From Sphaerochaeta globosa str. Buddy (GTDB taxonomy: Bacteria > Spirochaetota > Spirochaetia > Sphaerochaetales > Sphaerochaetaceae): a stretch of DNA of 64,000 nucleotides. Of this stretch, positions 1-64,000 are shown in pieces. A model generated the notes under the pieces. That model ran no database searches, had not been told where the DNA came from, and was given only the letters and a program-made list of their open reading frames with translations. Within the stretch, counting starts at the first letter, position 1. Every line of letters starts with the position of its first letter. The stretch lies in NCBI RefSeq assembly GCF_000190435.1, contig NC_015152.1:2424458-2488457 (forward strand), in the 5' to 3' direction. The position numbers and the translations under genes were made by a program.

Positions 1-492
1 GCTGGTACGTGCCTGGTCACCCAACAAACCGATTGAGATGCCGCGGAAGATAGATTGGGTTGCCAGTGTTACGGCAATGGCAGGCATGTTCAGACCGGTG
101 ATCATCAAACCATTGAAGAGTCCGGCCAGAGTACCCACCAACAGTGAGAGAAACAGCAGCGAGGGAATGGAAGCTCCCGCCTGCGCAGCATTACCCACCA
201 CATAGGCACACAAGGCGATGATGGAAGCAATCGATATGTCGATATCACCACACATGATGATGAATATCATCGGCAGGGCCATAATTGCTTTCTCACTGAA
301 TTGGAAGGTTGCATTCATTAGGTTGAACCTATCAAGAAAGTAAGGAGTCCGGCTGGTAAAGAACAGGAACATCAGGGTGAAGATAATGACCAGGATCACT
401 TCCCATTTGGTAAAGAACTCGATGAGTCGGTTCTTGACCGAAAGCTCGTCGATAAGTCGGCTTTTTGCCATCAGATTTTGTTTTTCAGCCAT
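1..492 (-). CDS. rhaQ: Sugar ABC transporter permease, RhaQ-like (3' end outside window)
   Basis: Inner-membrane subunit of a ribose/rhamnose-type (CUT2) importer. I translated 164 codons from the ATG at 492; the frame stays open to the left edge, so only the N-terminal half is present. After a charged N-terminus come a first membrane helix (about residues 32-46) and the family segment with key residues 'CGDIDISIASI', which corresponds to the 'GxIDLSVGS' motif of RbsC/RhaP permeases, followed by 'GLFNGLMI'. It starts 3 bases after the stop of the preceding permease, so the two are co-translated subunits of a heterodimeric channel. The assignment to rhamnose rests on the shared regulatory element in front of this operon and of rhaA, not on this sequence itself. 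Confidence 0.85.
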   Translation of the reverse strand, partial: MAEKQNLMAKSRLIDELSVKNRLIEFFTKWEVILVIIFTLMFLFFTSRTPYFLDRFNLMNATFQFSEKAIMALPMIFIIMCGDIDISIASIIALCAYVVGNAAQAGASIPSLLFLSLLVGTLAGLFNGLMITGLNMPAIAVTLATQSIFRGISIGLLGDQARTS

Positions 493-495
493 ACC

Positions 496-1497
496 CTATC
501 CCCTCCTCTGTGCCAGCAATTTTGTACTCTTGCGTTGGTCGGACAGGGTATTCAGAGCCAAGGCGATCAGGATGATCAAGCCTTGGACGAAGGTCTGCCA
601 GAAAACCGACAAATAAATCACCGGCAGTGCATTGGTTACCACTCCCAAAAAGAGTGTTCCCAAAACCACCCCGATAATGCCGCCTGCCCCACCGGAGAAG
701 TTCACGCCGCCAAGCACGCAGGCTGCGACGGCCTGCATCTCAAAACCGGTGGCCATTTCATTGACCGCCGATGCATACCGGGCGGTCCATAATGCTCCGG
801 CAAGTCCGCAGAGTGTTCCACTGATGAGGAACACCACGACCCTGACCCGGTTCTCATTTACTCCTACAAACTTTGCTGCAGTAGGGTTGCCTCCAATGGC
901 ATACACCTCACGCCCTGTTCGCGTATAGCGACTGAAATAGTACAAGATGACGATAACAACAAAAGCTATCCACAAGAGATAAGAAAGACCTAAAAATGTG
1001 GTACGGGGAAACCCAATGTAGGAGGGGCTCATCTCATGGGCGGTGACCCAAGTTCCCTTGCTCAGCAAAAATGTCAGACCGCGATAGATGTTCACTGTTC
1101 CCAAGGTGGTGATGATGGGAGGGATTTTCCCGTATGCCACCAGTACACCGTTGAACAAGCCCATCATCAAGCCTATGCCCATTCCTACCAACAACAGGAC
1201 AAAGGGAGGTACTGCAGCATAGGATTCGTTGATCATGCCGCATGCCATGCCGGTAAATGCGATGATGGAACCGACCGAGAGGTCGATACCATTGGAAAGA
1301 ATGACAAAGAATTCACCAATGGCAACAATGGACAGGATTGCCATATCGTTCAGAATTCTGTTGATGTTCTCAGCCGAGAGGAACTGAGGAGAGCGGATGG
1401 TGATAGGAACCAAAAGAACCACCAAGAGGAGCATCAGGGTCAATTCCCTGCGCTCTAGAGCCTTTTTCAGCAGTGAGGATGGAGCACGTTCAGGCAT
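496..1497 (-). CDS. rhaP: Sugar ABC transporter permease, RhaP-like
   Basis: Second permease of the CUT2 importer, 333 aa. I chose the ATG at 1497 because it overlaps the end of the ATPase gene by 8 bases; a longer reading frame exists but would run far into that gene. Visible family signatures are 'LSNGIDLSVGSI' (about residues 68-79), 'GLFNGVLVAYGKIPPIITTLGT', the 'YAIGGNPTAAKFVGVN' cytoplasmic loop that contacts the ATPase, and 'VNFSGGAGGI' near the C-terminus. About eight to ten hydrophobic segments are present. In rhizobial rhamnose importers two such permeases (RhaP, RhaQ) pair with one fused ATPase (RhaT) and a binding protein (RhaS); the same four parts occur here in the order S-T-P-Q. 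Confidence 0.9.
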   Translation of the reverse strand: MPERAPSSLLKKALERRELTLMLLLVVLLVPITIRSPQFLSAENINRILNDMAILSIVAIGEFFVILSNGIDLSVGSIIAFTGMACGMINESYAAVPPFVLLLVGMGIGLMMGLFNGVLVAYGKIPPIITTLGTVNIYRGLTFLLSKGTWVTAHEMSPSYIGFPRTTFLGLSYLLWIAFVVIVILYYFSRYTRTGREVYAIGGNPTAAKFVGVNENRVRVVVFLISGTLCGLAGALWTARYASAVNEMATGFEMQAVAACVLGGVNFSGGAGGIIGVVLGTLFLGVVTNALPVIYLSVFWQTFVQGLIILIALALNTLSDQRKSTKLLAQRRG

Positions 1498-3007
1498 TGG
1501 AAGCCTCCTGGGGAAGAGTAGCAATTGCGTAGCGCATGACCATCTCAGCTGTTGCTTTGCGGGCATCGAGAATGGCAGTCTGGTAACCCTCATGCATAAC
1601 CAGAATCCGGTCACTCATTCCCATGACCTCAGGCAACTCACTGGAAATGAGGATGACAGCCACACCTTTTGCAGCCATATCACAGATAAACTGGTGTACA
1701 GCAGCCTTGGTGGCGACATCGATGCCTTTTGTCGGTTCATCGAGAATGAGGATTTTGGGTTTGGTCCCGATCCACTTGGCCAGGACGACTTTTTGCTGGT
1801 TTCCTCCCGAGAGGGTCTCAGCGTCGACATGATAGCCGGCCGACTTTATTTCCATCTGGTTGCCATGCTCCAATACATACTGCTTCTCCACTTTGGCTCG
1901 GGTAACCAAGCCTTTGAAGGAGAGCAGTTTGAGAACAGGCAGACTGATGTTGTGTGTCAGGCTCATTTTGAGCACCAAGCCCTGTTTCTGACGATCCTCG
2001 GGAACCAAGGCGATGCCCTTGTGCAGACTCTCTTTCGCACTTCTAGGCATAAACGCTTTCCCTTCGAGGTACATGACTCCTTCACTGGCCTTATCAATAC
2101 CAAAAATGGTACGAACCACTTCGCTGCGGCCGGCACCAACCAAGCCGAACAACCCCAGGATTTCTCCTTCGTGCAGGTTGAAGGAAATGTGCTTGAAGGC
2201 CCCGAGTTGGCTCAATTTCTCCACGTTGAGAATCTCTTTGCCCAGCACGGGAGTATGTTCAGGATAGAGTTGGTCGATCGAACGACCGATCATCATATTG
2301 ATAATCTTGTCTTCGGTGCTGTCCTTGACCTTCCCTTCCCCAATATATTGTCCGTCGCGGAAGACGGTATAGTAGTCACAGATTGAAAAAATCTCATCAA
2401 ACTTATGTGAGATGAAAAGAATGGCTTTCCCGCTCTCCTTCAGTGAGCGGACAATGCGGAATAAGTCCTCAACCTCGCGTCCGGTGAGGGCGCTGGTCGG
2501 TTCATCCATAATCACCAGCTTGGCATCGAGGGAAAGAGCCTTGGTGATTTCCACCATATGCCGCTTTGCCACACTCAGATTCTTGACCAGGGTGTCGGGG
2601 TCGATATCCAGCTGCATGCGTCCAAGCAAGGTCTTGGTCTGTTCGGTCATCGCCTTCCAATCAAGCTTTTTGGTCTTGGGATTGCGTAGGTGGTGACCCA
2701 TGAAAATATTCTCGGTGACACTGAGCTCGGGAAACATCGAGGCTTCCTGATGGATGGCAACGATGCCTGAGGCCTGTGCGTCAATGGCATTCTTAAAGGA
2801 GATTTCCTTCCCTTCTAGCACCATCTTTCCATGCGTTGGGATATACACACCGGTAAGAATTTTCACCAATGTTGATTTTCCGGCACCGTTTTCTCCGATC
2901 AACGCGTGTACCTCTCCGCACCGCAGGGTAAGGTGAACATCATCAAGAGCACGGATTCCGGGGAATATTTTGGTTAGGTTGGTAACTTCCAACAATGCGT
3001 CTGGCAT
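1490..3007 (-). CDS. rhaT: Sugar ABC transporter ATPase, RhaT-like (duplicated nucleotide-binding domains)
   Basis: 505-aa cytoplasmic ATPase with two fused ABC domains, as in RbsA/MglA/RhaT. The N-terminal domain has Walker A 'GENGAGKST' (about residues 38-46), signature 'LSVAKRH' (degenerate, as is common in this family) and Walker B 'LVIMDEPTSAL'. The C-terminal domain has a degenerate Walker A 'GLVGAGRSE', signature 'LSGGNQQKV' and 'LILDEPTKGID'. The start at 3007 follows AGGAGG at a good distance. The gene lies 67 bases downstream of the binding-protein gene, with a strong hairpin in the gap, and overlaps the next permease by 8 bases. Confidence 0.92.
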   Translation of the reverse strand: MPDALLEVTNLTKIFPGIRALDDVHLTLRCGEVHALIGENGAGKSTLVKILTGVYIPTHGKMVLEGKEISFKNAIDAQASGIVAIHQEASMFPELSVTENIFMGHHLRNPKTKKLDWKAMTEQTKTLLGRMQLDIDPDTLVKNLSVAKRHMVEITKALSLDAKLVIMDEPTSALTGREVEDLFRIVRSLKESGKAILFISHKFDEIFSICDYYTVFRDGQYIGEGKVKDSTEDKIINMMIGRSIDQLYPEHTPVLGKEILNVEKLSQLGAFKHISFNLHEGEILGLFGLVGAGRSEVVRTIFGIDKASEGVMYLEGKAFMPRSAKESLHKGIALVPEDRQKQGLVLKMSLTHNISLPVLKLLSFKGLVTRAKVEKQYVLEHGNQMEIKSAGYHVDAETLSGGNQQKVVLAKWIGTKPKILILDEPTKGIDVATKAAVHQFICDMAAKGVAVILISSELPEVMGMSDRILVMHEGYQTAILDARKATAEMVMRYAIATLPQEASNA

Positions 3008-3035
3008 TGTTCCTCCTTATGCAAGCAAAACAGAA

Positions 3036-3061
3036 GGCTCCTGCCAAAGCAGGCAGGAGCC
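3036..3061 (-). promoter_or_regulatory. Perfect 10-bp hairpin between binding-protein and ATPase genes
   Basis: GGCTCCTGCC and GGCAGGAGCC form a perfect 10-bp stem around a 6-base loop. On the transcript (minus strand) it is followed by TTCTGTTTTG, a broken T-run. Inference: a leaky terminator or 3'-end protector that keeps rhaS mRNA more abundant than the downstream ATPase and permease messages, a usual arrangement for binding-protein-dependent importers. Confidence 0.65.
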
Positions 3062-3074
3062 GGATGCGATATTC

Positions 3075-4088
3075 TTAGAAAATTGCTGCGAACTGCTCGA
3101 TGTTGCCCTTGTTGAATACGTACGGGGTGCTCATGTAGATGAGTCCGTCATTCTCAACCTTGACAGATTTCATACGGCCGGCGGGAATAACTTCACCAAC
3201 GGAACCCTTGGAAGTTCCATCGATCAGAGCATCAAGAATGTAGGTGGAGGTATAACCGAGGTCGATCGGATTCCACAGAGCCATCTGGCGGCAGGTTCCG
3301 TCAAGGATGTAGCCCTTCATTTCCGAAGGCAGTCCAAGACCGGTAACTTCCACAACACCAACCTTGCCGGCGTCTTTGACAGCCTGTGCAGTAGCAAGCA
3401 AACCAACTGTGGTCGGGCAAATGATTGCCTTAAGGTTGGGGTACTTCTGCATCAAGGAAACAGCTTCACGATAGCTCTTGTCCGGGGCGTCGTCGCCGTA
3501 GACAACTTCAACGAGCTTCATGTTGGCATACTTTGCATCTTTGATCTCTTCTTTCATGAAGCTGATCCAAAGGTTCTGGTTGGTAGCCTGAGCGGAAGCG
3601 GAGAGAACAGCAACTTCACCCTTGTTGCCGGTAAGCTCGGCGGCAAGCTGAATCTGCTGGCGGCCGATCAGTTCGGCGTTACTGGGCAGCAGGTCGACGA
3701 TACGTCCACCTACGTTGATACCTGAGTCAAAACTGATGACCTTGATACCGGCTGCCATAGCCTTCTTGGTGACGGGAATCAGAGCATCAGAGTCGTTTGC
3801 GCTGATGGCAATCCCATCAACTCTCTGTGCAATGAGGGTCTCGATAATCTCAATCTGGCCTTCAGCGGTTGCCTGGGGAGGACCCATGTAGGTGGTCTTG
3901 ATTCCACCAAGCTCGGCTGCTGCTTCCTGGCTGCCCTTGAATACTGCATCAAAGAAACCATTACCCATGCTCTTTACGAGAATGACGATTTCCTTCTCCG
4001 ACTTTACTGCTTCTTCCTTGGTTCCCTGGGCGAAAAGACCAGTGACGACCAAGCTAGCGATGAGTACAAACAACAACGCTTTCTTCAT
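3075..4088 (-). CDS. rhaS: Periplasmic sugar-binding protein, RhaS-like
   Basis: 337-aa ribose/galactose-type (peripla_BP_4) binding protein. The signal peptide spans about residues 1-21 (MKKALLFVLIASLVVTGLFA) with likely cleavage at FAQ-G; there is no lipobox cysteine, so it should be soluble in the periplasm. The mature protein begins with an acidic linker and a strand reading 'EIVILVKSMGNGFFDAV', typical of this family. 'AISANDSDAL' and 'VISFDSGINVGGR' are the usual ligand-pocket segments. It is the first gene of the importer operon. Rhamnose is the inferred ligand because the promoter region carries the same 29-bp element as the rhamnose isomerase operon; another deoxy-sugar cannot be excluded. 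Confidence 0.88.
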   Translation of the reverse strand: MKKALLFVLIASLVVTGLFAQGTKEEAVKSEKEIVILVKSMGNGFFDAVFKGSQEAAAELGGIKTTYMGPPQATAEGQIEIIETLIAQRVDGIAISANDSDALIPVTKKAMAAGIKVISFDSGINVGGRIVDLLPSNAELIGRQQIQLAAELTGNKGEVAVLSASAQATNQNLWISFMKEEIKDAKYANMKLVEVVYGDDAPDKSYREAVSLMQKYPNLKAIICPTTVGLLATAQAVKDAGKVGVVEVTGLGLPSEMKGYILDGTCRQMALWNPIDLGYTSTYILDALIDGTSKGSVGEVIPAGRMKSVKVENDGLIYMSTPYVFNKGNIEQFAAIF

Positions 4089-4200
4089 ACAAACTCTCCT
4101 TTTGCGAAATCATTCCGGCAGACCCGGAATCTATTTGTACCTGGTCATGCCAGGGCAAACAGCACAATACGTATAGCTACATGCTATATCTTTATCTATA

Positions 4201-4265
4201 AGTGTGACAGCTTTTTTGAATTCCGCAATAACTGTATAGTCATTTTTTAGCACTATTTTATCATG
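4201..4265 (-). promoter_or_regulatory. Candidate AraC-family binding element and promoter of the rhaS operon
   Basis: Bases 4237-4265 match bases 7688-7716 at 26 of 29 positions (shared core: TAGTCA, TAGCAC, ATTTTATCATG on the plus strand). Both copies have the same orientation relative to the minus-strand operon they precede. In both, CACACT occurs 31-36 bases downstream of the element (here 4201-4206), which suggests a conserved distance from activator site to RNA polymerase. No good -35 box is seen at that distance, as is usual for AraC-activated promoters. The remaining intergenic stretch 4266-4351 shows nothing recognisable. Confidence 0.6.
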
Positions 4266-4351
4266 ACAGCGGATTGTATGAGTGTTTGACCGGAATAGAA
4301 ATGAAAGTGATACGAAAAGCCAAGCTCAGCAAATGAAGGACAATAGACAGC

Positions 4352-5290
4352 TCACCATGCATCCTTGGCGAATAAACGAGATCCCAATATGCCCACAAAG
4401 GTCTGCTGTAGCAAAATACCGATGACAACCGGCAAGGCCGTCATCGGATCGAAGTAGCTGGTTGCCAAAACCAGGGCTGCACTGATATTGCGCATACCAC
4501 CGGTAAACGTCATGGAGACTACAAAAGAGCGCTCTTCGTGCACCACAAAACGTGCAAGACAGTAGATGAGTAAAAACCCCAGAGTAATAACGACTAGATT
4601 CATGAGAATCAAAGGTATATAGACAGCCGAAAAGGAAAGCGTTCCGGAAAGGGAGGCGACATGGATGATGATCACCAGCATCATGCACAATTTGGTAACC
4701 GGATTAAGGTACGCCCTTGCCTTGTTGCAGGCATCGGGTGCTGCATGCTTAATCAGCATCCCCAGAATCGAGGGAAGAACTATCATGAACACCAAGGAAA
4801 CCATCATGCCCTGGAAATCCAAAACAACGGAGGAATTTGCAAGCAGACGAATCGTCAACGGTGTCAACAAGGGTGAGAGCAAAGTATCCAAGAGAATCAA
4901 ACACAAAGCCAACGCTGCATCGCCCTTATGGATGGTTGTCCAAAGGAATGAGGTAACCGCTATGGGGATCGATGAGAGCAAAATAAAGCCGGTGATATAG
5001 GATGGAGAAGTAGGGAAAGCGAGCAAGGCAAGCAGTTTGACTACCAAGGGAATGGCCACATGGGCACAGAAAAGGACCAAAGCTATCGAACGTACCCGGC
5101 TAAGCGCCTTAAGCACTTGGGAGAAGCTGATCTGCAGTGCCCCGATCAGGGTGATGCAGGCAAAGAAAAAGGTTCCCCACTCTGAATAACCAGAAATACG
5201 GGAACCCAGTGCCAAACCAACCACCACCCCAAGCGGAGTGATAAAAGGTACCGCCTTATCACTCTTTGCATTGAAGGTGGCCAGGTTCAT
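4352..5290 (-). CDS. BASS-family (bile acid:Na+ symporter-like) transporter
   Basis: 312-aa membrane protein with about nine or ten helices. The family hallmark 'FTGGMRNISAALVLA' (about residues 260-274) and the later 'YFDPMTALPVV' helix are present. BASS proteins move organic anions such as bile acids, pantothenate or pyruvate with sodium. The start codon at 5290 directly abuts the stop codon of the rhamnulose-phosphate aldolase gene, so it is translated from the rhaA-aldolase message. Its place in the operon suggests a role in handling a rhamnose product (for example lactate) or an uptake role; that is inference, and the substrate cannot be read from the sequence. Confidence 0.82.
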   Translation of the reverse strand: MNLATFNAKSDKAVPFITPLGVVVGLALGSRISGYSEWGTFFFACITLIGALQISFSQVLKALSRVRSIALVLFCAHVAIPLVVKLLALLAFPTSPSYITGFILLSSIPIAVTSFLWTTIHKGDAALALCLILLDTLLSPLLTPLTIRLLANSSVVLDFQGMMVSLVFMIVLPSILGMLIKHAAPDACNKARAYLNPVTKLCMMLVIIIHVASLSGTLSFSAVYIPLILMNLVVITLGFLLIYCLARFVVHEERSFVVSMTFTGGMRNISAALVLATSYFDPMTALPVVIGILLQQTFVGILGSRLFAKDAW

Positions 5291-6370
5291 TTATTGTACA
5301 GCTACCTTGGATCGATACTTTTCCACTTCCCAATTGCGGATGAAATCAATCATGGGCTCATCCATGAAAAGCGGACCGCCAAAGCTCTCTGAGTACACAC
5401 TGATCGCCACGCTGTCCAAGAACAGAGGCAGTGGCTTCTCCCCAAGAGAGAACACCCCCAGGTTTTGCACACAGACAATCTTTGGCCTCACGCCGTTGTG
5501 CGCTTCGAACGCCTCAAAGGCTTTGGCGACATCATCATCCTCGGCCACCCACAACGGCTTGAAGCCGGCATAGACAATGTGATCCGGGGTGAATGAGGAA
5601 GCTACCTTGGCAAAAGATGTTGCATCACCAAGAAAGTGCTGGTACTCCTTGTTCATGGCAAAGAGAATGGTATCGTTGGAATAATGCTTCAAAACCGTCT
5701 TTACTGCTTCCACCTGTTTTTCATCAGAACTGACGGGTGAAAAATCGGGTTTCCTCACCAACTGACTTTCGATGCGCTTCATCACAGACTCATACATGGC
5801 TGCAATCTGTTCAAGACTCGAACCACCGACAAAAATACCATGGTTCTGCAAAAAGATCAGGGAGCAAACCTTGCCTGTCTCTTGTGTGTGAAGGGCCATA
5901 CGCTGGCGCACAATATGGGCAAGAATGAAACCGGGCTTCACCAGCTCAATCCACAAAGCCTCCCCAAACAGACGGGAAACAGCTTCCTTACCCCATTGGG
6001 CACAGGTTACTCCGTTTACGATGGCCGGGTGCAAATGCACCACGTAGTCAAACGGCAGCAGGGCATGCAACAAGGCTTCAACCGAAGGACGGGCATGTTC
6101 GCCTTCCAGACGGCAGGCCATCATGTCCTTAAGAACCTCATCCTCCCGCGTATCGTCATCCTGACTGTATTCCTTGTTCCAGATACCTTGCATCTTTGCA
6201 AGGTCCATACGGACAAAACCCTCGGCACCGATGGTACCCAGGGCATACCCACTTGCCTTGACGTAGAGAACCCCGTTCTCCTTGTAGGAGGTGTTGCCAC
6301 CTCCAAGCAGGACAAACGAGGCATCCGAACCATAGCGACGTGAATGCTCTATCAATGTTGCAAAGCTCAT
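5291..6370 (-). CDS. rhaD: Rhamnulose-1-phosphate aldolase domain protein (class II aldolase, COG3347-like, no dehydrogenase domain)
   Basis: 359-aa class II (Zn-dependent) aldolase. The metal-binding histidines are seen in 'HLHP' (about residues 113-116) and 'NHG' further on, with 'GGGNTS' near the N-terminus. The closest family I recognise is the N-terminal half of the bifunctional rhamnulose-1-phosphate aldolase/L-lactaldehyde dehydrogenase found in Bacillus and rhizobia. In those proteins a short-chain dehydrogenase of about 300 residues follows; here the protein ends at the expected linker ('NWEVEKYRSKVAVQ'). It should cleave L-rhamnulose-1-phosphate to dihydroxyacetone phosphate and L-lactaldehyde. 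It overlaps rhaA by 4 bases. No rhamnulokinase gene is in the window. Confidence 0.82.
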   Translation of the reverse strand: MSFATLIEHSRRYGSDASFVLLGGGNTSYKENGVLYVKASGYALGTIGAEGFVRMDLAKMQGIWNKEYSQDDDTREDEVLKDMMACRLEGEHARPSVEALLHALLPFDYVVHLHPAIVNGVTCAQWGKEAVSRLFGEALWIELVKPGFILAHIVRQRMALHTQETGKVCSLIFLQNHGIFVGGSSLEQIAAMYESVMKRIESQLVRKPDFSPVSSDEKQVEAVKTVLKHYSNDTILFAMNKEYQHFLGDATSFAKVASSFTPDHIVYAGFKPLWVAEDDDVAKAFEAFEAHNGVRPKIVCVQNLGVFSLGEKPLPLFLDSVAISVYSESFGGPLFMDEPMIDFIRNWEVEKYRSKVAVQ

Positions 6371-7617
6371 GACCGCTCCCTCATTACACTCTCTTCATAG
6401 TCGCTGATGATGCCGATCAGCTTACTCTCCAGCGGAGCATGGTAGCGGGTGCAGAACTCATTCCACACCGCACCAAAAGGCAGGACGTTCTGCAGTTCCA
6501 GCAGGGCCATCGTCGCATACCCGTTGCCCGACTCTTCATATTCAATCAATTGGTCGATCGGCTGAAGCAAGGCAAACAAGAGAGCTTTGCGCATGGAACG
6601 AACACCGGTCACCCAAGCCCCGATGCGGTTGATTGAAGCATCGAAGAAGTCCAATCCGATATGGGTTGACTCCAGCTTGCCGCTGCGGACCAACTCTTCG
6701 GCCACCATCTTGACCTTGTCGTTGAACAGTACCACGTGGTCGCTGTCCCAGTGCATCGGGCGGCTGACGTGCAAAAGCACCTCGTCGTCAAAGAGCAGGA
6801 TGGAAGAAAGCTTGTCCGAAATATCCTCTTCAGTATGGAAATGGCCCATATCGATGCAGAGCATTTTATTGTTGCGGGCTGCATAGTTCATGAAGAACTC
6901 GTGAGAGCCAACTACGAAAGCCTCACTGCCGATACCGAATAGTTTGGTTTCCAAGGCATCACGCATGCATTCCGAGGGGTATTCGGTTTCAAAAATCTCA
7001 TCCAAGCTCTCTTTGAGGATGGAACGATAGCCGAACTTATCCACCGTATAGTTTTTTGCACCATCGGGCACCCAGGTATCCAAAATACAGGGAGAACCCA
7101 TTTGCTCTCCGATCCAGGCTGCAATCTTTCTGCAGCGTTTGGCATGCTCAATCCAGAAACGACGAATTTTCTCGTCCTTGCTGGCCAGCGTATATCCCTC
7201 ATCAGCCATCGGATGACTGAAGAAGGTGCCATTGAAATCAAAGGCCACCCCTACTTTCTTACCCCAGTCGACCCACCCCTGATAATGTACTTCCTCAATC
7301 TGGTCACGGTCGACAAACGTGGGACCGAACTCACCATAGCTTGCATGCAGGTTGACCCGATGCGTCCCGGGAACCAAGGAGAGGACCTTCTCAAGGTCGG
7401 CGCGCAGTTGCTCGATGGTCTTTGCCTTGCCCGGGTAGTTGCCGGTAGTCTGAATACCACCACCGCCCAATTCTGCATCGGGACGCTCAAAGCCCCCAAC
7501 ATCGTCACCTTGCCAGCAATGGATTGAGATGGGAATCTTGGCAAGTTGCTCCAATATTGCATCCGTATCCACGCCATACTCGGCGTATATATTCTTGGCT
7601 ACTTCATACTCTGACAT
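6367..7617 (-). CDS. rhaA: L-rhamnose isomerase
   Basis: 416-aa enzyme converting L-rhamnose to L-rhamnulose. It matches E. coli RhaA along its whole length, including 'HCWQGDDVGGFE', 'TTGNYPGKA', 'DFNGTFFSHP', 'DMGHFHTEEDISDK', 'LLHVSRPMHWDSDHVV' and 'HIGLDFFDASINRI', which hold the metal ligands and substrate contacts of the family. I take the ATG at 7617 because GAGGAGG lies 7 bases upstream; an in-frame ATG at 7632 would put that ribosome site inside the gene. First gene of the operon rhaA-aldolase-BASS transporter, transcribed divergently from the AraC-type regulator. Confidence 0.95.
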   Translation of the reverse strand: MSEYEVAKNIYAEYGVDTDAILEQLAKIPISIHCWQGDDVGGFERPDAELGGGGIQTTGNYPGKAKTIEQLRADLEKVLSLVPGTHRVNLHASYGEFGPTFVDRDQIEEVHYQGWVDWGKKVGVAFDFNGTFFSHPMADEGYTLASKDEKIRRFWIEHAKRCRKIAAWIGEQMGSPCILDTWVPDGAKNYTVDKFGYRSILKESLDEIFETEYPSECMRDALETKLFGIGSEAFVVGSHEFFMNYAARNNKMLCIDMGHFHTEEDISDKLSSILLFDDEVLLHVSRPMHWDSDHVVLFNDKVKMVAEELVRSGKLESTHIGLDFFDASINRIGAWVTGVRSMRKALLFALLQPIDQLIEYEESGNGYATMALLELQNVLPFGAVWNEFCTRYHAPLESKLIGIISDYEESVMRERS

Positions 7618-7651
7618 GATAGGCCTCCTCAAGTACGGTACTCACTACAAT

Positions 7652-7716
7652 AGTGTGGCATTTTTCCAAAGATTTACCTTGACAGAATAGTCAATTTCTA
7701 GCACGATTTTATCATG
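7652..7716 (-). promoter_or_regulatory. Second copy of the candidate AraC-family element, upstream of rhaA
   Basis: Bases 7688-7716 are the partner of the element at 4237-4265 (26 of 29 identical). CACACT lies at 7652-7657, at exactly the same distance as in the rhaS operon. The element ends in the ATG that begins the divergent regulator gene, so a regulator bound here would also cover its own start region. TTGAC-N6-GTCAA (on the minus strand, next to the element) is an additional short palindrome. Confidence 0.6.
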
Positions 7717-8580
7717 TCGAGTTTCACCCTGTCCGAATCAATGTTCTTCCGGGAAAACCGTCTCCCTATCAAGGTGCTGTTAAGGGATCCAGAAATCCCC
7801 TTCTCTTTGCACAGCCACGACTTCTATGAGCTTGTTGTGGTAGTATCCGGCAAAGGAACCCATATCCTGGCGAACGACCGTCGCCACCTGCAGGAAGGCA
7901 TGGTTTTTTTCATCAAACCGGGAACCGCCCATGGATATGCTGAAATTGACAACCTCGTACTGTACGACGTACTCATCGGCCTTAAAGCTCTCAGCGGGCA
8001 TGTAAGCGAATTGAGCGAGGTCTCAGGCTTTCAGGAAGTCTTTCTCCAACCAGAGGGTGAAATACCTCTGGTACGAATGAACTGCCACCAGATCTCAGAA
8101 ATCATTGCCTTGGTCAGCGCCATCAAGGAAGAATCGGAAAAACAGGATTACGGCAACGGGGCATCAGCGATGGCCTACTCCAAGCTGCTTCAGTTGCTCA
8201 TTCTCATCAGCCGCTTCCACACCTCCCGCAAAGGAGGAGTATTCCAGCCCGACCAACGCCTGGAACGGGTCATTGCCTTCATGGAACGAAACCTCGACCG
8301 AAGCCTCTCCCTTGAAGAATTGGTTGCCCAATCCAATATGAGTGCAAGTACGCTGAACCGGCAGTTCAAGCTTTCCACTGGTTGGTCGCCGGTGGACTTT
8401 CATATCCACCGACGCATCGCCTTCGCTTCCACGCTGCTGCTTACTACCAATCTCAGCATTGAGCGGATCAGCGAAAAAACAGGCTTTTCCGATGCCAACT
8501 ACTTCGCCAGGCAGTTCAGAAGCCACATGCAGATGAGCCCCAGGCAATACAAGCAGTTGTGGACGACCCCCAGAGCGTAA
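7714..8580 (+). CDS. AraC-family transcription regulator (RhaS/RhaR-like)
   Basis: 288-aa regulator. The N-terminal cupin-like sugar-sensing domain contains 'SLHSHDFYELVVVVSGKGTHIL' elements (about residues 31-52), which resemble 'HHHDFHEIVIV' of E. coli RhaS. The C-terminal 100 residues form two helix-turn-helix units ('SLEELVAQSNMSASTLNRQFK' and 'IERISEKTGFSDANYFARQFR' regions). It probably activates rhaA and rhaS operons in response to L-rhamnose through the two 29-bp elements. An in-frame TAG at 7699 rules out a longer start. The ATG at 7714 has no ribosome-binding site and lies inside the element; ATG 7741 is a weaker alternative because it would remove residues that align with RhaS. Confidence 0.85.
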   Translation: MSSFTLSESMFFRENRLPIKVLLRDPEIPFSLHSHDFYELVVVVSGKGTHILANDRRHLQEGMVFFIKPGTAHGYAEIDNLVLYDVLIGLKALSGHVSELSEVSGFQEVFLQPEGEIPLVRMNCHQISEIIALVSAIKEESEKQDYGNGASAMAYSKLLQLLILISRFHTSRKGGVFQPDQRLERVIAFMERNLDRSLSLEELVAQSNMSASTLNRQFKLSTGWSPVDFHIHRRIAFASTLLLTTNLSIERISEKTGFSDANYFARQFRSHMQMSPRQYKQLWTTPRA

Positions 8581-9006
8581 TCAGACAACCACCCCTTTTT
8601 TAAGGATGATGTTTGCATACAAGGCCGACTCACCGGTAGCCACAATGGCATACGCCTTTCTGCTTCGTTCATAGAAAGCATAGCGCTCGATCTGCTCGAA
8701 TCCCTTGAAAGCGGGATCACCGGCTTTGGCTATCGTTTCGTAAGAAGCCCAAATCGGGGTTTGCACGGTATCACCCTTTACCTTCTCCATCAAGAATGCG
8801 TTGGGGGCGTAGCTGTCCAGTGGATACAGCTGGAGAATTGCCTTAAGAGTGGCTTCTGCGCCGTGGCCGTCAAGGCGTACCACCCTGTCGTTGAGGGAAG
8901 CGGCGGGAAAGTTGCCATCACCGATGACCAGCTCGTCGCCATGGCCCATCTCCATGAGAATTTTCAAGAGATCGGGACTCAGAATGGAAGGAATAGTTTT
9001 CAGCAT
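8581..9006 (-). CDS. fucU: L-fucose mutarotase (FucU/RbsD family)
   Basis: 141-aa protein that interconverts the anomers of L-fucose, supplying the form used by fucose isomerase. Family features are 'LLKILMEMGHGDELVIGDGNFPA' elements with the catalytic His (about residue 22), 'RLDGHGAEATLKAILQLYPLD' and 'YERSRKAYAIVATGE' near the C-terminus. Start at 9006 follows TAGGAG at 6 bases. It is divergent from fucI and convergent with the AraC gene; the two stop codons abut with no room for a terminator. Confidence 0.9.
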   Translation of the reverse strand: MLKTIPSILSPDLLKILMEMGHGDELVIGDGNFPAASLNDRVVRLDGHGAEATLKAILQLYPLDSYAPNAFLMEKVKGDTVQTPIWASYETIAKAGDPAFKGFEQIERYAFYERSRKAYAIVATGESALYANIILKKGVVV

Positions 9007-9030
9007 TGGGTGCTCCTATGGAAAATTGGA

Positions 9031-9082
9031 TTGCAATTACCTCGATCGTGTGCAATACTACACATGATGTAAACGATTACAT
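9031..9082 (+). promoter_or_regulatory. fucI promoter with LacI-family operator
   Basis: TTGCAA (9031-9036), 17 bases, AATACT (9054-9059) makes a sigma-70-like promoter reading towards fucI. Immediately downstream, 9067-9082 is ATGTAAACGATTACAT, a palindrome with a central CG and only its two innermost flanking bases mismatched. This is the form of LacI/GalR-family operators (TGTAA-N-CG-N-TTACA). It covers the expected transcription start and lies between fucU and fucI, so one repressor could control both. No LacI-family gene lies in the window. Confidence 0.65.
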
Positions 9083-9109
9083 TTCCTATCATATACCAAG
9101 GGGGACAAT

Positions 9110-10936
9110 ATGGCAAATATATCTGGAATGAAAAATGTGGGACCAGAAAAACGCTACGCTTCCACACTTCCCAAAATTGGAATTAGGCCTGTTATTGACG
9201 GACGGCAGAGAGGGGTTCGCGAATCTCTTGAAGATCAGACCATGAACATGGCAAAGGCTGCCGCCAAACTGATAAGCGATAATGTATTTCACGGAACCGG
9301 AGAGCGGGTCGAGTGCGTCATTGCCGACACCACCATCGGTCGAGTGCGTGAAAGTGCCGATTGTGCAGAAAAGTTTGCCAGGGAGGGAGTCGCTATAACG
9401 TTGACCGTCACCCCTTGCTGGTGCTATGGAACCGAAACCTTCGACATCGATCCGATGACCATCAAGGCTGTCTGGGGCTTCAACGGCACCGAACGCCCTG
9501 GAGCGGTGTACCTTGCAGCTGTGCTGGCTGCCCATACGCAGAAAGGCCTACCCGCTTTCGGCATCTACGGCCGTGACGTACAGGACAACAGCGACACATC
9601 CATCCCCGATGACGTTTCTGAGAAAATCCTGCGATTCGCCCGTGCTTCCCTTGCCGTGGCGACCATGCGCGGCAAGAGCTACCTCTCCATCGGTGGCATG
9701 GCAATGGGCATTGCCGGTTCGTTGGTAGACCAGGATCTGTTGCAAAGCTATTTGGGAATGAGAACGGAAGCCGTCGACATGTGCGAGATCGAAAGGCGCA
9801 TCGCCGAAGAGATCTATGATCCCGAAGAATACAAAAAAGCCATCGACTGGGTAAGGCAGAACTGCACCCAGGCCGAGGATACGGTCAACGCCCCCGAGTA
9901 CCGCAGAAGCGCAGAGCAACTGAAGAAGGATTGGGAGTACTGCACCAAGATGACCATGATCGGACGCGATCTCATGATCGGGAACGAGAACCTGAAGAAG
10001 CTTGGATTCCGAGAAGAAGCGCTCGGCCACAACGCCCTGTTTGCAGGCTTCCAAGGCCAGAGGCAGTGGACCGACCATTGGCCGAACGGCGACTTTATGG
10101 AGACCATGCTCACCACCAGTTTTGACTGGAACGGCATTCGCGAACCGTACATTATGGCTACCGAGAACGACCACCTCAACGGTATCAGCATGCTCTTCTG
10201 CAAGCTCTTGACCAACCGTGCGGCAATCTTCAGCGATGTGCGCACCTACTGGAGTCCTGAAGCAGTACAGCGGGTGACCGGATGGAAACCCGAAGGTCTA
10301 GCCAAGGAAGGCTTCATCCATCTCATCAACAGTGGTGCAACCACCTTGGATGCTGCAGGTCAGATGAAGAACGAGCAAGGTGAAAGTGAAATGAAGCCCT
10401 TCTGGGAAATCACCGAGAAAGATGTACAAAAGACCCTTGAGAATACCCGCTTCAGCGTTGCAAACTGCGGCTATTTCCGCGGCGGCGGCTTCAGCTCAAC
10501 CTTCCTCAGCGAAGGCGGTATGCCTCTGACCATGGTTCGCGTCAATCTTGTGAAGGGAGTTGGTCCGGTTCTGCAGTTGGCGGAAGGCTGGACCTGCGAA
10601 GTCCCTGAAAAGGTATTTGACACCATCAACAAGAGAACCGACCAGACCTGGCCGACCACGTGGTTCGTCCCCCGGACGAATGGCAAGGAAGGTCCGTTCA
10701 AGGATGTGTACTCGGTGATGGCAAACTGGGGAGCCAACCACGGCGCGCTCAGTTACGGACACTTCGGCGCCGATTTGATCACCCTCTGCTCAATGCTGCG
10801 CATACCCGTATGCATGCATAACGTGAGTGAGGACCAAATCTTCCGTCCCAGCGCCTGGTCGATGCTCGGTATGGACAAGGAAGGAGCAGATTTCCGCGCC
10901 TGCGAAACCTTTGGCCCTCTGTACGGCAAGTATTGA
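9110..10936 (+). CDS. fucI: L-fucose isomerase
   Basis: 608-aa Mn-dependent isomerase of L-fucose to L-fuculose (also D-arabinose). Length and sequence match FucI throughout: '[25 protein letters not shown]' elements at the N-terminus, '[12 protein letters not shown]', '[20 protein letters not shown]', '[13 protein letters not shown]', '[11 protein letters not shown]', '[13 protein letters not shown]' and '[18 protein letters not shown]'. Start follows AAGGGGGA. Fuculokinase and fuculose-phosphate aldolase are not in the window. The gene ends in a clear terminator. Confidence 0.97.
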
Positions 10937-10960
10937 TTCTTACAACATACTGCATCAATT

Positions 10961-10992
10961 GGGTTGGCACTCGTTGCCAACCCTTTCTTTTG
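10961..10992 (+). terminator. Rho-independent terminator of fucI
   Basis: GGGTTGGCA and TGCCAACCC (10961-10969 and 10975-10983) form a 9-bp stem with a 5-base loop, followed by TTTCTTTT. Confidence 0.88.
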
Positions 10993-11075
10993 CGCTACCA
11001 AACAGAAATCATTTCTTTTTTTTTGCCCTATGCAATCCATACAACAAGGAATATGCTACACAGCGGGAGGTTTGT

Positions 11076-12308
11076 ATGGCAAATCTAATCACTGCTTGGA
11101 AAGAAGACCTTTCGCGACAGGGTAAAACAGACAAACAAATAGAAGCGGAACAGCAAACTCAGCAAACGCTCGAAACACAATTGAACGAATACCTACACAA
11201 TGAGGAAGCTCAACTTGTATCCCTTCATCGCATGGGTGCAAGATTTGAGCTCGTAAGCCAAGGCGGCTCGGCATCCATGCACAAAGGGGTGCTTATCCTG
11301 CTAGCCATCCAATTCGTCGTCTCCCAACTGCCTGCCCTCTTTGGCTTTCCTGTTTCCGATGCCTCCATACCATACTACCTCTTGAACCTCTCGTTCTTGG
11401 TCTTTCCCTTCATGGCAGTCTATCTGTCGCGCTCTTGGAATACACAGATTTTGTCCTACCTCGCCGTCTTTGCACTGGTGTGCCTGTTGGTGAATCTTCA
11501 GCAGGCGAACAAAGCTACGGCCAAGGAAACCACGTTTATCCTCAGTGCCCTCCACCTGCCCCTGTTTGGGATTCTCAGTCTGGCAATTTTCCAAAAACAG
11601 GATACCTTCACCCAGAAACTCAGCCGACACCTGCGTTTTGTCGGTGAGGTCGTATTGCTGACCTTCTTGCTGTGCTGTGCCTGTTTTGTGGTTATGATGC
11701 TTTCAATCACCCTGTTTGAGGCAATAGGTCTTCGCATCGAGGATGGACTTGTCCAATTCCTGATCACCTCAATTCTTCCGCTGCTGCCGTTGGTGGCAAT
11801 CCATGTGATCACCATCAAGGGAAGCAGACTGCTGCAGTTGACCCGCCTGCTTGCCTCTCTTTTCCTGCCTGTATTCACCGTAGTAATGCTGGTATTCCTT
11901 GCATTCCTCGTATTCGAAGGAACCACGGTGAAGGAGGATCGGTCACTCTTGCTTGCCATCGATGCCCTTTTGGCTTTACTGCTGTTGATGATCCTGTATG
12001 CAACCGACCTCTTCGAAACAGAACAAAACTCCCGCTTCTGGCGGGTGATGGTACTCGTCTCGTCGGTAACGGCCTTGCTTTTGGACAGTGTTGCGCTGAT
12101 GGCCATCGGTTCACGCCTGCTTGCATACGGCCTGAGCGCCAACCGCCTCGCTGTTCTTGCAGAGAACCTCTTGCTGTTTGCAAACCTGCTTGCGTTGGTG
12201 CTTGCCTTGCTTACCCGTCGTTCAACGGCAAAAATCCAGGCAGTCTTTCTCACTGTCTATGCCTTCTGGTTCCTCTTCGTCACCCTGTTCTTCCCTCTGA
12301 TTTTCTGA
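11076..12308 (+). CDS. Multi-pass membrane protein of unknown function
   Basis: 410 aa. I chose ATG 11076, preceded by GGGAGG; a longer frame exists but would cross the fucI terminator. The first 70 residues are hydrophilic and rich in Gln, Glu and Lys ('GKTDKQIEAEQQTQQTLETQLNEY' elements) and could form a coiled coil in the cytoplasm. Then come about ten hydrophobic helices of about 20 residues with short loops. The N-terminal layout recalls 'permease prefix' or DUF4153-type proteins, but no motif is decisive and no charged residue conserved inside helices suggests a transport mechanism. It has its own promoter space after the fucI terminator and converges on the YiaK-like gene with 2 bases between stops. 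Confidence 0.75.
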   Translation: MANLITAWKEDLSRQGKTDKQIEAEQQTQQTLETQLNEYLHNEEAQLVSLHRMGARFELVSQGGSASMHKGVLILLAIQFVVSQLPALFGFPVSDASIPYYLLNLSFLVFPFMAVYLSRSWNTQILSYLAVFALVCLLVNLQQANKATAKETTFILSALHLPLFGILSLAIFQKQDTFTQKLSRHLRFVGEVVLLTFLLCCACFVVMMLSITLFEAIGLRIEDGLVQFLITSILPLLPLVAIHVITIKGSRLLQLTRLLASLFLPVFTVVMLVFLAFLVFEGTTVKEDRSLLLAIDALLALLLLMILYATDLFETEQNSRFWRVMVLVSSVTALLLDSVALMAIGSRLLAYGLSANRLAVLAENLLLFANLLALVLALLTRRSTAKIQAVFLTVYAFWFLFVTLFFPLIF

Positions 12309-12310
12309 TC

Positions 12311-13312
12311 CTAGAGAGAAAGAATAGTCTGCCAGATACGTTCATCGATGGGAATTCCCTCTCTGAGGTTTTCCTCCCTGATGTGTGTACGCAATTCGCC
12401 GGGAAAGCGAACAGCTGCTGACTCATGCTCCCTCTGGGAACTCTTAAGGTCCTCGAGGCTTGCATGGATTTCAGCTTCAATGCGTTCCCGGTCGGGAAGA
12501 GATGAGAGATTGATGGCCAAAAAGAGCTGACTTACAGAACTCTCCTTGCCCATCAGGCCTAATTGCCGGGTGGTATTGCCCCCGCTCAATGCGCTGACAA
12601 TGAGATCGAGTGCAAAAGCAAGGCTTGTACCCTTCCAGAACCCGATCGGCAAGGGCCGCTTGGATGCCAGAATCTCCTTGGCATCAGTGGTAAGATTTCC
12701 CTCTTGGTCGTATCCGCCGGGAACAGGCAGGCTCTTTTGTTCGCGTGCATAGGTTTCCAACTTGCCGTAGCTGAACAAGCTCATCGCTGCATCGACCAGT
12801 ACCGGTCCATCCTTGCAAGGGATACAGAGTACCAGGGGGTTGTTTCCCACCTTGGCATCGATGCCGCCCCAGGCAGGCATCAGAGGCATGGTATTGGTCC
12901 ACAGGATGCCGATGCAATCCTGTTCGGCAGCCATCAAACCATACGTTCCCGGGCGCATCCAGTGATTGGTATGGGACAAGGCAACACACCCGATCGTATG
13001 CTCCTTGGCAAGTGCTATAGCCCGATTCATCGCAGCATAGGCATTGAGGTTTCCCATTCCCCCCTTTCCATCCCATCGTTCAAGGGAGCCGAAGGAAGCT
13101 GATTTTTCAGGCTTCACATGCACATCGACAAGCTTGTCATCTATCATCTTGACCAGGAAAGGGAATCTGTTTGCTCCATGGGTATACACCCCTTGAGCCG
13201 ATGTTTCGGCGATAAGTTGCGAGCAAAGCTTTGCATCTTCAGCATCCATGCCCCGGCTGGTCAACACTTTCTCGAATTGGGCAACCAGGGTTTCAAACGG
13301 TATTCGCATCAT
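12311..13312 (-). CDS. yiaK: YiaK-like 2,3-diketo-L-gulonate reductase (Ldh2/malate dehydrogenase type 2 family)
   Basis: 333-aa NAD(P)-dependent oxidoreductase of the type-2 malate/L-lactate dehydrogenase fold. It aligns over the full length with E. coli YiaK (332 aa): 'SQGVYTHGANRFPFLV'-type substrate segment, 'GIGCVALSHTNHWMRPGTYG' (active-site His), 'ILWTNTMPLMPAWGG', 'VDAAMSLFSYGKLE' and 'GFWKGTSLAFALDLI'. Start choice: ATG 13312 overlaps the addA stop by 4 bases and has AAGGAG 7 bases upstream; a second ATG follows at once. It is therefore the last gene of an addB-addA-yiaK string, an unexpected partnership. Specificity could equally be for another 2-oxo acid sugar. Confidence 0.85.
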   Translation of the reverse strand: MMRIPFETLVAQFEKVLTSRGMDAEDAKLCSQLIAETSAQGVYTHGANRFPFLVKMIDDKLVDVHVKPEKSASFGSLERWDGKGGMGNLNAYAAMNRAIALAKEHTIGCVALSHTNHWMRPGTYGLMAAEQDCIGILWTNTMPLMPAWGGIDAKVGNNPLVLCIPCKDGPVLVDAAMSLFSYGKLETYAREQKSLPVPGGYDQEGNLTTDAKEILASKRPLPIGFWKGTSLAFALDLIVSALSGGNTTRQLGLMGKESSVSQLFLAINLSSLPDRERIEAEIHASLEDLKSSQREHESAAVRFPGELRTHIREENLREGIPIDERIWQTILSL

Positions 13313-16300
13313 AGGTTCTCTCCTTCCCATACAACAATGTTCTGTACATCCCGTAGATACACCACGCACCCCTTGACCGGGCACTGATGAATTCTAGCCA
13401 TTGCCTGCATATACGTCTGTAGCTGGAACCGGTGAACCTCTTCATCCCGGAACCGGTCCGTCTTGAAATCAACAACCAGATAGTGGTCCTTTCGCTTGAT
13501 CAACAGGTCCACCGAACCTTCAACAACCACAGCCCTCCCCTCATGTTCCATAAGCGAAAAGAACCCCACTTCACAGGAAACCGGATAAGGTTGCACCTCT
13601 GTCCTATACCAACTGCTGCCAACAAATGCATGACACAAAAAAAGTGCATCAGCGATTACCTGCTGCTGGTTCACCCCGCCAAGGGATGGGGGAAGCATTG
13701 CAAGAGCATCGATGGCCTGACTTGGCTGTAGTACCATCTGCTCGCATAGTGCATGCACAAAGGTGCCGAAATCCGCAACCTGCGCTTCACTGAACAATGC
13801 ATCAGAGGCCAAGGAAGGCAAGGCTTTCGCCGTCTCAGAAAAAAGCGGGGCATGCAAGGCTGTCACCGCATAGCGAATCGGCCTCATTTCATAGGCTTCT
13901 TCACGGGGTGCATAAAACGAGGCAGCCGCATCAATTCGCTGCTCAAATGCTTGCTCATCTTCTCTTTTCTGGTCGTAAAGCAACGACTCAGCAATATCGG
14001 CAATGCTTCGGACGGTGACAATGCCCTGCTCCAAGGCGGGAGCATCGATGTCGATGCCAAGACTTTGGGCCAACATTAAAAGCAGCGTTGACGACCTTCC
14101 ATCCTCTGCAAGCGATCGGTTGGTCTTGGAAAAACAGCCACTGACCACCACATGCGTCTGGGCACGGGTGAGGGCAACATACAAAAGGCGCTTGAGCTCG
14201 GCACGGTTGAGCTGTGCCTCGGTTCCCTTGTCAAGCAACTGACCGGCGTGCTTTGCCGTCTCGATCCTGGTTTCGCTGACGTGATAGGGTACCGATACAT
14301 AATGGGGTATGGAAATGCCTTGGTAGGTAGAGACCGCGTCCTCTTCAGAACGCCCTTTGGAGCCGGTATTGGCTACCACCACGATGGGAAATTCCAAGCC
14401 CTTGGACTTATGGATGGACAGAATCTGTACACCCTCCTCCTGCTCCTTGATGACTTCCAGGTTCTCGATCTTTTCATTCTGGGCAAGATTGTCCCTCAGA
14501 AAGTCTACGAACTGACTCAAGCTCTTGCCTTGTTGCTGTTGCATCTGTGCCAGACGGTGTAAAAATGCATAGTGCTCCGTATACACTTGGTAGGAAGGGG
14601 TTGCCACCAGACTGAGGTAGTATCCGCTCTCGTACCACAACAAGGAGACCAAGGAACTCAGACTTGCCGTCGCACTTGCCTTCTTCAGATGTGCATAGAA
14701 TGCCCCGACGGCCTCAAGGCGGCTCCTATCCTCAGGTCCTATCGAGTCCGGGATTGAAAAGCAGGGGCAATCCAATACCTCTGTCATGCCAAAGTCGCTG
14801 AGATTGCAGAATGGGGAACGCAATACGGTCATATAGGCATGCCGGTCCTGGGGATAGAGGACCAATTGCAGCATGGCGTACATATCGTTGGCTGGAGCTT
14901 CGAGCATAAGCGACCGGGCAGCCTGCACAGTGTAGGGTATGTTGAACCTTCTCAACGCCTTCTCAAAACTCAATTGGCTGCTGGTGGTACGTAAAAGCAG
15001 GGCGATGTCACTGGTTGCTGGCCTATGGGGGCCAGTCTCAGAAGGAATAAGATAGGAGTCGGTATGCAGCATCTCATCGATCAGGGAAGCAACGGCATAC
15101 GCTTCGGCATCGGTATCGGCAGCATCCTCCTCATCCTCGTCCAACTTGCTTTCATACGGCTTTATCAAAACCGTACACTTGCTTTGGATTCCCTCTGAGG
15201 GTTCTCTCCAGCCTAAGGCGGAGAAATCAGCCTCAAAGCTCTCCCCATTATTCTGCATCACCGAAGGGAACAGGGTGTTGAACCATTGGATCAAAGCAGG
15301 CTCACTGCGGTAATTGGTATCGAGTTGGATGTGCCTGCCTCCGTTGGCGCAAAGCTCCCAGCTGAGGCGCTTGAATACACTCACATCCGAGCCGCGGAAG
15401 CGGTAAATTGACTGCTTCTCATCCCCAACGAAGAAAAGCTTATCAGCCTTGAGGTTTTCGGGGCCCGGAATACCGTCCCCTTCTCTATCCAAACGCTCCG
15501 AAAGCAGGTACAGCAGCTGTTTCTGTTGTTCGTTGTTGTCCTGGAATTCGTCGATCATAATGTACTTGTATGCCATCTTGTAATAGTGGCGCAGGCTTTT
15601 GTTGCTGCTAAGAATATCTACTGCAAGAGAAGAGATGTCTGCAAACGTCAGCACTCCGCTTTGGCGTTTCTGCTTCTGATATGAGGCGATATACTCTTGC
15701 ATGAAGGAAAGAACAGCCTGCAGCTGAGATGAGCCGAGAAGCACGGAGCGTGCGATGCAGAGCTTCTTTCTCAGTTGATTGAACTCCTCGATTGTCTCCT
15801 TGATATACAGCATCTGCTCCGCTTTTCCCGCTCCAGGTTTTCGGAAGTAGCCCAAAGCCGAACAAAGGATGCGATGCTTCTCTTCAACAGAGGTACAGGC
15901 TTCTAGTGAAGAACGAAGAGACAGGGCCGCTTCTCTTGCCGTTTGCACTGTCTTGGAGGTATCCGTCAAATTTGCATAGCTGTCCAACAGGTTGACAAAT
16001 CCATCCCAGCTCTGGTCGAAGACAGTCTGGACAGCAGAGAGAATACTCACGTGGGCATCCTCCTCCACTTGCTTTGGCATGCAGTAGGCATTGCTGGCTA
16101 AAGGGACCAAGACATCATCGACCAATTTGTCGGGACTGTAGAGGCCGCACAGTATTCTGGCCCCTTGTGATTGCGGCCAGGTATCCAAAAGCTCGGTGGC
16201 ACACCGTCTGGCGTTTCTTAGGTTTTGCTCATCATCGATGACGAAATCCTGGGCTATACCGTAGCGTATACTGTCGCTGCGTACAATTTGACTGCAGAAA

Positions 16301-16623
16301 CTGTCGAGTGTTGAGATGGAAGCTTCGCTGAAGGTAGCAAGTTGGCCTACGATTCTCTCATCGTTTTTGCAGCAAAGCAAGTGGCGATGAATGCGCTCCT
16401 GCATCTCACGCGCTGCTTTGCGGGTGAACGTGAGCGTCAGTATCTCACCTACTTGTGCCTTGCCTTCCAACACGAGGCGCAAAAAGCGATAGCTGAGCAC
16501 GGTGGTTTTTCCCGACCCTGCCCCTGCACTGACCACACAGTTGACATCGCAGTGTACCGCCTCAAGCTGGTGAGCATCCAGTCTTGCCTTATGTTGCATC
16601 AGAAAATCCTCGAAAGTAATCAT
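13309..16623 (-). CDS. addA: ATP-dependent helicase/nuclease subunit A
   Basis: 1104-aa UvrD-like helicase with a C-terminal RecB-type nuclease; with AddB it processes double-strand breaks for RecA loading. Walker A 'SAGAGSGKTT' lies at about residues 32-41, 'ILTLTFTRKAAREMQERI' is motif Ia, 'YIMIDEFQDNN' Walker B/motif II, 'FVGDEKQSIYRFRGSD' motif III, 'LDTNYRSEP' motif IV, 'SIHKSKGLEFPIVVV' motif V and 'LYVALTRAQ' motif VI. The nuclease motif 'YLVVDFKTDRF' lies about 55 residues from the end. It overlaps addB by 4 bases and yiaK by 4 bases. Confidence 0.95.
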   Translation of the reverse strand: MITFEDFLMQHKARLDAHQLEAVHCDVNCVVSAGAGSGKTTVLSYRFLRLVLEGKAQVGEILTLTFTRKAAREMQERIHRHLLCCKNDERIVGQLATFSEASISTLDSFCSQIVRSDSIRYGIAQDFVIDDEQNLRNARRCATELLDTWPQSQGARILCGLYSPDKLVDDVLVPLASNAYCMPKQVEEDAHVSILSAVQTVFDQSWDGFVNLLDSYANLTDTSKTVQTAREAALSLRSSLEACTSVEEKHRILCSALGYFRKPGAGKAEQMLYIKETIEEFNQLRKKLCIARSVLLGSSQLQAVLSFMQEYIASYQKQKRQSGVLTFADISSLAVDILSSNKSLRHYYKMAYKYIMIDEFQDNNEQQKQLLYLLSERLDREGDGIPGPENLKADKLFFVGDEKQSIYRFRGSDVSVFKRLSWELCANGGRHIQLDTNYRSEPALIQWFNTLFPSVMQNNGESFEADFSALGWREPSEGIQSKCTVLIKPYESKLDEDEEDAADTDAEAYAVASLIDEMLHTDSYLIPSETGPHRPATSDIALLLRTTSSQLSFEKALRRFNIPYTVQAARSLMLEAPANDMYAMLQLVLYPQDRHAYMTVLRSPFCNLSDFGMTEVLDCPCFSIPDSIGPEDRSRLEAVGAFYAHLKKASATASLSSLVSLLWYESGYYLSLVATPSYQVYTEHYAFLHRLAQMQQQQGKSLSQFVDFLRDNLAQNEKIENLEVIKEQEEGVQILSIHKSKGLEFPIVVVANTGSKGRSEEDAVSTYQGISIPHYVSVPYHVSETRIETAKHAGQLLDKGTEAQLNRAELKRLLYVALTRAQTHVVVSGCFSKTNRSLAEDGRSSTLLLMLAQSLGIDIDAPALEQGIVTVRSIADIAESLLYDQKREDEQAFEQRIDAAASFYAPREEAYEMRPIRYAVTALHAPLFSETAKALPSLASDALFSEAQVADFGTFVHALCEQMVLQPSQAIDALAMLPPSLGGVNQQQVIADALFLCHAFVGSSWYRTEVQPYPVSCEVGFFSLMEHEGRAVVVEGSVDLLIKRKDHYLVVDFKTDRFRDEEVHRFQLQTYMQAMARIHQCPVKGCVVYLRDVQNIVVWEGENL

Positions 16624-19235
16624 CGGGTTGCAAACCTCCTTCGGCAGAGCGAACGGTAGTCACAACCGCTGCAGTGTTGTTTGGAGGGGGTGGCCATGAA
16701 GGCGCCCACTTGTACCGATTCGCCAAGCGAGTCCAACCGATTGACAAGCAGCTCATCACCCAGCAATGCCTCTTCGCTGCCATCGTCCGTCCAAAGGCTT
16801 CGGTACCTCCCCTCCTTCACGCTGTAATAGGCTGCGTGGGAGGCCGCACCCCCCAATGCATGCTTGACCAATGCCCGGTAGAGCGGCAGCTGGTAGGAGC
16901 TGAGCTTTTCCTTGATGCTTTTCATTGGAGCTTCACCTTTCTTGTAGTCGATGACGGCGTAGCTCTTACCCTCCGGCGGATCAAGATTGATGATTCGGTC
17001 GATTCGGCCATGAAGGAACAGCGAGTCATAGCTGAAACTGAGTTCCTGTTCAAACAGAATCGAGCGGGTATGACTGAAGAGTTTCGCTTCCTGCTCGAGA
17101 ATACAAAGCACCTTCTGTCGATACTCTGCTATGATCCAGCTCCGAATTGACGGGGTGGGGCCTTCGCTTCCATATACATCGGTAAGGGTACTATCGAACA
17201 GCGAGGTAAGCAGGCTGCGATACTGTTCAAGCAACGCAGGATCAAAGTCCACTATCTGGGAGAAGAATCGTTGGTAGACCAGATGCAGCAGATTGCCGAT
17301 CATCAGATGGTCGACCCGCTCTACGTCATACGTTTCTTTTGTGACTCCATACAGATAATGGGCAAGCCAAGCATAGGGACAGCGGTCAAAGAGATCGATT
17401 TTGGTCGGTGACAAAACAAGCAGGGCTTTCCCGTCCCGCTCTTCTTTGAGTTTCTTCACCAGATCAAGGGGGATCGGGTAACGGGTATAGTCGTCCCTTC
17501 GCTCAAGTAATGCTGTTTTCCGTGCTGTGAGGAAGAACCGTCTTTGGCTTTCCAAGGAAATTGCCGGGCCGCTTGGGCCCTGCTTATAGAGAGCCAACTC
17601 TTCCAAGTAGGGATCCTCACAGAGATTGGGACTTTGGCCGTGATACAAGAGAGCATCCTCTTCGAGGAACGCAGACGGGGGAAGCAGCTCTCCCTCATAC
17701 CGTCTGGTATGGCAGGAAAGTGTCACATTCCCATCACCCAGGCTTACTGCTTGCAGGTTGGCCCTGGTCGTATCGATTTCCTTACGATGCTCCTCGCCGA
17801 TTTGGGAGGGAAGAAACAGTAAAGGACGTTCGATGGTGGCAGAGCTCTCCTGATCGAGACCAAGTACGAAGAGATGGTCGGCGATCAGCGGGGCTACTTG
17901 AGGCCAGGCATATACGGCAATGCCCCCTTTGCGTTGCTGGGGAACATAGAGCTTTGTCTGCAGATATGAGAGCAAATAGGAGAAAACATGGGGATAGGAA
18001 GCAATCGAACACCTCTGCATCGCCTGTTTGATATGGTCGATTGCATCCAGACAGAATGAGTAAACATCCTCGTCTTCGGTCCCGACCCACTGCTCAGCAG
18101 TAAAATAGGTGTCCTGGAAGTGATTGAGCTTGCGCCTGAGCATTTCGATATCACTGGCAGTTACAATATCAATAATGCTTTGTTTCAATGACCGATACCA
18201 GGAACGCAAATCTCTGTCTGCGAGCATTTCGGTAAACTGGTCTTTCTGTTTCAATGAACCATGGACAATCGACTTGTCCACTGCACGACGAAGAAACCGG
18301 TGATGCAGATCACGATCCTTGTAGGGAATACCTGGGTCGAGGAGAAGTGACTTCAGGCTTTCCAGGCTGAACTGGTCGTCATACACTTCCTGGATGCGGT
18401 TCAGAAAGCGTCCGCTGGGATACTCAAGGGCAAGCTTCCCTTCCCGTATTACCAGCGGAATGTCATAGAGCACAGCCTCCTCTTGCAGAATGGGAAGCAA
18501 CAGGTTGGAGGCTGCACACCCGATTACAATCGAGTGTGCAGGCGTTTTGCTGCTAAGCAGCTTGCGAATCCTGCGAAGCGTCGTCCGAATTTCCATTACG
18601 TGGTTGCCGAAGACTTCCAACGTAGCAAGCTTCGCACAAGGAGTGGGCCGCAATTCCAACCAAGACGGACAGCCTAGTGAGGTAAAGAGCTGTTGTGCTG
18701 AACTTATGGTATCACAGAAAAGGATGCAGTAGCGGACTGAGGCATCCCAATCAGGGGGCAGGCAAGGCTGTGCATACCGGGGTTCAAACAGCGATCGTTC
18801 CTGTAAGAATTGTTGATACTGCTGGTAGAGCAACAAGAGGTCGTGCTGCATCTGATCATCAAGCAAGCCCAGGACCTCGCTGTCGCACGCCTGCTTCAAT
18901 GACGGAAGGATCGAGGCGATGTAGCTGATGAAGCGCCCATGAGCCTCGGGATAGAGTGGGTTTATCAGGCTGGATAAGGGAAGTCCTGCCTCAAGCGCCT
19001 GATGAACAAACAAGCTTCTGATCAAGGAGTTTGCAGGAACCAAATCCTCTTTGTGCTCCAGAAATTTGGCACGAAAGGTATCAAACGAGATACTGCGTTC
19101 CGAAAGGATGGCTTGCTTGTTGCCAGACAAGACATAGTCGACTACGTACGAACGTGCAGCCGCCTCGGTGGGGAATACACACACATACCCTTCATCAAAT
19201 GCCCTTTGTACGTATGAACGTTTGGTCTCCAACAT
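16620..19235 (-). CDS. addB: AddB-like exonuclease subunit (PD-(D/E)XK family)
   Basis: 871-aa partner of AddA. The N-terminal two-thirds is a degenerate helicase fold without a working Walker A. The C-terminal nuclease carries 'FDRCPYAWLAHYLYG' (first Fe-S cysteine), 'YAVIDYKKGE' (catalytic Asp-Lys motif) and 'HCSGCDYRSLCRRR' (three more cysteines), the [4Fe-4S]-clamped nuclease of AddB. It is shorter than the Bacillus protein (about 1160 aa), as is common outside Firmicutes. The ATG at 19235 has no ribosome-binding site, and an extended -10 box (TGGTATACT) ends only 7 bases before it, suggesting a leaderless or near-leaderless message. Confidence 0.9.
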   Translation of the reverse strand: MLETKRSYVQRAFDEGYVCVFPTEAAARSYVVDYVLSGNKQAILSERSISFDTFRAKFLEHKEDLVPANSLIRSLFVHQALEAGLPLSSLINPLYPEAHGRFISYIASILPSLKQACDSEVLGLLDDQMQHDLLLLYQQYQQFLQERSLFEPRYAQPCLPPDWDASVRYCILFCDTISSAQQLFTSLGCPSWLELRPTPCAKLATLEVFGNHVMEIRTTLRRIRKLLSSKTPAHSIVIGCAASNLLLPILQEEAVLYDIPLVIREGKLALEYPSGRFLNRIQEVYDDQFSLESLKSLLLDPGIPYKDRDLHHRFLRRAVDKSIVHGSLKQKDQFTEMLADRDLRSWYRSLKQSIIDIVTASDIEMLRRKLNHFQDTYFTAEQWVGTEDEDVYSFCLDAIDHIKQAMQRCSIASYPHVFSYLLSYLQTKLYVPQQRKGGIAVYAWPQVAPLIADHLFVLGLDQESSATIERPLLFLPSQIGEEHRKEIDTTRANLQAVSLGDGNVTLSCHTRRYEGELLPPSAFLEEDALLYHGQSPNLCEDPYLEELALYKQGPSGPAISLESQRRFFLTARKTALLERRDDYTRYPIPLDLVKKLKEERDGKALLVLSPTKIDLFDRCPYAWLAHYLYGVTKETYDVERVDHLMIGNLLHLVYQRFFSQIVDFDPALLEQYRSLLTSLFDSTLTDVYGSEGPTPSIRSWIIAEYRQKVLCILEQEAKLFSHTRSILFEQELSFSYDSLFLHGRIDRIINLDPPEGKSYAVIDYKKGEAPMKSIKEKLSSYQLPLYRALVKHALGGAASHAAYYSVKEGRYRSLWTDDGSEEALLGDELLVNRLDSLGESVQVGAFMATPSKQHCSGCDYRSLCRRRFATR

Positions 19236-19238
19236 GCA

Positions 19239-19267
19239 TTGCAGTATACCATGATTGTGTGTACGAT
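19239..19267. promoter_or_regulatory. Overlapping divergent promoters of addB and the CPBP gene
   Basis: Minus strand: extended -10 TGG-TATACT (TATACT at 19243-19248), 7 bases from the addB ATG. Plus strand: TTGCAG (19239-19244), 17 bases, TACGAT (19262-19267), 8-11 bases before the GTG/ATG of the next gene. The plus -35 box and the minus -10 box share two bases, so the two promoters cannot be occupied together. Confidence 0.5.
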
Positions 19268-19275
19268 GAGCCTGT

Positions 19276-20142
19276 GTGATGCAAAAAGCGATGAAAAAAC
19301 TATCAGAAAATGACCAACCTTTTCGTACCTACGAAACCAAACCGATAGAGTTTGCCTTAGCCATGGTGCTTTCTTTGCTCTCTTGGTTGCTGTTGGGCCC
19401 ATTCTTTGCCCGAATATTGCAAAGTCTCGGCATACCCTACCTCACGGCGAATGCTCCGTTTGTGGCGATGGCGATGGGGTTTTTATTGGCAAAGCAACTC
19501 TTGCTCAAGCAACCGTTGCTCGCGCTCGTTACCGACCATCCAAGGTTTAGGACAGCATTGTTTGTCCGTGCTTTTCTTCTATACTTTGTATCTGCAACGC
19601 TTTTTCTGGTTGTAGACTTACTGTTGCACCCTCACTATTACCAGCCACTTACCCATTCGGGTGGAACCTTTTTCATGTTGCTTCCGTTGGTGCTCATGTT
19701 CACTCCCCTTCAGACAAGCATCGAAGAACTCGTTTTTCGCATGCTCCCAGTTCGAGTCATCAATAAAAACCAATTGAGGCAACCAATGCTACGGCAACTG
19801 GGGACCTGCCTGATCTCATCAGTGCTGTTTGCAGCACCCCACTTGGGCAACCGGGAGGTGGCAATCGCCTCAAGCCGTACTGTGGTCATACTCTACTATG
19901 CACTCTTCGGGTTTGTAGTCACCTCCCTATGCATGAAGCACCAAGGATTTGAAATAGCATTGGCAGTCCATGCTGCAAACAATCTCTTTGTCGCCTTGGT
20001 CTGCAACAGTCCAGCCTCCTCCCTTCCCAGCCTTCCACTGCTACAGACCACCAGGCCCATCGGGACGATATATGATCTACTGCAGCTGTGCACCAGCCTT
20101 GCTTTGGTAGCTTTGCTTGGGAGAAAACGAAAAGAAAGCTGA
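19276..20142 (+). CDS. CPBP-family intramembrane metalloprotease (Rce1/Abi type)
   Basis: 288-aa membrane protein with about seven helices. The three motifs of CPBP/Rce1 glutamic intramembrane proteases are seen: 'SIEELVFRMLP' (EExxxR, about residues 148-158), 'LFAAPHLGN' (catalytic-site His, around residue 180) and 'ALAVHAANN' (HxxxN/D, around residue 230). Substrates are unknown; relatives process prenylated proteins or bacteriocins. Start is uncertain: GTG 19276, ATG 19279 or ATG 19291, none with a ribosome-binding site, while a good promoter ends at 19267. Confidence 0.82.
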   Translation: MMQKAMKKLSENDQPFRTYETKPIEFALAMVLSLLSWLLLGPFFARILQSLGIPYLTANAPFVAMAMGFLLAKQLLLKQPLLALVTDHPRFRTALFVRAFLLYFVSATLFLVVDLLLHPHYYQPLTHSGGTFFMLLPLVLMFTPLQTSIEELVFRMLPVRVINKNQLRQPMLRQLGTCLISSVLFAAPHLGNREVAIASSRTVVILYYALFGFVVTSLCMKHQGFEIALAVHAANNLFVALVCNSPASSLPSLPLLQTTRPIGTIYDLLQLCTSLALVALLGRKRKES

Positions 20143-20200
20143 CAATCAAAATCTCCTATGGTATGGTACTACCCATGTATTGCATGACAAAGGGGTAGAT

Positions 20201-21937
20201 ATGCGTACCAAGTCGGTTCTCGTTTGCAGCATCGTTCTCTCGTTGGGTTTCATACTTCCAGCAGCCAATCTTCAGAAAATTCATCCTCTGGACAGTTCTC
20301 TCTATCGCAATCTTGCCACCCTCTATATTTTACAGGGAAAGGCTTTGCCTTCAACTTCGTTACCTTACAATGAGGAGGAAGCATTGCGGCTGCTTCAGCA
20401 GATAGACCAGTCAAAGCTTGTAAGCAAAGCCGAGCAGGCTTTATATGCCTCTCTTGTACAGGAACTTGAACCGCAGAGAAAGCAAGCCGGAAACTTGGGT
20501 TACGCCATCGATCTCACACTTACTACAGAGCTCTATACCCATACCAATACCATCGATTTCACAGCCGAACGTGACTGGATGTACGGATATGGTAAACGCA
20601 AGAGCCTTGGTAATCTTTCCTTCGAAACCTGGCCGGTAGACTCGTTCTACAGCTACTTCGAGCTCTCGCTGATGAACAACTTCGGAGTGTTGGATTCCTT
20701 TGGAACCACCAAGGCCAACGAACAACCCAACACGTTGTACGGCAAGGCACCACTGACGAGCAATGTCATCATGGTCTGGCCGAACAAGATTGAAAACATT
20801 GACCTGAATTTTCCTTATCGAGCCTTCGTCAGTCTGGGGTCGGAACACTGGAACCTGCAAATAGGAAGAGACAAGCTGAGTTGGGGAGCAGGAAAAAGCG
20901 GTAATCTCATGATCAGCAACAATATGCCATATCAGCAGTTCGCAAGGTTCACCACCAGTTTTGAGCGCTTCAAATACACCTTCGCTTCCTCGTTCTACAC
21001 CCATCCGAAAATTCATACGTATGCATCTGATGACAATGCAGGGTCTAACACCCAGGACCTGCTGGGAGATGGCATCAAGATGTTCTTGGCCCATAGAGTG
21101 GAGTTTCGGTTCCTGCAGGACAAGGTCGGCCTTGCCATCAGTGAATCGATGATGTATCAGAGTGCATCCGGCTCGATTGACCTTCGGTTCCTCAATCCAG
21201 TGGGATTTTACCACAACCAATACATCCGGGGAAATTCGAATTCCATGCTGGTTTTTGAGCTTGACTATACCCCACGCAAGGCCTTGAACCTCTACGCGCA
21301 AATCGGAATCGATGAAATCGCCTTCGGGGAGGATGTTCCCCCTGCAGCGAACTCAAAACCTAACGCTTTTGGCTATTTGGCAGGTGTTCAAGGCGCATTT
21401 GGCATCAGTGATGGAGTATTCACCTACTCATTGGAGGGTGCCTATACCGATCCTTTTCTTTACCTACGGGAACCATACAACAAGACCACCCAGCAGTTCG
21501 GTGTCGGCTACGATGTCATTGTACGGGTACTTTCCCACAGTATGGAGAACCTTCACTACTGGCAGGGCTATCCCTATGGAGGGGATGCCATTGTTGCCCA
21601 ACTGAACCTCGGATATGAACGACCGGGTAAAGTACGTTTTGAGGCGTCAACACTATGCATGGTCCATGGAGTACTTGGCATCGACAGCATATGGCAGTTG
21701 TACCAAGGATCTGAAAGCCTGGTGACCACTCCGACGACTCAGAACCCCTTTGACAGTACGGAATCGGGTCCGGTTTCCTACACACTGCTGCCTTCGTTTC
21801 TCGTCGCATATACGTTGAACAAGAATCTCAGCGGCATGGCACATATCGCTGTTCCAATGATCTGGAACAAAGGCAATGTTGCAAAGGCTCTCACCTACGA
21901 TATTCAGATGAGCATAGGAGTAACGTATTCCCTCTAG
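20201..21937 (+). CDS. Wzi-like outer-membrane beta-barrel protein
   Basis: 578 aa. I start it at ATG 20201, which has AAAGGGG upstream and begins a clean signal peptide (residues 1-22, ending 'LPAA'). Residues about 25-90 form a helical plug-like region; the rest is alternating hydrophobic/polar strands rich in aromatic residues, ending in 'SIGVTYSL' with an aromatic near the C-terminus, as BAM substrates have. 'NLQIGRDKLSWGAGKSGNLMIS' and 'RFLNPVGFYHNQY' resemble the capsule-assembly Wzi/OmpA-barrel family. Likely an outer-membrane protein; whether it anchors a surface polysaccharide is unknown. Confidence 0.75.
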   Translation: MRTKSVLVCSIVLSLGFILPAANLQKIHPLDSSLYRNLATLYILQGKALPSTSLPYNEEEALRLLQQIDQSKLVSKAEQALYASLVQELEPQRKQAGNLGYAIDLTLTTELYTHTNTIDFTAERDWMYGYGKRKSLGNLSFETWPVDSFYSYFELSLMNNFGVLDSFGTTKANEQPNTLYGKAPLTSNVIMVWPNKIENIDLNFPYRAFVSLGSEHWNLQIGRDKLSWGAGKSGNLMISNNMPYQQFARFTTSFERFKYTFASSFYTHPKIHTYASDDNAGSNTQDLLGDGIKMFLAHRVEFRFLQDKVGLAISESMMYQSASGSIDLRFLNPVGFYHNQYIRGNSNSMLVFELDYTPRKALNLYAQIGIDEIAFGEDVPPAANSKPNAFGYLAGVQGAFGISDGVFTYSLEGAYTDPFLYLREPYNKTTQQFGVGYDVIVRVLSHSMENLHYWQGYPYGGDAIVAQLNLGYERPGKVRFEASTLCMVHGVLGIDSIWQLYQGSESLVTTPTTQNPFDSTESGPVSYTLLPSFLVAYTLNKNLSGMAHIAVPMIWNKGNVAKALTYDIQMSIGVTYSL

Positions 21938-22035
21938 ACCTTCCTGCGCTGCAGAGATGGACAATCTAGTGTTACGGTTGTATCTTTATATCAGGGCAAT
22001 GATTGTCCTCTTGCAATCAGGGAGGGTAATGAATC

Positions 22036-22803
22036 ATGAAGGTTCAAAAGCATTCTCTCTTCAGCTTCCTTGCCTTGGTATTGTTTATCGCATCCTCTTT
22101 GGTCAATATCCTTTGGGCTCAGATGTTCTATCCGTCATCCGAAGTCTACACCTCGTTCTACCCCAATGATGCAATCAACCTGGTATTCGGCACCATCGTC
22201 TTGCTTCTCTCATTTTTCAAGGTAGTACGAGATAGCAAGTTCTATCTCCCCTGCCGCTCGGGAATCCTTCTGTTTATTCTATACAATGCGATTGCCTCGG
22301 TGTATGCAATGAGAAGTGCATTGAGCATCCTACTCTTGATAATGGGTGTTGCAGCCCTGTTGACACTCGTAGAGAGTGTTGCGTACCAAAAACTTTTGGC
22401 CACACAACTCACCACCAACCACCAGAAGCTCTACTCAGCCATCCTGATTTGTATGGCGCTGCTCTTTCTTGTACGGGCGATCATCCTGCTTGTCAGGGGG
22501 GGACACACAACAGCCGAAACTGCACTCAATCTTGCAGACCTGGTTCTCTGCACCCTCTGGCTGGCAAATGGAATAGGTTTTTTGAAAAATCAGCAGAGAT
22601 GCTTCCTAGCCGCTTTCATCTGTTATATCCACGCCTCCCTGCTTTGTGTCTCATTACTGCTGTTCATGCTCATCCAACCGGTGTTGGTGGGGACTCCCTT
22701 TTCGTTTACTGACTTTCTCGTTATTGCAGTTATGAGCCCGGTGTTTTTCATTCCCTTGGTTTTCTTGGGGAAAAGCATGGTTAGAGCAGAGAGTGTTTCA
22801 TGA
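22036..22803 (+). CDS. Membrane protein of unknown function (about 7 helices)
   Basis: 255 aa, almost all hydrophobic: about seven membrane helices separated by short loops, no signal peptide cleavage site and no recognisable motif. The start at 22036 is preceded by GGGAGGG at 10 bases; an overlapping ATG 7 bases earlier is in another frame. It follows the Wzi-like gene by about 100 bases, a gap that contains an 8-bp inverted repeat (GGACAATC at 21959 and GATTGTCC at 22001). Function cannot be assigned. Confidence 0.7.
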   Translation: MKVQKHSLFSFLALVLFIASSLVNILWAQMFYPSSEVYTSFYPNDAINLVFGTIVLLLSFFKVVRDSKFYLPCRSGILLFILYNAIASVYAMRSALSILLLIMGVAALLTLVESVAYQKLLATQLTTNHQKLYSAILICMALLFLVRAIILLVRGGHTTAETALNLADLVLCTLWLANGIGFLKNQQRCFLAAFICYIHASLLCVSLLLFMLIQPVLVGTPFSFTDFLVIAVMSPVFFIPLVFLGKSMVRAESVS

Positions 22804-22814
22804 AACCAAATTGC

Positions 22815-23834
22815 TTACTGTAACGTACTTTCCACGATGCTGAATGTCTTGGTGTGGCAGTCGAACCGAGCACATGCTCCATAGGCAAGAATGCACATCG
22901 GCTCGTTATGACCGAAGCTCAAATTATAGGCAACCGGAAGGTCTTCCATTCCAAGGCGATGGAGTACTTGCTGTAAAACCTGAAGGTATTCCCGTTCGTA
23001 CAAACCCTGATACGGCTTTGCAAGCAGGATACCTTTAATGTTGGTAAAAAGCCCTGCCTGCACAAGCCTGTCCAATAGTTGGGTGAATCGCTCTTTGGAA
23101 GGAGCTTCCTCACTGGTCTCCAGAAAAAGCAGGCAACCTGAGAAATCAGGCCAAATTTCAGTGCCGATGCACATATCCAGCACTTCCAGACACCCTCCCA
23201 GCAAAGGACCTTCCATCACAGATTCACCTTGCAGCACCTGATAGCCCTCATGAGGTACAAGCTTCTTTGTTCTCTTTTGGTTTTCCTCCGTCCAGGACAG
23301 GTATTCCCCGGTCCATTGAAGAGGTGGCTCAATAACTTCCATTGGCTCGCTACAAAAGAGCGCGTTTCGCACCCACCGCTCCGTGTAGGGATACATGGCA
23401 ATATTTTCAGCAAACTCGGCCAGAATGGAGGGACCATAGAACGAGGGAATCCCGGCTTTATGAAGCATAAGGTGGGTGACAGTGGAGTCGGAGTACCCAA
23501 GGAAAATCTTGGGATTCCTGCTGAGTACGGAAAAATCGATATACGGAAGCAGCCGTATGCTGTCATTGCCGCCTATACAGCTGAAAACCGCCTTGATGGA
23601 GGGATCAGAGAAGGCGTCCATCAAGTCCTGAGCACGAGAGAGTGGATGTTCACGAAGATACGTACTGCCTTTCAGGGTATTGGGCATCTCTACCACCCTC
23701 AGGCCGAATACTGTCTCAAGCCTCTTTTTCCCCAGCTCGTAACGCCACAGCAGATCTGCATCTCCAGAACCACCCCAACTCAGACTCACCGTGGCTACGG
23801 TATCCCCTGGTCGCAAAGCATTTGGTTTTTTCAT
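22815..23834 (-). CDS. S66-family peptidase (LD-carboxypeptidase/MccF-like)
   Basis: 339 aa. The serine-peptidase triad of family S66 is visible: Ser in 'FLGYSDSTVTHL' (about residue 110), Glu in 'LLGGCLEVLD' (about residue 214) and His in 'LSFGHNEPM' (about residue 310). 'RPGDTVATVSLSWGG' at the N-terminus and 'FSCIGGNDSIRLLPYIDF' are family segments. Members cleave L,D-peptide bonds in murein tetrapeptides or inactivate microcin C. This one is closer to the MccF-like branch by length and by the 'SLSWGG' start, but the choice is uncertain. ATG 23834 is preferred (AAAGG upstream). Confidence 0.85.
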   Translation of the reverse strand: MKKPNALRPGDTVATVSLSWGGSGDADLLWRYELGKKRLETVFGLRVVEMPNTLKGSTYLREHPLSRAQDLMDAFSDPSIKAVFSCIGGNDSIRLLPYIDFSVLSRNPKIFLGYSDSTVTHLMLHKAGIPSFYGPSILAEFAENIAMYPYTERWVRNALFCSEPMEVIEPPLQWTGEYLSWTEENQKRTKKLVPHEGYQVLQGESVMEGPLLGGCLEVLDMCIGTEIWPDFSGCLLFLETSEEAPSKERFTQLLDRLVQAGLFTNIKGILLAKPYQGLYEREYLQVLQQVLHRLGMEDLPVAYNLSFGHNEPMCILAYGACARFDCHTKTFSIVESTLQ

Positions 23835-23855
23835 TACTGTTGCCTTTCTGTAGGA

Positions 23856-23884
23856 CAAAGGCCACCGCAATGCGATGGCCTTTG
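23856..23884 (-). terminator. Terminator downstream of enolase
   Basis: CAAAGGCCA (23856-23864) pairs with TGGCCTTTG (23876-23884); three more G-C pairs close the inner loop. It lies between the enolase stop and the next minus-strand gene. The T-run is short, so termination may be partial. Confidence 0.6.
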
Positions 23885-23905
23885 AATACTAAAGTGAACG
23901 ATTAT

Positions 23906-25291
<1,386 letters not shown>

Positions 25292-25507
25292 TCAGTCTTT
25301 CAAGGCTTTTCATGGCATGCAATCAAGTTATGTGAACGTGTGTACTTTGGGAAATGCATTTGCAAAGAAATCGTGTGATGTGTCTCAATTGGGAAAAGGA
25401 AATGTGCCAAAAAAACCATACATGGCTACTTTGGAAAACCGAAACCGGGAACTATCTTTAATGGAACACGAATCAGCATCTATTGGCATTTTATTATGGT
25501 ATTAATG

Positions 25508-25537
25508 TTGTTATATCGATACTTACATGATAGTATC
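25508..25537 (+). promoter_or_regulatory. Toxin-antitoxin promoter and operator
   Basis: TTGTTA (25508-25513), 17 bases, TAGTAT (25531-25536). Inside it GATACT (25518-25523) and AGTATC (25532-25537) form an inverted repeat with an 8-base spacer that overlaps the -10 box, as expected for autorepression by a Phd-type antitoxin. Confidence 0.6.
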
Positions 25538-25568
25538 TCGATAGAATTATGATAGGAGAGAGAATCTC

Positions 25569-25826
25569 ATGATACGGATTAAACCAGTTTCTTATTTGCG
25601 TAATAAGTTCACCGAAATCGAATCTCTTGTCAAAGAAGGAGAACCAGTGTTCCTTACCAAGAATGGGGAAGGTTCCATGGTAGTCATGAGCATCGAACAG
25701 TATGCTCTTCTCACCGATCCAGTTGAACGGATCCTTGATGAAGCAGATTATTCTGCTACGACAACAAAAAAGCGCTACACACATGAGCAAGCTTTCAAAA
25801 AAATCAAGGAAGCTCTCGATGATTGA
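25569..25826 (+). CDS. Antitoxin, Phd/YefM family
   Basis: 85 aa. The N-terminal 'IRIKPVSYLRNKFTEIESLVKEGEPVFLTKNGEGSMVVMS' region is the Phd/YefM DNA-binding fold that represses its own promoter; the charged C-terminus ('KKRYTHEQAFKKIKEALDD') should wrap and neutralise the toxin. GGAGAG lies 9 bases before the ATG. It overlaps the toxin gene by 8 bases, the usual coupling for type II modules. Confidence 0.92.
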   Translation: MIRIKPVSYLRNKFTEIESLVKEGEPVFLTKNGEGSMVVMSIEQYALLTDPVERILDEADYSATTTKKRYTHEQAFKKIKEALDD

Positions 25827-26124
25827 GAACGTCCGATATACGGATCAATTCATACTGGATGTTTCACAAGTTGTTCGCTATATTTCGCACGTCTTGGATA
25901 ATACAAATGCTGCTCAACGATTGATTACATCCATCGAAAAAGCAATCGAAAATCGCACTTCGAATCCCGAAGGATTTGAACCAGTACATACCTGCAAGGT
26001 TAGACAGTATCTCTATTACAGAATCTATATCAAACATTTCACACTCTATTATATAGTGATTGACGGCACCATGGAATTGCGCAGATTCATAAGCTCAAGT
26101 CGAGACTATTCGAAGCTCCTCTAG
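25819..26124 (+). CDS. Toxin, RelE/ParE family
   Basis: 101-aa type II toxin. ATG 25819 has AAGGAAG inside the antitoxin gene. The RelE/ParE fold is suggested by 'YTDQFILDVSQVVRYISHVL' helix pair, 'NPEGFEPVH' and the strand run 'VRQYLYYRIYIKHFTLYYIVIDGTMELRRFISSSRDY'. Whether it cuts ribosome-bound mRNA (RelE) or blocks gyrase (ParE) cannot be told; basic residues are modest in number. The pair is flanked by housekeeping genes with no sign of a larger mobile element. Confidence 0.87.
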   Translation: MIENVRYTDQFILDVSQVVRYISHVLDNTNAAQRLITSIEKAIENRTSNPEGFEPVHTCKVRQYLYYRIYIKHFTLYYIVIDGTMELRRFISSSRDYSKLL

Positions 26125-26145
26125 CCAGATGGGAAATCAGAGAGT

Positions 26146-27126
26146 ATGATACATGCCATGGAAACTGCTGCGTATCATATGCCACCACTCACCGAGGATC
26201 TGCTTGGCTCAATCATCTTTGCCATGGAAGACCAAGTCAGCTCCTATTATATCGACCTCAAGGACGGCTCTCTCATCAGTGAGGAGGAGATGCGTTACCT
26301 AGCAGAGGATGAGCAAGCAGAAGGACCATGTGCTGAGGAGCGCTTCACCTCCATTCCCGATTGGGAGCCCTCCGACGGTTTCCGTCTGATGGAAATGTTT
26401 GCCAATCGGGTGCGCAACCCCCTGTATCGAGAACGCCTGCTCTCTTGCTTGAACAGCGGCAAGGGAGTATTCCGCAAGTTCAAGGACACCCTTTCCGAAC
26501 TGCCGGTGTTGGAGCGCAAGTGGTTTTCCTTCAAGGACGAACAACTCAAACGAGTAGTCATCACCTGGTACCGGGAACAGGAAGGCCTCTTGGGCTTGAT
26601 ACATCTCAGCGAGGAGACTGAAGACCTCACCGAGGACATCCTTTTAGAGGATTTCACCTTTGAGACGCACGAAGGATATCCCACCAGTGAAATCGACAGC
26701 TTCCTGCAGACAATCCTTGAGGAAATGGAAAGCGGCGACGAGCAGAATGCAATAGCCAGCCTGCTGCTTTCCCGCAGGTTCGAGAATGAAATGCCCGAAC
26801 ACTACCAGATTGCCCGCAGTCATGACGGAACCCTTGCCGCCATGCTTGCCTACATACCCGTTACCGATTATTTGGTTGAGGTCCCCTTCTTTGCAGTAAA
26901 GATCGACTTCCGGGGCTTGGGGCTTTTCAGGCTTCTGTTCGACGCCTTCAGCCGCCAAATGGCACGGTTCCATTATCGTACCATTGTGGTGAACCTCATC
27001 GGTTCCTCGGTCTCACTCGAACGGCTTTTTACCCCCTACTCGAATCAGACCGCTGCCAAGCATCTGATTCTTTCGACCAGCAACTGGAATAGCAATCACC
27101 CCAGCAGCGAAGAGGCTTTCCTCTAG
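26146..27126 (+). CDS. UPF0158 domain fused to a GNAT-like acetyltransferase domain
   Basis: 326 aa. Residues about 10-145 match the UPF0158 pattern: 'YYIDLKDGSLISEEEMR', 'IPDWEPSDGFRLMEMFANRV', 'GVFRKFKDTL' and 'ERKWFSFKDEQLKRVVITWY'. Residues about 205-326 look like the C-terminal half of a GNAT N-acetyltransferase: a strand 'VPFFAVKIDFRGLGLFRLLFDAFSR' with the acetyl-CoA loop RGLG at 256-259, then 'TIVVNLIGSSVSLERLF'. The function of UPF0158 is unknown; the fusion suggests it recognises the acetylation target, which is inference. It begins 21 bases after the toxin gene with a poor ribosome site. Confidence 0.7.
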   Translation: MIHAMETAAYHMPPLTEDLLGSIIFAMEDQVSSYYIDLKDGSLISEEEMRYLAEDEQAEGPCAEERFTSIPDWEPSDGFRLMEMFANRVRNPLYRERLLSCLNSGKGVFRKFKDTLSELPVLERKWFSFKDEQLKRVVITWYREQEGLLGLIHLSEETEDLTEDILLEDFTFETHEGYPTSEIDSFLQTILEEMESGDEQNAIASLLLSRRFENEMPEHYQIARSHDGTLAAMLAYIPVTDYLVEVPFFAVKIDFRGLGLFRLLFDAFSRQMARFHYRTIVVNLIGSSVSLERLFTPYSNQTAAKHLILSTSNWNSNHPSSEEAFL

Positions 27127-27187
27127 GGTACTACAAATGATATGCCTCTTCGGATACACTGAACGGTATTCGGGAGGATCTACACCT

Positions 27188-27934
27188 ATGCGCGTCATCA
27201 TGTGCGAAGACAAGCACGAAATGGGCTACCAGGCCGCTCAACTCGGCATTTCCCTCATTAAGGAAGCGATTGAGAGAAAGGGTCAGGCCGTCATCGTGGT
27301 TGCCACCGGCTTAAGCCAATTCTCTCTCTATGCACACCTTGGAGAAGCCAATTTGGATTGGAGCAAAGTCGAAGCTTTCGGGTTGAATGAGTATGTAAAC
27401 CTGCCCGACACCCACCCCTCCAGCTTTCGCTACTACCTCAAAACCCGATTCGTCAAGAAAGTACAACACCTGGGGGCCTTCTATGCGGTCAATGGCGATG
27501 CTCAGGATTTGCAAGCAGAAATTGAACGTCTCAACGCCCTGATCAGGGAGAAGGATGTCGATGTCGCCTTTTTGGGCATCGGCGAGAACGGCCATATCGG
27601 CTTCAACGATCCTCCCGCAAACTTCGAAACAAACGCCCCCTACATCGTCGTCGAGCTGGAGGAACGATGCAGGCGTCAGCAAGTCAGCGAAGGCTGGTTT
27701 GCCACCCTCGAAGAGGTTCCCCGACAAGCCGTCACCATGTCGGTACGCCAGATTCTCAAGGCCAAGAACTTGGTCTGCTCCGTACCCGACCAACGCAAGG
27801 CAAGAGCGGTTGCCATGTGCCTGTACGACCAGATTTCCGTATACGCCCCGTGCACGGTTCTCCGTACCAAAAAAGAGTGCACCCTCTTATTGGATCGTCC
27901 ATCCTCGCTGCTCGTCATGGGTGACCGAAGATAA
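27188..27934 (+). CDS. nagB: Glucosamine-6-phosphate deaminase-like protein (NagB family)
   Basis: 248 aa. NagB converts glucosamine-6-phosphate to fructose-6-phosphate and ammonia. Seen: start 'MRVIMCEDKHEMG', 'VVATGLSQFSLYAHL' (the family has 'LPTGSTP', so the phosphate loop differs), 'GLNEYVNLPDTHPSSFRYYL' and 'FLGIGENGHIGFNDPP' with the catalytic Asp/His region. The changed phosphate loop and the neighbouring uxu genes leave room for a different aminosugar phosphate. GGGAGG lies 10 bases before ATG 27188; an upstream in-frame ATG (27137) adds residues unlike the family. Confidence 0.85.
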   Translation: MRVIMCEDKHEMGYQAAQLGISLIKEAIERKGQAVIVVATGLSQFSLYAHLGEANLDWSKVEAFGLNEYVNLPDTHPSSFRYYLKTRFVKKVQHLGAFYAVNGDAQDLQAEIERLNALIREKDVDVAFLGIGENGHIGFNDPPANFETNAPYIVVELEERCRRQQVSEGWFATLEEVPRQAVTMSVRQILKAKNLVCSVPDQRKARAVAMCLYDQISVYAPCTVLRTKKECTLLLDRPSSLLVMGDRR

Positions 27935-27980
27935 AAAACTTTTCTTTAAAAAAAGCAAAAAAAGGTCCCTCCTCTTGCAT

Positions 27981-28011
27981 CTAATATATTAGTATGCTAG
28001 AGTATTAGTAT
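27981..28011 (+). promoter_or_regulatory. Candidate uxuA operator/promoter
   Basis: A perfect palindrome CTAATATATTAG (27981-27992) overlaps the first of two copies of TATTAGTAT (27987-27995 and 28003-28011), spaced 16 bases apart. They lie 27 bases upstream of uxuA and are the likely target of the GntR regulator encoded inside the operon. The upstream A/T-rich stretch 27935-27960 may end transcription from nagB. Confidence 0.5.
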
Positions 28012-28037
28012 AACAATTATGATTGGAGGCACTCACC

Positions 28038-29114
28038 ATGATGCATATGTCACTTCGTTGGTTCGGCTCAAAGTTCGATACCGTTTCATTGGAAAAAATT
28101 AAGCAAATTCCCGGCGTAGAGGGAGTAATCACCACCCTGTACGATATTCCCGCAGGCCAGACTTGGCCGCTTGCACGGATTCAGGCTCTTAAGGCTGAAA
28201 TCGAGGCATCGGGGCTGAAGGTGCTGGGCATCGAGAGTGTCAACATTCATGACTCCATCAAAATCGGCAGTCCTGATCGCGAGCAGTACATCGCCAACTA
28301 CATCGAGACTCTGGACAATTTGGGCAAAGAGGGCATCACCACTGTTTGCTACAACTTCATGCCGGTCTTCGACTGGACCCGGACCGACCTGTTCAAGAAG
28401 CGGCACGATGGTTCCACCGTCCTCGCTTACGACCAGAAAATTGTCGATGGAATCGATCCGCAGACCTTCTTCAATCAGACTACCTCCAGTGCCAAGGGTT
28501 TTGAGATGCCCGGTTGGGAACCCGAGCGCCTTGCCAAGGTGAAGGAACTCTTTGATGCCTATAAGGAAGTCAGTGAAGAGAAGCTCTTTGACAACCTGGT
28601 CTACTTCCTCAAGGCCATCCAGCCTACCTGTGAGAAGTGGGGCATTAAAATGGCCATCCATCCCGATGACCCGGCCTGGCCTGTATTTGGACTGCCGCGC
28701 ATCATCACCAGCAAGGAAAAAATCCTGAAGGTCATGAAAGCTGTTGATGCACCGTTCAATGGGCTTACCTTCTGTGCCGGTTCGTTCGGAACCAATCCGA
28801 AGAATGACCTGCCTGGCATCATCCGCGCCCTTCCCGGAAGAATCCACTTCGCTCACATCCGCAACCTCCATCATTTCGAACCCGGAGTATTCGAAGAAGC
28901 CGCCCACCTGTCCAGGGATGGATCATTCGACCTGTACGAGATTGTGAAAGCCCTGCACGACATCGGTTTTGATGGACCTGCCCGCCCCGACCACGGAAGA
29001 ATGATCTGGGGTGAAGTAGCAATGCCCGGCTATGGTTTGTACGACCGTGCCCTGGGAGCCTCCTACATCCTCGGGTTGTACGAAGCCATCCAGAAAAACG
29101 ATTCAAGGAAGTAA
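28038..29114 (+). CDS. uxuA: Mannonate dehydratase
   Basis: 358-aa enzyme removing water from D-mannonate to give 2-keto-3-deoxygluconate in hexuronate breakdown. UxuA signatures: 'MSLRWFGSKFDTVSLEKIKQIPGV' at the start, 'CYNFMPVFDWTRTDL', 'MAIHPDDPAWPVFGLPRI', 'CAGSFGTNPKNDL', 'IHFAHIRNL' and 'RPDHGRMIWGE'. Start at ATG 28038 with GGAGG 8 bases upstream. The stop codon is 1 base before the GntR gene. Confidence 0.96.
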   Translation: MMHMSLRWFGSKFDTVSLEKIKQIPGVEGVITTLYDIPAGQTWPLARIQALKAEIEASGLKVLGIESVNIHDSIKIGSPDREQYIANYIETLDNLGKEGITTVCYNFMPVFDWTRTDLFKKRHDGSTVLAYDQKIVDGIDPQTFFNQTTSSAKGFEMPGWEPERLAKVKELFDAYKEVSEEKLFDNLVYFLKAIQPTCEKWGIKMAIHPDDPAWPVFGLPRIITSKEKILKVMKAVDAPFNGLTFCAGSFGTNPKNDLPGIIRALPGRIHFAHIRNLHHFEPGVFEEAAHLSRDGSFDLYEIVKALHDIGFDGPARPDHGRMIWGEVAMPGYGLYDRALGASYILGLYEAIQKNDSRK

Positions 29115-29115
29115 C

Positions 29116-29829
29116 ATGGCAACTATTGTCCGAGTCACGGCATCGGAAGAAATTTACCAGACCCTACGCTCAGAAATCCTGTCATTGCGGTTCAAGCCCG
29201 GCGAGGAACTGAATCTGCAGTTGCTATCAACGCAACTGCAGGTCAGCCGGTCTCCGGTGCGTGATGCCCTGATGCGTCTAGCCAGTGACAATCTGGTCGA
29301 TATTTTTCCGCAAAAAGGCACCAGGGTGTCCCTTATCAATCTCAAGCAGGTTGAAGAGGAACGCTTCTTGCGCAAGAGTCTGGAAGAGAGTGCGGTGAAG
29401 AAGTTCATCTACCAAGGACGGGAAGAGCATTTTGCAAACATGGATAGGGCAATCGACAATCAGATCCTGGCCATGCAGCATAACGACTTCATCACGTTCC
29501 TGGATGAGGACGACCATTTCCATTCCAACATTTTCAATGGGATTGGGATGCAGCGGATTTGGTCCATCATCAAGGCACAGGGAGGCAACCATCACCGTAT
29601 CCGCCTCCTTTCCTTCTCTGAGAAGAACGTACTGTCCAATATCATCGATCAGCACAAGAACATGCTCGATGCCCTCAGGAACAAGCAACTGGATGTGATG
29701 CTCAATCTTGAGGACAAGCACTTGTCCAAGCTTCTGCAGGAAACTGAGAGCATGGTCGGGCGCTACCCCGCTTATTTCAAGCAGGAAAACAGTTACAGCG
29801 GGCTGCAACTACGTGTTGCCAATCAATAG
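29116..29829 (+). CDS. GntR-family regulator (FadR/FCD type), probable hexuronate regulator
   Basis: 237 aa. The N-terminal winged helix-turn-helix ('EEIYQTLRSEILSLRFKPGEELNLQLLSTQLQVSRSPVRDALMRLASDNLVDIFPQKGTRVS' region, residues 10-72) is typical GntR. The C-terminal all-helical FCD ligand domain has the metal-binding pattern 'DEDDHFHSNIF' and 'DQHKNMLDALRN'. Encoded between uxuA and uxuB, it most likely senses a hexuronate or aldonate and acts on the repeats in front of uxuA. Confidence 0.88.
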   Translation: MATIVRVTASEEIYQTLRSEILSLRFKPGEELNLQLLSTQLQVSRSPVRDALMRLASDNLVDIFPQKGTRVSLINLKQVEEERFLRKSLEESAVKKFIYQGREEHFANMDRAIDNQILAMQHNDFITFLDEDDHFHSNIFNGIGMQRIWSIIKAQGGNHHRIRLLSFSEKNVLSNIIDQHKNMLDALRNKQLDVMLNLEDKHLSKLLQETESMVGRYPAYFKQENSYSGLQLRVANQ

Positions 29830-29838
29830 GAGTCTGAA

Positions 29839-31443
29839 ATGAAACTTACCGATACTGGATTGAGAGAAAGAGGCAGCTGGGAAGCTAAGGGATATACCCT
29901 CCCTTCCTTTGACCGTGCTGCCATGCAGCAGGAAACCAAAAAGAACCCCATCTGGGTTCATTTTGGGGCTGGCAATATTTTCAGGGTATTCCCTGCAGCA
30001 TTGCAGCAACAGCTGTTGAACAAGGGCTTGAGCAAAGCCGGCATAATCGTCGGTGAAGGGTTCGATTACCAGATTATCGACAAGGTCTATGCCAAGCATG
30101 ACAACCTTACCCTGATGGTCACCCTCAAGAGCGACGGCTCGATCGACAAGGATGTCATCGCTTCGGTTGCGTATGCCTACAAATGCGATCCCCAGTTTGA
30201 AGCTGAATGGAAGTTCTTTACCGAAACCTTTACGAAACCCAGCCTGCAGATGGTGAGCTTCACCATCACCGAGAAAGGCTACTCACTCAAAGGTGGCAAC
30301 GGCGCCTATTATCCGCAGATGGTACAGGACCTGGCAAACGGACCCTCCAAACCGACGATGTTCCTATCCAAGCTGACCGCATTGGTCCATGCACGGTATC
30401 AGGCAAAAGCAGGAAAGCTCGCCCTGGTGAGCATGGATAACTGCTCACACAACGGCCAAAAGCTGTATGATGCCGTACTCGATATCGCCCGCACCTGGGA
30501 ACAGAACAACCTCGTCGAGAAGGGATTTTGCGACTATTTGAACCAACAGGTCTCCTTCCCTTGGTCTATGATCGATAAAATCACCCCGCGTCCCGATGCC
30601 AAGGTTGAGGCCATGCTCCAAGCCGACGGCTTTGAGGACACCAGCCTGATCATCACCGACAAGAACACCTACACCGCCTCCTTCGTCAATGCCGAACAGT
30701 CGCAGTATCTGGTGATCGAAGACTTGTTTGCCAATGGCAGACCCGCCCTCGAAAAAGCAGGAGTCTATTTCACCGACCGCGACACAGTCAACAAAGTGGA
30801 GCGGATGAAGGTTACCACCTGCCTGAATCCCTTGCACACCGCCCTAGCCATCTACGGTTGCCTTCTCGGACACACTCTGATCAGTGAAGAGATGCTGGAC
30901 CCCGAATTGAAGAAATTGGTTGAAGGCATCGGATATGTGGAAGGAATGCCGGTAGTCGTCGATCCAAAGATTCTCGACCCCAAGGCCTTCATCGGCGAAG
31001 TGCTGAACAAGCGTTTCCCCAATCCGTTCATGCCCGATACACCCCAGCGCATCGCGACCGACACCTCCCAGAAGCTTGCCATCCGCTTTGGCGAAACTAT
31101 CAAGGCGTATGTGGCTAATCCGAAGCTTGAGGTGAAAAACCTGAAGCTCATCCCGCTGGTCTTTGCCGGTTGGCTGCGCTATCTGATGGCACAGGACGAT
31201 GAGCTGAACAGTTTCACCCCCAGCTCCGATCCGCGACTTGAAGAAGCTCAGGCATACCTGAAGGGAATCAAGATCGGCGACAAGCCAAATCTTGATCAGC
31301 TGAAGGGACTATTGTCCGACGCAACCATTTTCGGCGTCGATTTATTCGAGGTTGGACTTGCCGACTTGGTACTTTCCTACTTCACCAGCCTGATCGAAGG
31401 CAAAGGTGCAGTACGCAGGACCTTGCAACGGAACGTCCATTGA
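29839..31443 (+). CDS. uxuB: Fructuronate reductase / mannitol dehydrogenase family protein
   Basis: 534-aa NAD(H)-dependent polyol dehydrogenase. The N-terminal Rossmann part has 'WVHFGAGNIFRVF' (nucleotide loop GxGNxxR); the middle has 'LALVSMDNCSHNGQKL', 'VSFPWSMIDKITPRP' and 'KVTTCLNPLHTALAIYGCLLG', with the catalytic Lys-Asn-His region of the family. By position between uxuA/gntR and by size it should reduce fructuronate to mannonate. It is longer than E. coli UxuB (486 aa) and closer to a clade seen beside uxuA in Firmicutes and spirochaetes. Confidence 0.9.
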   Translation: MKLTDTGLRERGSWEAKGYTLPSFDRAAMQQETKKNPIWVHFGAGNIFRVFPAALQQQLLNKGLSKAGIIVGEGFDYQIIDKVYAKHDNLTLMVTLKSDGSIDKDVIASVAYAYKCDPQFEAEWKFFTETFTKPSLQMVSFTITEKGYSLKGGNGAYYPQMVQDLANGPSKPTMFLSKLTALVHARYQAKAGKLALVSMDNCSHNGQKLYDAVLDIARTWEQNNLVEKGFCDYLNQQVSFPWSMIDKITPRPDAKVEAMLQADGFEDTSLIITDKNTYTASFVNAEQSQYLVIEDLFANGRPALEKAGVYFTDRDTVNKVERMKVTTCLNPLHTALAIYGCLLGHTLISEEMLDPELKKLVEGIGYVEGMPVVVDPKILDPKAFIGEVLNKRFPNPFMPDTPQRIATDTSQKLAIRFGETIKAYVANPKLEVKNLKLIPLVFAGWLRYLMAQDDELNSFTPSSDPRLEEAQAYLKGIKIGDKPNLDQLKGLLSDATIFGVDLFEVGLADLVLSYFTSLIEGKGAVRRTLQRNVH

Positions 31444-31470
31444 TGAATACTTCCCCAGAGGGGAGGATGT

Positions 31471-32400
31471 ATGGCTAATACTACTCACAAGCGCCTCGGT
31501 CTCGAGGCGCTCTATCTTATTGGGGGGACTGCCTTGGCAGGCTTTGCCGTTGCAGTCTTTATAACTCCGGCTAAAATCGCCAGTGGTGGCGTGAACGGGG
31601 TGGCAACCATCATCTACCACCTCACAGGCTGGGACACAGGCCTGGTCATGCTCGGCATCAGCATACCCCTCTTTCTGATCGGCATGTCGATCTTCGGCAA
31701 GTCCTACGGGGCAAAAAGTCTGGCAGGAACACTATTGCTCAGCCTCTGGGTCAGCCTCTTCGGCCAAATGACAGACTACAACGGGTTTCTTCCGTATGTG
31801 GATAGAATGGATACACTGCTGTCTGCTATTTTCGGCGGAGTACTGCTGGGTAGCGGTATCGGCATTGTCATGCGTTCAGGGTCCAATACCGGAGGCACCG
31901 ACATCCTTGCCCAGATTCTCTCGCATTTCACTCCCCTGCCGTTGGGTACCGCCCTGTTTTTGTGTGATGCCTCGGTTATCGTACTGGGTGCGGTAGTTTT
32001 CGGACTTGAACGAGCTTTGTTTGCCGTCATCACCCTGTACCTATCCGGGCAAATGGTCAACTTTGTCGTCATGAACCTGGGCACCAAGTACGCCAAAACC
32101 GCCTACATCGTCAGTGAGCATCACGAGGCGATCGGAAAGCGCATCATCAGCGAACTACACCACGGTGGGACACTGATAAGCGGAGTTGGTATCTTCACCG
32201 GACGGGAGCGGACCATGCTGCTTGCCGTAGTGCACAACCAGCAGATCAACCACCTCACCCAAATCGTCCACCAAGAGGACCCCAAGGCATTCATGTTCGT
32301 GCATGAGACCTACCAAGCGCTTGGAGAAGGATTTGTACCGATGCAGAAGCTGATTAAATCAGAAGAAAAGCGGAGCAAGCAAAACCGTCCAAATCGCTGA
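31471..32400 (+). CDS. YitT-family membrane protein (DUF161 plus DUF2179)
   Basis: 309 aa. Five or six N-terminal helices carry the YitT signatures 'ASGGVNGVATIIYHLTGWDTG' and 'RSGSNTGGTDILAQIL'; the C-terminal soluble domain (DUF2179) spans about residues 210-290 ('ISELHHGGTLISGVGIFTGRERTMLLAVVHNQQI'), a fold related to ligand-binding PII-like domains. Function unknown. GGGGAGG before the ATG lies inside a small hairpin (TCCCC-AGA-GGGGA) 14 bases after uxuB. The 3' end overlaps the convergent lrgB gene by 42 bases. Confidence 0.88.
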   Translation: MANTTHKRLGLEALYLIGGTALAGFAVAVFITPAKIASGGVNGVATIIYHLTGWDTGLVMLGISIPLFLIGMSIFGKSYGAKSLAGTLLLSLWVSLFGQMTDYNGFLPYVDRMDTLLSAIFGGVLLGSGIGIVMRSGSNTGGTDILAQILSHFTPLPLGTALFLCDASVIVLGAVVFGLERALFAVITLYLSGQMVNFVVMNLGTKYAKTAYIVSEHHEAIGKRIISELHHGGTLISGVGIFTGRERTMLLAVVHNQQINHLTQIVHQEDPKAFMFVHETYQALGEGFVPMQKLIKSEEKRSKQNRPNR

Positions 32401-33039
32401 CAAACTGATGGAAATGGAACTCATAGCGCCCTCGATCTCGCCGATTTCGAGGGCTTTGCTTGTCCCCAAGGCATGACTGCACGAACCGATTCCCACTCCA
32501 TGGGCTACCGGGTCGGTAATGCCAAACATTTTCGGAAGCACCGGAGCCAGCAGGTTTCCCCCAAGGCCGGTGATGATCGTCGAAGCGATGGTCAGGGCAG
32601 GAATACCCCCGAACTGCTCGGTAAGGGCTATCGCCACCGGGGTGGTGACTGATTTGGAAAGCAAGCTGGCAAGGATGGTACGGTCAAGACCCAAAAGGTC
32701 GCAACTGATGCGAACCGTCGCCATGGCAGCGAGAGCACCAGACAGAGTACCCAACAGCACAGGGAAAAAGGAACTCATCAGTATTTTTCGCTGACGGTAG
32801 ATGGTAAGTGCCAACACGGCAGTGACCGGGGCAAGGAACATGAGGATGAAAGATGATCCTTGCTCATATGCTTCTATGGGAATATCAAAAACTGTCAGGA
32901 CTGCGACCACCAACAGCATTGCGATGATCAGGGGATTGGCCAAGGGAGTTTTCAGCTTGCGGTTCACCCACATGCCGATCCTGAAAGCAACGATGGAGAG
33001 CGATATACCAAAAAGTGGGGAGCTGAGTATCTCAAGCAT
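32359..33039 (-). CDS. lrgB: LrgB-family protein
   Basis: 226-aa membrane protein with six or more helices. LrgB signatures: 'LANPLIIAMLLVV', 'FLAPVTAVLALTIYRQ', 'LLSKSVTTPVAIALTEQFGGIPALT' and 'HGVGIGSCSHALGTSKALEIGEIEGAMSS'. With LrgA it forms the holin/antiholin-like pair implicated in murein hydrolase control and, in some bacteria, pyruvate transport. Start overlaps the lrgA end by 8 bases. Confidence 0.94.
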   Translation of the reverse strand: MLEILSSPLFGISLSIVAFRIGMWVNRKLKTPLANPLIIAMLLVVAVLTVFDIPIEAYEQGSSFILMFLAPVTAVLALTIYRQRKILMSSFFPVLLGTLSGALAAMATVRISCDLLGLDRTILASLLSKSVTTPVAIALTEQFGGIPALTIASTIITGLGGNLLAPVLPKMFGITDPVAHGVGIGSCSHALGTSKALEIGEIEGAMSSISISLSAIWTVLLAPLFF

Positions 33040-33403
33040 GCTGTTTCCTGCCTAGTATCTTCTGCAGGCGCGTCACCAATACCACTGTCCAGCTGGCAGC
33101 GGCGAAACAGGTGATGACACTGACGATATTGACAACAAACAACTGCCACCAAATGCTGTGAATGATGTCCATGTAGCGGACGATGCTCACCCCCGGAGGG
33201 ATGAAAAAGAACGTCATGTTTTTCAGCATGAAATCTGCACTCTCACCAAGTGACTGCTCTTTGAGCACCTTCGTGGAAAGCAGCACAAGTACCAGCAGCA
33301 TAGTCACGACACTGCCGGGAAACGAGAACGGCAGGAGCGAGGAAATCAGGTCTCCCACCAAACACAGACCAAAAATTATTGCAAGCTGGGTGAGGTATCT
33401 CAT
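33032..33403 (-). CDS. lrgA: LrgA/CidA-family holin-like protein
   Basis: 123 aa, four helices. 'LTQLAIIFGLCLVGDLIS', 'FPGSVVTMLLVLVLL' and 'FFFIPPGVSIVRYMDII' are the family's conserved segments. Partner of LrgB, encoded directly downstream with an 8-base overlap. No convincing ribosome-binding site precedes ATG 33403, although a TATGGT that could serve as a -10 box ends 8 bases before it. Divergent from the nitroreductase gene. Confidence 0.9.
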   Translation of the reverse strand: MRYLTQLAIIFGLCLVGDLISSLLPFSFPGSVVTMLLVLVLLSTKVLKEQSLGESADFMLKNMTFFFIPPGVSIVRYMDIIHSIWWQLFVVNIVSVITCFAAASWTVVLVTRLQKILGRKQHA

Positions 33404-33468
33404 GAGTCATTACCATACCCTATTGGAAGGCTTTCTGGGAAGAGGTAGAATGCAAAGAGGAGGCACCC

Positions 33469-33975
33469 ATGAACACCACCATCGACAGTTTACTAAGCAG
33501 GCGCAGCGTTCGTAGTTTTACGGAAGAACAAATCAAGGATGAGGACCTGAATAACATCCTGCAGGCAGCCATTCTCGCCCCGAACGGAAAAAACCAGGAG
33601 CCTTGGCACTTCACCGCCTTGCAGGATGCACAGAAATTGAGAAAGCTGGACGAACTTGTAGTGGGAAAAGGGAACTCGTTTTTCTACTACGCCCCCACCC
33701 TGATCCTCGTTTCCATCCAAGTAGGCAACGCCTATGAGAAGGAAGATACCGCCTGCGCCCTGACCAATATGATGCAGGCCGCCCATGCCTTGGGCTTGGG
33801 CTCGGTCTGGTGCAACCGTATCAACGCCAACCATGAGATAGATACCAACCTGGGCGAGTTCGGCATCCCCGATGGCTACCGTGTCACAGGAACCTTGGCC
33901 GTCGGTTATGTGAAGGGGGACTACCCTGCCAGGAGAATTCCCAAACCAGGAACAATTTCCATCGTCCGTTCGTAA
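33469..33975 (+). CDS. Nitroreductase-family oxidoreductase
   Basis: 168-aa FMN enzyme. 'LLSRRSVRSFTEEQI' (FMN phosphate-binding Arg residues) starts the fold, 'AAILAPNGKNQEPWHFTAL' is the second FMN contact, and 'MMQAAHALGLGSVWCNRI' and 'GTLAVGY' complete it. The shortened middle places it in the compact 165-175 aa group. GAGGAGG precedes the ATG. Substrate unknown. Confidence 0.92.
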   Translation: MNTTIDSLLSRRSVRSFTEEQIKDEDLNNILQAAILAPNGKNQEPWHFTALQDAQKLRKLDELVVGKGNSFFYYAPTLILVSIQVGNAYEKEDTACALTNMMQAAHALGLGSVWCNRINANHEIDTNLGEFGIPDGYRVTGTLAVGYVKGDYPARRIPKPGTISIVRS

Positions 33976-34005
33976 CCTCTCTGTAAGTATGTGGTTCGTT
34001 CCCTA

Positions 34006-34037
34006 GAGAGTTGCCTGTTTTCCAATAGGCAACTCTC
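34006..34037. repeat. Perfect 10-bp inverted repeat upstream of the nuclease gene
   Basis: GAGAGTTGCC (34006-34015) and GGCAACTCTC (34028-34037) with a 12-base loop. Neither strand shows a T-run after it, so it is not an obvious terminator; it could be an operator or a leader hairpin of the nuclease message. Confidence 0.55.
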
Positions 34038-34070
34038 AGGTATACTCATTGCTTTACAGGAGAGGCATCG

Positions 34071-35126
34071 ATGGCGAAACAGAAACGGCTTAGACACTTG
34101 GAAAAACAAGCAGGCAAAGCGAAAAAGAAGGGCAAGCGACTACTTATTCTGCTTGCCATCCTCCTGGTCCTTTGGATCCTCACCCTGATTTTCGCCCCGA
34201 GCGAACAACCCTCCGTTGCGAGTACTTCCACCTATGTCCAAGACCTTGAACTTCCGCTCTATCAAGGGGGAGATCTGGTGGTCAGCCATCCTGGGTACAC
34301 CCTTCTCTATGATGAAGAGCATGAGCAGCCGCGCTGGGTGGCCTACCACCTGAGTCGGGAAGAATTGTACGGCAGCTATGACCGCGGCGATGATTTCAGG
34401 GTCGACCCTTCCATTCTAAGTGGATCGGCAACATTGGACGATTACCGAGGCAGCGGTTACGACCGCGGCCACCTCATTCCTGCCGCCGACCTAAGCTGGT
34501 CAGAAGAGGCGATGAGCGGTTCCTTCTACCTCAGCAACATGAGTCCGCAGGTCGGGGACTTCAACCGCGGAATCTGGAGCAAGCTTGAAGCAACCGTGCG
34601 CAATTTTGCCGATACCGAGGGAGCTGTGTATGTAGTCACCGGACCGGTGCTTACCGACGGGCCCTACAAGACCATCGGCAAAAACAAGGTTTCGATCCCC
34701 AATGCCTATTACAAGGTAGTTCTGGATTATCAGCAGCCTGAATACAAAGCCATTGGATTCGTACTTCCCAATGAAGGCTCAAAGAAGGATCTTGAGAAGT
34801 TTGCACTCAGCATCGATGAGGTGGAGGAGCTTACGGGCATCGACTTCTTTCATCGACTCAAGGATGCCGAGGAAGCAAAACTGGAAGAGTCGGTCGATGC
34901 CACGCTGTGGGACTTCTCACAATTCAGCGCTAGCGCAAAGGACCGTGAAGCTTTCCAGGCCGGCAACCTTCCCGCAAAGGCGCACGAAAAGCCTACAGGA
35001 ATCTACGCTTTTGCAAAGGGCACCCTGTCTACAATCCTGTATGTGGTAAAGCATGAAACAGTAAACATCATTGAGCTTTTCATTCCAAAAACCACACTCA
35101 AGGAAGTCGTTCCCTTCCTTTACTGA
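34071..35126 (+). CDS. Membrane-anchored DNA/RNA non-specific endonuclease
   Basis: 351 aa. A very basic N-terminus (residues 1-22) is followed by one membrane helix (about 23-42), so the catalytic domain should lie outside the inner membrane. The beta-beta-alpha-Me nuclease motif 'GSGYDRGHLIPAADLSW' (DRGH, about residues 130-134) and the Mg-binding Asn in 'SNMSPQVGDFNRGIWSKLE' identify the NucA/Serratia family. A C-terminal extension of about 80 residues follows the nuclease. Ribosome site AGGAGAGG. Converges with the GH31 gene; the two coding ends overlap by 7 bases. Confidence 0.92.
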   Translation: MAKQKRLRHLEKQAGKAKKKGKRLLILLAILLVLWILTLIFAPSEQPSVASTSTYVQDLELPLYQGGDLVVSHPGYTLLYDEEHEQPRWVAYHLSREELYGSYDRGDDFRVDPSILSGSATLDDYRGSGYDRGHLIPAADLSWSEEAMSGSFYLSNMSPQVGDFNRGIWSKLEATVRNFADTEGAVYVVTGPVLTDGPYKTIGKNKVSIPNAYYKVVLDYQQPEYKAIGFVLPNEGSKKDLEKFALSIDEVEELTGIDFFHRLKDAEEAKLEESVDATLWDFSQFSASAKDREAFQAGNLPAKAHEKPTGIYAFAKGTLSTILYVVKHETVNIIELFIPKTTLKEVVPFLY

Positions 35127-37126
35127 AGCGAGGCGAACAGGGAGGCAAAGTCGCTCTCTTTTCGGTAGAAGACTGCAGGGCAAAGCAGCGGCGCGTCAAT
35201 ACAATGTGTTCCACCTTGGTACTCAACCTTGGTAAACAAGTGCACCCAAACATCATCAGGAAGGGTAACTACAACCGAATTGCTGCCCTCTTCCAAAACA
35301 GGGGCGACCAGCAAATCGCGTCCCAATAGATAGGAATCCTTCACACCGAAGAACCGTTCTTGTTCATAATGTAGAAAAAGAGGTCGTATCACCGGTCTTC
35401 CCTGCTGTGCGTTCTGTGCTACCAGATGCATGAGATAGGGCTTGAGATAGACGTGAATATCGGTCATCCGTTTGATTGCCGCAATCGTCTCCTGGTCGCT
35501 GTCAAACTGCCAGTTATCCTTGGGTCGGTTACCTTCATGGGTACGCATCAGAGCTGTGAAGGCTGCCTGCTCGGCCCACCTGATCAACAATTCCTTGCTG
35601 CGCTTCATGCCATACAGGGTGGTGTATCCTCCGATATCACTGTGATGCAGCCCCATGCCGCTCATGGCAAGAGAGAGGGCCGAGGTTATAACCGAAGGCA
35701 GACCGTCGTCCTCGGACCAATCCACATTCTGGTCCCCCGCCCACATCATCTGGCACGAAGCGAGGCTTTGCTGAGAACCTGCACGCATGAAAAACAGGAT
35801 TTCATCGCTTTTCCCGCTTTCCTGGATGGCATCCTTGTTGACCTTGGCCCAATAGCCGGGCCAGGCATTATGCTCAAGCATTGCCGGTCGCTGGTTTGCA
35901 AGCACAACATCGGTAGGCAGGTACTCACCAAAGTCAGCCATCCAACCACAAAGGCCGAACCCTATAAGCTCATCTGTAATGACACGCTTATACCAAGCAA
36001 CTGCTTCTGCCTTGGTGAAGTCGACAATGGCGGCATCGAATTCACCAAAATCAACGAGATATACCGAGCCGTCACAGCGCTTGCCCAACAAATCCAGTCG
36101 CAACGCTTCTTCGTACAGCGGATGGTCGGCAAGCACATACGGGTTGATGTACCCCAACACCCGCACTCCCTGCTGCTTGAGACGAACTATCTCGGTATCA
36201 AGGCCTGGATACAGCTCGTCATCCCACTGCCAATTCCATCTCAGGCGCTTACCGAAGCTGGTGTACCTCTCCCCTTCCCAATCCTGAATCCACAATCCGG
36301 CAACCTTGACACAAGAGCTTTGCATCACCTCAAGTTTCTTAAGGCATGTGCTTGTTCCGCCTTGCATACCCAGAATAATACCGTCATAGACCCAGGGGGG
36401 CAGTATCTGCTGTCTGCCAAGCAACAAGGATATGTCTTGTACCACCTCCAGCAGGCTCGGTTTGACTGAGAGTGTCAGCGTGGCGGGAACATCCCAGAAC
36501 TCAAGCTGATGGCAAGTCGGAAGGGAGAAATCGAAATTTGCGTAGCCGTAGGTGTCAGCATGCACGAAATAGCGCCGGCTGGAGACAAAGGTCGGCTGGG
36601 GATAGAATGTGGTATGGTAATCACCACCGGCGCGATCGAGTCGGTCGGCGATCTGGGTGATTTCGGTCTGCTTGTTTCTGCCGACACCTTGTTCCTGAGT
36701 CCAGAGCGGGAAGTTTTTCCCTCTGAGATTGAAGTGGGAGAACTGCTCCCCACAACCCCACACGTACTCATCCTCGGTGGCAAACAGCCGAAGAACCAAG
36801 CGGTTGTAAGGCTTCGGCAGGGAAGAGAAACACAGATGGAGTCTTCCTTCCCGTTCACTCAACTCGATAGAAAATGCTAGGCCTTGAGCAGAAAAGGTAA
36901 GTGTGGAAACACCCCTTCCTTCACTGTACGATTCGCTTAGCAGGTAGGAGCCAAGACTCAGAGTAGAGAGTGTTTCATCCTCGATGAAATAGTTGCCCCG
37001 ATACATGTCTACCGATTCCTTGCCCTCCTTGAGTGTAACCAAGGGGCAGATTTCACTATGCTCGAGAATTTTGAGTTGGTTGTAGAAAACGGAGAGCTTT
37101 CCATTCTGTTTTGAGAAGCTGATCAT
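35120..37126 (-). CDS. yihQ: Sulfoquinovosidase (GH31, YihQ-like)
   Basis: 668-aa glycoside hydrolase that should free sulfoquinovose (SQ) from sulfoquinovosyl glycerol. Catalytic nucleophile D398 ('GWMADFGEYLP') and acid/base D465 ('WAGDQN') correspond to D405 and D472 of E. coli YihQ. The sulfonate-binding residues Q281, R294, W297 and Y501 correspond to Q288, R301, W304 and Y508; all six are shifted by exactly seven residues, leaving no indel among them. 'WTQEQGVGRNK' is another SQase segment. No signal peptide, so it acts in the cytoplasm on imported substrate. Last gene of the operon isomerase-binding protein-permeases-SQase; it starts 2 bases after the permease stop with AAGGGG upstream. 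Confidence 0.93.
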   Translation of the reverse strand: MISFSKQNGKLSVFYNQLKILEHSEICPLVTLKEGKESVDMYRGNYFIEDETLSTLSLGSYLLSESYSEGRGVSTLTFSAQGLAFSIELSEREGRLHLCFSSLPKPYNRLVLRLFATEDEYVWGCGEQFSHFNLRGKNFPLWTQEQGVGRNKQTEITQIADRLDRAGGDYHTTFYPQPTFVSSRRYFVHADTYGYANFDFSLPTCHQLEFWDVPATLTLSVKPSLLEVVQDISLLLGRQQILPPWVYDGIILGMQGGTSTCLKKLEVMQSSCVKVAGLWIQDWEGERYTSFGKRLRWNWQWDDELYPGLDTEIVRLKQQGVRVLGYINPYVLADHPLYEEALRLDLLGKRCDGSVYLVDFGEFDAAIVDFTKAEAVAWYKRVITDELIGFGLCGWMADFGEYLPTDVVLANQRPAMLEHNAWPGYWAKVNKDAIQESGKSDEILFFMRAGSQQSLASCQMMWAGDQNVDWSEDDGLPSVITSALSLAMSGMGLHHSDIGGYTTLYGMKRSKELLIRWAEQAAFTALMRTHEGNRPKDNWQFDSDQETIAAIKRMTDIHVYLKPYLMHLVAQNAQQGRPVIRPLFLHYEQERFFGVKDSYLLGRDLLVAPVLEEGSNSVVVTLPDDVWVHLFTKVEYQGGTHCIDAPLLCPAVFYRKESDFASLFASLQ

Positions 37127-37128
37127 GC

Positions 37129-37971
37129 CTACCCCTTCACGCCACCGGCGGTCAGTCCGCCAATGATCTTGTCATGGAGAAATACATAGCCGACGATGCT
37201 GGGAATAATGGTAATGATGACAGCCGCGTACATGCTTGCATAGTCGGTGATGAACTGGCTGGTGAAGAACTTGATGCCCAGCTGAATGGTCCTCGACTCA
37301 ATGGAGGAGGTTAAAAGCATGGCCATCAGGAACTCATTCCAGCTGTAGATGAAGCAAAAGGTTGCCGCAGTGACCAAGCCTGAACGCGAAAGCGGGAGAA
37401 TGATAACCGAGAACCGTTTGAAGAAGCCGCAACCATCGATGACGCTCGCCTCTTCCAACTCACGGGGGATGGATTTCATGAAAGCGGTGACCAAGAATAT
37501 GGAAACCGGAATGTTAACTGCTGTATACACAAGCACGAGCGCAAACAGGGTGTTGTACAGCCCGCTCTTGGTGATGAAGGAGAAGTAGGGAACCATGAAG
37601 GAGATAACCGGCACCAAAACACCTGCGGTAAGAATGGTATACAGGACATCCCGGCCTTTGAAGCGCTCCCTGGAAAGTATGAATGAGCCCATTGCAGTGA
37701 CAATGCTGTTGAGAATGACGCTGCTTGCAGCCACCACCACCGAGTTGAGCAGGAGCCTGGGAAGGCTTGCCATGGCAAGGGCTTTGGTGTAGTTGACCCA
37801 CTGCATCCGATCCGGCCACCCGAAGGGATTGGTCTGCAGTTCCAGATTGGTTCTGAGTGAACTGACAAGAAGCCAAATGAGGGGCAGCAAAGCGACGGCC
37901 AACAGGGAAATCAGCAAGACCCACTTGAAAAGGTTGAGGACAATCTGGGCCGGTGTATAATGGCGTTTCAT
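37129..37971 (-). CDS. ABC transporter permease, MalG type (sulfoquinovoside importer)
   Basis: 280-aa inner-membrane subunit of a CUT1 importer with six helices. The EAA loop 'ELEEASVIDGCGFFKRFSVIILPLSRSGLVT' (about residues 177-207) that docks the ATPase is intact. Short N-terminus and C-terminal 'GLTAGGVKG' are typical for MalG-like subunits. It follows the MalF-type gene by 9 bases (GGAGAGG ribosome site). Substrate is inferred from the downstream sulfoquinovosidase. Confidence 0.9.
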   Translation of the reverse strand: MKRHYTPAQIVLNLFKWVLLISLLAVALLPLIWLLVSSLRTNLELQTNPFGWPDRMQWVNYTKALAMASLPRLLLNSVVVAASSVILNSIVTAMGSFILSRERFKGRDVLYTILTAGVLVPVISFMVPYFSFITKSGLYNTLFALVLVYTAVNIPVSIFLVTAFMKSIPRELEEASVIDGCGFFKRFSVIILPLSRSGLVTAATFCFIYSWNEFLMAMLLTSSIESRTIQLGIKFFTSQFITDYASMYAAVIITIIPSIVGYVFLHDKIIGGLTAGGVKG

Positions 37972-37980
37972 CTTCCTCTC

Positions 37981-38874
37981 CTATTGTGCCATCTCGCTCA
38001 TGGGGTCGGAGGACCCGAAGAGCTTGCGTAAAACGGTGATAACCACCGTTCCCATAATAATCAGGAACACTCCTGCCGTACTTGCTTCGCTGTACCGCAA
38101 GGCGTCCATTTTCAGATAGAGGTCGATGCCCATGGTGGTAGTGGCATAGGCAGGCCCGCCTCCGGTCATGAGAAACGTCGATTCAAAGTGACGCATGCCA
38201 TAGGCCATGGCCAGCGTCATGGTGGTAATCAAGCTTCCGCGCAACATGGGAAGGGTAATGTTAAACTCCTGCTGAAAGGTGTTTGCACCATCAATTTCAG
38301 CAGCCTCGTACAGGGATCGGGGAATGTTCATCGCCGAAGCGAGCAGGATGATCATAAAATAGCCGATGTAGATGACAGTCTGGAAAATGACTGCAAAGAG
38401 GGCGGTATCGGGATTACCGAGCCAGTTCCTCTTTTCTGCTCCGAATAGGGCGCCGAGAATGACATTCAAGGGTCCTTCCACATTGTAGATTGCAACCCAA
38501 ACCATCGCCAAGGCAACCGTGGAGATAACGTTGGGCAAGTAATAAATGGTTCGTAGCGAGCGCCAGAAGAGGGGCTTGCGCACCAGTATCATGGCAACCA
38601 GACAGGCTAAGGGAACCTGGATGAAACCTTGGCAAAGAGCCCAGATGACATTGTTTCCCAAGGCTTTGCGAAAAGTAGGATCGCCAAGGAGCTTGCTATA
38701 GTTAGCCAACCCATTGAATTTCATCGACCCGATTCCTCTCCAACTGGTAAAACTGGTGTAGAGGGTAAAACAGAAAGGATAGATGAAAAAGAAGAAGAAC
38801 AGGACTGTGACCGGAAGTAAAAACAGAACTCTTGCTCCCCAGACCCGCCTTCGGTTTGTGCCAACAGCTTGCAT
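37981..38874 (-). CDS. ABC transporter permease, MalF/UgpA type (sulfoquinovoside importer)
   Basis: 297 aa, six helices. The EAA loop 'SLYEAAEIDGANTFQQEFNITLPMLRGSLITT' (about residues 190-220) is complete, and 'FFFIYPFCFTLYTSFTSWRGIG' is the usual first helix and periplasmic loop. Forms the channel with the next gene product. No MalK-type ATPase is encoded in the cluster, so a shared ATPase elsewhere must power it. Confidence 0.9.
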   Translation of the reverse strand: MQAVGTNRRRVWGARVLFLLPVTVLFFFFFIYPFCFTLYTSFTSWRGIGSMKFNGLANYSKLLGDPTFRKALGNNVIWALCQGFIQVPLACLVAMILVRKPLFWRSLRTIYYLPNVISTVALAMVWVAIYNVEGPLNVILGALFGAEKRNWLGNPDTALFAVIFQTVIYIGYFMIILLASAMNIPRSLYEAAEIDGANTFQQEFNITLPMLRGSLITTMTLAMAYGMRHFESTFLMTGGGPAYATTTMGIDLYLKMDALRYSEASTAGVFLIIMGTVVITVLRKLFGSSDPMSEMAQ

Positions 38875-38903
38875 ACCTTGCTCCTCAAGAAATGGATGAA
38901 AAG

Positions 38904-38927
38904 GCTGCCGTCAGGGAAGACGGCAGC
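38904..38927 (-). promoter_or_regulatory. Perfect 9-bp hairpin between binding-protein and permease genes
   Basis: GCTGCCGTC and GACGGCAGC enclose a 6-base loop in the 65-base gap; on the transcript a CTTTTC follows. It has the same position relative to the binding-protein gene as the hairpin at 3036-3061 in the rhamnose importer operon and probably sets unequal message levels. Confidence 0.6.
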
Positions 38928-38939
38928 ACTCTATACAAA

Positions 38940-40205
38940 TTAGCGTTCGATCTTGCGATCGATCAGGGCGCAGAACTCTTCTGCAGTAATGCGACCCAGG
39001 GCAAGAGCCCCAAGCTGCTGGGCAAACTCGAGGGTTACTTCAGCACCAAGAGCTGCTTCAAGATCGAAGGCAGTGGTTTTGGCAGCAGAAGCTACATCGT
39101 AGAACTGCTTCTGCAGGTCCTTGACCGGGCGATACCCTGTCTTGAGGGCAAACATGGCTCCGCTGGTCTCAGCAATCTTGGAGATTGAGGGCTCACTGGT
39201 CAGGAACTTGAGGAAGTCGACAATGGCTGCCTCGCGTGCCTTGTCCTTGCTGGCTGCGGCACAAATGTTGGCCTGCAGGCGGCTGATCATGAAGTCTTTG
39301 GTTGAACCGGCAGCGGGAAGGCCTGCAATTTTGATGGAACTGAAGAACGGGGTGGCAGCCAAGTCTGCGCGACCTGCATACCAAGGACCGTTGGAGAATA
39401 CTGCAGTGCGTCCTGCAAGGAAGTGCCCACCGCTTCCACCGGCTCCAAGTCCCACTGCATCGCTGGTGGAGTACTCGGTGATGACACGCTTGGTCAGCTT
39501 GGCAGCCTCGACGAAGGCAGCATCGGTGAAAGGTTTGTCCCATACATTGGTTCCACCCAACGAGACGGCAAAGTGGCTGAACCATATCATGCTCGTCCAT
39601 GCATTGGTATCGCCGGTCATCTGGCTGGCCGGGGTGATACCTGCGGCTTTCAGCATATCAAAGGCGGCAAACATCCCTTCAAGGGTAGTCGGAAGCTCGG
39701 TGACACCGGCTTTCTTGAAAGCATCCATGTTGTACCAGATGGGAAGAATGGCGGTTTCCATCGGCAGGGACTTGAGCATGCCGTCAACGGTTGACTGCTC
39801 GATCGAGCCTGCATCGAAGGTCTGTTTCCAGGTAGTGTCCATCACCTTAGCAAAATCCATGAGCAGGTTGCTCTGATAAAAGGTGGCTGTGGTCGGATTG
39901 AACTTAATCGTAAAAATGTCGGCAGGTGCCTGACCGGCAGCCAAGCTGGTTCGCACTTTCTGCTCGTACGCATTGTAGTCCGGTTGCGGTTCAATGACGA
40001 CTTTGACCTTGCCGGCATTCTTTGCATTGTACTCTGCCACCAAAGCTTCTACGGCCGGGGCTTTGCTGTCGTTTCCGACCCAAATGCTTGCCCAACGCAG
40101 TTCGATCTCCTTTGCGGGAGCACTCTCAACCTGTCCCTGAGCAACAAGCGGGAAGAGCAGGCAGAGCATCAGCAGAGCCGCGAGTAATCTCGATTTTTTC
40201 ATCAT
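38940..40205 (-). CDS. Extracellular solute-binding protein, family 1 (sulfoquinovoside importer)
   Basis: 421-aa CUT1-type binding protein. The signal peptide covers about residues 1-23 ('LLFPLVAQ' at its end) without a lipobox cysteine at the cleavage site. Mature features: 'IELRWASIWVGND', 'VEALVAEYNAKNAGKVKVVIEPQPDYN', 'PADIFTIKFNPTTATF' and 'FLAGRTAVFSNGPWYAG' are standard cluster-B folds. Two adjacent ATGs are possible; 40205 is nearer the ideal distance from AGGAG. In Agrobacterium the SQ-glycerol-binding protein SmoF belongs to the same broad family, but ligand residues cannot be compared here. Confidence 0.9.
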   Translation of the reverse strand: MMKKSRLLAALLMLCLLFPLVAQGQVESAPAKEIELRWASIWVGNDSKAPAVEALVAEYNAKNAGKVKVVIEPQPDYNAYEQKVRTSLAAGQAPADIFTIKFNPTTATFYQSNLLMDFAKVMDTTWKQTFDAGSIEQSTVDGMLKSLPMETAILPIWYNMDAFKKAGVTELPTTLEGMFAAFDMLKAAGITPASQMTGDTNAWTSMIWFSHFAVSLGGTNVWDKPFTDAAFVEAAKLTKRVITEYSTSDAVGLGAGGSGGHFLAGRTAVFSNGPWYAGRADLAATPFFSSIKIAGLPAAGSTKDFMISRLQANICAAASKDKAREAAIVDFLKFLTSEPSISKIAETSGAMFALKTGYRPVKDLQKQFYDVASAAKTTAFDLEAALGAEVTLEFAQQLGALALGRITAEEFCALIDRKIER

Positions 40206-40282
40206 AGCAATCTCCTTTGTATCCTATTTTTGCCTCTAAAGCAAAAAGTTTGTATGGTAATATGCAAGAAAGACATACGTAA

Positions 40283-41599
40283 CTACTGAATTACCTTCCA
40301 CCCTTTAATGCGGGCGACCAACTCCAGAGCTCTGATGTAGGTGCCGTAGACCACCGATGAGTGATGGGCAAGCCCGTTGTCCAAAACAAGGTTCAACACT
40401 TCCCGAACAGGCCGGTCGAAGACAACTTTCATGTACGTGCCCTTAAGCAGCTTCTCCATGGGTATGGCTTTTGCCTTTTGCAGGAACATCCGATACCCGC
40501 CCCTGGCTGAGTCAAGACGGAGAACCGAGAGCTCCCCACTCTTGAGCACAAAGTCGGCAGTGACTCCCTTGCCGCCGGCAAAGTAGGTGTCCAGGCTTCG
40601 GTTGCAGACTCCATCCCACAGGTTGCAGGGGGCTACCCCACAGTGCCAGAAGAGAGCGAAGTCCTGCTCGAAATCCACTTGGGAAAAGTCAAAAAGGAAA
40701 GGAGTCTGTGCTCCCAAAGCCTTATGAGCAATCATCGACAGGGCTCCATCGATATCCCCTTCACACGCAAGGATGAGACCTTCTGATTGCAGCAACGACA
40801 TCGCCGCACAGGGGGAAACCCCGAAATCCCGGGCAAACTCGGGCCAACAGCGGATAGCCAAGGCCGAAAGATTGTTTGCTTGGTAAAAAGCATCGAGTTT
40901 GGCAGCCAAGGAGGATACCTTCTCAATTTGAAATACTGAGAGCGTAGAGACATCAAAGGTCGCCCTGATATGCTCTTCTCGCGCTTTGACCGCTTCATCA
41001 GGGACGGCATAGGAGTAGACATCGCCCAGCTCATAATGATCGACCAAGGCTCCGGTCTGTCCATACAACAAGTTGTCCTGCACCCCGACATTGAAAAAAC
41101 CGTCGGCACGGTAGCCTATGATGCCGATTTTCGCACCCTTCATCGCCTTGATGACCCTGAGGGCATCGATCCAGTCTTCGTCCACCGAGTCCTGGATGAT
41201 CACCGTATAATCGTCATAGCCGCTCTTATAGAGGTTTGAGGCATTGAGGTTAACCCCGCATACCGAGTTGAGTCTGATTTTTCCCCCGTTGTACGGCAGT
41301 TCCGGCAGCCCCCACAAAAGAACCGGAACGGAAAGCTCGCGTTTGAGCATCAATACCAAATGGCCAAGATGGAATGTGCCGGAAATACAGATCAAACCAT
41401 CCACGTGCTCGGTGGCAAGGTTGGCTGCTGCCGCCAGCCCATCCTCCTGGCTGATCACCAAGGTCTCAATGAAACACCAATCAACCGCTTCAATCTTCTG
41501 TAAATCCGAGCGAATTTTGGTATAGAGCTCCTCTGCCGCACCATAGTCATAGGTCTTCCTTGCAAGGCACACTACTGCAAGCTTCACGGTATGTTTCAC
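40283..41599 (-). CDS. Fucose/arabinose-isomerase-like protein, candidate sulfoquinovose isomerase
   Basis: 438 aa, GTG start with AAGGAG 6 bases upstream. The overall form is that of the L-fucose/L-arabinose isomerase-like group (COG2407): N-terminal Rossmann-like domain ('KLAVVCLARKTYDYG', 'DGLICISGTFHLGHLV', 'SVPVLLWGLPE'), then 'KGAKIGIIGYRADGFFN', 'LSALAIRCWPEFARDFGVSPCAAMSLL', 'ACEGDIDGALSMIAHKAL' and 'ALFWHCGVAPCNL', which holds Glu and His residues positioned as metal ligands. As first gene of the importer/SQase operon and with a transketolase pair divergent from it, the best role is SQ to 6-deoxy-6-sulfofructose. I recall such an enzyme named SqvD in described clusters but am not certain of the name. 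Confidence 0.75.
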   Translation of the reverse strand: MKHTVKLAVVCLARKTYDYGAAEELYTKIRSDLQKIEAVDWCFIETLVISQEDGLAAAANLATEHVDGLICISGTFHLGHLVLMLKRELSVPVLLWGLPELPYNGGKIRLNSVCGVNLNASNLYKSGYDDYTVIIQDSVDEDWIDALRVIKAMKGAKIGIIGYRADGFFNVGVQDNLLYGQTGALVDHYELGDVYSYAVPDEAVKAREEHIRATFDVSTLSVFQIEKVSSLAAKLDAFYQANNLSALAIRCWPEFARDFGVSPCAAMSLLQSEGLILACEGDIDGALSMIAHKALGAQTPFLFDFSQVDFEQDFALFWHCGVAPCNLWDGVCNRSLDTYFAGGKGVTADFVLKSGELSVLRLDSARGGYRMFLQKAKAIPMEKLLKGTYMKVVFDRPVREVLNLVLDNGLAHHSSVVYGTYIRALELVARIKGWKVIQ

Positions 41600-41651
41600 G
41601 CTCTACTCCTTATGAATGGAAGGGAAAAGGCCGAGCTTCACCCCTAAATAG

Positions 41652-41696
41652 TTACTTTCCATAAGTAAGTAAATACCACAATGATTGTTTCGTCAA
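41652..41696 (-). promoter_or_regulatory. Promoter and ROK operator of the sulfoquinovose import operon
   Basis: Minus strand: TTGACG (41691-41696), 17 bases, TTTACT (41668-41673). The plus-strand sequence 41652-41668 reads TTACTTTCCATAAGTAA, an inverted repeat of TTACTT/AAGTAA with a 5-base spacer. Its first transcribed base is the last base of the -10 box, so a bound repressor would block the start site. The second copy at 42966 has identical geometry. Confidence 0.7.
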
Positions 41697-41712
41697 TGAA
41701 AACTTTCGTTTT

Positions 41713-42876
41713 TTACCGGAAGTACTCCTGCAGCACCAAATCGCTTGCTCCCTTTTGGGCAAGCAGAGGATCATAGGCGGTTGCAAATATTTGCGGTGTT
41801 TCCGAGCAGAAGGCATCAGGCTCGGACAACAGGTGTTCAACCTGCTCACGCAATGCCTGGGCTACTGCATCACAACACCCTACAAAAAGATAGGATTTTG
41901 GTGCAAGCAACCGAGTAAGTATTTTCATGGCGATGACCAGATACCCTGCGGCCCGTTCGATGGTCCGCTTGGCTGAGACATCACCGCTTCGCAGCCTCTC
42001 TTCCAAGCCTTCGAACAAGGCCAGACGCGATTCGACTGAATCAGGGTCGAGGTCCTGCAGATATGCCTGCAGGCATCCTCTGCTGCCGCAGCTGCATCGC
42101 GGCCCGTCGCTGTCGATCGGAATATGGCCAGTCTCAATCGTTTGGTTCTGGCTGTTTACATAAATCTCATCATCATGCACGAAGGCTCCATTGACGCCGG
42201 TCCTGAGCAGGAAGGTGAACATGCTTCCCTGGTGGTCGAAACCTCCATAGCGGTACTCGCTGAAGGCAAGGGCGCTGCAATTGTTATGAATCATAACGGC
42301 AAGCCCGAGACGTCCCGACAACTCTTCGACCAAGGCAATATCCTTCATGCCCTCGATTCGGGGATAATAGCGCACCCGTTTTTGTGCAAGATCGACCTGG
42401 CCCGGAGCGGCCACCCCCACCCCGATGACTTTCTGCTTGGGTATCGAGAGTTCTGAGAGAATTCGGTTGATTTCACTGACAATGAGGTCGATGACCTGGC
42501 TTGCTTCAACCGACTCAGCGAGGGGGTGCATAACCGAGTAGATACGCTCACCCTGAAAGTCGAAGACTCCCAGGCACAGAAATGCAGTCCAGAATTCAAG
42601 GCCTATGGTATAGCGGGCATTCTTTGAAACCACATACAGTACCGGTCTTCTTCCCTTTTTCGCCACGGCTTCTTCGTAATTGCCTTGTGCAGGGAGTATC
42701 AGGCCTTCCTCTTCAAGGGAGGAGAATATACGAAAAATGGTCGGGGCTTTCAGTCCGGTCTTCTGCACCACTTCCGACTGACTGGTTCCCAAGTTCTTGG
42801 AAGCATGGATGAGAGCGAGTACCATGTTCTGGTTATGGACCCGCAAATCTGATGCTCTCAGTGGATTTCCTTGCAT
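41713..42876 (-). CDS. ROK-family transcription regulator (NagC/XylR type), probable SQ-pathway repressor
   Basis: 387 aa. Winged helix-turn-helix at residues about 14-62 ('TSQSEVVQKTGLKAPTIFRIFSSLEEEGLI'), then a ROK sugar-binding domain with zinc site 'CSCGSRGC' (Cys261, 263, 268) and His251 in 'ETGHIPI'. Where ROK kinases have 'END', this protein has 'HNN' (around residue 198), so the catalytic Asp is missing and it should be a pure regulator. It lies between the two SQ operons, and each has a TTACTT-N5-AAGTAA palindrome at its promoter. Its start at 42876 has GGAGG upstream. Confidence 0.88.
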   Translation of the reverse strand: MQGNPLRASDLRVHNQNMVLALIHASKNLGTSQSEVVQKTGLKAPTIFRIFSSLEEEGLILPAQGNYEEAVAKKGRRPVLYVVSKNARYTIGLEFWTAFLCLGVFDFQGERIYSVMHPLAESVEASQVIDLIVSEINRILSELSIPKQKVIGVGVAAPGQVDLAQKRVRYYPRIEGMKDIALVEELSGRLGLAVMIHNNCSALAFSEYRYGGFDHQGSMFTFLLRTGVNGAFVHDDEIYVNSQNQTIETGHIPIDSDGPRCSCGSRGCLQAYLQDLDPDSVESRLALFEGLEERLRSGDVSAKRTIERAAGYLVIAMKILTRLLAPKSYLFVGCCDAVAQALREQVEHLLSEPDAFCSETPQIFATAYDPLLAQKGASDLVLQEYFR

Positions 42877-42937
42877 TGAGCCCTCCCTTGTGGGACCAGT
42901 CTAATCCCATCGATGAAAAAAATCCATACGAAGTGAC

Positions 42938-42982
42938 TTTACAAGCAAGAAGGAATGCAATATATTTACTTTCACTAAGTAA
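42938..42982 (+). promoter_or_regulatory. Promoter and ROK operator of the transketolase (sqw) operon
   Basis: TTTACA (42938-42943), 17 bases, TATATT (42961-42966). The palindrome TTACTTTCACTAAGTAA occupies 42966-42982, beginning at the last base of the -10 box, exactly as in the other SQ operon. Outside the two arms the 22-base blocks still agree at 19 positions. Confidence 0.72.
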
Positions 42983-43001
42983 CTAAAAGAGAGGTACGTT
43001 C

Positions 43002-43823
43002 ATGCTCACCTCGCAAGAACTGCAGCATCTATCGGATTTTGCCAAGGAAATACGCAAGAAAACCCTGTATACCATTGGAAATCTCGGTGTGGGGCACATC
43101 GGGGGTGCCCTTTCAATCGCCGAATTACTAGCATTGCTCTACGCAAAGGTGATGCGCATCGATCCCTCCAATCCTGGATGGAAAGACCGAGACCTCCTGG
43201 TATTGTCCAAAGGACATGCAGGCCCGGCCCTGTACGCCACACTGGCTCTCAAGGGCTACTTCCCCCTTTCCGAATTGGACACCCTCAACCAAGGGGGAAC
43301 CAACCTGCCCAGCCACTGCGACCGGACAAAGACGGTGGGAATCGACATGACTACCGGCTCGCTTGGGCAAGGTTTATCGGCAGCCTGCGGTCTTGCCTAT
43401 GCCAATCGCATAGACAAAAAAGATGCCTACGTCTATGCAGTCATCGGGGATGGGGAGAGCCAGGAAGGCCAGAACTGGGAGGCTGCAATGTTTGCTTCTC
43501 ATTACAAACTTTCCCACCTCATAGCGTTTACCGACAATAATAAAATGCAAATCGACGGCCTTACCGACGACATTATGAGCCTGGGGGACCTTGAACTGAA
43601 ATGGAAAAGCTTTGGATGGTACACCCAACGTGTCGATGGTCACAACCTTGAGGCCATGGAAACAGCCATCGAGCAGGCAAAGAACCAGAAAAATCTGCCC
43701 TCAATGATTATTCTTGACACAATAAAGGGCAAGGGAGCCTCCTTCTGCGAGAACAAGGTGACCAACCATAATATGAATTTCGACCTGCAAATCGCCAATC
43801 AGGCAATTGCTGAGCTGGGATAA
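43002..43823 (+). CDS. sqwG: Transketolase N-terminal subunit, candidate sulfofructose transketolase
   Basis: 273 aa, the thiamine-diphosphate-binding half of a split transketolase. 'GHIGGALSIAELLALLY', 'DLLVLSKGHAGPALYATLALKG' and the TPP/Mg motif 'GDGESQEGQNWEAAMFASHYKLSHLIAFTDNN' (GDG at 149-151, closing Asn near 180) are intact. With the next gene it should move C2 units from 6-deoxy-6-sulfofructose, then from 4-deoxy-4-sulfoerythrulose, to glyceraldehyde-3-phosphate. The role comes from gene context; the fold alone cannot separate it from ordinary split transketolases. Gene name from memory of the described SqwGH pair; which half bears G or H is uncertain. Confidence 0.85.
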   Translation: MLTSQELQHLSDFAKEIRKKTLYTIGNLGVGHIGGALSIAELLALLYAKVMRIDPSNPGWKDRDLLVLSKGHAGPALYATLALKGYFPLSELDTLNQGGTNLPSHCDRTKTVGIDMTTGSLGQGLSAACGLAYANRIDKKDAYVYAVIGDGESQEGQNWEAAMFASHYKLSHLIAFTDNNKMQIDGLTDDIMSLGDLELKWKSFGWYTQRVDGHNLEAMETAIEQAKNQKNLPSMIILDTIKGKGASFCENKVTNHNMNFDLQIANQAIAELG

Positions 43824-43833
43824 GGAGGATCAG

Positions 43834-44778
43834 ATGGAAACCAAAGAGATGCGAGCAGTATATTGCGACACCCTTATCGAGCTGGCTCAGTCGGATGAAA
43901 GGATCATGGTAGTCGAGGCCGATTTAATGCGGGCCAGCGGGACCATGTCCTTCAAGCAACAATTCCCCGACCGGGGGGTGGATGTCGGTGTCGCCGAAGC
44001 CAACCTGGTTGGAGTGAGTGCAGGCCTGAGTGCTGCAGGCAAGATACCGTTTGCAGCAACCTTCGGATGCTTCGCCTCAAGACGGGCTTTCGACCAGTTC
44101 TTCCTTTCGGCAAACTATGCAAAGCTGAATGTGAAATTGGTAGGCACCGATCCCGGTATCAGCGCAGCCTTCAACGGGGGAACCCACATGCCCTTTGAGG
44201 ATATCGGTCTGATGCGCATGATCCCGGGCCTCACCATTGTAGAGCCATCGGATCCGGTCAGCCTCAAGGCACTGCTGAAGGCCTGTGCATCCCATCAGGG
44301 TTGCACGTATATGCGCCTGCATCGCAAGGCGGTAGCACCAATCTATCAGAACGATGAAATGTTCGCATTGGGAAAGGGCAAGGTGCTTTGCGACGGTAGC
44401 GATGTCACCCTTATCGCCTTAGGAGCAATCCTGGTCCCTGAAGCGCTCAAGGCCAAGGATGAGCTGGCAAATATGGGCATCGAAGCTGCTGTTCTTGACA
44501 TGCATACCGTCAAACCCCTGGACGAGGAACTCGTTCTCTCCTATGCAAGGAAAACCGGTTGCATCGTCACCGCCGAGAACCATCAAACGGCGGGAGGCTT
44601 GGGAGCCGCTGTCGCAAACTTCCTAGCCAAAACCCACCCCACACCGATGGCAATGGTGGGTATTCAGGATGAGTTTGGCCAAGTAGGCACCCAAGGCTGG
44701 CTGCAACAGTATTATCATCTCACTGCAGAAGAAATTACGCGCAAGGCTCTTGCACTGGTCAAGAGCAAGAAGGAGTAA
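43834..44778 (+). CDS. sqwH: Transketolase C-terminal subunit, candidate sulfofructose transketolase
   Basis: 314 aa, the pyrimidine-binding half plus the C-terminal domain. ATG 43834 follows AAGGAGG, 10 bases after the N-subunit stop; an earlier in-frame start would overlap it. 'IMVVEADLMRASGTMSF' (cofactor-activating Glu region), 'VGVAEANLVGVSAGLSAAGKIPFAATFGCFASRRAFDQ', 'THMPFEDIGLMRMIPGLTIVEPSDP' and 'TAENHQTAGGLGAAVANFL' follow the split-transketolase pattern. It overlaps nothing but is followed by the RpiB-like gene after 3 bases. Confidence 0.85.
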   Translation: METKEMRAVYCDTLIELAQSDERIMVVEADLMRASGTMSFKQQFPDRGVDVGVAEANLVGVSAGLSAAGKIPFAATFGCFASRRAFDQFFLSANYAKLNVKLVGTDPGISAAFNGGTHMPFEDIGLMRMIPGLTIVEPSDPVSLKALLKACASHQGCTYMRLHRKAVAPIYQNDEMFALGKGKVLCDGSDVTLIALGAILVPEALKAKDELANMGIEAAVLDMHTVKPLDEELVLSYARKTGCIVTAENHQTAGGLGAAVANFLAKTHPTPMAMVGIQDEFGQVGTQGWLQQYYHLTAEEITRKALALVKSKKE

Positions 44779-44781
44779 CGT

Positions 44782-45252
44782 ATGACCATAGCAATTGCAA
44801 GCGATCTCAGTGGATTTCCCCTCAAGAAGGAACTGGTCGAGCATTTGAAAGAGAGTGGCTACACCGTCCTCGATTTCGGTATTGAAAACGAGAAAGAACC
44901 CCAGCCGTACTTCATTCAGGCCCCCAAAGTAGCCAAGGCCATCCAGCAAGGCAAAGCAGAAAAGGGAATTCTGATTTGTGGCACCGGGCAGGGAATGGCT
45001 ATTGTTGCAAACAAGCACAAAGGCATCTATGCCTGCGTGGTGGATGATATTTTCAGTGCAGAGCGATCCAAGATTGTGAACAATGCAAACGTCATCACCC
45101 TTGGCGGATGGATTACGGCACCGTTTGTCGGCAAGCAGATTGTCGATGCTTGGCTTGCTATGAGTTTTACCCAAAAAATGGAATTCAAGAAAGACTTTTT
45201 GACGAATGCCTTCGCCCAAGTACAAGCCATCGAAGAGGAGAACCTCAAATGA
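44782..45252 (+). CDS. sqwI: RpiB/LacAB-type isomerase with altered active site, candidate 4-deoxy-4-sulfoerythrose isomerase
   Basis: 156 aa. The RpiB fold is clear: 'IAIASDLSGFPLKKELVEHL' and 'KGILICGTGQGMAIVANKHKGI', with the catalytic base Cys66 at the same number as in E. coli RpiB. Residues that RpiB uses for ring opening and phosphate binding are changed: His10 to Leu9, His99 ('RQHND') to Val99 ('KIVNN'), and the C-terminal Arg pair is replaced. The proposed substrate is a four-carbon aldose without a free 4-OH, so it cannot form a ring and carries no phosphate, which explains these losses. AAGGAG precedes the ATG. It overlaps the next gene by 4 bases. Confidence 0.83.
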   Translation: MTIAIASDLSGFPLKKELVEHLKESGYTVLDFGIENEKEPQPYFIQAPKVAKAIQQGKAEKGILICGTGQGMAIVANKHKGIYACVVDDIFSAERSKIVNNANVITLGGWITAPFVGKQIVDAWLAMSFTQKMEFKKDFLTNAFAQVQAIEEENLK

Positions 45253-46418
45253 TGGAAAGCTTGCTCAGTGCGGTACCTATACTCAGTTTTACAGAACTGA
45301 ATGGCTCATCGCTTGCGCAACTGTTACGCTTTGCCTCGAAGAATGAAGCAAAGCTTAGCGTATGTGCCGTCATTGACAATGCTCCTATCCCGTACAAGGA
45401 TTGCTTGCTGAAGGAACTGAGTGAGTATGCAACTGTCCATGTATTTGATCAGGTCCAACCAAATCCCCAAACCGTAGATATCATGAGCATGTACGCCGAT
45501 CCTCGCTTTCTTGGTTGCGATGTTATTGTAGGCATCGGAGGAGGCAGCACCCTCGACTCCGCCAAGGCCCTGGCCATGCTCGCAACCAATGGGGGCGAAC
45601 TGGATGAATACCTTGGGAATCAGAGCAAGCGAAAAATTACCGAGCGCTCACGGACTTTGGTTCTGATACCTACCACCGCCGGCACGGGCTCGGAGGTAAC
45701 CAAGGTAGGTGTCTATACCGATGCTACAGGAAGGAAATACACCCTCGGCTCGCCTTTGATGATGGCACACGCGGCAGTCTTGGTTTCTTGTCTGCTGGAC
45801 AGCGTTCCTCCCTCACTCTGTGCAGCTACAGGCTTGGATGCCTTAGATCATGCCTTGGAGTCGATCTGGAACAAGAATAGTACCGCTCTTACTAAAATAG
45901 TTGCCCGAAATGCTGCCATTGAGATACTCGAAACACTCCCCAAGCTTTACGAGGCTATCAGAACAAACAATCCCAAGAAGCGCTCTCTCACACAGGCGAT
46001 GCTCAAAGCATCCACAAAAGCGGGAATCGCCTTCAACCTGACCGGTACGGCAGCCGGACACGCCATTTCTTTCATCCTCAGTGAAGAGTGGCATGTTCCC
46101 CACGGCCTTGCCTGTGCCTTCACGCTGCTGGAGGTTTTCGATTGGGCCGTGCAGGATGCAACGAACAAGATGGAACTTGCCTTGATCGGCAACCATTTTC
46201 ATCCAACGTTCAGTCAGGAGCAGGCTGTTATGGCTTTAAGAAGCGATATCGCCGCCCTGATGCAGGATCTTGCAATCCCTACACGCTTTTCAGACATCAA
46301 CGTAACACTTTCGGACATCACCGTTTTCGACCGCTGCCTTGACGATCCGAAGCTGCACAACCAGCGCCCGCCTCTTCAAAAAGAGGATCTGTATCGCATG
46401 CTTGAGGCAAAGCGGTGA
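45249..46418 (+). CDS. sqwF: Iron-containing alcohol dehydrogenase, candidate sulfoacetaldehyde reductase
   Basis: 389-aa group III dehydrogenase. The NAD loop 'GIGGGSTLDSAKALA' (GGGST at 97-101) and 'PTTAGTGSEVTKVGV' are present; Fe ligands lie in 'ATGLDALDHALES' (Asp, His), 'GHAISF' and 'HVPHG'. I start it at ATG 45249, overlapping the isomerase stop by 4 bases with GAGGAG upstream. In the operon it should reduce sulfoacetaldehyde to isethionate with NADH, regenerating NAD. Related reductases are known for taurine-fermenting bacteria. No aldehyde dehydrogenase or CoA ligase is next to it, so isethionate rather than sulfoacetate is the expected end product. Confidence 0.85.
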   Translation: MMESLLSAVPILSFTELNGSSLAQLLRFASKNEAKLSVCAVIDNAPIPYKDCLLKELSEYATVHVFDQVQPNPQTVDIMSMYADPRFLGCDVIVGIGGGSTLDSAKALAMLATNGGELDEYLGNQSKRKITERSRTLVLIPTTAGTGSEVTKVGVYTDATGRKYTLGSPLMMAHAAVLVSCLLDSVPPSLCAATGLDALDHALESIWNKNSTALTKIVARNAAIEILETLPKLYEAIRTNNPKKRSLTQAMLKASTKAGIAFNLTGTAAGHAISFILSEEWHVPHGLACAFTLLEVFDWAVQDATNKMELALIGNHFHPTFSQEQAVMALRSDIAALMQDLAIPTRFSDINVTLSDITVFDRCLDDPKLHNQRPPLQKEDLYRMLEAKR

Positions 46419-47158
46419 GCGCCATCCTGGCAAGCGGGGTGGTGGTCCTCATCACCCACGCCCTGGAAGCCGTGACCGGGTTTGGTTGTGCAGTCTTGGC
46501 CATGCCCTTCGTCAGCGCCCTGCTTGGTGTGAAGACGGCCGTGAAGGTCATTACCATCCTTGCATGGCTGTTGGCTTTGTATCTGGCCGTACGCAATTAC
46601 CGAAAGATCAACTTCAAACAGTATGCAATCATCACTGCATGCATGCTAGCCGGCCTTCCAGCGGGTATGTATCTCTTCCGCAGCCAGGATACGACAGCTC
46701 TCTCCTTCATTCTCGCGATATTCATTGTCTTCGTTTCAGTGAGTCAGCTCTACCGACTTTTACGCACGAAGCAAACCGGTAGCATTCCTACCGGAAAAGC
46801 TGCAATACCCTACTATCTCCTGCTTGTCCTGGGAGGCATCGTGCATGGCCTGTTCTCCTCAGGGGGACCCTTGGTGGTATTGTATGCCACCCGCGCCCTC
46901 CCTGATAAGGGATCGTTTCGAGCGACGCTGTGCCTGCTCTGGACAACGCTCAATACCATCATTATCGCTACCTACCTAAGCGAAGGCTCACTCGATCAGA
47001 CTACGCTTACAACAACCGCCCTTCTCATTCCTTTTGTCGTAGTGGGAGTAGTCATCGGTGAACGGGTACACGACAAAGTCGATGGGAGAAAGTTCTCCCT
47101 CATTGTCTTTTCCATGCTATTGTTGACCGGAATCTTCATGTTGGCATTCACGAGGTAA
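46415..47158 (+). CDS. TauE/SafE-family exporter, candidate isethionate exporter
   Basis: 247-aa membrane protein with about eight helices in two halves. The family repeats are visible: 'HALEAVTGFGCAVLAMPFVSALLGVKTAVKVI' in the N-half and 'LVLGGIVHGLFSSGGPLVVLYATRALPDKGSFRATLCLLWT' in the C-half. GTG start overlaps the dehydrogenase stop by 4 bases (GTGA). TauE/SafE proteins export sulfonates or sulfite; here the C2 sulfonate end product is the likely cargo. Confidence 0.87.
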   Translation: MSAILASGVVVLITHALEAVTGFGCAVLAMPFVSALLGVKTAVKVITILAWLLALYLAVRNYRKINFKQYAIITACMLAGLPAGMYLFRSQDTTALSFILAIFIVFVSVSQLYRLLRTKQTGSIPTGKAAIPYYLLLVLGGIVHGLFSSGGPLVVLYATRALPDKGSFRATLCLLWTTLNTIIIATYLSEGSLDQTTLTTTALLIPFVVVGVVIGERVHDKVDGRKFSLIVFSMLLLTGIFMLAFTR

Positions 47159-47161
47159 ATC

Positions 47162-47863
47162 ATGCAATCGAGTTTTTATCACATTCCTTGTGCCCTTATC
47201 AGTGCGAATCCCCATCTCATGATTCATCGCATCGACTCTTCCCGGTTCTCCCAGTATGGAACCTTGCTTCCTTCCCTTTGCGTACAGGAGCTTATTGCAT
47301 CACAAGAAAAGCTGACAACCATTCCAAAAGAGGGGAACATATATGTGGCCTCCCTTGCTGAGCTTGAAGCACTTCCAGAAACAAGGAATATGGAGACCTA
47401 CTTTGCAGGACAACCGATCCAAGTGGGATATTGCAATGGACGCAACACCTCCATCAACGGGGCGGAGTACCACAAAAGCCCCGAGCTGTTTATCGCAGTA
47501 ACCGACTGCCTGCAATTTCTCACGCCTTTCAGCCAACTCAAAGATTTTTCTTCAGTCCATACAAACAGTGCTGAACTCTTTTACTTTCCCAAGGGTTCGG
47601 TTGCCCTTATCAAGGAGAGGGTGTTGCACCTTGCCCCCCTTTGTGTTCACAAGGAGGGTTTCAAGTCCATCATCGTCCTGCCCAAGGGGACCAATGAGCC
47701 GTTGGACAAGGAGCTTCAGAAAGACCCGAGCTGCGAGGAAGACAGACTTTTGTTCAAACAAAACAAATGGATGCTTGCTCACCCGGCTAGAGTCCAACTT
47801 ACTTCCCAGGGGGTCGTGGTGGGACTTGAAGGTGAAAATCTGAGTATCAATCCTTTGGCATAA
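47162..47863 (+). CDS. DUF4867-family protein of unknown function in the sulfoquinovose operon
   Basis: 233 aa. I recognise the DUF4867 pattern: 'FSQYGTLL', 'YFAGQPIQVGYCNGRNTSINGAEYHKSPELFIAVTDCLQFL' (EYHKSPE at 102-108), 'AELFYFPKGSVALIKERVLHLAPLCV' and 'GFKSIIVLPKGTN'. The 'EYHKxxE' stretch and the later 'LHLAP' give His and Glu residues that could bind a metal in a cupin-like barrel. The catalytic role is not known to me. It starts 3 bases after the exporter gene, and DUF4867 proteins are also present, as I recall, in sulfoglycolytic clusters of Bacillus, which points to a sulfosugar-specific job such as mutarotation or isomerisation (inference). Confidence 0.85.
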   Translation: MQSSFYHIPCALISANPHLMIHRIDSSRFSQYGTLLPSLCVQELIASQEKLTTIPKEGNIYVASLAELEALPETRNMETYFAGQPIQVGYCNGRNTSINGAEYHKSPELFIAVTDCLQFLTPFSQLKDFSSVHTNSAELFYFPKGSVALIKERVLHLAPLCVHKEGFKSIIVLPKGTNEPLDKELQKDPSCEEDRLLFKQNKWMLAHPARVQLTSQGVVVGLEGENLSINPLA

Positions 47864-47869
47864 AGAAAC

Positions 47870-47934
47870 GACCGGCCCTCCAAAGGCCGGTCTGACAGCT
47901 AAGGACACTGAAGGCCGCTTATAGCGGCCTTCAG
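47870..47934. terminator. Two hairpins between the SQ operon and the RecA-like gene
   Basis: First: GACCGGCC (47870-47877) with GGCCGGTC (47885-47892). Second: CTGAAGGCCGCT (47908-47919) with AGCGGCCTTCAG (47923-47934), a perfect 12-bp stem with a 3-base loop. Neither has a strong T-run. They sit between convergent genes and may end transcription from either side. Confidence 0.6.
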
Positions 47935-47941
47935 GTGAACA

Positions 47942-48649
47942 TTACTTGGAAATAAGCATAGTCTTGGGATCAAGACTGACGCCCATAGGCTTTTCGACCA
48001 TCCCCCCATGAGACTTCACAGCAGTCATGACTACCTTGTCACGCTCCTCATTGTAAATGAGTCCGATAAGGACGTCGATCAGGTTGATGTATTTGAGCAT
48101 GGTATTGGGAACACCATACTTGTCGTATACTACATCTGCACGAACCGGTGATACACTGAACCATACCTCCAGATTCATGCTCTCGGCAAACTGTTTGATT
48201 TTTCTAACATCATCCTCGGTTGCGATGGTTAGCTTGTACCCATCGAAAAGAATGGCGTCAGCTTTGAAAGAACCATGCTTGATCAAGGTTTCCAAGCTGG
48301 AAAGCACCTTTTCAATGGTGACATTTTCCTGACTGAAATTCATGACCACACGGTTTGAGAGAATATTATTGTACACGGATGCAGCATCATCGAGGCTGCG
48401 TCCCTCGGAGACTTCCCGGAAAACTTCTTTATACCAATTGATGACATGCTCAACATTGCCGGAAAAGGAAACGTGGATTACATGCTCCCCTCTGAGCAGT
48501 TTATCGGTAGCCAGGTGGACCAGACATGCTGTTTTCCCAACTCCGTGACGAGAAACGAGGACACCGAGGTTTCCACGACCGAGCCCGCCGCCCAGTGACT
48601 CATCAAAAACGCGAAGAGGACTCAAGTCGTTCAACTCTTGAATTTCCAT
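47942..48649 (-). CDS. Orphan RecA/KaiC-like P-loop ATPase
   Basis: 235 aa. The RecA/KaiC form is seen: 'FDESLGGGLGRGNLGVLVSRHGVGKTACLVHLA' with an atypical Walker A, SRHGVGKT at 33-40 (Ser where Gly is usual), 'EHVIHVSFSGNVEHVINWYKEVF' and a Walker B-like strand 'KADAILFDGYKL'. No DNA-binding or helicase extension is present. ATG 48649 has GGAGGTGAG upstream. Similar short ATPases occur in spirochaete genomes without known function, as far as I can recall. No neighbour gives a clue. Confidence 0.75.
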   Translation of the reverse strand: MEIQELNDLSPLRVFDESLGGGLGRGNLGVLVSRHGVGKTACLVHLATDKLLRGEHVIHVSFSGNVEHVINWYKEVFREVSEGRSLDDAASVYNNILSNRVVMNFSQENVTIEKVLSSLETLIKHGSFKADAILFDGYKLTIATEDDVRKIKQFAESMNLEVWFSVSPVRADVVYDKYGVPNTMLKYINLIDVLIGLIYNEERDKVVMTAVKSHGGMVEKPMGVSLDPKTMLISK

Positions 48650-48740
48650 AGTGCTCACCTCCAAGTAGTATTTAGGTTCACCCTCAGTATACTATGGAAA
48701 TTGCCGATTGGGTACTTTTTTACGCATAGGCGCAAAGAAG

Positions 48741-48774
48741 AGCCCCCAACCGGAGGTATCTCCTTTTGGGGGCT
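48741..48774 (-). terminator. Terminator of fusA
   Basis: AGCCCCCAA (48741-48749) pairs with TTGGGGGCT (48766-48774) to form a 9-bp stem; read on the minus strand it is followed by CTTCTTTG. Confidence 0.82.
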
Positions 48775-48795
48775 TGGATGAAAAGCTAAAAGAAT

Positions 48796-50904
48796 TTACT
48801 TCTGCTCTTTCCTTCGCTTCTCCTGATAATCCTTCTTCAGCTGTTCGGAAACACCGGAAGGTACGCGACCGTATTTGCCCAGTTCCATCGTGAACTCGCC
48901 CTTACCTTGGGTAAGAGAACGAAGCACAGTGGAGTAACCGAACATCTCGGCGAGGGGTACTTCTGCAATAACGGTACACATGGCATTATCCTCGGTAGAG
49001 CCGACAATAAGACCACGTCTTTGGTTGATCGAAGCGAACACTCCACCTTGGAACTCGTTCGGAGCAACAACCTCAACCTTCATAATCGGCTCGAGGATAA
49101 CCGGCTTTGCCTTCTCAAAGGCTTCGCGGAATGCACCCAAAGCAGCTGTCTGGAAAGCTTGGTCGGAAGAGTCAACCGGGTGCCAGGCACCATCGTTGAC
49201 TACTGCCTTGACGCCGATGACCGGGAAACCAACCTGGCTGCCCTTCTTGACGGCCATCTGGAAGCCCTTGTCGCAGGAAGGAATATACTCGGTCGGGATG
49301 GCACCACCCTTAACCTCGTCAGAGAACTCGTACGGCTTATATTCTTCACCTTCCACCGGATCAGGAAGCGGCTCGAAATAACCGGCAACACGTGCATACT
49401 GACCGGATCCACCAGTCTGCTTCTTGTGGGTGTAGTTGAAGTCAGCACGGGCAGTAATGGCTTCACGGTAGGCAACTTCAGGTTGACCAACCTCGACCTC
49501 TGCCTTGTACTCACGCTTCATACGCTCAACATAGACTTCAAGGTGCAATTCGCCCATACCTTGGATGATGGTCTGGTTGGACTCGGGGTCCACGAAACTG
49601 CGGAACGTCGGGTCTTCCTTAGTGAAGCGGTTCAATGCCTTACCCATGTTGTCGGCAGCCTTCTTGTCAATCGGCTTGATGGCCAATGAGATAACAGGGG
49701 TGGGGACATACATGGAGGACAGTGAGTAGTTGAGCTTCGGATCGCAGAACGTGTCACCACTTGCGCATTCGATACCGAAGAGGGCAGCAATCTCACCGCA
49801 ACCGGCTTCAGTCAAGTCTTCCATCGCAGCGGCGTGCATACGAATCAAACGACCTACGCGGAACTTTTTCTTTGAACGGGTGTTGTACAGTTCGTCGCCC
49901 TTCTTCACCTTGCCCTGATAGACACGGACATAGGTGAGCTGGCCGTACTGACCATCCTCAAGCTTGAAAGCAAGAATGACAGGAGGCATATCTTCAGTAG
50001 ACTGGAGAATCACTTCGGTCTCGTTCTTGTCAAGGTCCAATGCCCTGTTCACAACTTCGGTCGGATTGGGCAGGAAACTCACTACAGCATCAAGCAACGG
50101 CTGGATACCCTTGTTCTTGTAAGCTGAACCCATGAATACCGGGCACAGCTCAAGACGGATGGTAGCCTCACGGATTGCCTTCTGCAGCAATTCAACGGTT
50201 ACCTTATCCTCAAGCATGGCTTCCATCAACTCGTCAGAACTCATGGAAACACCGTCGAGCAACTCCTCGCGTCGGGCAAGAGCCTCTTCCATAAGATTGG
50301 CGGGAATCTCTGCTTCGCGAACCTGGTCAGCATTCTCGCCTGCATCGAAATAGAGTGCCTTCATGGAAATCAAGTCGACCACACCTTCAAGGCGGTCTTC
50401 AAGGCCGATGGGAATCTGCATGAGAACGGCATTCAACCCGAGCTTCTCAACCAGCTGTTTCTTGACGCGGTACGGATTGGCACCGGTTCGGTCACACTTG
50501 TTGATAAAGGCAATGCGGGGAACATGGTAACGCTTCATCTGTCGGTCGACAGTGATAGACTGGCTCTGTACACCACCTACGGAACAAAGGACCAAAACTG
50601 CACCGTCAAGAACACGCAGTGAACGTTCTACCTCGATAGTAAAGTCGACGTGGCCCGGAGTATCGATAACGTTGATTTCCGTTCCTTTCCAATTGACGTT
50701 AGTTGCAGCAGAGGCGATCGTAATGCCTCGTTCTCGCTCGAGCTCCATGCTATCCATGGTGGCGCCAACGCCATCCTTACCACGAACTTCGTGAATTTCG
50801 TGGATCTTATTGCAGTAGTAGAGGATGCGTTCGGAGAGAGTCGTCTTTCCCGAGTCAATATGGGCACTGATTCCGATGTTCCTCAAGTTTTGCAAACTAG
50901 CCAT
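48796..50904 (-). CDS. fusA: Elongation factor G (mitochondrial-like/spd type)
   Basis: 702-aa translational GTPase that moves tRNAs and mRNA through the ribosome. G1 '[13 protein letters not shown]' (residues 11-23) has Ser-Ala-His-Ile-Asp-Ser as in mitochondrial EF-G1 and the spirochaete/planctomycete (spd) EF-G1 group rather than 'GIMAHIDAGKTTT' of classical EF-G. G2 'RGITI', G3 'DTPGHVDF' and G4 'NKCDRTGA' are intact, as are domain IV 'GGSGQYARV' and C-terminal '[20 protein letters not shown]'. It stands alone, without rpsL/rpsG/tuf. AGAGG lies before the ATG, and a structured leader precedes it. Confidence 0.95.
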
Positions 50905-50925
50905 TCTGTATAACCTCTATAAAAT

Positions 50926-51100
50926 AGAATAAAAACGAATCCACAGGTATCCCTGCAGTACCAAACAATGCCTGACGGGAAAGGGCTTTCTTCCTTACAC
51001 ACATCAGGTTAACATCTGAAGGGAGTGGAAGGGACGAAGAAGTAACTCAGCTGTCCCACCGTACCTCGTGGATAATAATATATCTGCTTATTTTGTGCAA
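50926..51100 (-). ncRNA. Candidate structured leader or small RNA upstream of fusA
   Basis: On the minus strand TTGCAC (51095-51100), 17 bases, TATTAT (51072-51077) make a near-consensus promoter. The RNA would start near 51066 and run about 135 bases to GTTTTTATTC (around 50927-50936). The ends pair: AGGTA (51062-51066) with TACCT (50945-50949), extendable outward by CCAC/GTGG. Inside follow AGT(T)AC with GTACT, CTTCTTC with GAAGAAAG, and an apical TCAG/CTGA hairpin (51004-51019), giving a long interrupted rod. It could be an attenuating fusA leader or an independent 6S-like RNA; I cannot fold it quantitatively. Confidence 0.45.
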
Positions 51101-51167
51101 TCCCTTTTCCCAATACAATCCTTTTCCGACTCGACACTTGTGTGATACAATGGCTTTGAGGTGTGCC

Positions 51168-51569
51168 ATGGAAACGATTTTCACCAAGATTTTAAAAGGG
51201 GATATTCCCAGCGTTAAACTTCATGAGGACGAACTTTGCTTCGCCATCCTTGACATTAATCCAGTCAATAAAGGGCACCTGTTACTCATCACCAAGGAGC
51301 CCTATCCAACCCTCCAATCGTGTCCGGATGAGGTATTGGCCCATCTCATCAGACTGGCAAAACAAGCTGATGCAACGCTCAGGGAACGCCTCGGCTGTGA
51401 CGCAACGAACTTGATCGTCAACAATGGCAAGGAGAGCGGACAAGAGGTTGCTCACCTGCACTTCCATATTGTTCCGCGCTTCAAGGATGACCACAAGAAC
51501 ATCCAGCTTTCGAAAGAGACCTATACCGACGGCGAGATGGCCGAGTATGGGAAACAATTGGAGTTTTAA
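51168..51569 (+). CDS. HIT-family nucleotide hydrolase/transferase (Hint-like)
   Basis: 133 aa. The histidine triad 'HLHFHIVPRF' lies at residues 96-100, after 'NKGHLLLITKEPYPTL' and 'DATNLIVNNGKESGQEV'. Hint-type proteins hydrolyse nucleoside phosphoramidates and adenylates. ATG 51168 has TGAGGTG upstream, and a GATACAAT -10-like box lies 20 bases before it; earlier in-frame ATGs would lie in the promoter. It leads a short operon with the next two genes (gaps of 3 and 15 bases). Confidence 0.92.
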   Translation: METIFTKILKGDIPSVKLHEDELCFAILDINPVNKGHLLLITKEPYPTLQSCPDEVLAHLIRLAKQADATLRERLGCDATNLIVNNGKESGQEVAHLHFHIVPRFKDDHKNIQLSKETYTDGEMAEYGKQLEF

Positions 51570-51572
51570 GCT

Positions 51573-51854
51573 ATGCGTGCATGCCATCACTGTCATACTT
51601 CCATCGATGCAATGACCAGTATCGGCTATTCGACGCTCTGCCCAACCTGCTCAAAAAGTCTACACAGTTGTGTAAACTGTCGTTTCTACAGTCCGGGTAT
51701 CTACCATGACTGCCTTGAAGGAGTGGAAGAGTATATAGAGGACAAAGTAGAGGCAAACTATTGCGACTCTTTCATGCTTGGAGAGGACTCCAAGGAGGAA
51801 ACGGCCCGCAAAGAACTCGCCAAGGCAAGAGCCGAGGCATTCTTCAACTTCTAA
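51573..51854 (+). CDS. Small cysteine-rich (zinc-ribbon-like) protein
   Basis: 93 aa. Residues 1-45 hold three CxxC-type pairs: 'CHHCH', 'CPTCSKSLHSCVNC' and a later 'DC...YC'. This suggests one or two structural zinc sites; the rest is acidic and helical ('ETARKELAKARAEAFF'). I do not recognise a named family, but the pattern of a small zinc-ribbon followed by a charged helix is common for accessory or regulatory proteins. It starts 3 bases after the HIT gene and 15 bases before a lipoprotein gene, so the three are probably cotranscribed. Confidence 0.75.
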   Translation: MRACHHCHTSIDAMTSIGYSTLCPTCSKSLHSCVNCRFYSPGIYHDCLEGVEEYIEDKVEANYCDSFMLGEDSKEETARKELAKARAEAFFNF

Positions 51855-51869
51855 GGACTAGAAAACACT

Positions 51870-53594
51870 ATGAACAAACGCTTGTTACTCCCTATTCTTC
51901 TACTTATTCTGCTCTCAGCCGCTGGATGCCAAAGTTACACCGCCCGACAAGGAAAGGATGTCATTACCCTCCCTTCTTCAGAACAAAAGCCGCCGGTGAC
52001 CAAATACTCCATCCTTGAAGCCGAAAAACAGGCCGCCCTCGATGCAGAGTTGGCCAAACAGCAAGAAGAACTGCGTATTTTGGAAGAGCAAAAACACCAG
52101 CAACACGTATCGCTCGAACAGCAACAGCAGAAAGAAGCTGAAGAGCAACGTCTTTTGGAACAGCAACAAGCCGAGATCAGCCGGCAAAAGGCATGGGATG
52201 AAGCCCAAGCCACCATTGCAGATCTGCAAACAAAACTACAAGCCAATGAGATCGTGATAGCTGACTTGCAAACACGCCTCGATGCAACATTACAAGCACT
52301 CACAGCCACGGAGGGCCAATCGGGCTCGACGAGTGAACAGCTTGCAGCGACGTTGCAGCAGTTGGATGATATGACTGAAGCGTTCAATACCGTGACCTAC
52401 CAAGCAAATGAACTTGAGGGGCTATTGACCGAACAACAAGTCATCAATCGTGAGCTCCAGTTGTTGCTCTCACAAGCAGAAGAAGCCTCCCTATCCCAAA
52501 CTGCAATGCTGCAAAACCAACACGAAAGTGAAGTGCAAACTCTTCAGACGACCATCCAAAATCTGGGTGAGGAAATCACCATTCTCAAGGCACAGCTTGA
52601 GGAGAAGGCTTTTACGCTGGAAGAGAAACTCAGACTGGAACGAGAGCGTGAAGCTGAGGCAAAACGCATTGCAGATCAGAAACAACAGGAACTTGCAATG
52701 CAGGAAGCTGAGCTAAAGCGGTTGATGGATGAAGAGAATGCCAAGAAAGCCGCATTGGAAGAACAATACCGCCAGATTCCTCCTCTTTCCTCCCTCACCT
52801 TCCCGAGAATCTATACAACCGATACCCCCACCGCCCAACTTTCCGAGCAGAGTCAGCTGGATATTATGCTTCTGCCTCTCGATGATGCACCTTGGAGTGA
52901 AAAAGGGATGGCTCAAGAGGTTGTGCAAAGCATCAGCGACCTCTCGTATCCAGTACTATTCGTGACCGGTCACATGCAGAATGTCATAGATGTGGTTCGA
53001 TCGATGGGACAGCACGCTATCCTGGTTGAAGGCGGAGCCATTATTACTACGCTGCCGATCATCAGTTCAAGCAAGAATGGAGCCAGTGTACAGCTCAGTG
53101 AGAAGAAAACGCTCAGACTCGCACTAGCCTATCTTCCTGAATATGAAGTGCTCTCCACGTTCGCTTCCGGCGGTGATTGGCAGACAGTGCAGAAACGCGT
53201 CACCCAAGCGCGGCTTGATGCGTTGAAAACAATTGTTGGGGAAGGCTCAATAACGGAACCGACAATCATCGGCTCAAGTCTCTTTGAACCCTCACACCAG
53301 GATTGGAACACTTTCAGTCCGATTACCTATCGCCAGATCGACTATCTCTGGCCGCTCTCCACTTTCTTGGAGGATGCACAGTTCTACGATGTCTATCGCG
53401 CAACGCACTTCTCCAGTGCTACCGATGCAGGGAACACATTCGTCAAGAAAGAACTCAAGGAGCGCATCGACTATCTGTTCAGCCGCAAATTATTGCCGCT
53501 CTCATCCTCAATGCTTACCATCGGAGGGGAATCGGTTACCGATGAAAACGGCGTCGCCCGCTACGGACTTGTCGCCTCATTCTTGGTACCCTAG
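51870..53594 (+). CDS. Large coiled-coil lipoprotein of unknown function
   Basis: 574 aa. The signal peptide ends in lipobox 'LSAAGC' (Cys20). Residues about 50-310 are almost continuous coiled coil, very rich in Gln, Glu, Lys and Ala. The C-terminal 260 residues form a separate mixed alpha/beta domain ('LSYPVLFVTGHMQNVIDVVRSMGQHAILVEGGAIITTLPII', 'FEPSHQDWNTFSPITYRQIDYLWPLSTFLEDAQF') that I cannot name. It should be anchored to a membrane and reach through the periplasm. Its TAG stop shares CTAG with the stop of the convergent gene. Confidence 0.82.
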   Translation: MNKRLLLPILLLILLSAAGCQSYTARQGKDVITLPSSEQKPPVTKYSILEAEKQAALDAELAKQQEELRILEEQKHQQHVSLEQQQQKEAEEQRLLEQQQAEISRQKAWDEAQATIADLQTKLQANEIVIADLQTRLDATLQALTATEGQSGSTSEQLAATLQQLDDMTEAFNTVTYQANELEGLLTEQQVINRELQLLLSQAEEASLSQTAMLQNQHESEVQTLQTTIQNLGEEITILKAQLEEKAFTLEEKLRLEREREAEAKRIADQKQQELAMQEAELKRLMDEENAKKAALEEQYRQIPPLSSLTFPRIYTTDTPTAQLSEQSQLDIMLLPLDDAPWSEKGMAQEVVQSISDLSYPVLFVTGHMQNVIDVVRSMGQHAILVEGGAIITTLPIISSSKNGASVQLSEKKTLRLALAYLPEYEVLSTFASGGDWQTVQKRVTQARLDALKTIVGEGSITEPTIIGSSLFEPSHQDWNTFSPITYRQIDYLWPLSTFLEDAQFYDVYRATHFSSATDAGNTFVKKELKERIDYLFSRKLLPLSSSMLTIGGESVTDENGVARYGLVASFLVP

Positions 53595-54202
53595 TCTTTG
53601 GAGGGTTCGTCCACAACGACAGCTTCAGCCTCAATCGTTTGAGTGCTGGACTGTCGGTTTATTTTTCTGATCCGGTAAGCCCACAGCACCATTGCCAGGC
53701 CTGAAGCAATAAGTACCGCCCCTACCAGCTTAAGCAGCATGCTGCCGATCTGCTGGGGAAATACAAACAGCAGAATTGCCACAACCAAGGAAAAGACTCC
53801 TTCAGATAGCATCCCTGAAATGATAATGCCGCTCTTTCTCAGCAACAGTGCATCCAAAAACAGGATGATCGATGAGAATATCAGTTCAGCTGCGATTACA
53901 TACAGCAGTACCGTCCAACTGACGTTTGCTGCCGAAAGCGGCACTATGATGGCAACAACACCCAGGCCAAGACTTATCAGCGCCTTGACGAGCGTCGCAA
54001 TTTTTGTACGCTTTCCCAGCTGGTACCGATTAAGGGAAAAGAGAGAAAACAGCCCGGAACCTGTCAGGAACAAGCCGAGGATGGAGATGAATATTCTGAT
54101 GAATGATTCCTGTTGGAACATCAGGTATATGCCGAAAATCATGAGCAACGATCCAAAGACGATCGAAAGCATCAGGTGGCGTTTGAGAAAACTTTCCTGC
54201 AT
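53591..54202 (-). CDS. HdeD/DUF308-family membrane protein
   Basis: 203 aa with six helices arranged as three similar pairs, the pattern of HdeD (acid-resistance membrane protein) and other DUF308 proteins: 'IVFGSLLMIFGIYLMF', 'ISILGLFLTGSGLFSLFSL', 'IVPLSAANVSWTVLLYVIAAELIFSSIIL' and 'KLVGAVLIASGLAMVLWAYRIRKI'. A polar C-terminal tail rich in Glu and Val follows. AAGGAG precedes the ATG. Role unknown; relatives respond to acid or envelope stress. Confidence 0.82.
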   Translation of the reverse strand: MQESFLKRHLMLSIVFGSLLMIFGIYLMFQQESFIRIFISILGLFLTGSGLFSLFSLNRYQLGKRTKIATLVKALISLGLGVVAIIVPLSAANVSWTVLLYVIAAELIFSSIILFLDALLLRKSGIIISGMLSEGVFSLVVAILLFVFPQQIGSMLLKLVGAVLIASGLAMVLWAYRIRKINRQSSTQTIEAEAVVVDEPSKD

Positions 54203-54217
54203 AGAACATCTCCTTAG

Positions 54218-54237
54218 TCCGGTATTGCATTACCGGA
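54218..54237. repeat. Inverted repeat between divergent genes
   Basis: TCCGGTA (54218-54224) and TACCGGA (54231-54237) with a 6-base loop, followed on the plus strand by TGGTTTTTCTTT. It lies 16 bases upstream of the HdeD gene and 54 bases before the HAD gene. It looks like a terminator on the plus strand, but no plus-strand gene ends here, so an operator role is possible. Confidence 0.45.
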
Positions 54238-54290
54238 TGGTTTTTCTTTATGGTACAGACATGCAGAACCCAAGTAAAGGATGACAGAGC

Positions 54291-54986
54291 ATGTACCGCT
54301 ATCTTTTCTTTGACGCAGACGGAACCTTGTTCGATTTCGAGCAGGCAGAATTCCAAGCTTTCCATCTCATGGCCAAGGAAATGGGCTTGAGCATCCAAAG
54401 CAAACACTTTTTGCAGTACAAAGCCTGCAATGCCTCCTGCTGGAAGGAATTCGAACGTGGAGAGCTGACTCTTGAGGAATTGAAAACCAAACGGTTTGAA
54501 CGCTTTTGTGAAGCAACGCTTTTTCGCTTGGACCCCCATGATGCTTCACAACGGTACCAAAACCATCTGGCAAGGCAGGGAATTTTATTCGCTCACAGCA
54601 AGAATATACTTTCCTCGCTTACCCAGCGCGGCTACACACTCTTCATCGCGACCAACGGCATTGCCGATGTCCAGTGGGGTCGATTCAAGCAAAGCGGCAT
54701 TACGCATTTTTTTCAGGACATCTTCATCAGTGAGGAGCTTGGATACCAAAAACCCGATACCCGGTATTTTTCGGCCATGCTTGAACGCACCCATCTGACA
54801 GATAAGAAACAGCAATGCCTGATGATCGGCGATAGCCTTGCAAGCGATATACAGGGAGCGCTAGACAGCGGCATCGATGCACTTTGGTACAATCCCCACA
54901 ATCTGGCGCTTCCCCCTCATCTGAAAACAACGTACACGGTGAATCGGCTCGAAGAAATACTGGGGCTGCTCACAAATCCGATTTGA
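54291..54986 (+). CDS. yjjG: HAD-family nucleotidase (YjjG-like)
   Basis: 231 aa. Motif I 'FFDADGTLFDF' (Asp9/Asp11 region), motif II 'FIATNG', Lys in 'LGYQKPDTRYF' and motif IV 'MIGDSLASDIQGALDSGIDALWYNP' match the YjjG subgroup of 5'-nucleotidases that clear non-canonical pyrimidine nucleotides. Exact substrate is uncertain. The 3' end overlaps the convergent FKBP gene by 17 bases. Confidence 0.88.
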   Translation: MYRYLFFDADGTLFDFEQAEFQAFHLMAKEMGLSIQSKHFLQYKACNASCWKEFERGELTLEELKTKRFERFCEATLFRLDPHDASQRYQNHLARQGILFAHSKNILSSLTQRGYTLFIATNGIADVQWGRFKQSGITHFFQDIFISEELGYQKPDTRYFSAMLERTHLTDKKQQCLMIGDSLASDIQGALDSGIDALWYNPHNLALPPHLKTTYTVNRLEEILGLLTNPI

Positions 54987-55755
54987 TCGCCTTCAGCTCT
55001 ACTTCCACAATCAAAAGGGTGTTGGGTTCAATAGTCTGTGTACCTTCTTTGCCATACGCAAGGTCGGGATGGATCCAGAACCGGTACTTGGACCCTACGT
55101 TCATGAGCTTCACCCCTTCAATGAAACCGCGTACCATGATGGCTTTCAGCTGGAATGAAGAACTCTGATTACGCTCATAGCTGCTGTCGGCTACTTGACC
55201 GTTGGGCAGCAATATTTGGTAATCAACTTCCACAATACTCTCTTCTGAAGGATTTTCACCTTCACCGGCGAGCAGTACTTCATACTGCAGACCCGACTGT
55301 GTGGACTTTACGTTCTCACGTGTACTATTGCTGGCAAGAAAATCCTGAGCACTCTTCAGGTTTTTCTCTGCAAGGGCTTCAAGCTCCTGCTGGGCGATCT
55401 GCAGCATATTAGTCTGTACTTCATACAGAATCTGGTTCATTTCCTCTTGGGAGAAGAAACCCTTTTGATTTACTGCATCCAGAGCCCCCTTGGCAAAATA
55501 GGAAGCATCAAGGTTGCCAAAACCCTGCTGTTTCAGGGTGGCATAGAGCATATAGCCATAGGTATAACTGAATCGGTCATCCAAATCGACCGGTTTGAGC
55601 ATGTCATTGATGACATCGGTTTCTTTAATAATCGGCTTTTCAGTAACAGAGGGAATGCTCGGAACTACAATCTGGGGAACAACCTCTTTGGAGCAGCCGA
55701 TAAGCAGGAACAAGAGGAGATAGGGTGCGAGGCGCACAGTCACATGATTCTTCAC
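54970..55755 (-). CDS. FKBP-type peptidyl-prolyl isomerase lipoprotein (FkpA/Mip-like)
   Basis: 261 aa, GTG start with AAGG upstream. Lipobox 'LLIGC' (Cys21). Residues about 55-150 are the helical dimerisation domain ('DRFSYTYGYMLYATLKQQGF', 'FFSQEEMNQILYEVQ'); the FKBP domain follows ('VEVDYQILLPNGQVADSSYERNQSSSFQLKAIMVRGFIEGVKLMNVGSKYRFWIHPDLAYGKEG' region, IEPNTLLIVEVELKAI). Several aromatic pocket residues of FKBP12 are changed, as in other periplasmic members. Envelope folding factor, probably at the outer or inner membrane. Confidence 0.9.
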   Translation of the reverse strand: MKNHVTVRLAPYLLLFLLIGCSKEVVPQIVVPSIPSVTEKPIIKETDVINDMLKPVDLDDRFSYTYGYMLYATLKQQGFGNLDASYFAKGALDAVNQKGFFSQEEMNQILYEVQTNMLQIAQQELEALAEKNLKSAQDFLASNSTRENVKSTQSGLQYEVLLAGEGENPSEESIVEVDYQILLPNGQVADSSYERNQSSSFQLKAIMVRGFIEGVKLMNVGSKYRFWIHPDLAYGKEGTQTIEPNTLLIVEVELKAIKSDL

Positions 55756-55918
55756 GGTATAGCCTTCCGTATTACATGATTTTTCTCCCCGCTTTCCACA
55801 TGGAAAGAAAAAAGCTCTTCACTCACCCCAAGATGAAGACCTTTGCAAGGGAGACTTGCATACAGAAAACTGTACCCCACCTCCAGCGAAACGTCCAGTA
55901 AAAAGAGAAGAATCCCGT

Positions 55919-56443
55919 CTAATGAACGAAAACACTCCCCTGCTGGCTATCAATAGCCACAATGGCAGGGAATTTCTCCACTTCCAGCAGTAAAAGTGCC
56001 TCCGGCCCAAGATACTCAAAAGCAACAATGCTCGAGGACCTGACGGTAGAGGCATAGAGAGCTCCACATCCTCCGAAAGCTTGCAGGTAGACTGCCTTGT
56101 TGCGTCGGATGGCATCGACAACACTCTGGCTGCGTGGCCCCTTACCGATCAGGACCTTCAAGCCATGGTCGAGCAACAAAGGGGTAAACGGGTCCATCCT
56201 TGCACTGGTTGTAGGGCCGCACGCGCCAATAACCTTTCCCTCGGGAGCAGGTGAAGGCCCCATGTAGTAGATGGCTTGTCCTTGGAGGGGTATCGGCAGG
56301 CTCTGTCCTGCATTGACCATGTCAAACAACAGACTGTGCACCTGGTCACGGCCAACGTACAGGGGCCCGGTGAGTAGGACTTGGTCATACGCTTTCAGAC
56401 TTGCAATGTCCTGTTCAGAAAGGGGAAGTTTCAGTTCACGCAT
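55919..56443 (-). CDS. Fumarate hydratase class I, beta subunit/domain
   Basis: 174 aa. 'LTGPLYVGRDQVHSLLF', 'YYMGPSPAPEGKVIGACGPTTSARMDPFTPLLLDHGLKVLIGKG' and 'FGGCGALYASTVRSSSIVAFEYLGPEAL' are conserved C-terminal fumarase I (FumA/TtdB) segments. ATG 56443 overlaps the alpha gene by 8 bases and has GGGAGG upstream. With the alpha subunit it interconverts fumarate and malate, or acts on tartrate. The gap 55756-55918 to the next gene contains only the FKBP promoter region, with nothing distinct. Confidence 0.9.
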   Translation of the reverse strand: MRELKLPLSEQDIASLKAYDQVLLTGPLYVGRDQVHSLLFDMVNAGQSLPIPLQGQAIYYMGPSPAPEGKVIGACGPTTSARMDPFTPLLLDHGLKVLIGKGPRSQSVVDAIRRNKAVYLQAFGGCGALYASTVRSSSIVAFEYLGPEALLLLEVEKFPAIVAIDSQQGSVFVH

Positions 56444-57281
56444 CCTCTCCCTCCTTCCATACCACATTGGCTTTGCGGTCAGCCCAGCAGTTGATGGACA
56501 CCCCGAGGGGAAGCCCTGCAATATGGGTACTCTCTTCTTCTATGGCGACATGCAAGGCGGTAATAGTGCCTCCCAGGCCACCACTGCCGATACCCAACGA
56601 CTGAATGGCATCAAGCAGTTTCTGTTCCAAAGAAGCATAACGGGGATCAGGGTGTGAAAGTCGGACATCACGAAGCAGAGCACGCTTACTGAGATAGGCG
56701 CAGCGATCCATCGTGCCACCCAAGCCGACACCCACAAATATGGGAGGACAGGGTTTCCCCCCTGCAGTACTTACAATTTGCTTGACTGCCTCCACGACGG
56801 CCTCTTGTCCACCGGTGGGATTAAGCATCCTGACGGAACTGCAGTTTTCACTCCCAAAACCTTTGAGCAAAATCTGGATTTGTAGTCCGCTTCCCTCAAC
56901 GAGGTTCCACCAGATGACTGGAGGTAGGTTGTTCTGGGTATTGGTTCGGTCAAAAACCGGCTCCGCTACGATGGAACGTCGAAAATATGCTTGTTCTACG
57001 GCTTGCGTACACCCTACCATGATGGATGATTCGATATGGCTGAGCGAAAGAGGACAGCTGCGGCCGACATCGGCAAAAACCAGAAAAAGACCCGTGTCCT
57101 GGCACATCGGCATGCCGGACTCCTTTGCGAGGGATACATTTGTCAGAATGGCTTGCAGCACAGCCCGGCTTGCTTCACTTTCTTCTTGTATGGAAGCGGT
57201 CTGAATACAAGCCAATACATCGTCATCGAGTTCCACCACTGCATGCATAAGGGCATCACGTATTCTTTCAGAGAGTTTCAT
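56436..57281 (-). CDS. Fumarate hydratase class I, alpha subunit
   Basis: 281 aa. Three cysteines for the [4Fe-4S] cluster lie in 'MPMCQDTG' (about residue 60), 'ENCSSVRM' (about 146) and 'MDRCAYLSKRALLR' (about 193), as in class I fumarases and TtdA. 'GVGLGGTMD' and 'GIGSGGLGGTITALHVAIEEESTHIAGLPLGVSINCWADRK' are conserved. ATG 57281 is preferred over ATG 57290 because GGAAGG is then 9 bases away. The start overlaps the VanZ-like gene by 14 bases. Oxygen-sensitive, consistent with an anaerobe. Confidence 0.92.
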   Translation of the reverse strand: MKLSERIRDALMHAVVELDDDVLACIQTASIQEESEASRAVLQAILTNVSLAKESGMPMCQDTGLFLVFADVGRSCPLSLSHIESSIMVGCTQAVEQAYFRRSIVAEPVFDRTNTQNNLPPVIWWNLVEGSGLQIQILLKGFGSENCSSVRMLNPTGGQEAVVEAVKQIVSTAGGKPCPPIFVGVGLGGTMDRCAYLSKRALLRDVRLSHPDPRYASLEQKLLDAIQSLGIGSGGLGGTITALHVAIEEESTHIAGLPLGVSINCWADRKANVVWKEGEDA

Positions 57282-57780
57282 CCACCTCATCCTTCCAATT
57301 GGGATCGTACAGCCACGGACGGGCAGTAAAATAGGAACCGACCAGCTTGAGCAAAAGAAGCACCACTGCCAAGCCGACTACAAGACCCATGAAATCTGCA
57401 GCAAGGTCGAACCATTCACGAGTTCTTCCAAAGCGCGGCTGGATCACCTCTACCAAGGAGCCGAGCAGTGTTCCTGTCACCAAGGTGTAGATAATGGACC
57501 TGCCCGACCAGCTGGTAATATGCAAGGTCGAATGAGGCTTGCTATATGCCGTTCTTTGTTTTCCGGAACCAGGAATCTGCAAGGTTGCAAGAAAGAAGGA
57601 GAAGCCGAAGGCCGCGTACGCTGCCATATGATCCCCCTTGTCGGCAAACGGTATCCACGAGATTTGTGGATATGACTCCTTGCTCATGAATGAAAACAAC
57701 ACAATGAGGTAGACCACAACAAGCGTGAGTATAATTCCCGTCACCCGGACTATCTTCTGCAATGGAATCCTACGACTCAT
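57268..57780 (-). CDS. VanZ-family membrane protein
   Basis: 170 aa with four helices. The VanZ-like pattern is seen: 'ADKGDHMAAYAAFGFSFF' (Asp-Lys-x-x-H), 'VTGTLLGSLVEVIQPRFGRTREWFDLAADFMGLVVG' (Glu and Arg-Glu-x-x-Asp in loops). ATG 57780 overlaps the preceding gene by 4 bases and has AAGGGG upstream. Function of chromosomal VanZ-like proteins is mostly unknown. Confidence 0.88.
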   Translation of the reverse strand: MSRRIPLQKIVRVTGIILTLVVVYLIVLFSFMSKESYPQISWIPFADKGDHMAAYAAFGFSFFLATLQIPGSGKQRTAYSKPHSTLHITSWSGRSIIYTLVTGTLLGSLVEVIQPRFGRTREWFDLAADFMGLVVGLAVVLLLLKLVGSYFTARPWLYDPNWKDEVDETL

Positions 57781-58772
57781 ACCAAATCCCCTTGTACCCA
57801 ACCATGGCTCAGCATACCATCCGTCACCTGTGCAAGAAACTGATGCTTGTCAGGAAACAAACGAGGTGAAACACGTCTATGACTGGGAGTTTCGCACATC
57901 ATACGCTCAATAACAATTGAGCTGTGAAGATGTCTGAGAAAGAAAATACTATCGCTTACATGTCTGCGTAGAGACGCGGTAGTTACCTCTCCTTGACGAT
58001 GCCAATCATCCAGCCGGGTTCCCAGACAGACATGCAGGTTGTGAATTTTCACCGCATCGCTATGCACCCTGTTCACCAACCTTGCCGTTGCAAGATAATC
58101 GGCGCGTCCTTCATTCGGGAGTCCGAGCATCACATGAGTACAAACACCGATACCTCGCAAATGTAACGAATCTACTGCACGAATATAACAATCGGTATCG
58201 TGATTTCTTCCAAGTACATCCAAACTCTGTTGATTTGCACTCTCCAGACCTATTTCAACCCAGACCTTCTCAACCTTGGTGGTATACGAAGCAAGCAGGT
58301 CGATCACCGGCTGTGACAGACAGTCGGGTCGGGTGGAAACGATGAATTCAACAAAGGGGTGTGTAGAAAGTGCCGTATCGTACAACGTCTTCAGATTCTC
58401 GATGCTGTCGTAGGTGTTGGTATAGGATTGGAAGTAGAGGCTGTACTGTTGTGCTTTATACCTATGCTGGACAAATGCCTTTCCCCGTTCAATCTGAGAC
58501 AGAATGAGCGCGACCCGCTGATCAAGAGAAACCCCAGAGATTTCGCTCTCGAAGAGCTGGCCCTGCTCTGCATATCCCAAACGGCTTGATGCATGCTCCT
58601 CAATACGGTGATATACAGCAGAGCCCCCTCTGCCATCACAAAAGGCACACCCACCTTTTCCATCGTATTGACGGTTTGGGCAAGAAAAAAGACCATCGAC
58701 TCCAATGCGGTAGACACGAGCTTTATACCTATTCTGCAGATGTCGGGCGTAGCTTAGGTAAGGAAGCTCCAT
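57777..58772 (-). CDS. yhcC: Radical SAM protein, YhcC family
   Basis: 331 aa. The YhcC/TIGR01212 form of the cluster motif is present: 'FSCPNRQYDGKGGCAFC', i.e. a Cys, 12 residues, then CxxC, unlike the standard CxxxCxxC. 'YSLYFQSYTNTY', 'FIVSTRPDCL', 'VWVEIGLESANQQSLDVLGRNHD' and 'HVMLGLPNEG' are further conserved. The reaction is not established. ATG 58772 shares one base with the preceding stop (TGATG) and has GGAG upstream. Confidence 0.92.
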   Translation of the reverse strand: MELPYLSYARHLQNRYKARVYRIGVDGLFSCPNRQYDGKGGCAFCDGRGGSAVYHRIEEHASSRLGYAEQGQLFESEISGVSLDQRVALILSQIERGKAFVQHRYKAQQYSLYFQSYTNTYDSIENLKTLYDTALSTHPFVEFIVSTRPDCLSQPVIDLLASYTTKVEKVWVEIGLESANQQSLDVLGRNHDTDCYIRAVDSLHLRGIGVCTHVMLGLPNEGRADYLATARLVNRVHSDAVKIHNLHVCLGTRLDDWHRQGEVTTASLRRHVSDSIFFLRHLHSSIVIERMMCETPSHRRVSPRLFPDKHQFLAQVTDGMLSHGWVQGDLV

Positions 58773-60985
58773 CAATAGACTCCGACGGCAAAAGTCACAA
58801 AACCACCCAGACTCGCTCCAAAACTCAGGAGGACTTCCCCTAACGGTGAAACCAATCCCAGTACAACACCGAGCCCCAAATCCCATGTGGTATCGGAGAA
58901 ATATGCATTATTGGTGGGAGCAACAGCAGTATACGGGTCATAGGAATCAAGGATTCCTCCCCGCAAAATTACTTTACAATAGGTTGGGTAGCCAAGTATC
59001 TCGCTGAGTCGATGCTGCCAGCCCATCCCTGCATAGAGGGTGTCACGTCTGATCGACAAGGGGCTGTACCCGGGAATTCCTTCCACCGTCCCCAAATCGG
59101 CATAGCTTTCCAACAAGGCAAAAGGTTTACGGATCAACGATAGGTTCATATCGTAGGAGTAACTATCAAGATACGATACTGCAAATTTCTGGTTCCACCC
59201 TATGCGCATGCTGCTCAACATCCCATCCAAGTAACCAATCGATAGAAGCATATCCAACCTGACGCCACTGGCTTTGAACCGACTTCTGAGACTGTTGTAC
59301 AACAGGCTTGCTTCCAATTCGGGGAATGCAAGGAACGTGCTGGGGAACGTGGCATCGTGCAAGGATACAAGATCGTAGGAGCCGGAAAGCGAGGCGAGAC
59401 CATATTCGTTGAAGTGCAGATCCAGCGAAAGCTCAGATCGGAATATGCGGTCCAAGGGAGCAGTTCGGTTTGCATTCACTACGGTGCTGAGAGTACTCAG
59501 GCTGCCGCTGCCATACAACAGGCCAAACTTCACATCGACTTCGCCCCAACTCGTGAGTGCAAAGGGATAGCGAAGGGCCATCTGCATACTCGTCATTTGC
59601 CCCAAGGTCGCATTGAGCAGCAATGCAAGATCGGTTCCCCAGAGCTCCAGCATGTACGCATCGAGAAAAACATCGGCCTTGTACCAAGCCATTGAGGCTG
59701 GCAAGGCATTGGAAAAACCTGCATTGCTTTGCAGGCCAAGGCTTATGTTGCTATTGCGTTTTTCAAATCCCCTTCCTGAGACCAGAAGCGTTCCATCCGG
59801 TGCCATTTCATATCCCAAGCTTGCCAGGGAGTTGGACTTGCGGATTTCCCTCAGCTTGAGGTTGAGCTCTCCGGCCGTCTGCTTGGTGAAGCTTCGGCCA
59901 AGAAAGGATGACAGCTGACTTACTTGCGGCATCCGATGATCTTTATTCAGGGAGAGATCCTGGATGGTAATCTGCAAAATCGTCGGAGTTGAACGCAGGG
60001 AATACACCCCATCACGGTCGCTATCAAGTATTGTGAGCTCTCGTGTTTGCGCTATGCGTGTAGCCAGATTTGAGAGTTCCTCCTTCTTATCTGCAACGGC
60101 TTGTTCACCACGCTCAAGAATCAGCTCATGTTTGGTAAAATCCAGTGCGTTGATATCCCGTAAGTCGGGTAAGTACAATACATCTGCGAGTGGGTGCTGC
60201 GCTGCAGCCTTATCCTGCGTAACAAGAATAATGGTCTGCATAGCCATTGCTGAAAGGCTTTCCAACTGTTCATAGGTATCGAGCTTCAGAGCATTCACAT
60301 CGCTGGCGATGACAATGTCAGCACCGAGGGAGCGGGCAAGAGCGATAGGGAGGTTGTCCACCACTCCACCATCCACTACCAAGCGAGTTTGCTCATACGG
60401 ATACGGCGAGAAAACAAGGGGGATAGAGATGCTGCTTCTGATGGCGCTGACAAGAGATCCTGAATCATGCACGATACGTTCTCCGGTCACGGCATCAGCG
60501 GAAACACAACGGAAGGGAATTGGCAATTGGTCGAAATCCATGGTATTGGGGTATTTGGAGAAGAGAAAACCCAGAAGTTCAAGAATTTTCTGATCACCTA
60601 TGAGAGCCGGGGCATTACCAATACCGTTCTCCCCAAAGCCTAGTGAAAATGCATGGTCATGCATGTAGGAGAATGCGGTGTCCTGAACTCGGATGGGATC
60701 AAGCACTGGTTCAGAAAACAAGCCGACCAAATCAGTTTCAACGAGGAGCCTTCGAATTTCCTTGGGTGTATATCCACTGCTGTACAGCCCGCCGACCAGT
60801 GAGCCCATGCTGGTTCCCAGCACCATGTCGATGGGAATACCCGCTTCTTCAAGCGCTTCCAGGACGGCAATATGGGCAACCCCACGGGCACCGCCTCCAC
60901 TGAGTACCACGGCAACCGAGGGTTTTGAAGCAATAAGCGGAGCACACAACAAAACAAGGAGCAAAAACAGCATCGAACGCTTCAT
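58772..60985 (-). CDS. Patatin-like phospholipase with C-terminal outer-membrane barrel (PlpD-like)
   Basis: 737 aa. I start it at ATG 60985, which gives a good signal peptide (residues 1-18, 'LLCAPLIAS'); the longer frame runs into fmt. Patatin domain at about 25-290: oxyanion loop 'LSGGGARGVAHI', nucleophile Ser in 'GTSMGSLVGG' and catalytic Asp in 'VVDGGVVDNLP'. A POTRA-like domain ('TILQITIQDLSLNKDHRMPQVSQLSSFLGRSFTKQTAGELNLKLREIRKS' region) links to about 350 residues of barrel strands ending 'GGFVTFAVGVY' with a terminal aromatic. This is the layout of type Vd secreted PlpD, here without an obvious release site. Confidence 0.88.
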   Translation of the reverse strand: MKRSMLFLLLVLLCAPLIASKPSVAVVLSGGGARGVAHIAVLEALEEAGIPIDMVLGTSMGSLVGGLYSSGYTPKEIRRLLVETDLVGLFSEPVLDPIRVQDTAFSYMHDHAFSLGFGENGIGNAPALIGDQKILELLGFLFSKYPNTMDFDQLPIPFRCVSADAVTGERIVHDSGSLVSAIRSSISIPLVFSPYPYEQTRLVVDGGVVDNLPIALARSLGADIVIASDVNALKLDTYEQLESLSAMAMQTIILVTQDKAAAQHPLADVLYLPDLRDINALDFTKHELILERGEQAVADKKEELSNLATRIAQTRELTILDSDRDGVYSLRSTPTILQITIQDLSLNKDHRMPQVSQLSSFLGRSFTKQTAGELNLKLREIRKSNSLASLGYEMAPDGTLLVSGRGFEKRNSNISLGLQSNAGFSNALPASMAWYKADVFLDAYMLELWGTDLALLLNATLGQMTSMQMALRYPFALTSWGEVDVKFGLLYGSGSLSTLSTVVNANRTAPLDRIFRSELSLDLHFNEYGLASLSGSYDLVSLHDATFPSTFLAFPELEASLLYNSLRSRFKASGVRLDMLLSIGYLDGMLSSMRIGWNQKFAVSYLDSYSYDMNLSLIRKPFALLESYADLGTVEGIPGYSPLSIRRDTLYAGMGWQHRLSEILGYPTYCKVILRGGILDSYDPYTAVAPTNNAYFSDTTWDLGLGVVLGLVSPLGEVLLSFGASLGGFVTFAVGVY

Positions 60986-60989
60986 GCGA

Positions 60990-61934
60990 CTACCCGAGCC
61001 TTGCACCAAGAAAGCCTTGGTTGCCGTTGAGGAAGGAAGACCAGTCCATCTCCTTGCGCTTCTCCAGCTGCATGGATGTAACCCACAGTAGGCCGTCACC
61101 GGTTGCGATGGCGATACCCTTCCCTTTTTGCTTCTGTACAACCGTTCCTACGGGGATGTTTGCATCCACTTTTTCTTCTCCTGCTTCAAATACCGTACCA
61201 TAGACTCCAGTAAGCAACAGACTTTGTCCGTTGTACAGTGTTCGGGCTTTCGGCCAAGGGTAAAGGGCACGAATCTGAGCATGAATTTCTTTCGCACTCT
61301 TGCTAAAATCGACAACGCTCATTTCTGCAGTTATCAAGGAAGTATAGGTAGCCGGCCCTTCTTGGGCGGTAAACCTTGCCTTTCCCGCCTGCAAATCCAA
61401 CAGTGCTCTCACCGCCAAGTCAGCGGCCTTCAGGCTGACAAACGATGAGAGACTTTCACTGGTCTCGTCACCTTGCAGCAAGAAATGCTCACGCATGAGC
61501 AAATCCCCACTATCCATCTCTTTGGCGATGCGTTGGATGCTGATGCCGCTTTCTGAAAGTTGGTTGAGTATGGAGCCCTGGATGGGACTTGGTCCACGCA
61601 ACTGGGGGAGCAGGGATGGATGAATATTCAGTGTTTCTCCTGAAAACAGGGAGAGAAACTTAGGCCCGAACAGTCTCCCATAGGCGAAACAGACCAAGGT
61701 ATCACACCCGGTCTCTGCGACCTCAGCCCGAACCTCGGAACCGAGTCGGTCGTACTGCAGCACCCTTAGGCCCAAACTGACGGCTTCGGTTTTAACCGCA
61801 GACGGAACAAGGGCCTTGCCCCTTGCACCAGGTTTGTCGGTGTTGGTTAAAACCGCACCGATCTCAAAGTGCTGTGACAAGGCCCTCAGGGTGGGGACTG
61901 CAACCTGCGGAGTTCCTGCAAAGAGGATTCTCAC
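60990..61934 (-). CDS. fmt: Methionyl-tRNA formyltransferase
   Basis: 314 aa. 'MRILFAGTPQVAVPTLRAL' start, 'CFAYGRLFGPKFLSLFSGETLNIHPSLLPQLRGPSPIQGSILN' (formyl-donor site with Asn-x-His) and 'KEMDSGDLL' are diagnostic. The C-terminal OB-fold domain is complete. It formylates initiator tRNA and pairs with def, which ends 2 bases upstream. Active-site Pro-Ser-Pro-Ile replaces the usual Arg-Gly-Ala-Ala-Pro-Ile context slightly, but the catalytic Asn, His and Asp remain. Confidence 0.96.
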   Translation of the reverse strand: MRILFAGTPQVAVPTLRALSQHFEIGAVLTNTDKPGARGKALVPSAVKTEAVSLGLRVLQYDRLGSEVRAEVAETGCDTLVCFAYGRLFGPKFLSLFSGETLNIHPSLLPQLRGPSPIQGSILNQLSESGISIQRIAKEMDSGDLLMREHFLLQGDETSESLSSFVSLKAADLAVRALLDLQAGKARFTAQEGPATYTSLITAEMSVVDFSKSAKEIHAQIRALYPWPKARTLYNGQSLLLTGVYGTVFEAGEEKVDANIPVGTVVQKQKGKGIAIATGDGLLWVTSMQLEKRKEMDWSSFLNGNQGFLGARLG

Positions 61935-61936
61935 CG

Positions 61937-62440
61937 TTATCGTCTCCTTTTTCCCAGTTTGGCGCGCTTCTCGTACGCTTTTACCATTTTTTCCCGTTCC
62001 TCATCGTTGAGGCGGTCAATGAACAGTACTCCGTTGAGGTGGTCATACTCGTGTTGGATCGCACGGGCAAGCAAGCCTTCCGCTTTGACGGTGAAAACCT
62101 TGCCTTCGACATCCTGAGCCTGTACGGTAACCCGCGCGGGACGCTGAACATCGTGCCAGACCCCTGGAATTGAGAGGCAACCCTCTTCTGAGGTATCGGT
62201 CTCGATCGAGGTCTCGATAATTTGCGGATTGATATAGGCGCGATTTTCGGAGCCCTGGATGTGAATCACAAACAAGCGGCTGTTTACACCAACTTGCGGG
62301 GCGGCCAGTCCGACACCATCTGCTTCTGCCATGGTTTCAAACATTGCATCCACCAGGATTCTCAGAGCACTATCAAATTTGGTTACTGGTTGGCACTTCT
62401 CTGTAAGTACCTCATCTCCAAGTGTATATATATCTAACAT
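61937..62440 (-). CDS. def: Peptide deformylase
   Basis: 167-aa metallo-enzyme removing formyl groups from nascent proteins. Motif 1 'GVGLAAPQVG' (42-51), motif 2 'EEGCLSIPG' (metal ligand Cys88) and motif 3 'QHEYDHLNG' (His130 and His134, catalytic Glu131) are complete. No ribosome-binding site precedes the ATG; the -10 box ends 9 bases upstream, so the message should be nearly leaderless. First gene of a compact seven-gene string running to the fumarase genes. Confidence 0.96.
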   Translation of the reverse strand: MLDIYTLGDEVLTEKCQPVTKFDSALRILVDAMFETMAEADGVGLAAPQVGVNSRLFVIHIQGSENRAYINPQIIETSIETDTSEEGCLSIPGVWHDVQRPARVTVQAQDVEGKVFTVKAEGLLARAIQHEYDHLNGVLFIDRLNDEEREKMVKAYEKRAKLGKRRR

Positions 62441-62449
62441 AGTAGCTCA

Positions 62450-62478
62450 ACTATACCAACACAAAAGGCTATGGTCAA
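62450..62478 (-). promoter_or_regulatory. Promoter of the def operon
   Basis: Minus strand: TTGACC (62473-62478), 17 bases, TATAGT (62450-62455), close to the sigma-70 consensus. Only 9 bases separate the -10 box from the def ATG, leaving a leader of about 2-3 bases. Confidence 0.75.
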
Positions 62479-62630
62479 CGCAAGGGCGGTGAGTACACCC
62501 ACAGGACAAAGAGGGTTGTTCTCTAGGCAATAATTTATTACAGATTTACTATTATGTATAATAAAGAGTGTTTCAGTTCCCTTGGTTTTTGCCAGTCCAA
62601 TCGCACCTATAGGACCAGAAGGAGGCACCT

Positions 62631-63092
62631 ATGCGCACCATGCTGTCAGTTCTTCTTTGTCTCGCTCTCCTTTTCTTTGTTTCCTGCGACCCGGATGGGG
62701 GTTCGGACCTGAATCCAACCCAAGAAAAGATCAAACTACTGCTAGATGAGCTCAAGCTTGCAGATGAGGAGGTAATGGCGTATCGGAGTTCGCATAGTGG
62801 AAACCCACCTGCAGGATATTCAGAATCAGGGACTACACGCACCTACACCGATTATACGAACGCACATGGAGTACTCATAGATGGAACAGATGATCTCTCC
62901 GCCTTGCCCGTACCGCAATACGGAGTCATGGATATGGATTTCAGCGGGGGGACGGTGGGGACTCTGACACGCCTGCGCCTGAATATTACCATTGTAGCAA
63001 CCGGTCCCCCGAGAGAAATGGATGTCACTTCCTGCTTCCTCAACGAAACTGATGTGACTGAGGATGCTGAAGAAATGTACGAAAATCCCTAA
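62631..63092 (+). CDS. Small lipoprotein of unknown function
   Basis: 153 aa. Signal peptide with lipobox 'FFVSC' (Cys19), then an acidic linker. The mature part starts with a helix ('TQEKIKLLLDELKLADEEVMAYR') and continues with beta-rich sequence containing 'TTRTYTDYTNAHGVLIDGTDDLSALPVPQYGVMDMDFSGG'. I recognise no family. AGAAGGAGG gives an unusually strong ribosome site 6 bases before the ATG, and TATAAT with a weak -35 lies upstream near 62562, so it may be well expressed. Ends 3 bases from the convergent priA gene. Confidence 0.8.
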   Translation: MRTMLSVLLCLALLFFVSCDPDGGSDLNPTQEKIKLLLDELKLADEEVMAYRSSHSGNPPAGYSESGTTRTYTDYTNAHGVLIDGTDDLSALPVPQYGVMDMDFSGGTVGTLTRLRLNITIVATGPPREMDVTSCFLNETDVTEDAEEMYENP

Positions 63093-63095
63093 AAA

Positions 63096-64000
63096 CTACA
63101 GCAACTGCAGCGGGTCGAGGTCAACCTCGAGGTACACAGCCGATACTGGAGTGTAGGAAGCAAGAACGGTGGCAACCAAATGGTGTGCTGAAGAGCCATC
63201 CTTGGCTGAGATCAGGATGTGATATCGATAGTTGGAGGCAATCATTTCCAAGGGGCACTCACCCGAGGTAAGTACTTCTGCCTTGGCATGAACGGCTGCT
63301 GAATTCAGCAGCGCTTCCAGCTTCTCTGTCTCCTCTTGTACCTTTTTCTGATTCCTGCCCCTGAGTACCAGGTTTATCAGCCTGCTATAAGGAGGAAATC
63401 CAGTGTCTTTCCTTACTGCAAGTTCTTCGTTGTAGAAGCCTTCGACATTACCGGCAAGGGCATACTGAATGGCGGGATTATCGGGATGGAAGGTCTGGAT
63501 GATCACCTTGCCTTGGTCGTTGTACCGTCCTGCCCTGCCCGAGACCTGTACAAGCAGGCTGAACGTCCGTTCCTGACTGCGGAAATCGGGAATATTCATG
63601 CCGCTATCGGCAAGCACGATTCCCACCAGCTCAACTTTGGGGAAATTGAGTCCCTTGGCCACCATCTGAGTTCCTAAAAGAATGTCGATCGAACCTTGGC
63701 GGAAATCAGAAAGAGTTTTCTGTACATGCCCTTTTTCCTTGGCACTATCGGTGTCCAGACGCTCGACGCGTGCCTTGGGAAAGAGTGTACGGATTTCCAT
63801 CTCCACCATCTCGGTACCAAAGCCGCTATACTGCACGTCAACGCTTCTGCACTCAGGACAGACGCGCATCGGAGCAGTGCGGTAGCCGCAGTAATGGCAC
63901 ACCATTTGCTCACTTTTCTTATGATACGTCAAAGCTACCGAGCAATTGGGACAGTGCAGCTCATAGCCACAGCTGTTGCAGTGGAAAAAGTATGAGAAAC
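63096..64000 (-). CDS. priA: Primosomal protein N' (PriA), C-terminal part; 5' end outside window
   Basis: 301 codons of the replication-restart helicase; the frame is open to the right edge (I read the last 22 codons by hand). The zinc-binding cysteines are visible: 'CNSCGYELHCPNC' just inside the edge, then 'CHYCGYRTAPMRVCPEC'. Helicase motifs follow: 'VERLDTDSAKEKG', 'ILLGTQMVAKGLNFPKVELVGIVLADSGMNIPDFRSQERTFSLLVQVSGRAGR' (motifs V and VI). The C-terminal domain ends in 'VSAVYLEVDLDPLQLL'. It unwinds stalled forks and loads the primosome. Confidence 0.96.
   Translation of the reverse strand, partial: FSYFFHCNSCGYELHCPNCSVALTYHKKSEQMVCHYCGYRTAPMRVCPECRSVDVQYSGFGTEMVEMEIRTLFPKARVERLDTDSAKEKGHVQKTLSDFRQGSIDILLGTQMVAKGLNFPKVELVGIVLADSGMNIPDFRSQERTFSLLVQVSGRAGRYNDQGKVIIQTFHPDNPAIQYALAGNVEGFYNEELAVRKDTGFPPYSRLINLVLRGRNQKKVQEETEKLEALLNSAAVHAKAEVLTSGECPLEMIASNYRYHILISAKDGSSAHHLVATVLASYTPVSAVYLEVDLDPLQLL

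Follow-up and report, generated by a model that had tools for sequence, protein, structure and literature searches.

What does the product of 44782-45252 act on, and can its substrate be read from the residues that it has lost? This open reading frame of 156 aa lies on the forward strand of the window, the whole 64,000-nucleotide stretch of Sphaerochaeta globosa DNA analyzed here. A preliminary description took the product for an RpiB-like isomerase whose missing ring-opening and phosphate-binding residues would predict 4-deoxy-4-sulfoerythrose (SE), an acyclic C4 sulfosugar. The family assignment is borne out by the profile search (PF02502 LacAB_rpiB, 6.1e-42) and by a high-confidence AlphaFold model of the monomer (50 sequences, pLDDT 97), which adopts the RpiB/LacAB fold. 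The best PDB match of this model is the RpiB structure 3he8 (Z 26.9) and its best fold matches are all RpiB (Z 24-27), while a search for solved structures turned up none for a close relative.

The surroundings of the gene point to its pathway (Table 1). The window carries a complete sulfo-transketolase (sulfo-TK) set, made up of YihQ, an importer, SqvD, SqwGH, SqwI, SqwF, SqwE and a DUF4867 protein, with no ery operon or DhaKL genes around the isomerase. Such a gene set constitutes the sulfo-TK pathway (PMC12890257, PMC11659671), which has been reported in Spirochaetes and is transcribed in rumen Sphaerochaetaceae during sulfoquinovose (SQ) degradation (PMC13219744). Because the gene sits in this complete cluster, and from its phylogeny, it almost certainly encodes SqwI, whose predicted function is the isomerization of SE during bacterial use of SQ, the sugar of a plant sulfolipid.

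Table 1. Genes of the sulfo-transketolase cluster in the window
Feature	Coordinates	Strand	Evidence and remarks
GH31 YihQ-type sulfoquinovosidase	35120..37126	-	NF007746/PRK10426 2e-267, 889 bits, over cut-off
Two ABC permeases	37129..38874 (37981-38874, 37129-37971)	-	ORFs, sequence character
ABC sugar-binding protein, SQ or SQ-glycerol importer candidate	38940..40205	-	PF01547
SqvD/SftI-like sulfoquinovose isomerase	40283..41599	-	NF048012 1.4e-60, 205 bits, below 700-bit cut-off
ROK-family regulator	41713..42876	-	PF00480
SqwG, N-terminal half of split transketolase	43002..43823	+	PF00456 1e-54; directly upstream of sqwH, sqwI in most related loci
SqwH, C-terminal half of split transketolase	43834..44778	+	PF02779, PF02780; alternative TTG start 43807
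SqwI, predicted SE isomerase, RpiB/LacAB family	44782..45252	+	PF02502, alignments, AlphaFold model, cluster
SqwF, Fe-type alcohol dehydrogenase, sulfoacetaldehyde reductase candidate	45249..46418	+	PF00465/PF25137
SqwE-like TauE/SafE exporter, isethionate export candidate	46415..47158	+	PF01925 2.7e-25
DUF4867 protein	47162..47863	+	PF16161 8e-68

The start of sqwF (45249) overlaps the sqwI stop, and its product matches the NCBIfam SarD sulfoacetaldehyde reductase model at 1.3e-43, below the cut-off. The SqvD-like isomerase also falls far below the threshold of its family model, so the curated SftI model misses this spirochaete version. The DUF4867 protein is named SftX in SQ clusters (PMC13219744). 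A genome-contig scan gave 183 matches, the best 80 of which were taken as related loci; these lie in Spirochaetota, Chloroflexota and Verrucomicrobiota, and none of the matches listed is labelled clostridial. SqwG and/or SqwH stand beside SqwI in nearly all of these best 80, and many of them carry SqvD, SqwF, SqwE or DUF4867 homologues. The permease at 37981-38874 is also present in related clusters. Plasmid and viral sequences yielded no SqwI, the proteins found there being canonical RpiB, LacB or of the C4-phosphate type.

Residue positions were obtained by alignment to E. coli RpiB, in which the equivalent of His10 is Leu9 in window numbering. In the window protein Cys66, Thr68, the CGTGxG loop, Asp8, Tyr43 and Asn100 are conserved, and the changes include His10 to Leu9, His99 to Val99, Arg133 to Met133 and Arg137 to Lys137; the retention of Cys66 and the changes at 99 and 10 are as the preliminary description had given them. 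Its claim that the C-terminal Arg pair is gone stands for Arg133. At 137 the replacement by Lys is conservative, with Lys or Arg in 85 of 92 SqwI sequences. Two further changes had escaped it, namely Arg110 to Trp110 and the canonical Leu/Met95 to Arg95, and Lys136 is present as well. In the monomer model of an active site that spans two subunits, Arg95 and Val99 lie on one helix (residues 90-100). A separate canonical RpiB (L002), 32% identical to SqwI, is encoded in the same genome and retains H10, H99, R133 and R137.

These features hold across 92 distinct SqwI sequences, all of one clade. Position 99 is Val in 50 and Ile in 42 but never His, Arg95 and Trp110 are found in all 92, and His10 and Arg133 are missing from every one. 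Against this, 33 of 37 RpiB-model matches, drawn from spirochaetes and reference sequences, have His99 (Fisher p 1e-26, a value that overstates independence, as the 92 sequences form one clade). The catalytic Cys66, Thr68 and Asn100 and the GTG loop are invariant, and a C-terminal segment, QKMEFKKDF, is conserved. Since Cys66, Thr68 and Asn100 do not vary over the 92 relatives, SqwI is under selection rather than decaying, and the invariant catalytic residues argue for a working enzyme.

A second SqwI-like lineage (L024-L028), 40% identical, lies beside a split transketolase and has Ile/Val99, Lys/Arg95 and Trp110. This second lineage, about 40% identical, is seen at L138, L139 and L142 (same phylum, other families) and at L141, adjoining a split transketolase (52-54% and 40-42% identical). 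Its members carry Thr for Asp9 and Arg for His10. L138 and L139 have an SqvD homologue (54%), and at L138 a sodium:sulfate-type symporter lies just upstream. This lineage is possibly a divergent sulfo-TK variant.

What the losses mean can be judged against enzymes whose C4 substrate carries a phosphate. Ten C4-phosphate isomerases were chosen by context, from ery operons (with EryA-, EryB-, EryC- and EryH-like neighbors, one version being partial), a related C4-acid cluster and DhaKL clusters, together with Brucella 5IFZ. Ser99 and Arg95 are found throughout this set, in which nine lack His10 and none has Arg137, which is Asn or Lys; Arg133 is kept in seven and Arg110 in nine. The four exceptions among the 37 RpiB-model matches (L155, L156, L164, L165) are spirochaete proteins that score over the TIGR01120 cut-off and carry Ser99 and Arg95. 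Because of this pair, and because DhaK/DhaL adjoin three of the four in line with the signature, they are likely to be C4-phosphate isomerases misnamed RpiB. TIGR01120, the standard annotation model, thus passes enzymes of the C4-phosphate type as ribose-5-phosphate isomerase. The erythrulose-4-phosphate isomerase model NF051858 (cut-off 240 bits) was rejected as a marker of EryI, as enzymes in evident C4-phosphate contexts fall below it; the model is narrow, since the DhaKL-type enzymes L180 (165 bits) and L155 (182 bits) also miss its cut-off.

Several observations were made on relatives elsewhere. Salmonella and Klebsiella plasmids (L179, L180) carry an RpiB-type C4 isomerase with DhaKL, an alcohol dehydrogenase and a transaldolase, to which L180 adds a transketolase, and this region is likely to be a tetrulose catabolic island. 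In another spirochaete (L145:7568-11278), an EryI-like isomerase directly precedes a split transketolase and an FGGY kinase, possibly an uncharacterized C4-sugar route. Canonical RpiB genes also occur on viral contigs as large as 244 kb (L188, L208, L209, L195), and the RpiB frame of L195 continues into a nucleotidyltransferase-like domain. Phage-encoded RpiBs keep His10, His99 and Arg133.

In the preliminary description each loss was a direct adaptation to the sulfosugar, that of His99 to an acyclic substrate and those of His10 and the Arg pair to a sulfonate in place of the phosphate. SE cannot cyclize, and His99, His10 and Arg133 are indeed absent from all 92 SqwI. However, phosphate-carrying C4 isomerases also do without His99 (10/10), His10 (9/10) and Arg137 (10/10), and therefore such losses cannot tell a sulfonate from a phosphate. 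A sulfonate moreover still needs cations, and Lys136/137 and Arg95 are present in the window SqwI. This reading is thus unlikely, and its prediction of the sulfonate from the sequence changes is not supported. The link between loss of the ring-opening His and an acyclic C4 substrate fares better, as the C4-phosphate isomerases provide a second example, although an acyclic substrate and one that is a carbon shorter cannot be told apart here. On the sequence comparison, loss of His99 together with Arg95 would mark a C4 substrate that is short and open-chain, irrespective of the anion it carries, and not a sulfonate.

Phylogeny bears on how these losses arose. In a tree built with the trait columns removed, SqwI falls into a single clade with the divergent lineage (99/97), and a grouping of the C4-phosphate enzymes is weakly supported (91/63). 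A first reading of this tree suggested separate origins for SqwI and EryI; no such claim is made here, as a tree joining both C4 groups in a single clade survives the AU test (p 0.589). For the same reason, SqwI may have inherited these residues from a C4-phosphate ancestor, in which case the loss of His99 was not a response to the sulfonate.

The best joint explanation, which we hold to be very probable, is that the gene is the sqwI of a complete sulfo-TK set, that the loss of His99 encodes the C4 substrate, and that the set comprising Trp110 and a hydrophobic residue at 99 may encode the sulfonate. Cys66 would act as the base that shifts the proton between C2 and C1, with the enediolate held by Thr68 and the CGTGxG loop, and by Asp8, Tyr43 and an Asn100 contributed by the neighboring subunit. 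Since SE has no 4-OH and can form no ring, the ring-opening His99 would have no task, hence the Val or Ile in its place. Compared with ribose-5-phosphate the substrate lacks one carbon, and because of this the anion site would move inward; Arg95, which lies one helical turn from 99 and is common to the C4-phosphate isomerases, would take over the anion contact. SqwI differs from the C4-phosphate group at 99 (Val/Ile versus Ser), at 110 (Trp versus mostly Arg) and at 134 (Glu versus Ser), and Met133 and Lys/Arg136 also set it apart. A shift from phosphate in EryI to sulfonate in SqwI would then involve Ser99 to Val/Ile, Arg110 to Trp and Ser134 to Glu, plus Lys136 and Lys137. The glycosidase family GH188 binds sulfonate with Arg and Lys (PMC11465081), and as known sulfonate sites use these residues, a cation is still expected in the site of SqwI. 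We propose from the monomer model, the active site spanning two subunits, that Arg95, Trp110 and Lys136/137 hold the sulfonate. Trp110 is not diagnostic by itself, as an otherwise ordinary RpiB with His99 (L029) has it too. Arg133, for its part, is retained by some EryI.

A substrate code for the whole RpiB family can be put forward more tentatively, as plausible yet still somewhat doubtful. His99 with Leu/Met95 would specify C5/C6 ring sugars, and the absence of His99 with Arg95 an acyclic C4 substrate; among C4 enzymes, Ser99 with Arg110 would indicate phosphate, and Val/Ile99 with Trp110 and Met133-Glu134 sulfonate. Trp110 and Arg95 would then form a sulfonate site unseen in the solved structures of the family. 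SqwI is the least characterized step of the sulfo-transketolase pathway, and this comparison supplies residues for mutant tests: His99 loss and Arg95 as C4 marks, and V/I99, W110, M133-E134 and K136/137 as candidate sulfonate marks. Such predictions are useful because SqwI activity has reportedly never been directly measured.

It is much less probable that the enzyme is an isomerase of erythrose- or erythrulose-4-phosphate that lies or moonlights in a sulfosugar cluster. R95 and the loss of His99 are common to SqwI and EryI, the EryI clade may be sister to SqwI, and NF051858 matches at 3e-32, though with 112 bits the score is far below the cut-off. The gene nonetheless belongs to a full SQ route cluster that is conserved over Spirochaetota, Chloroflexota and Verrucomicrobiota, and SqwI differs from EryI at 99, 110, 133 and 134 with no exceptions. 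That the gene encodes a usual ribose-5-phosphate isomerase B, or is a copy that has decayed or lost its activity, is hardly credible, for although the general RpiB subfamily model NF004051 is passed (137 bits, cut-off 135), the rpiB equivalog TIGR01120 is missed (113 versus 138.65), the genome has its own canonical RpiB, and the catalytic residues are invariant.

Among known systems, the canonical RpiBs of E. coli and C. thermocellum (3HE8) share with SqwI the fold (Z 25-27), the Cys66 base, the GTG loop and Asn100, whereas their His10, His99, Arg110, Arg133 and Arg137 are all changed in SqwI. H99 in RpiB and H96 in LacA are the ring-opening residues, the E. coli H99N variant losing activity about 26-fold, and Arg110 corresponds to the phosphate-binding Arg113 of M. 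tuberculosis (PMC3755991). The D-erythrulose-4-phosphate isomerases (EryI of the Brucella and Rhizobium ery operons, EYI1 of Yarrowia) resemble SqwI in their acyclic C4 substrate, the loss of His99, the gain of Arg95 and the usual loss of His10. Unlike SqwI, they act on a phosphate and have Ser99, Ser134 and mostly Arg110, without a C-terminal extension of the SqwI type. The inference that loss of the His and of phosphate residues means a shorter substrate is not new. It was drawn in 2011 from structures of the RpiB of the fungus Coccidioides immitis, in which the ring-opening His is Ser109 (position 99), Arg105 (position 95) replaces Leu/Met and supports the phosphate, and the phosphate site is reduced to Ser109, Ser145 and Lys148, and its authors suspected a shorter substrate (PMC3212906). 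This protein has a fungal and a Brucella relative, EYI1 and EryI, both with roles in C4 erythritol metabolism (PMC5992420). This C. immitis protein (3QD5/3SDW) is like SqwI in its fold (Z 24), replaced ring-opening His, Arg at 95 and lost phosphate residues, but it has a Ser/Lys phosphate site and no reported Trp110. The archetype of SqwI in the sulfo-TK pathway is that of Clostridium sp. MSTE9 (Liu et al., 2021; reviewed in PMC9594981, PMC12890257). Its discoverers' review notes that spontaneous isomerization of SE to SEu hampered direct measurement and calls for further characterization (PMC9594981). The function is thus assigned by context. The protein of the window shares with the MSTE9 archetype the PF02502 family and the neighbors, SqwG-SqwH-SqwI with SqwF, SqwE and SqvD, and is a further representative of this already known enzyme type.
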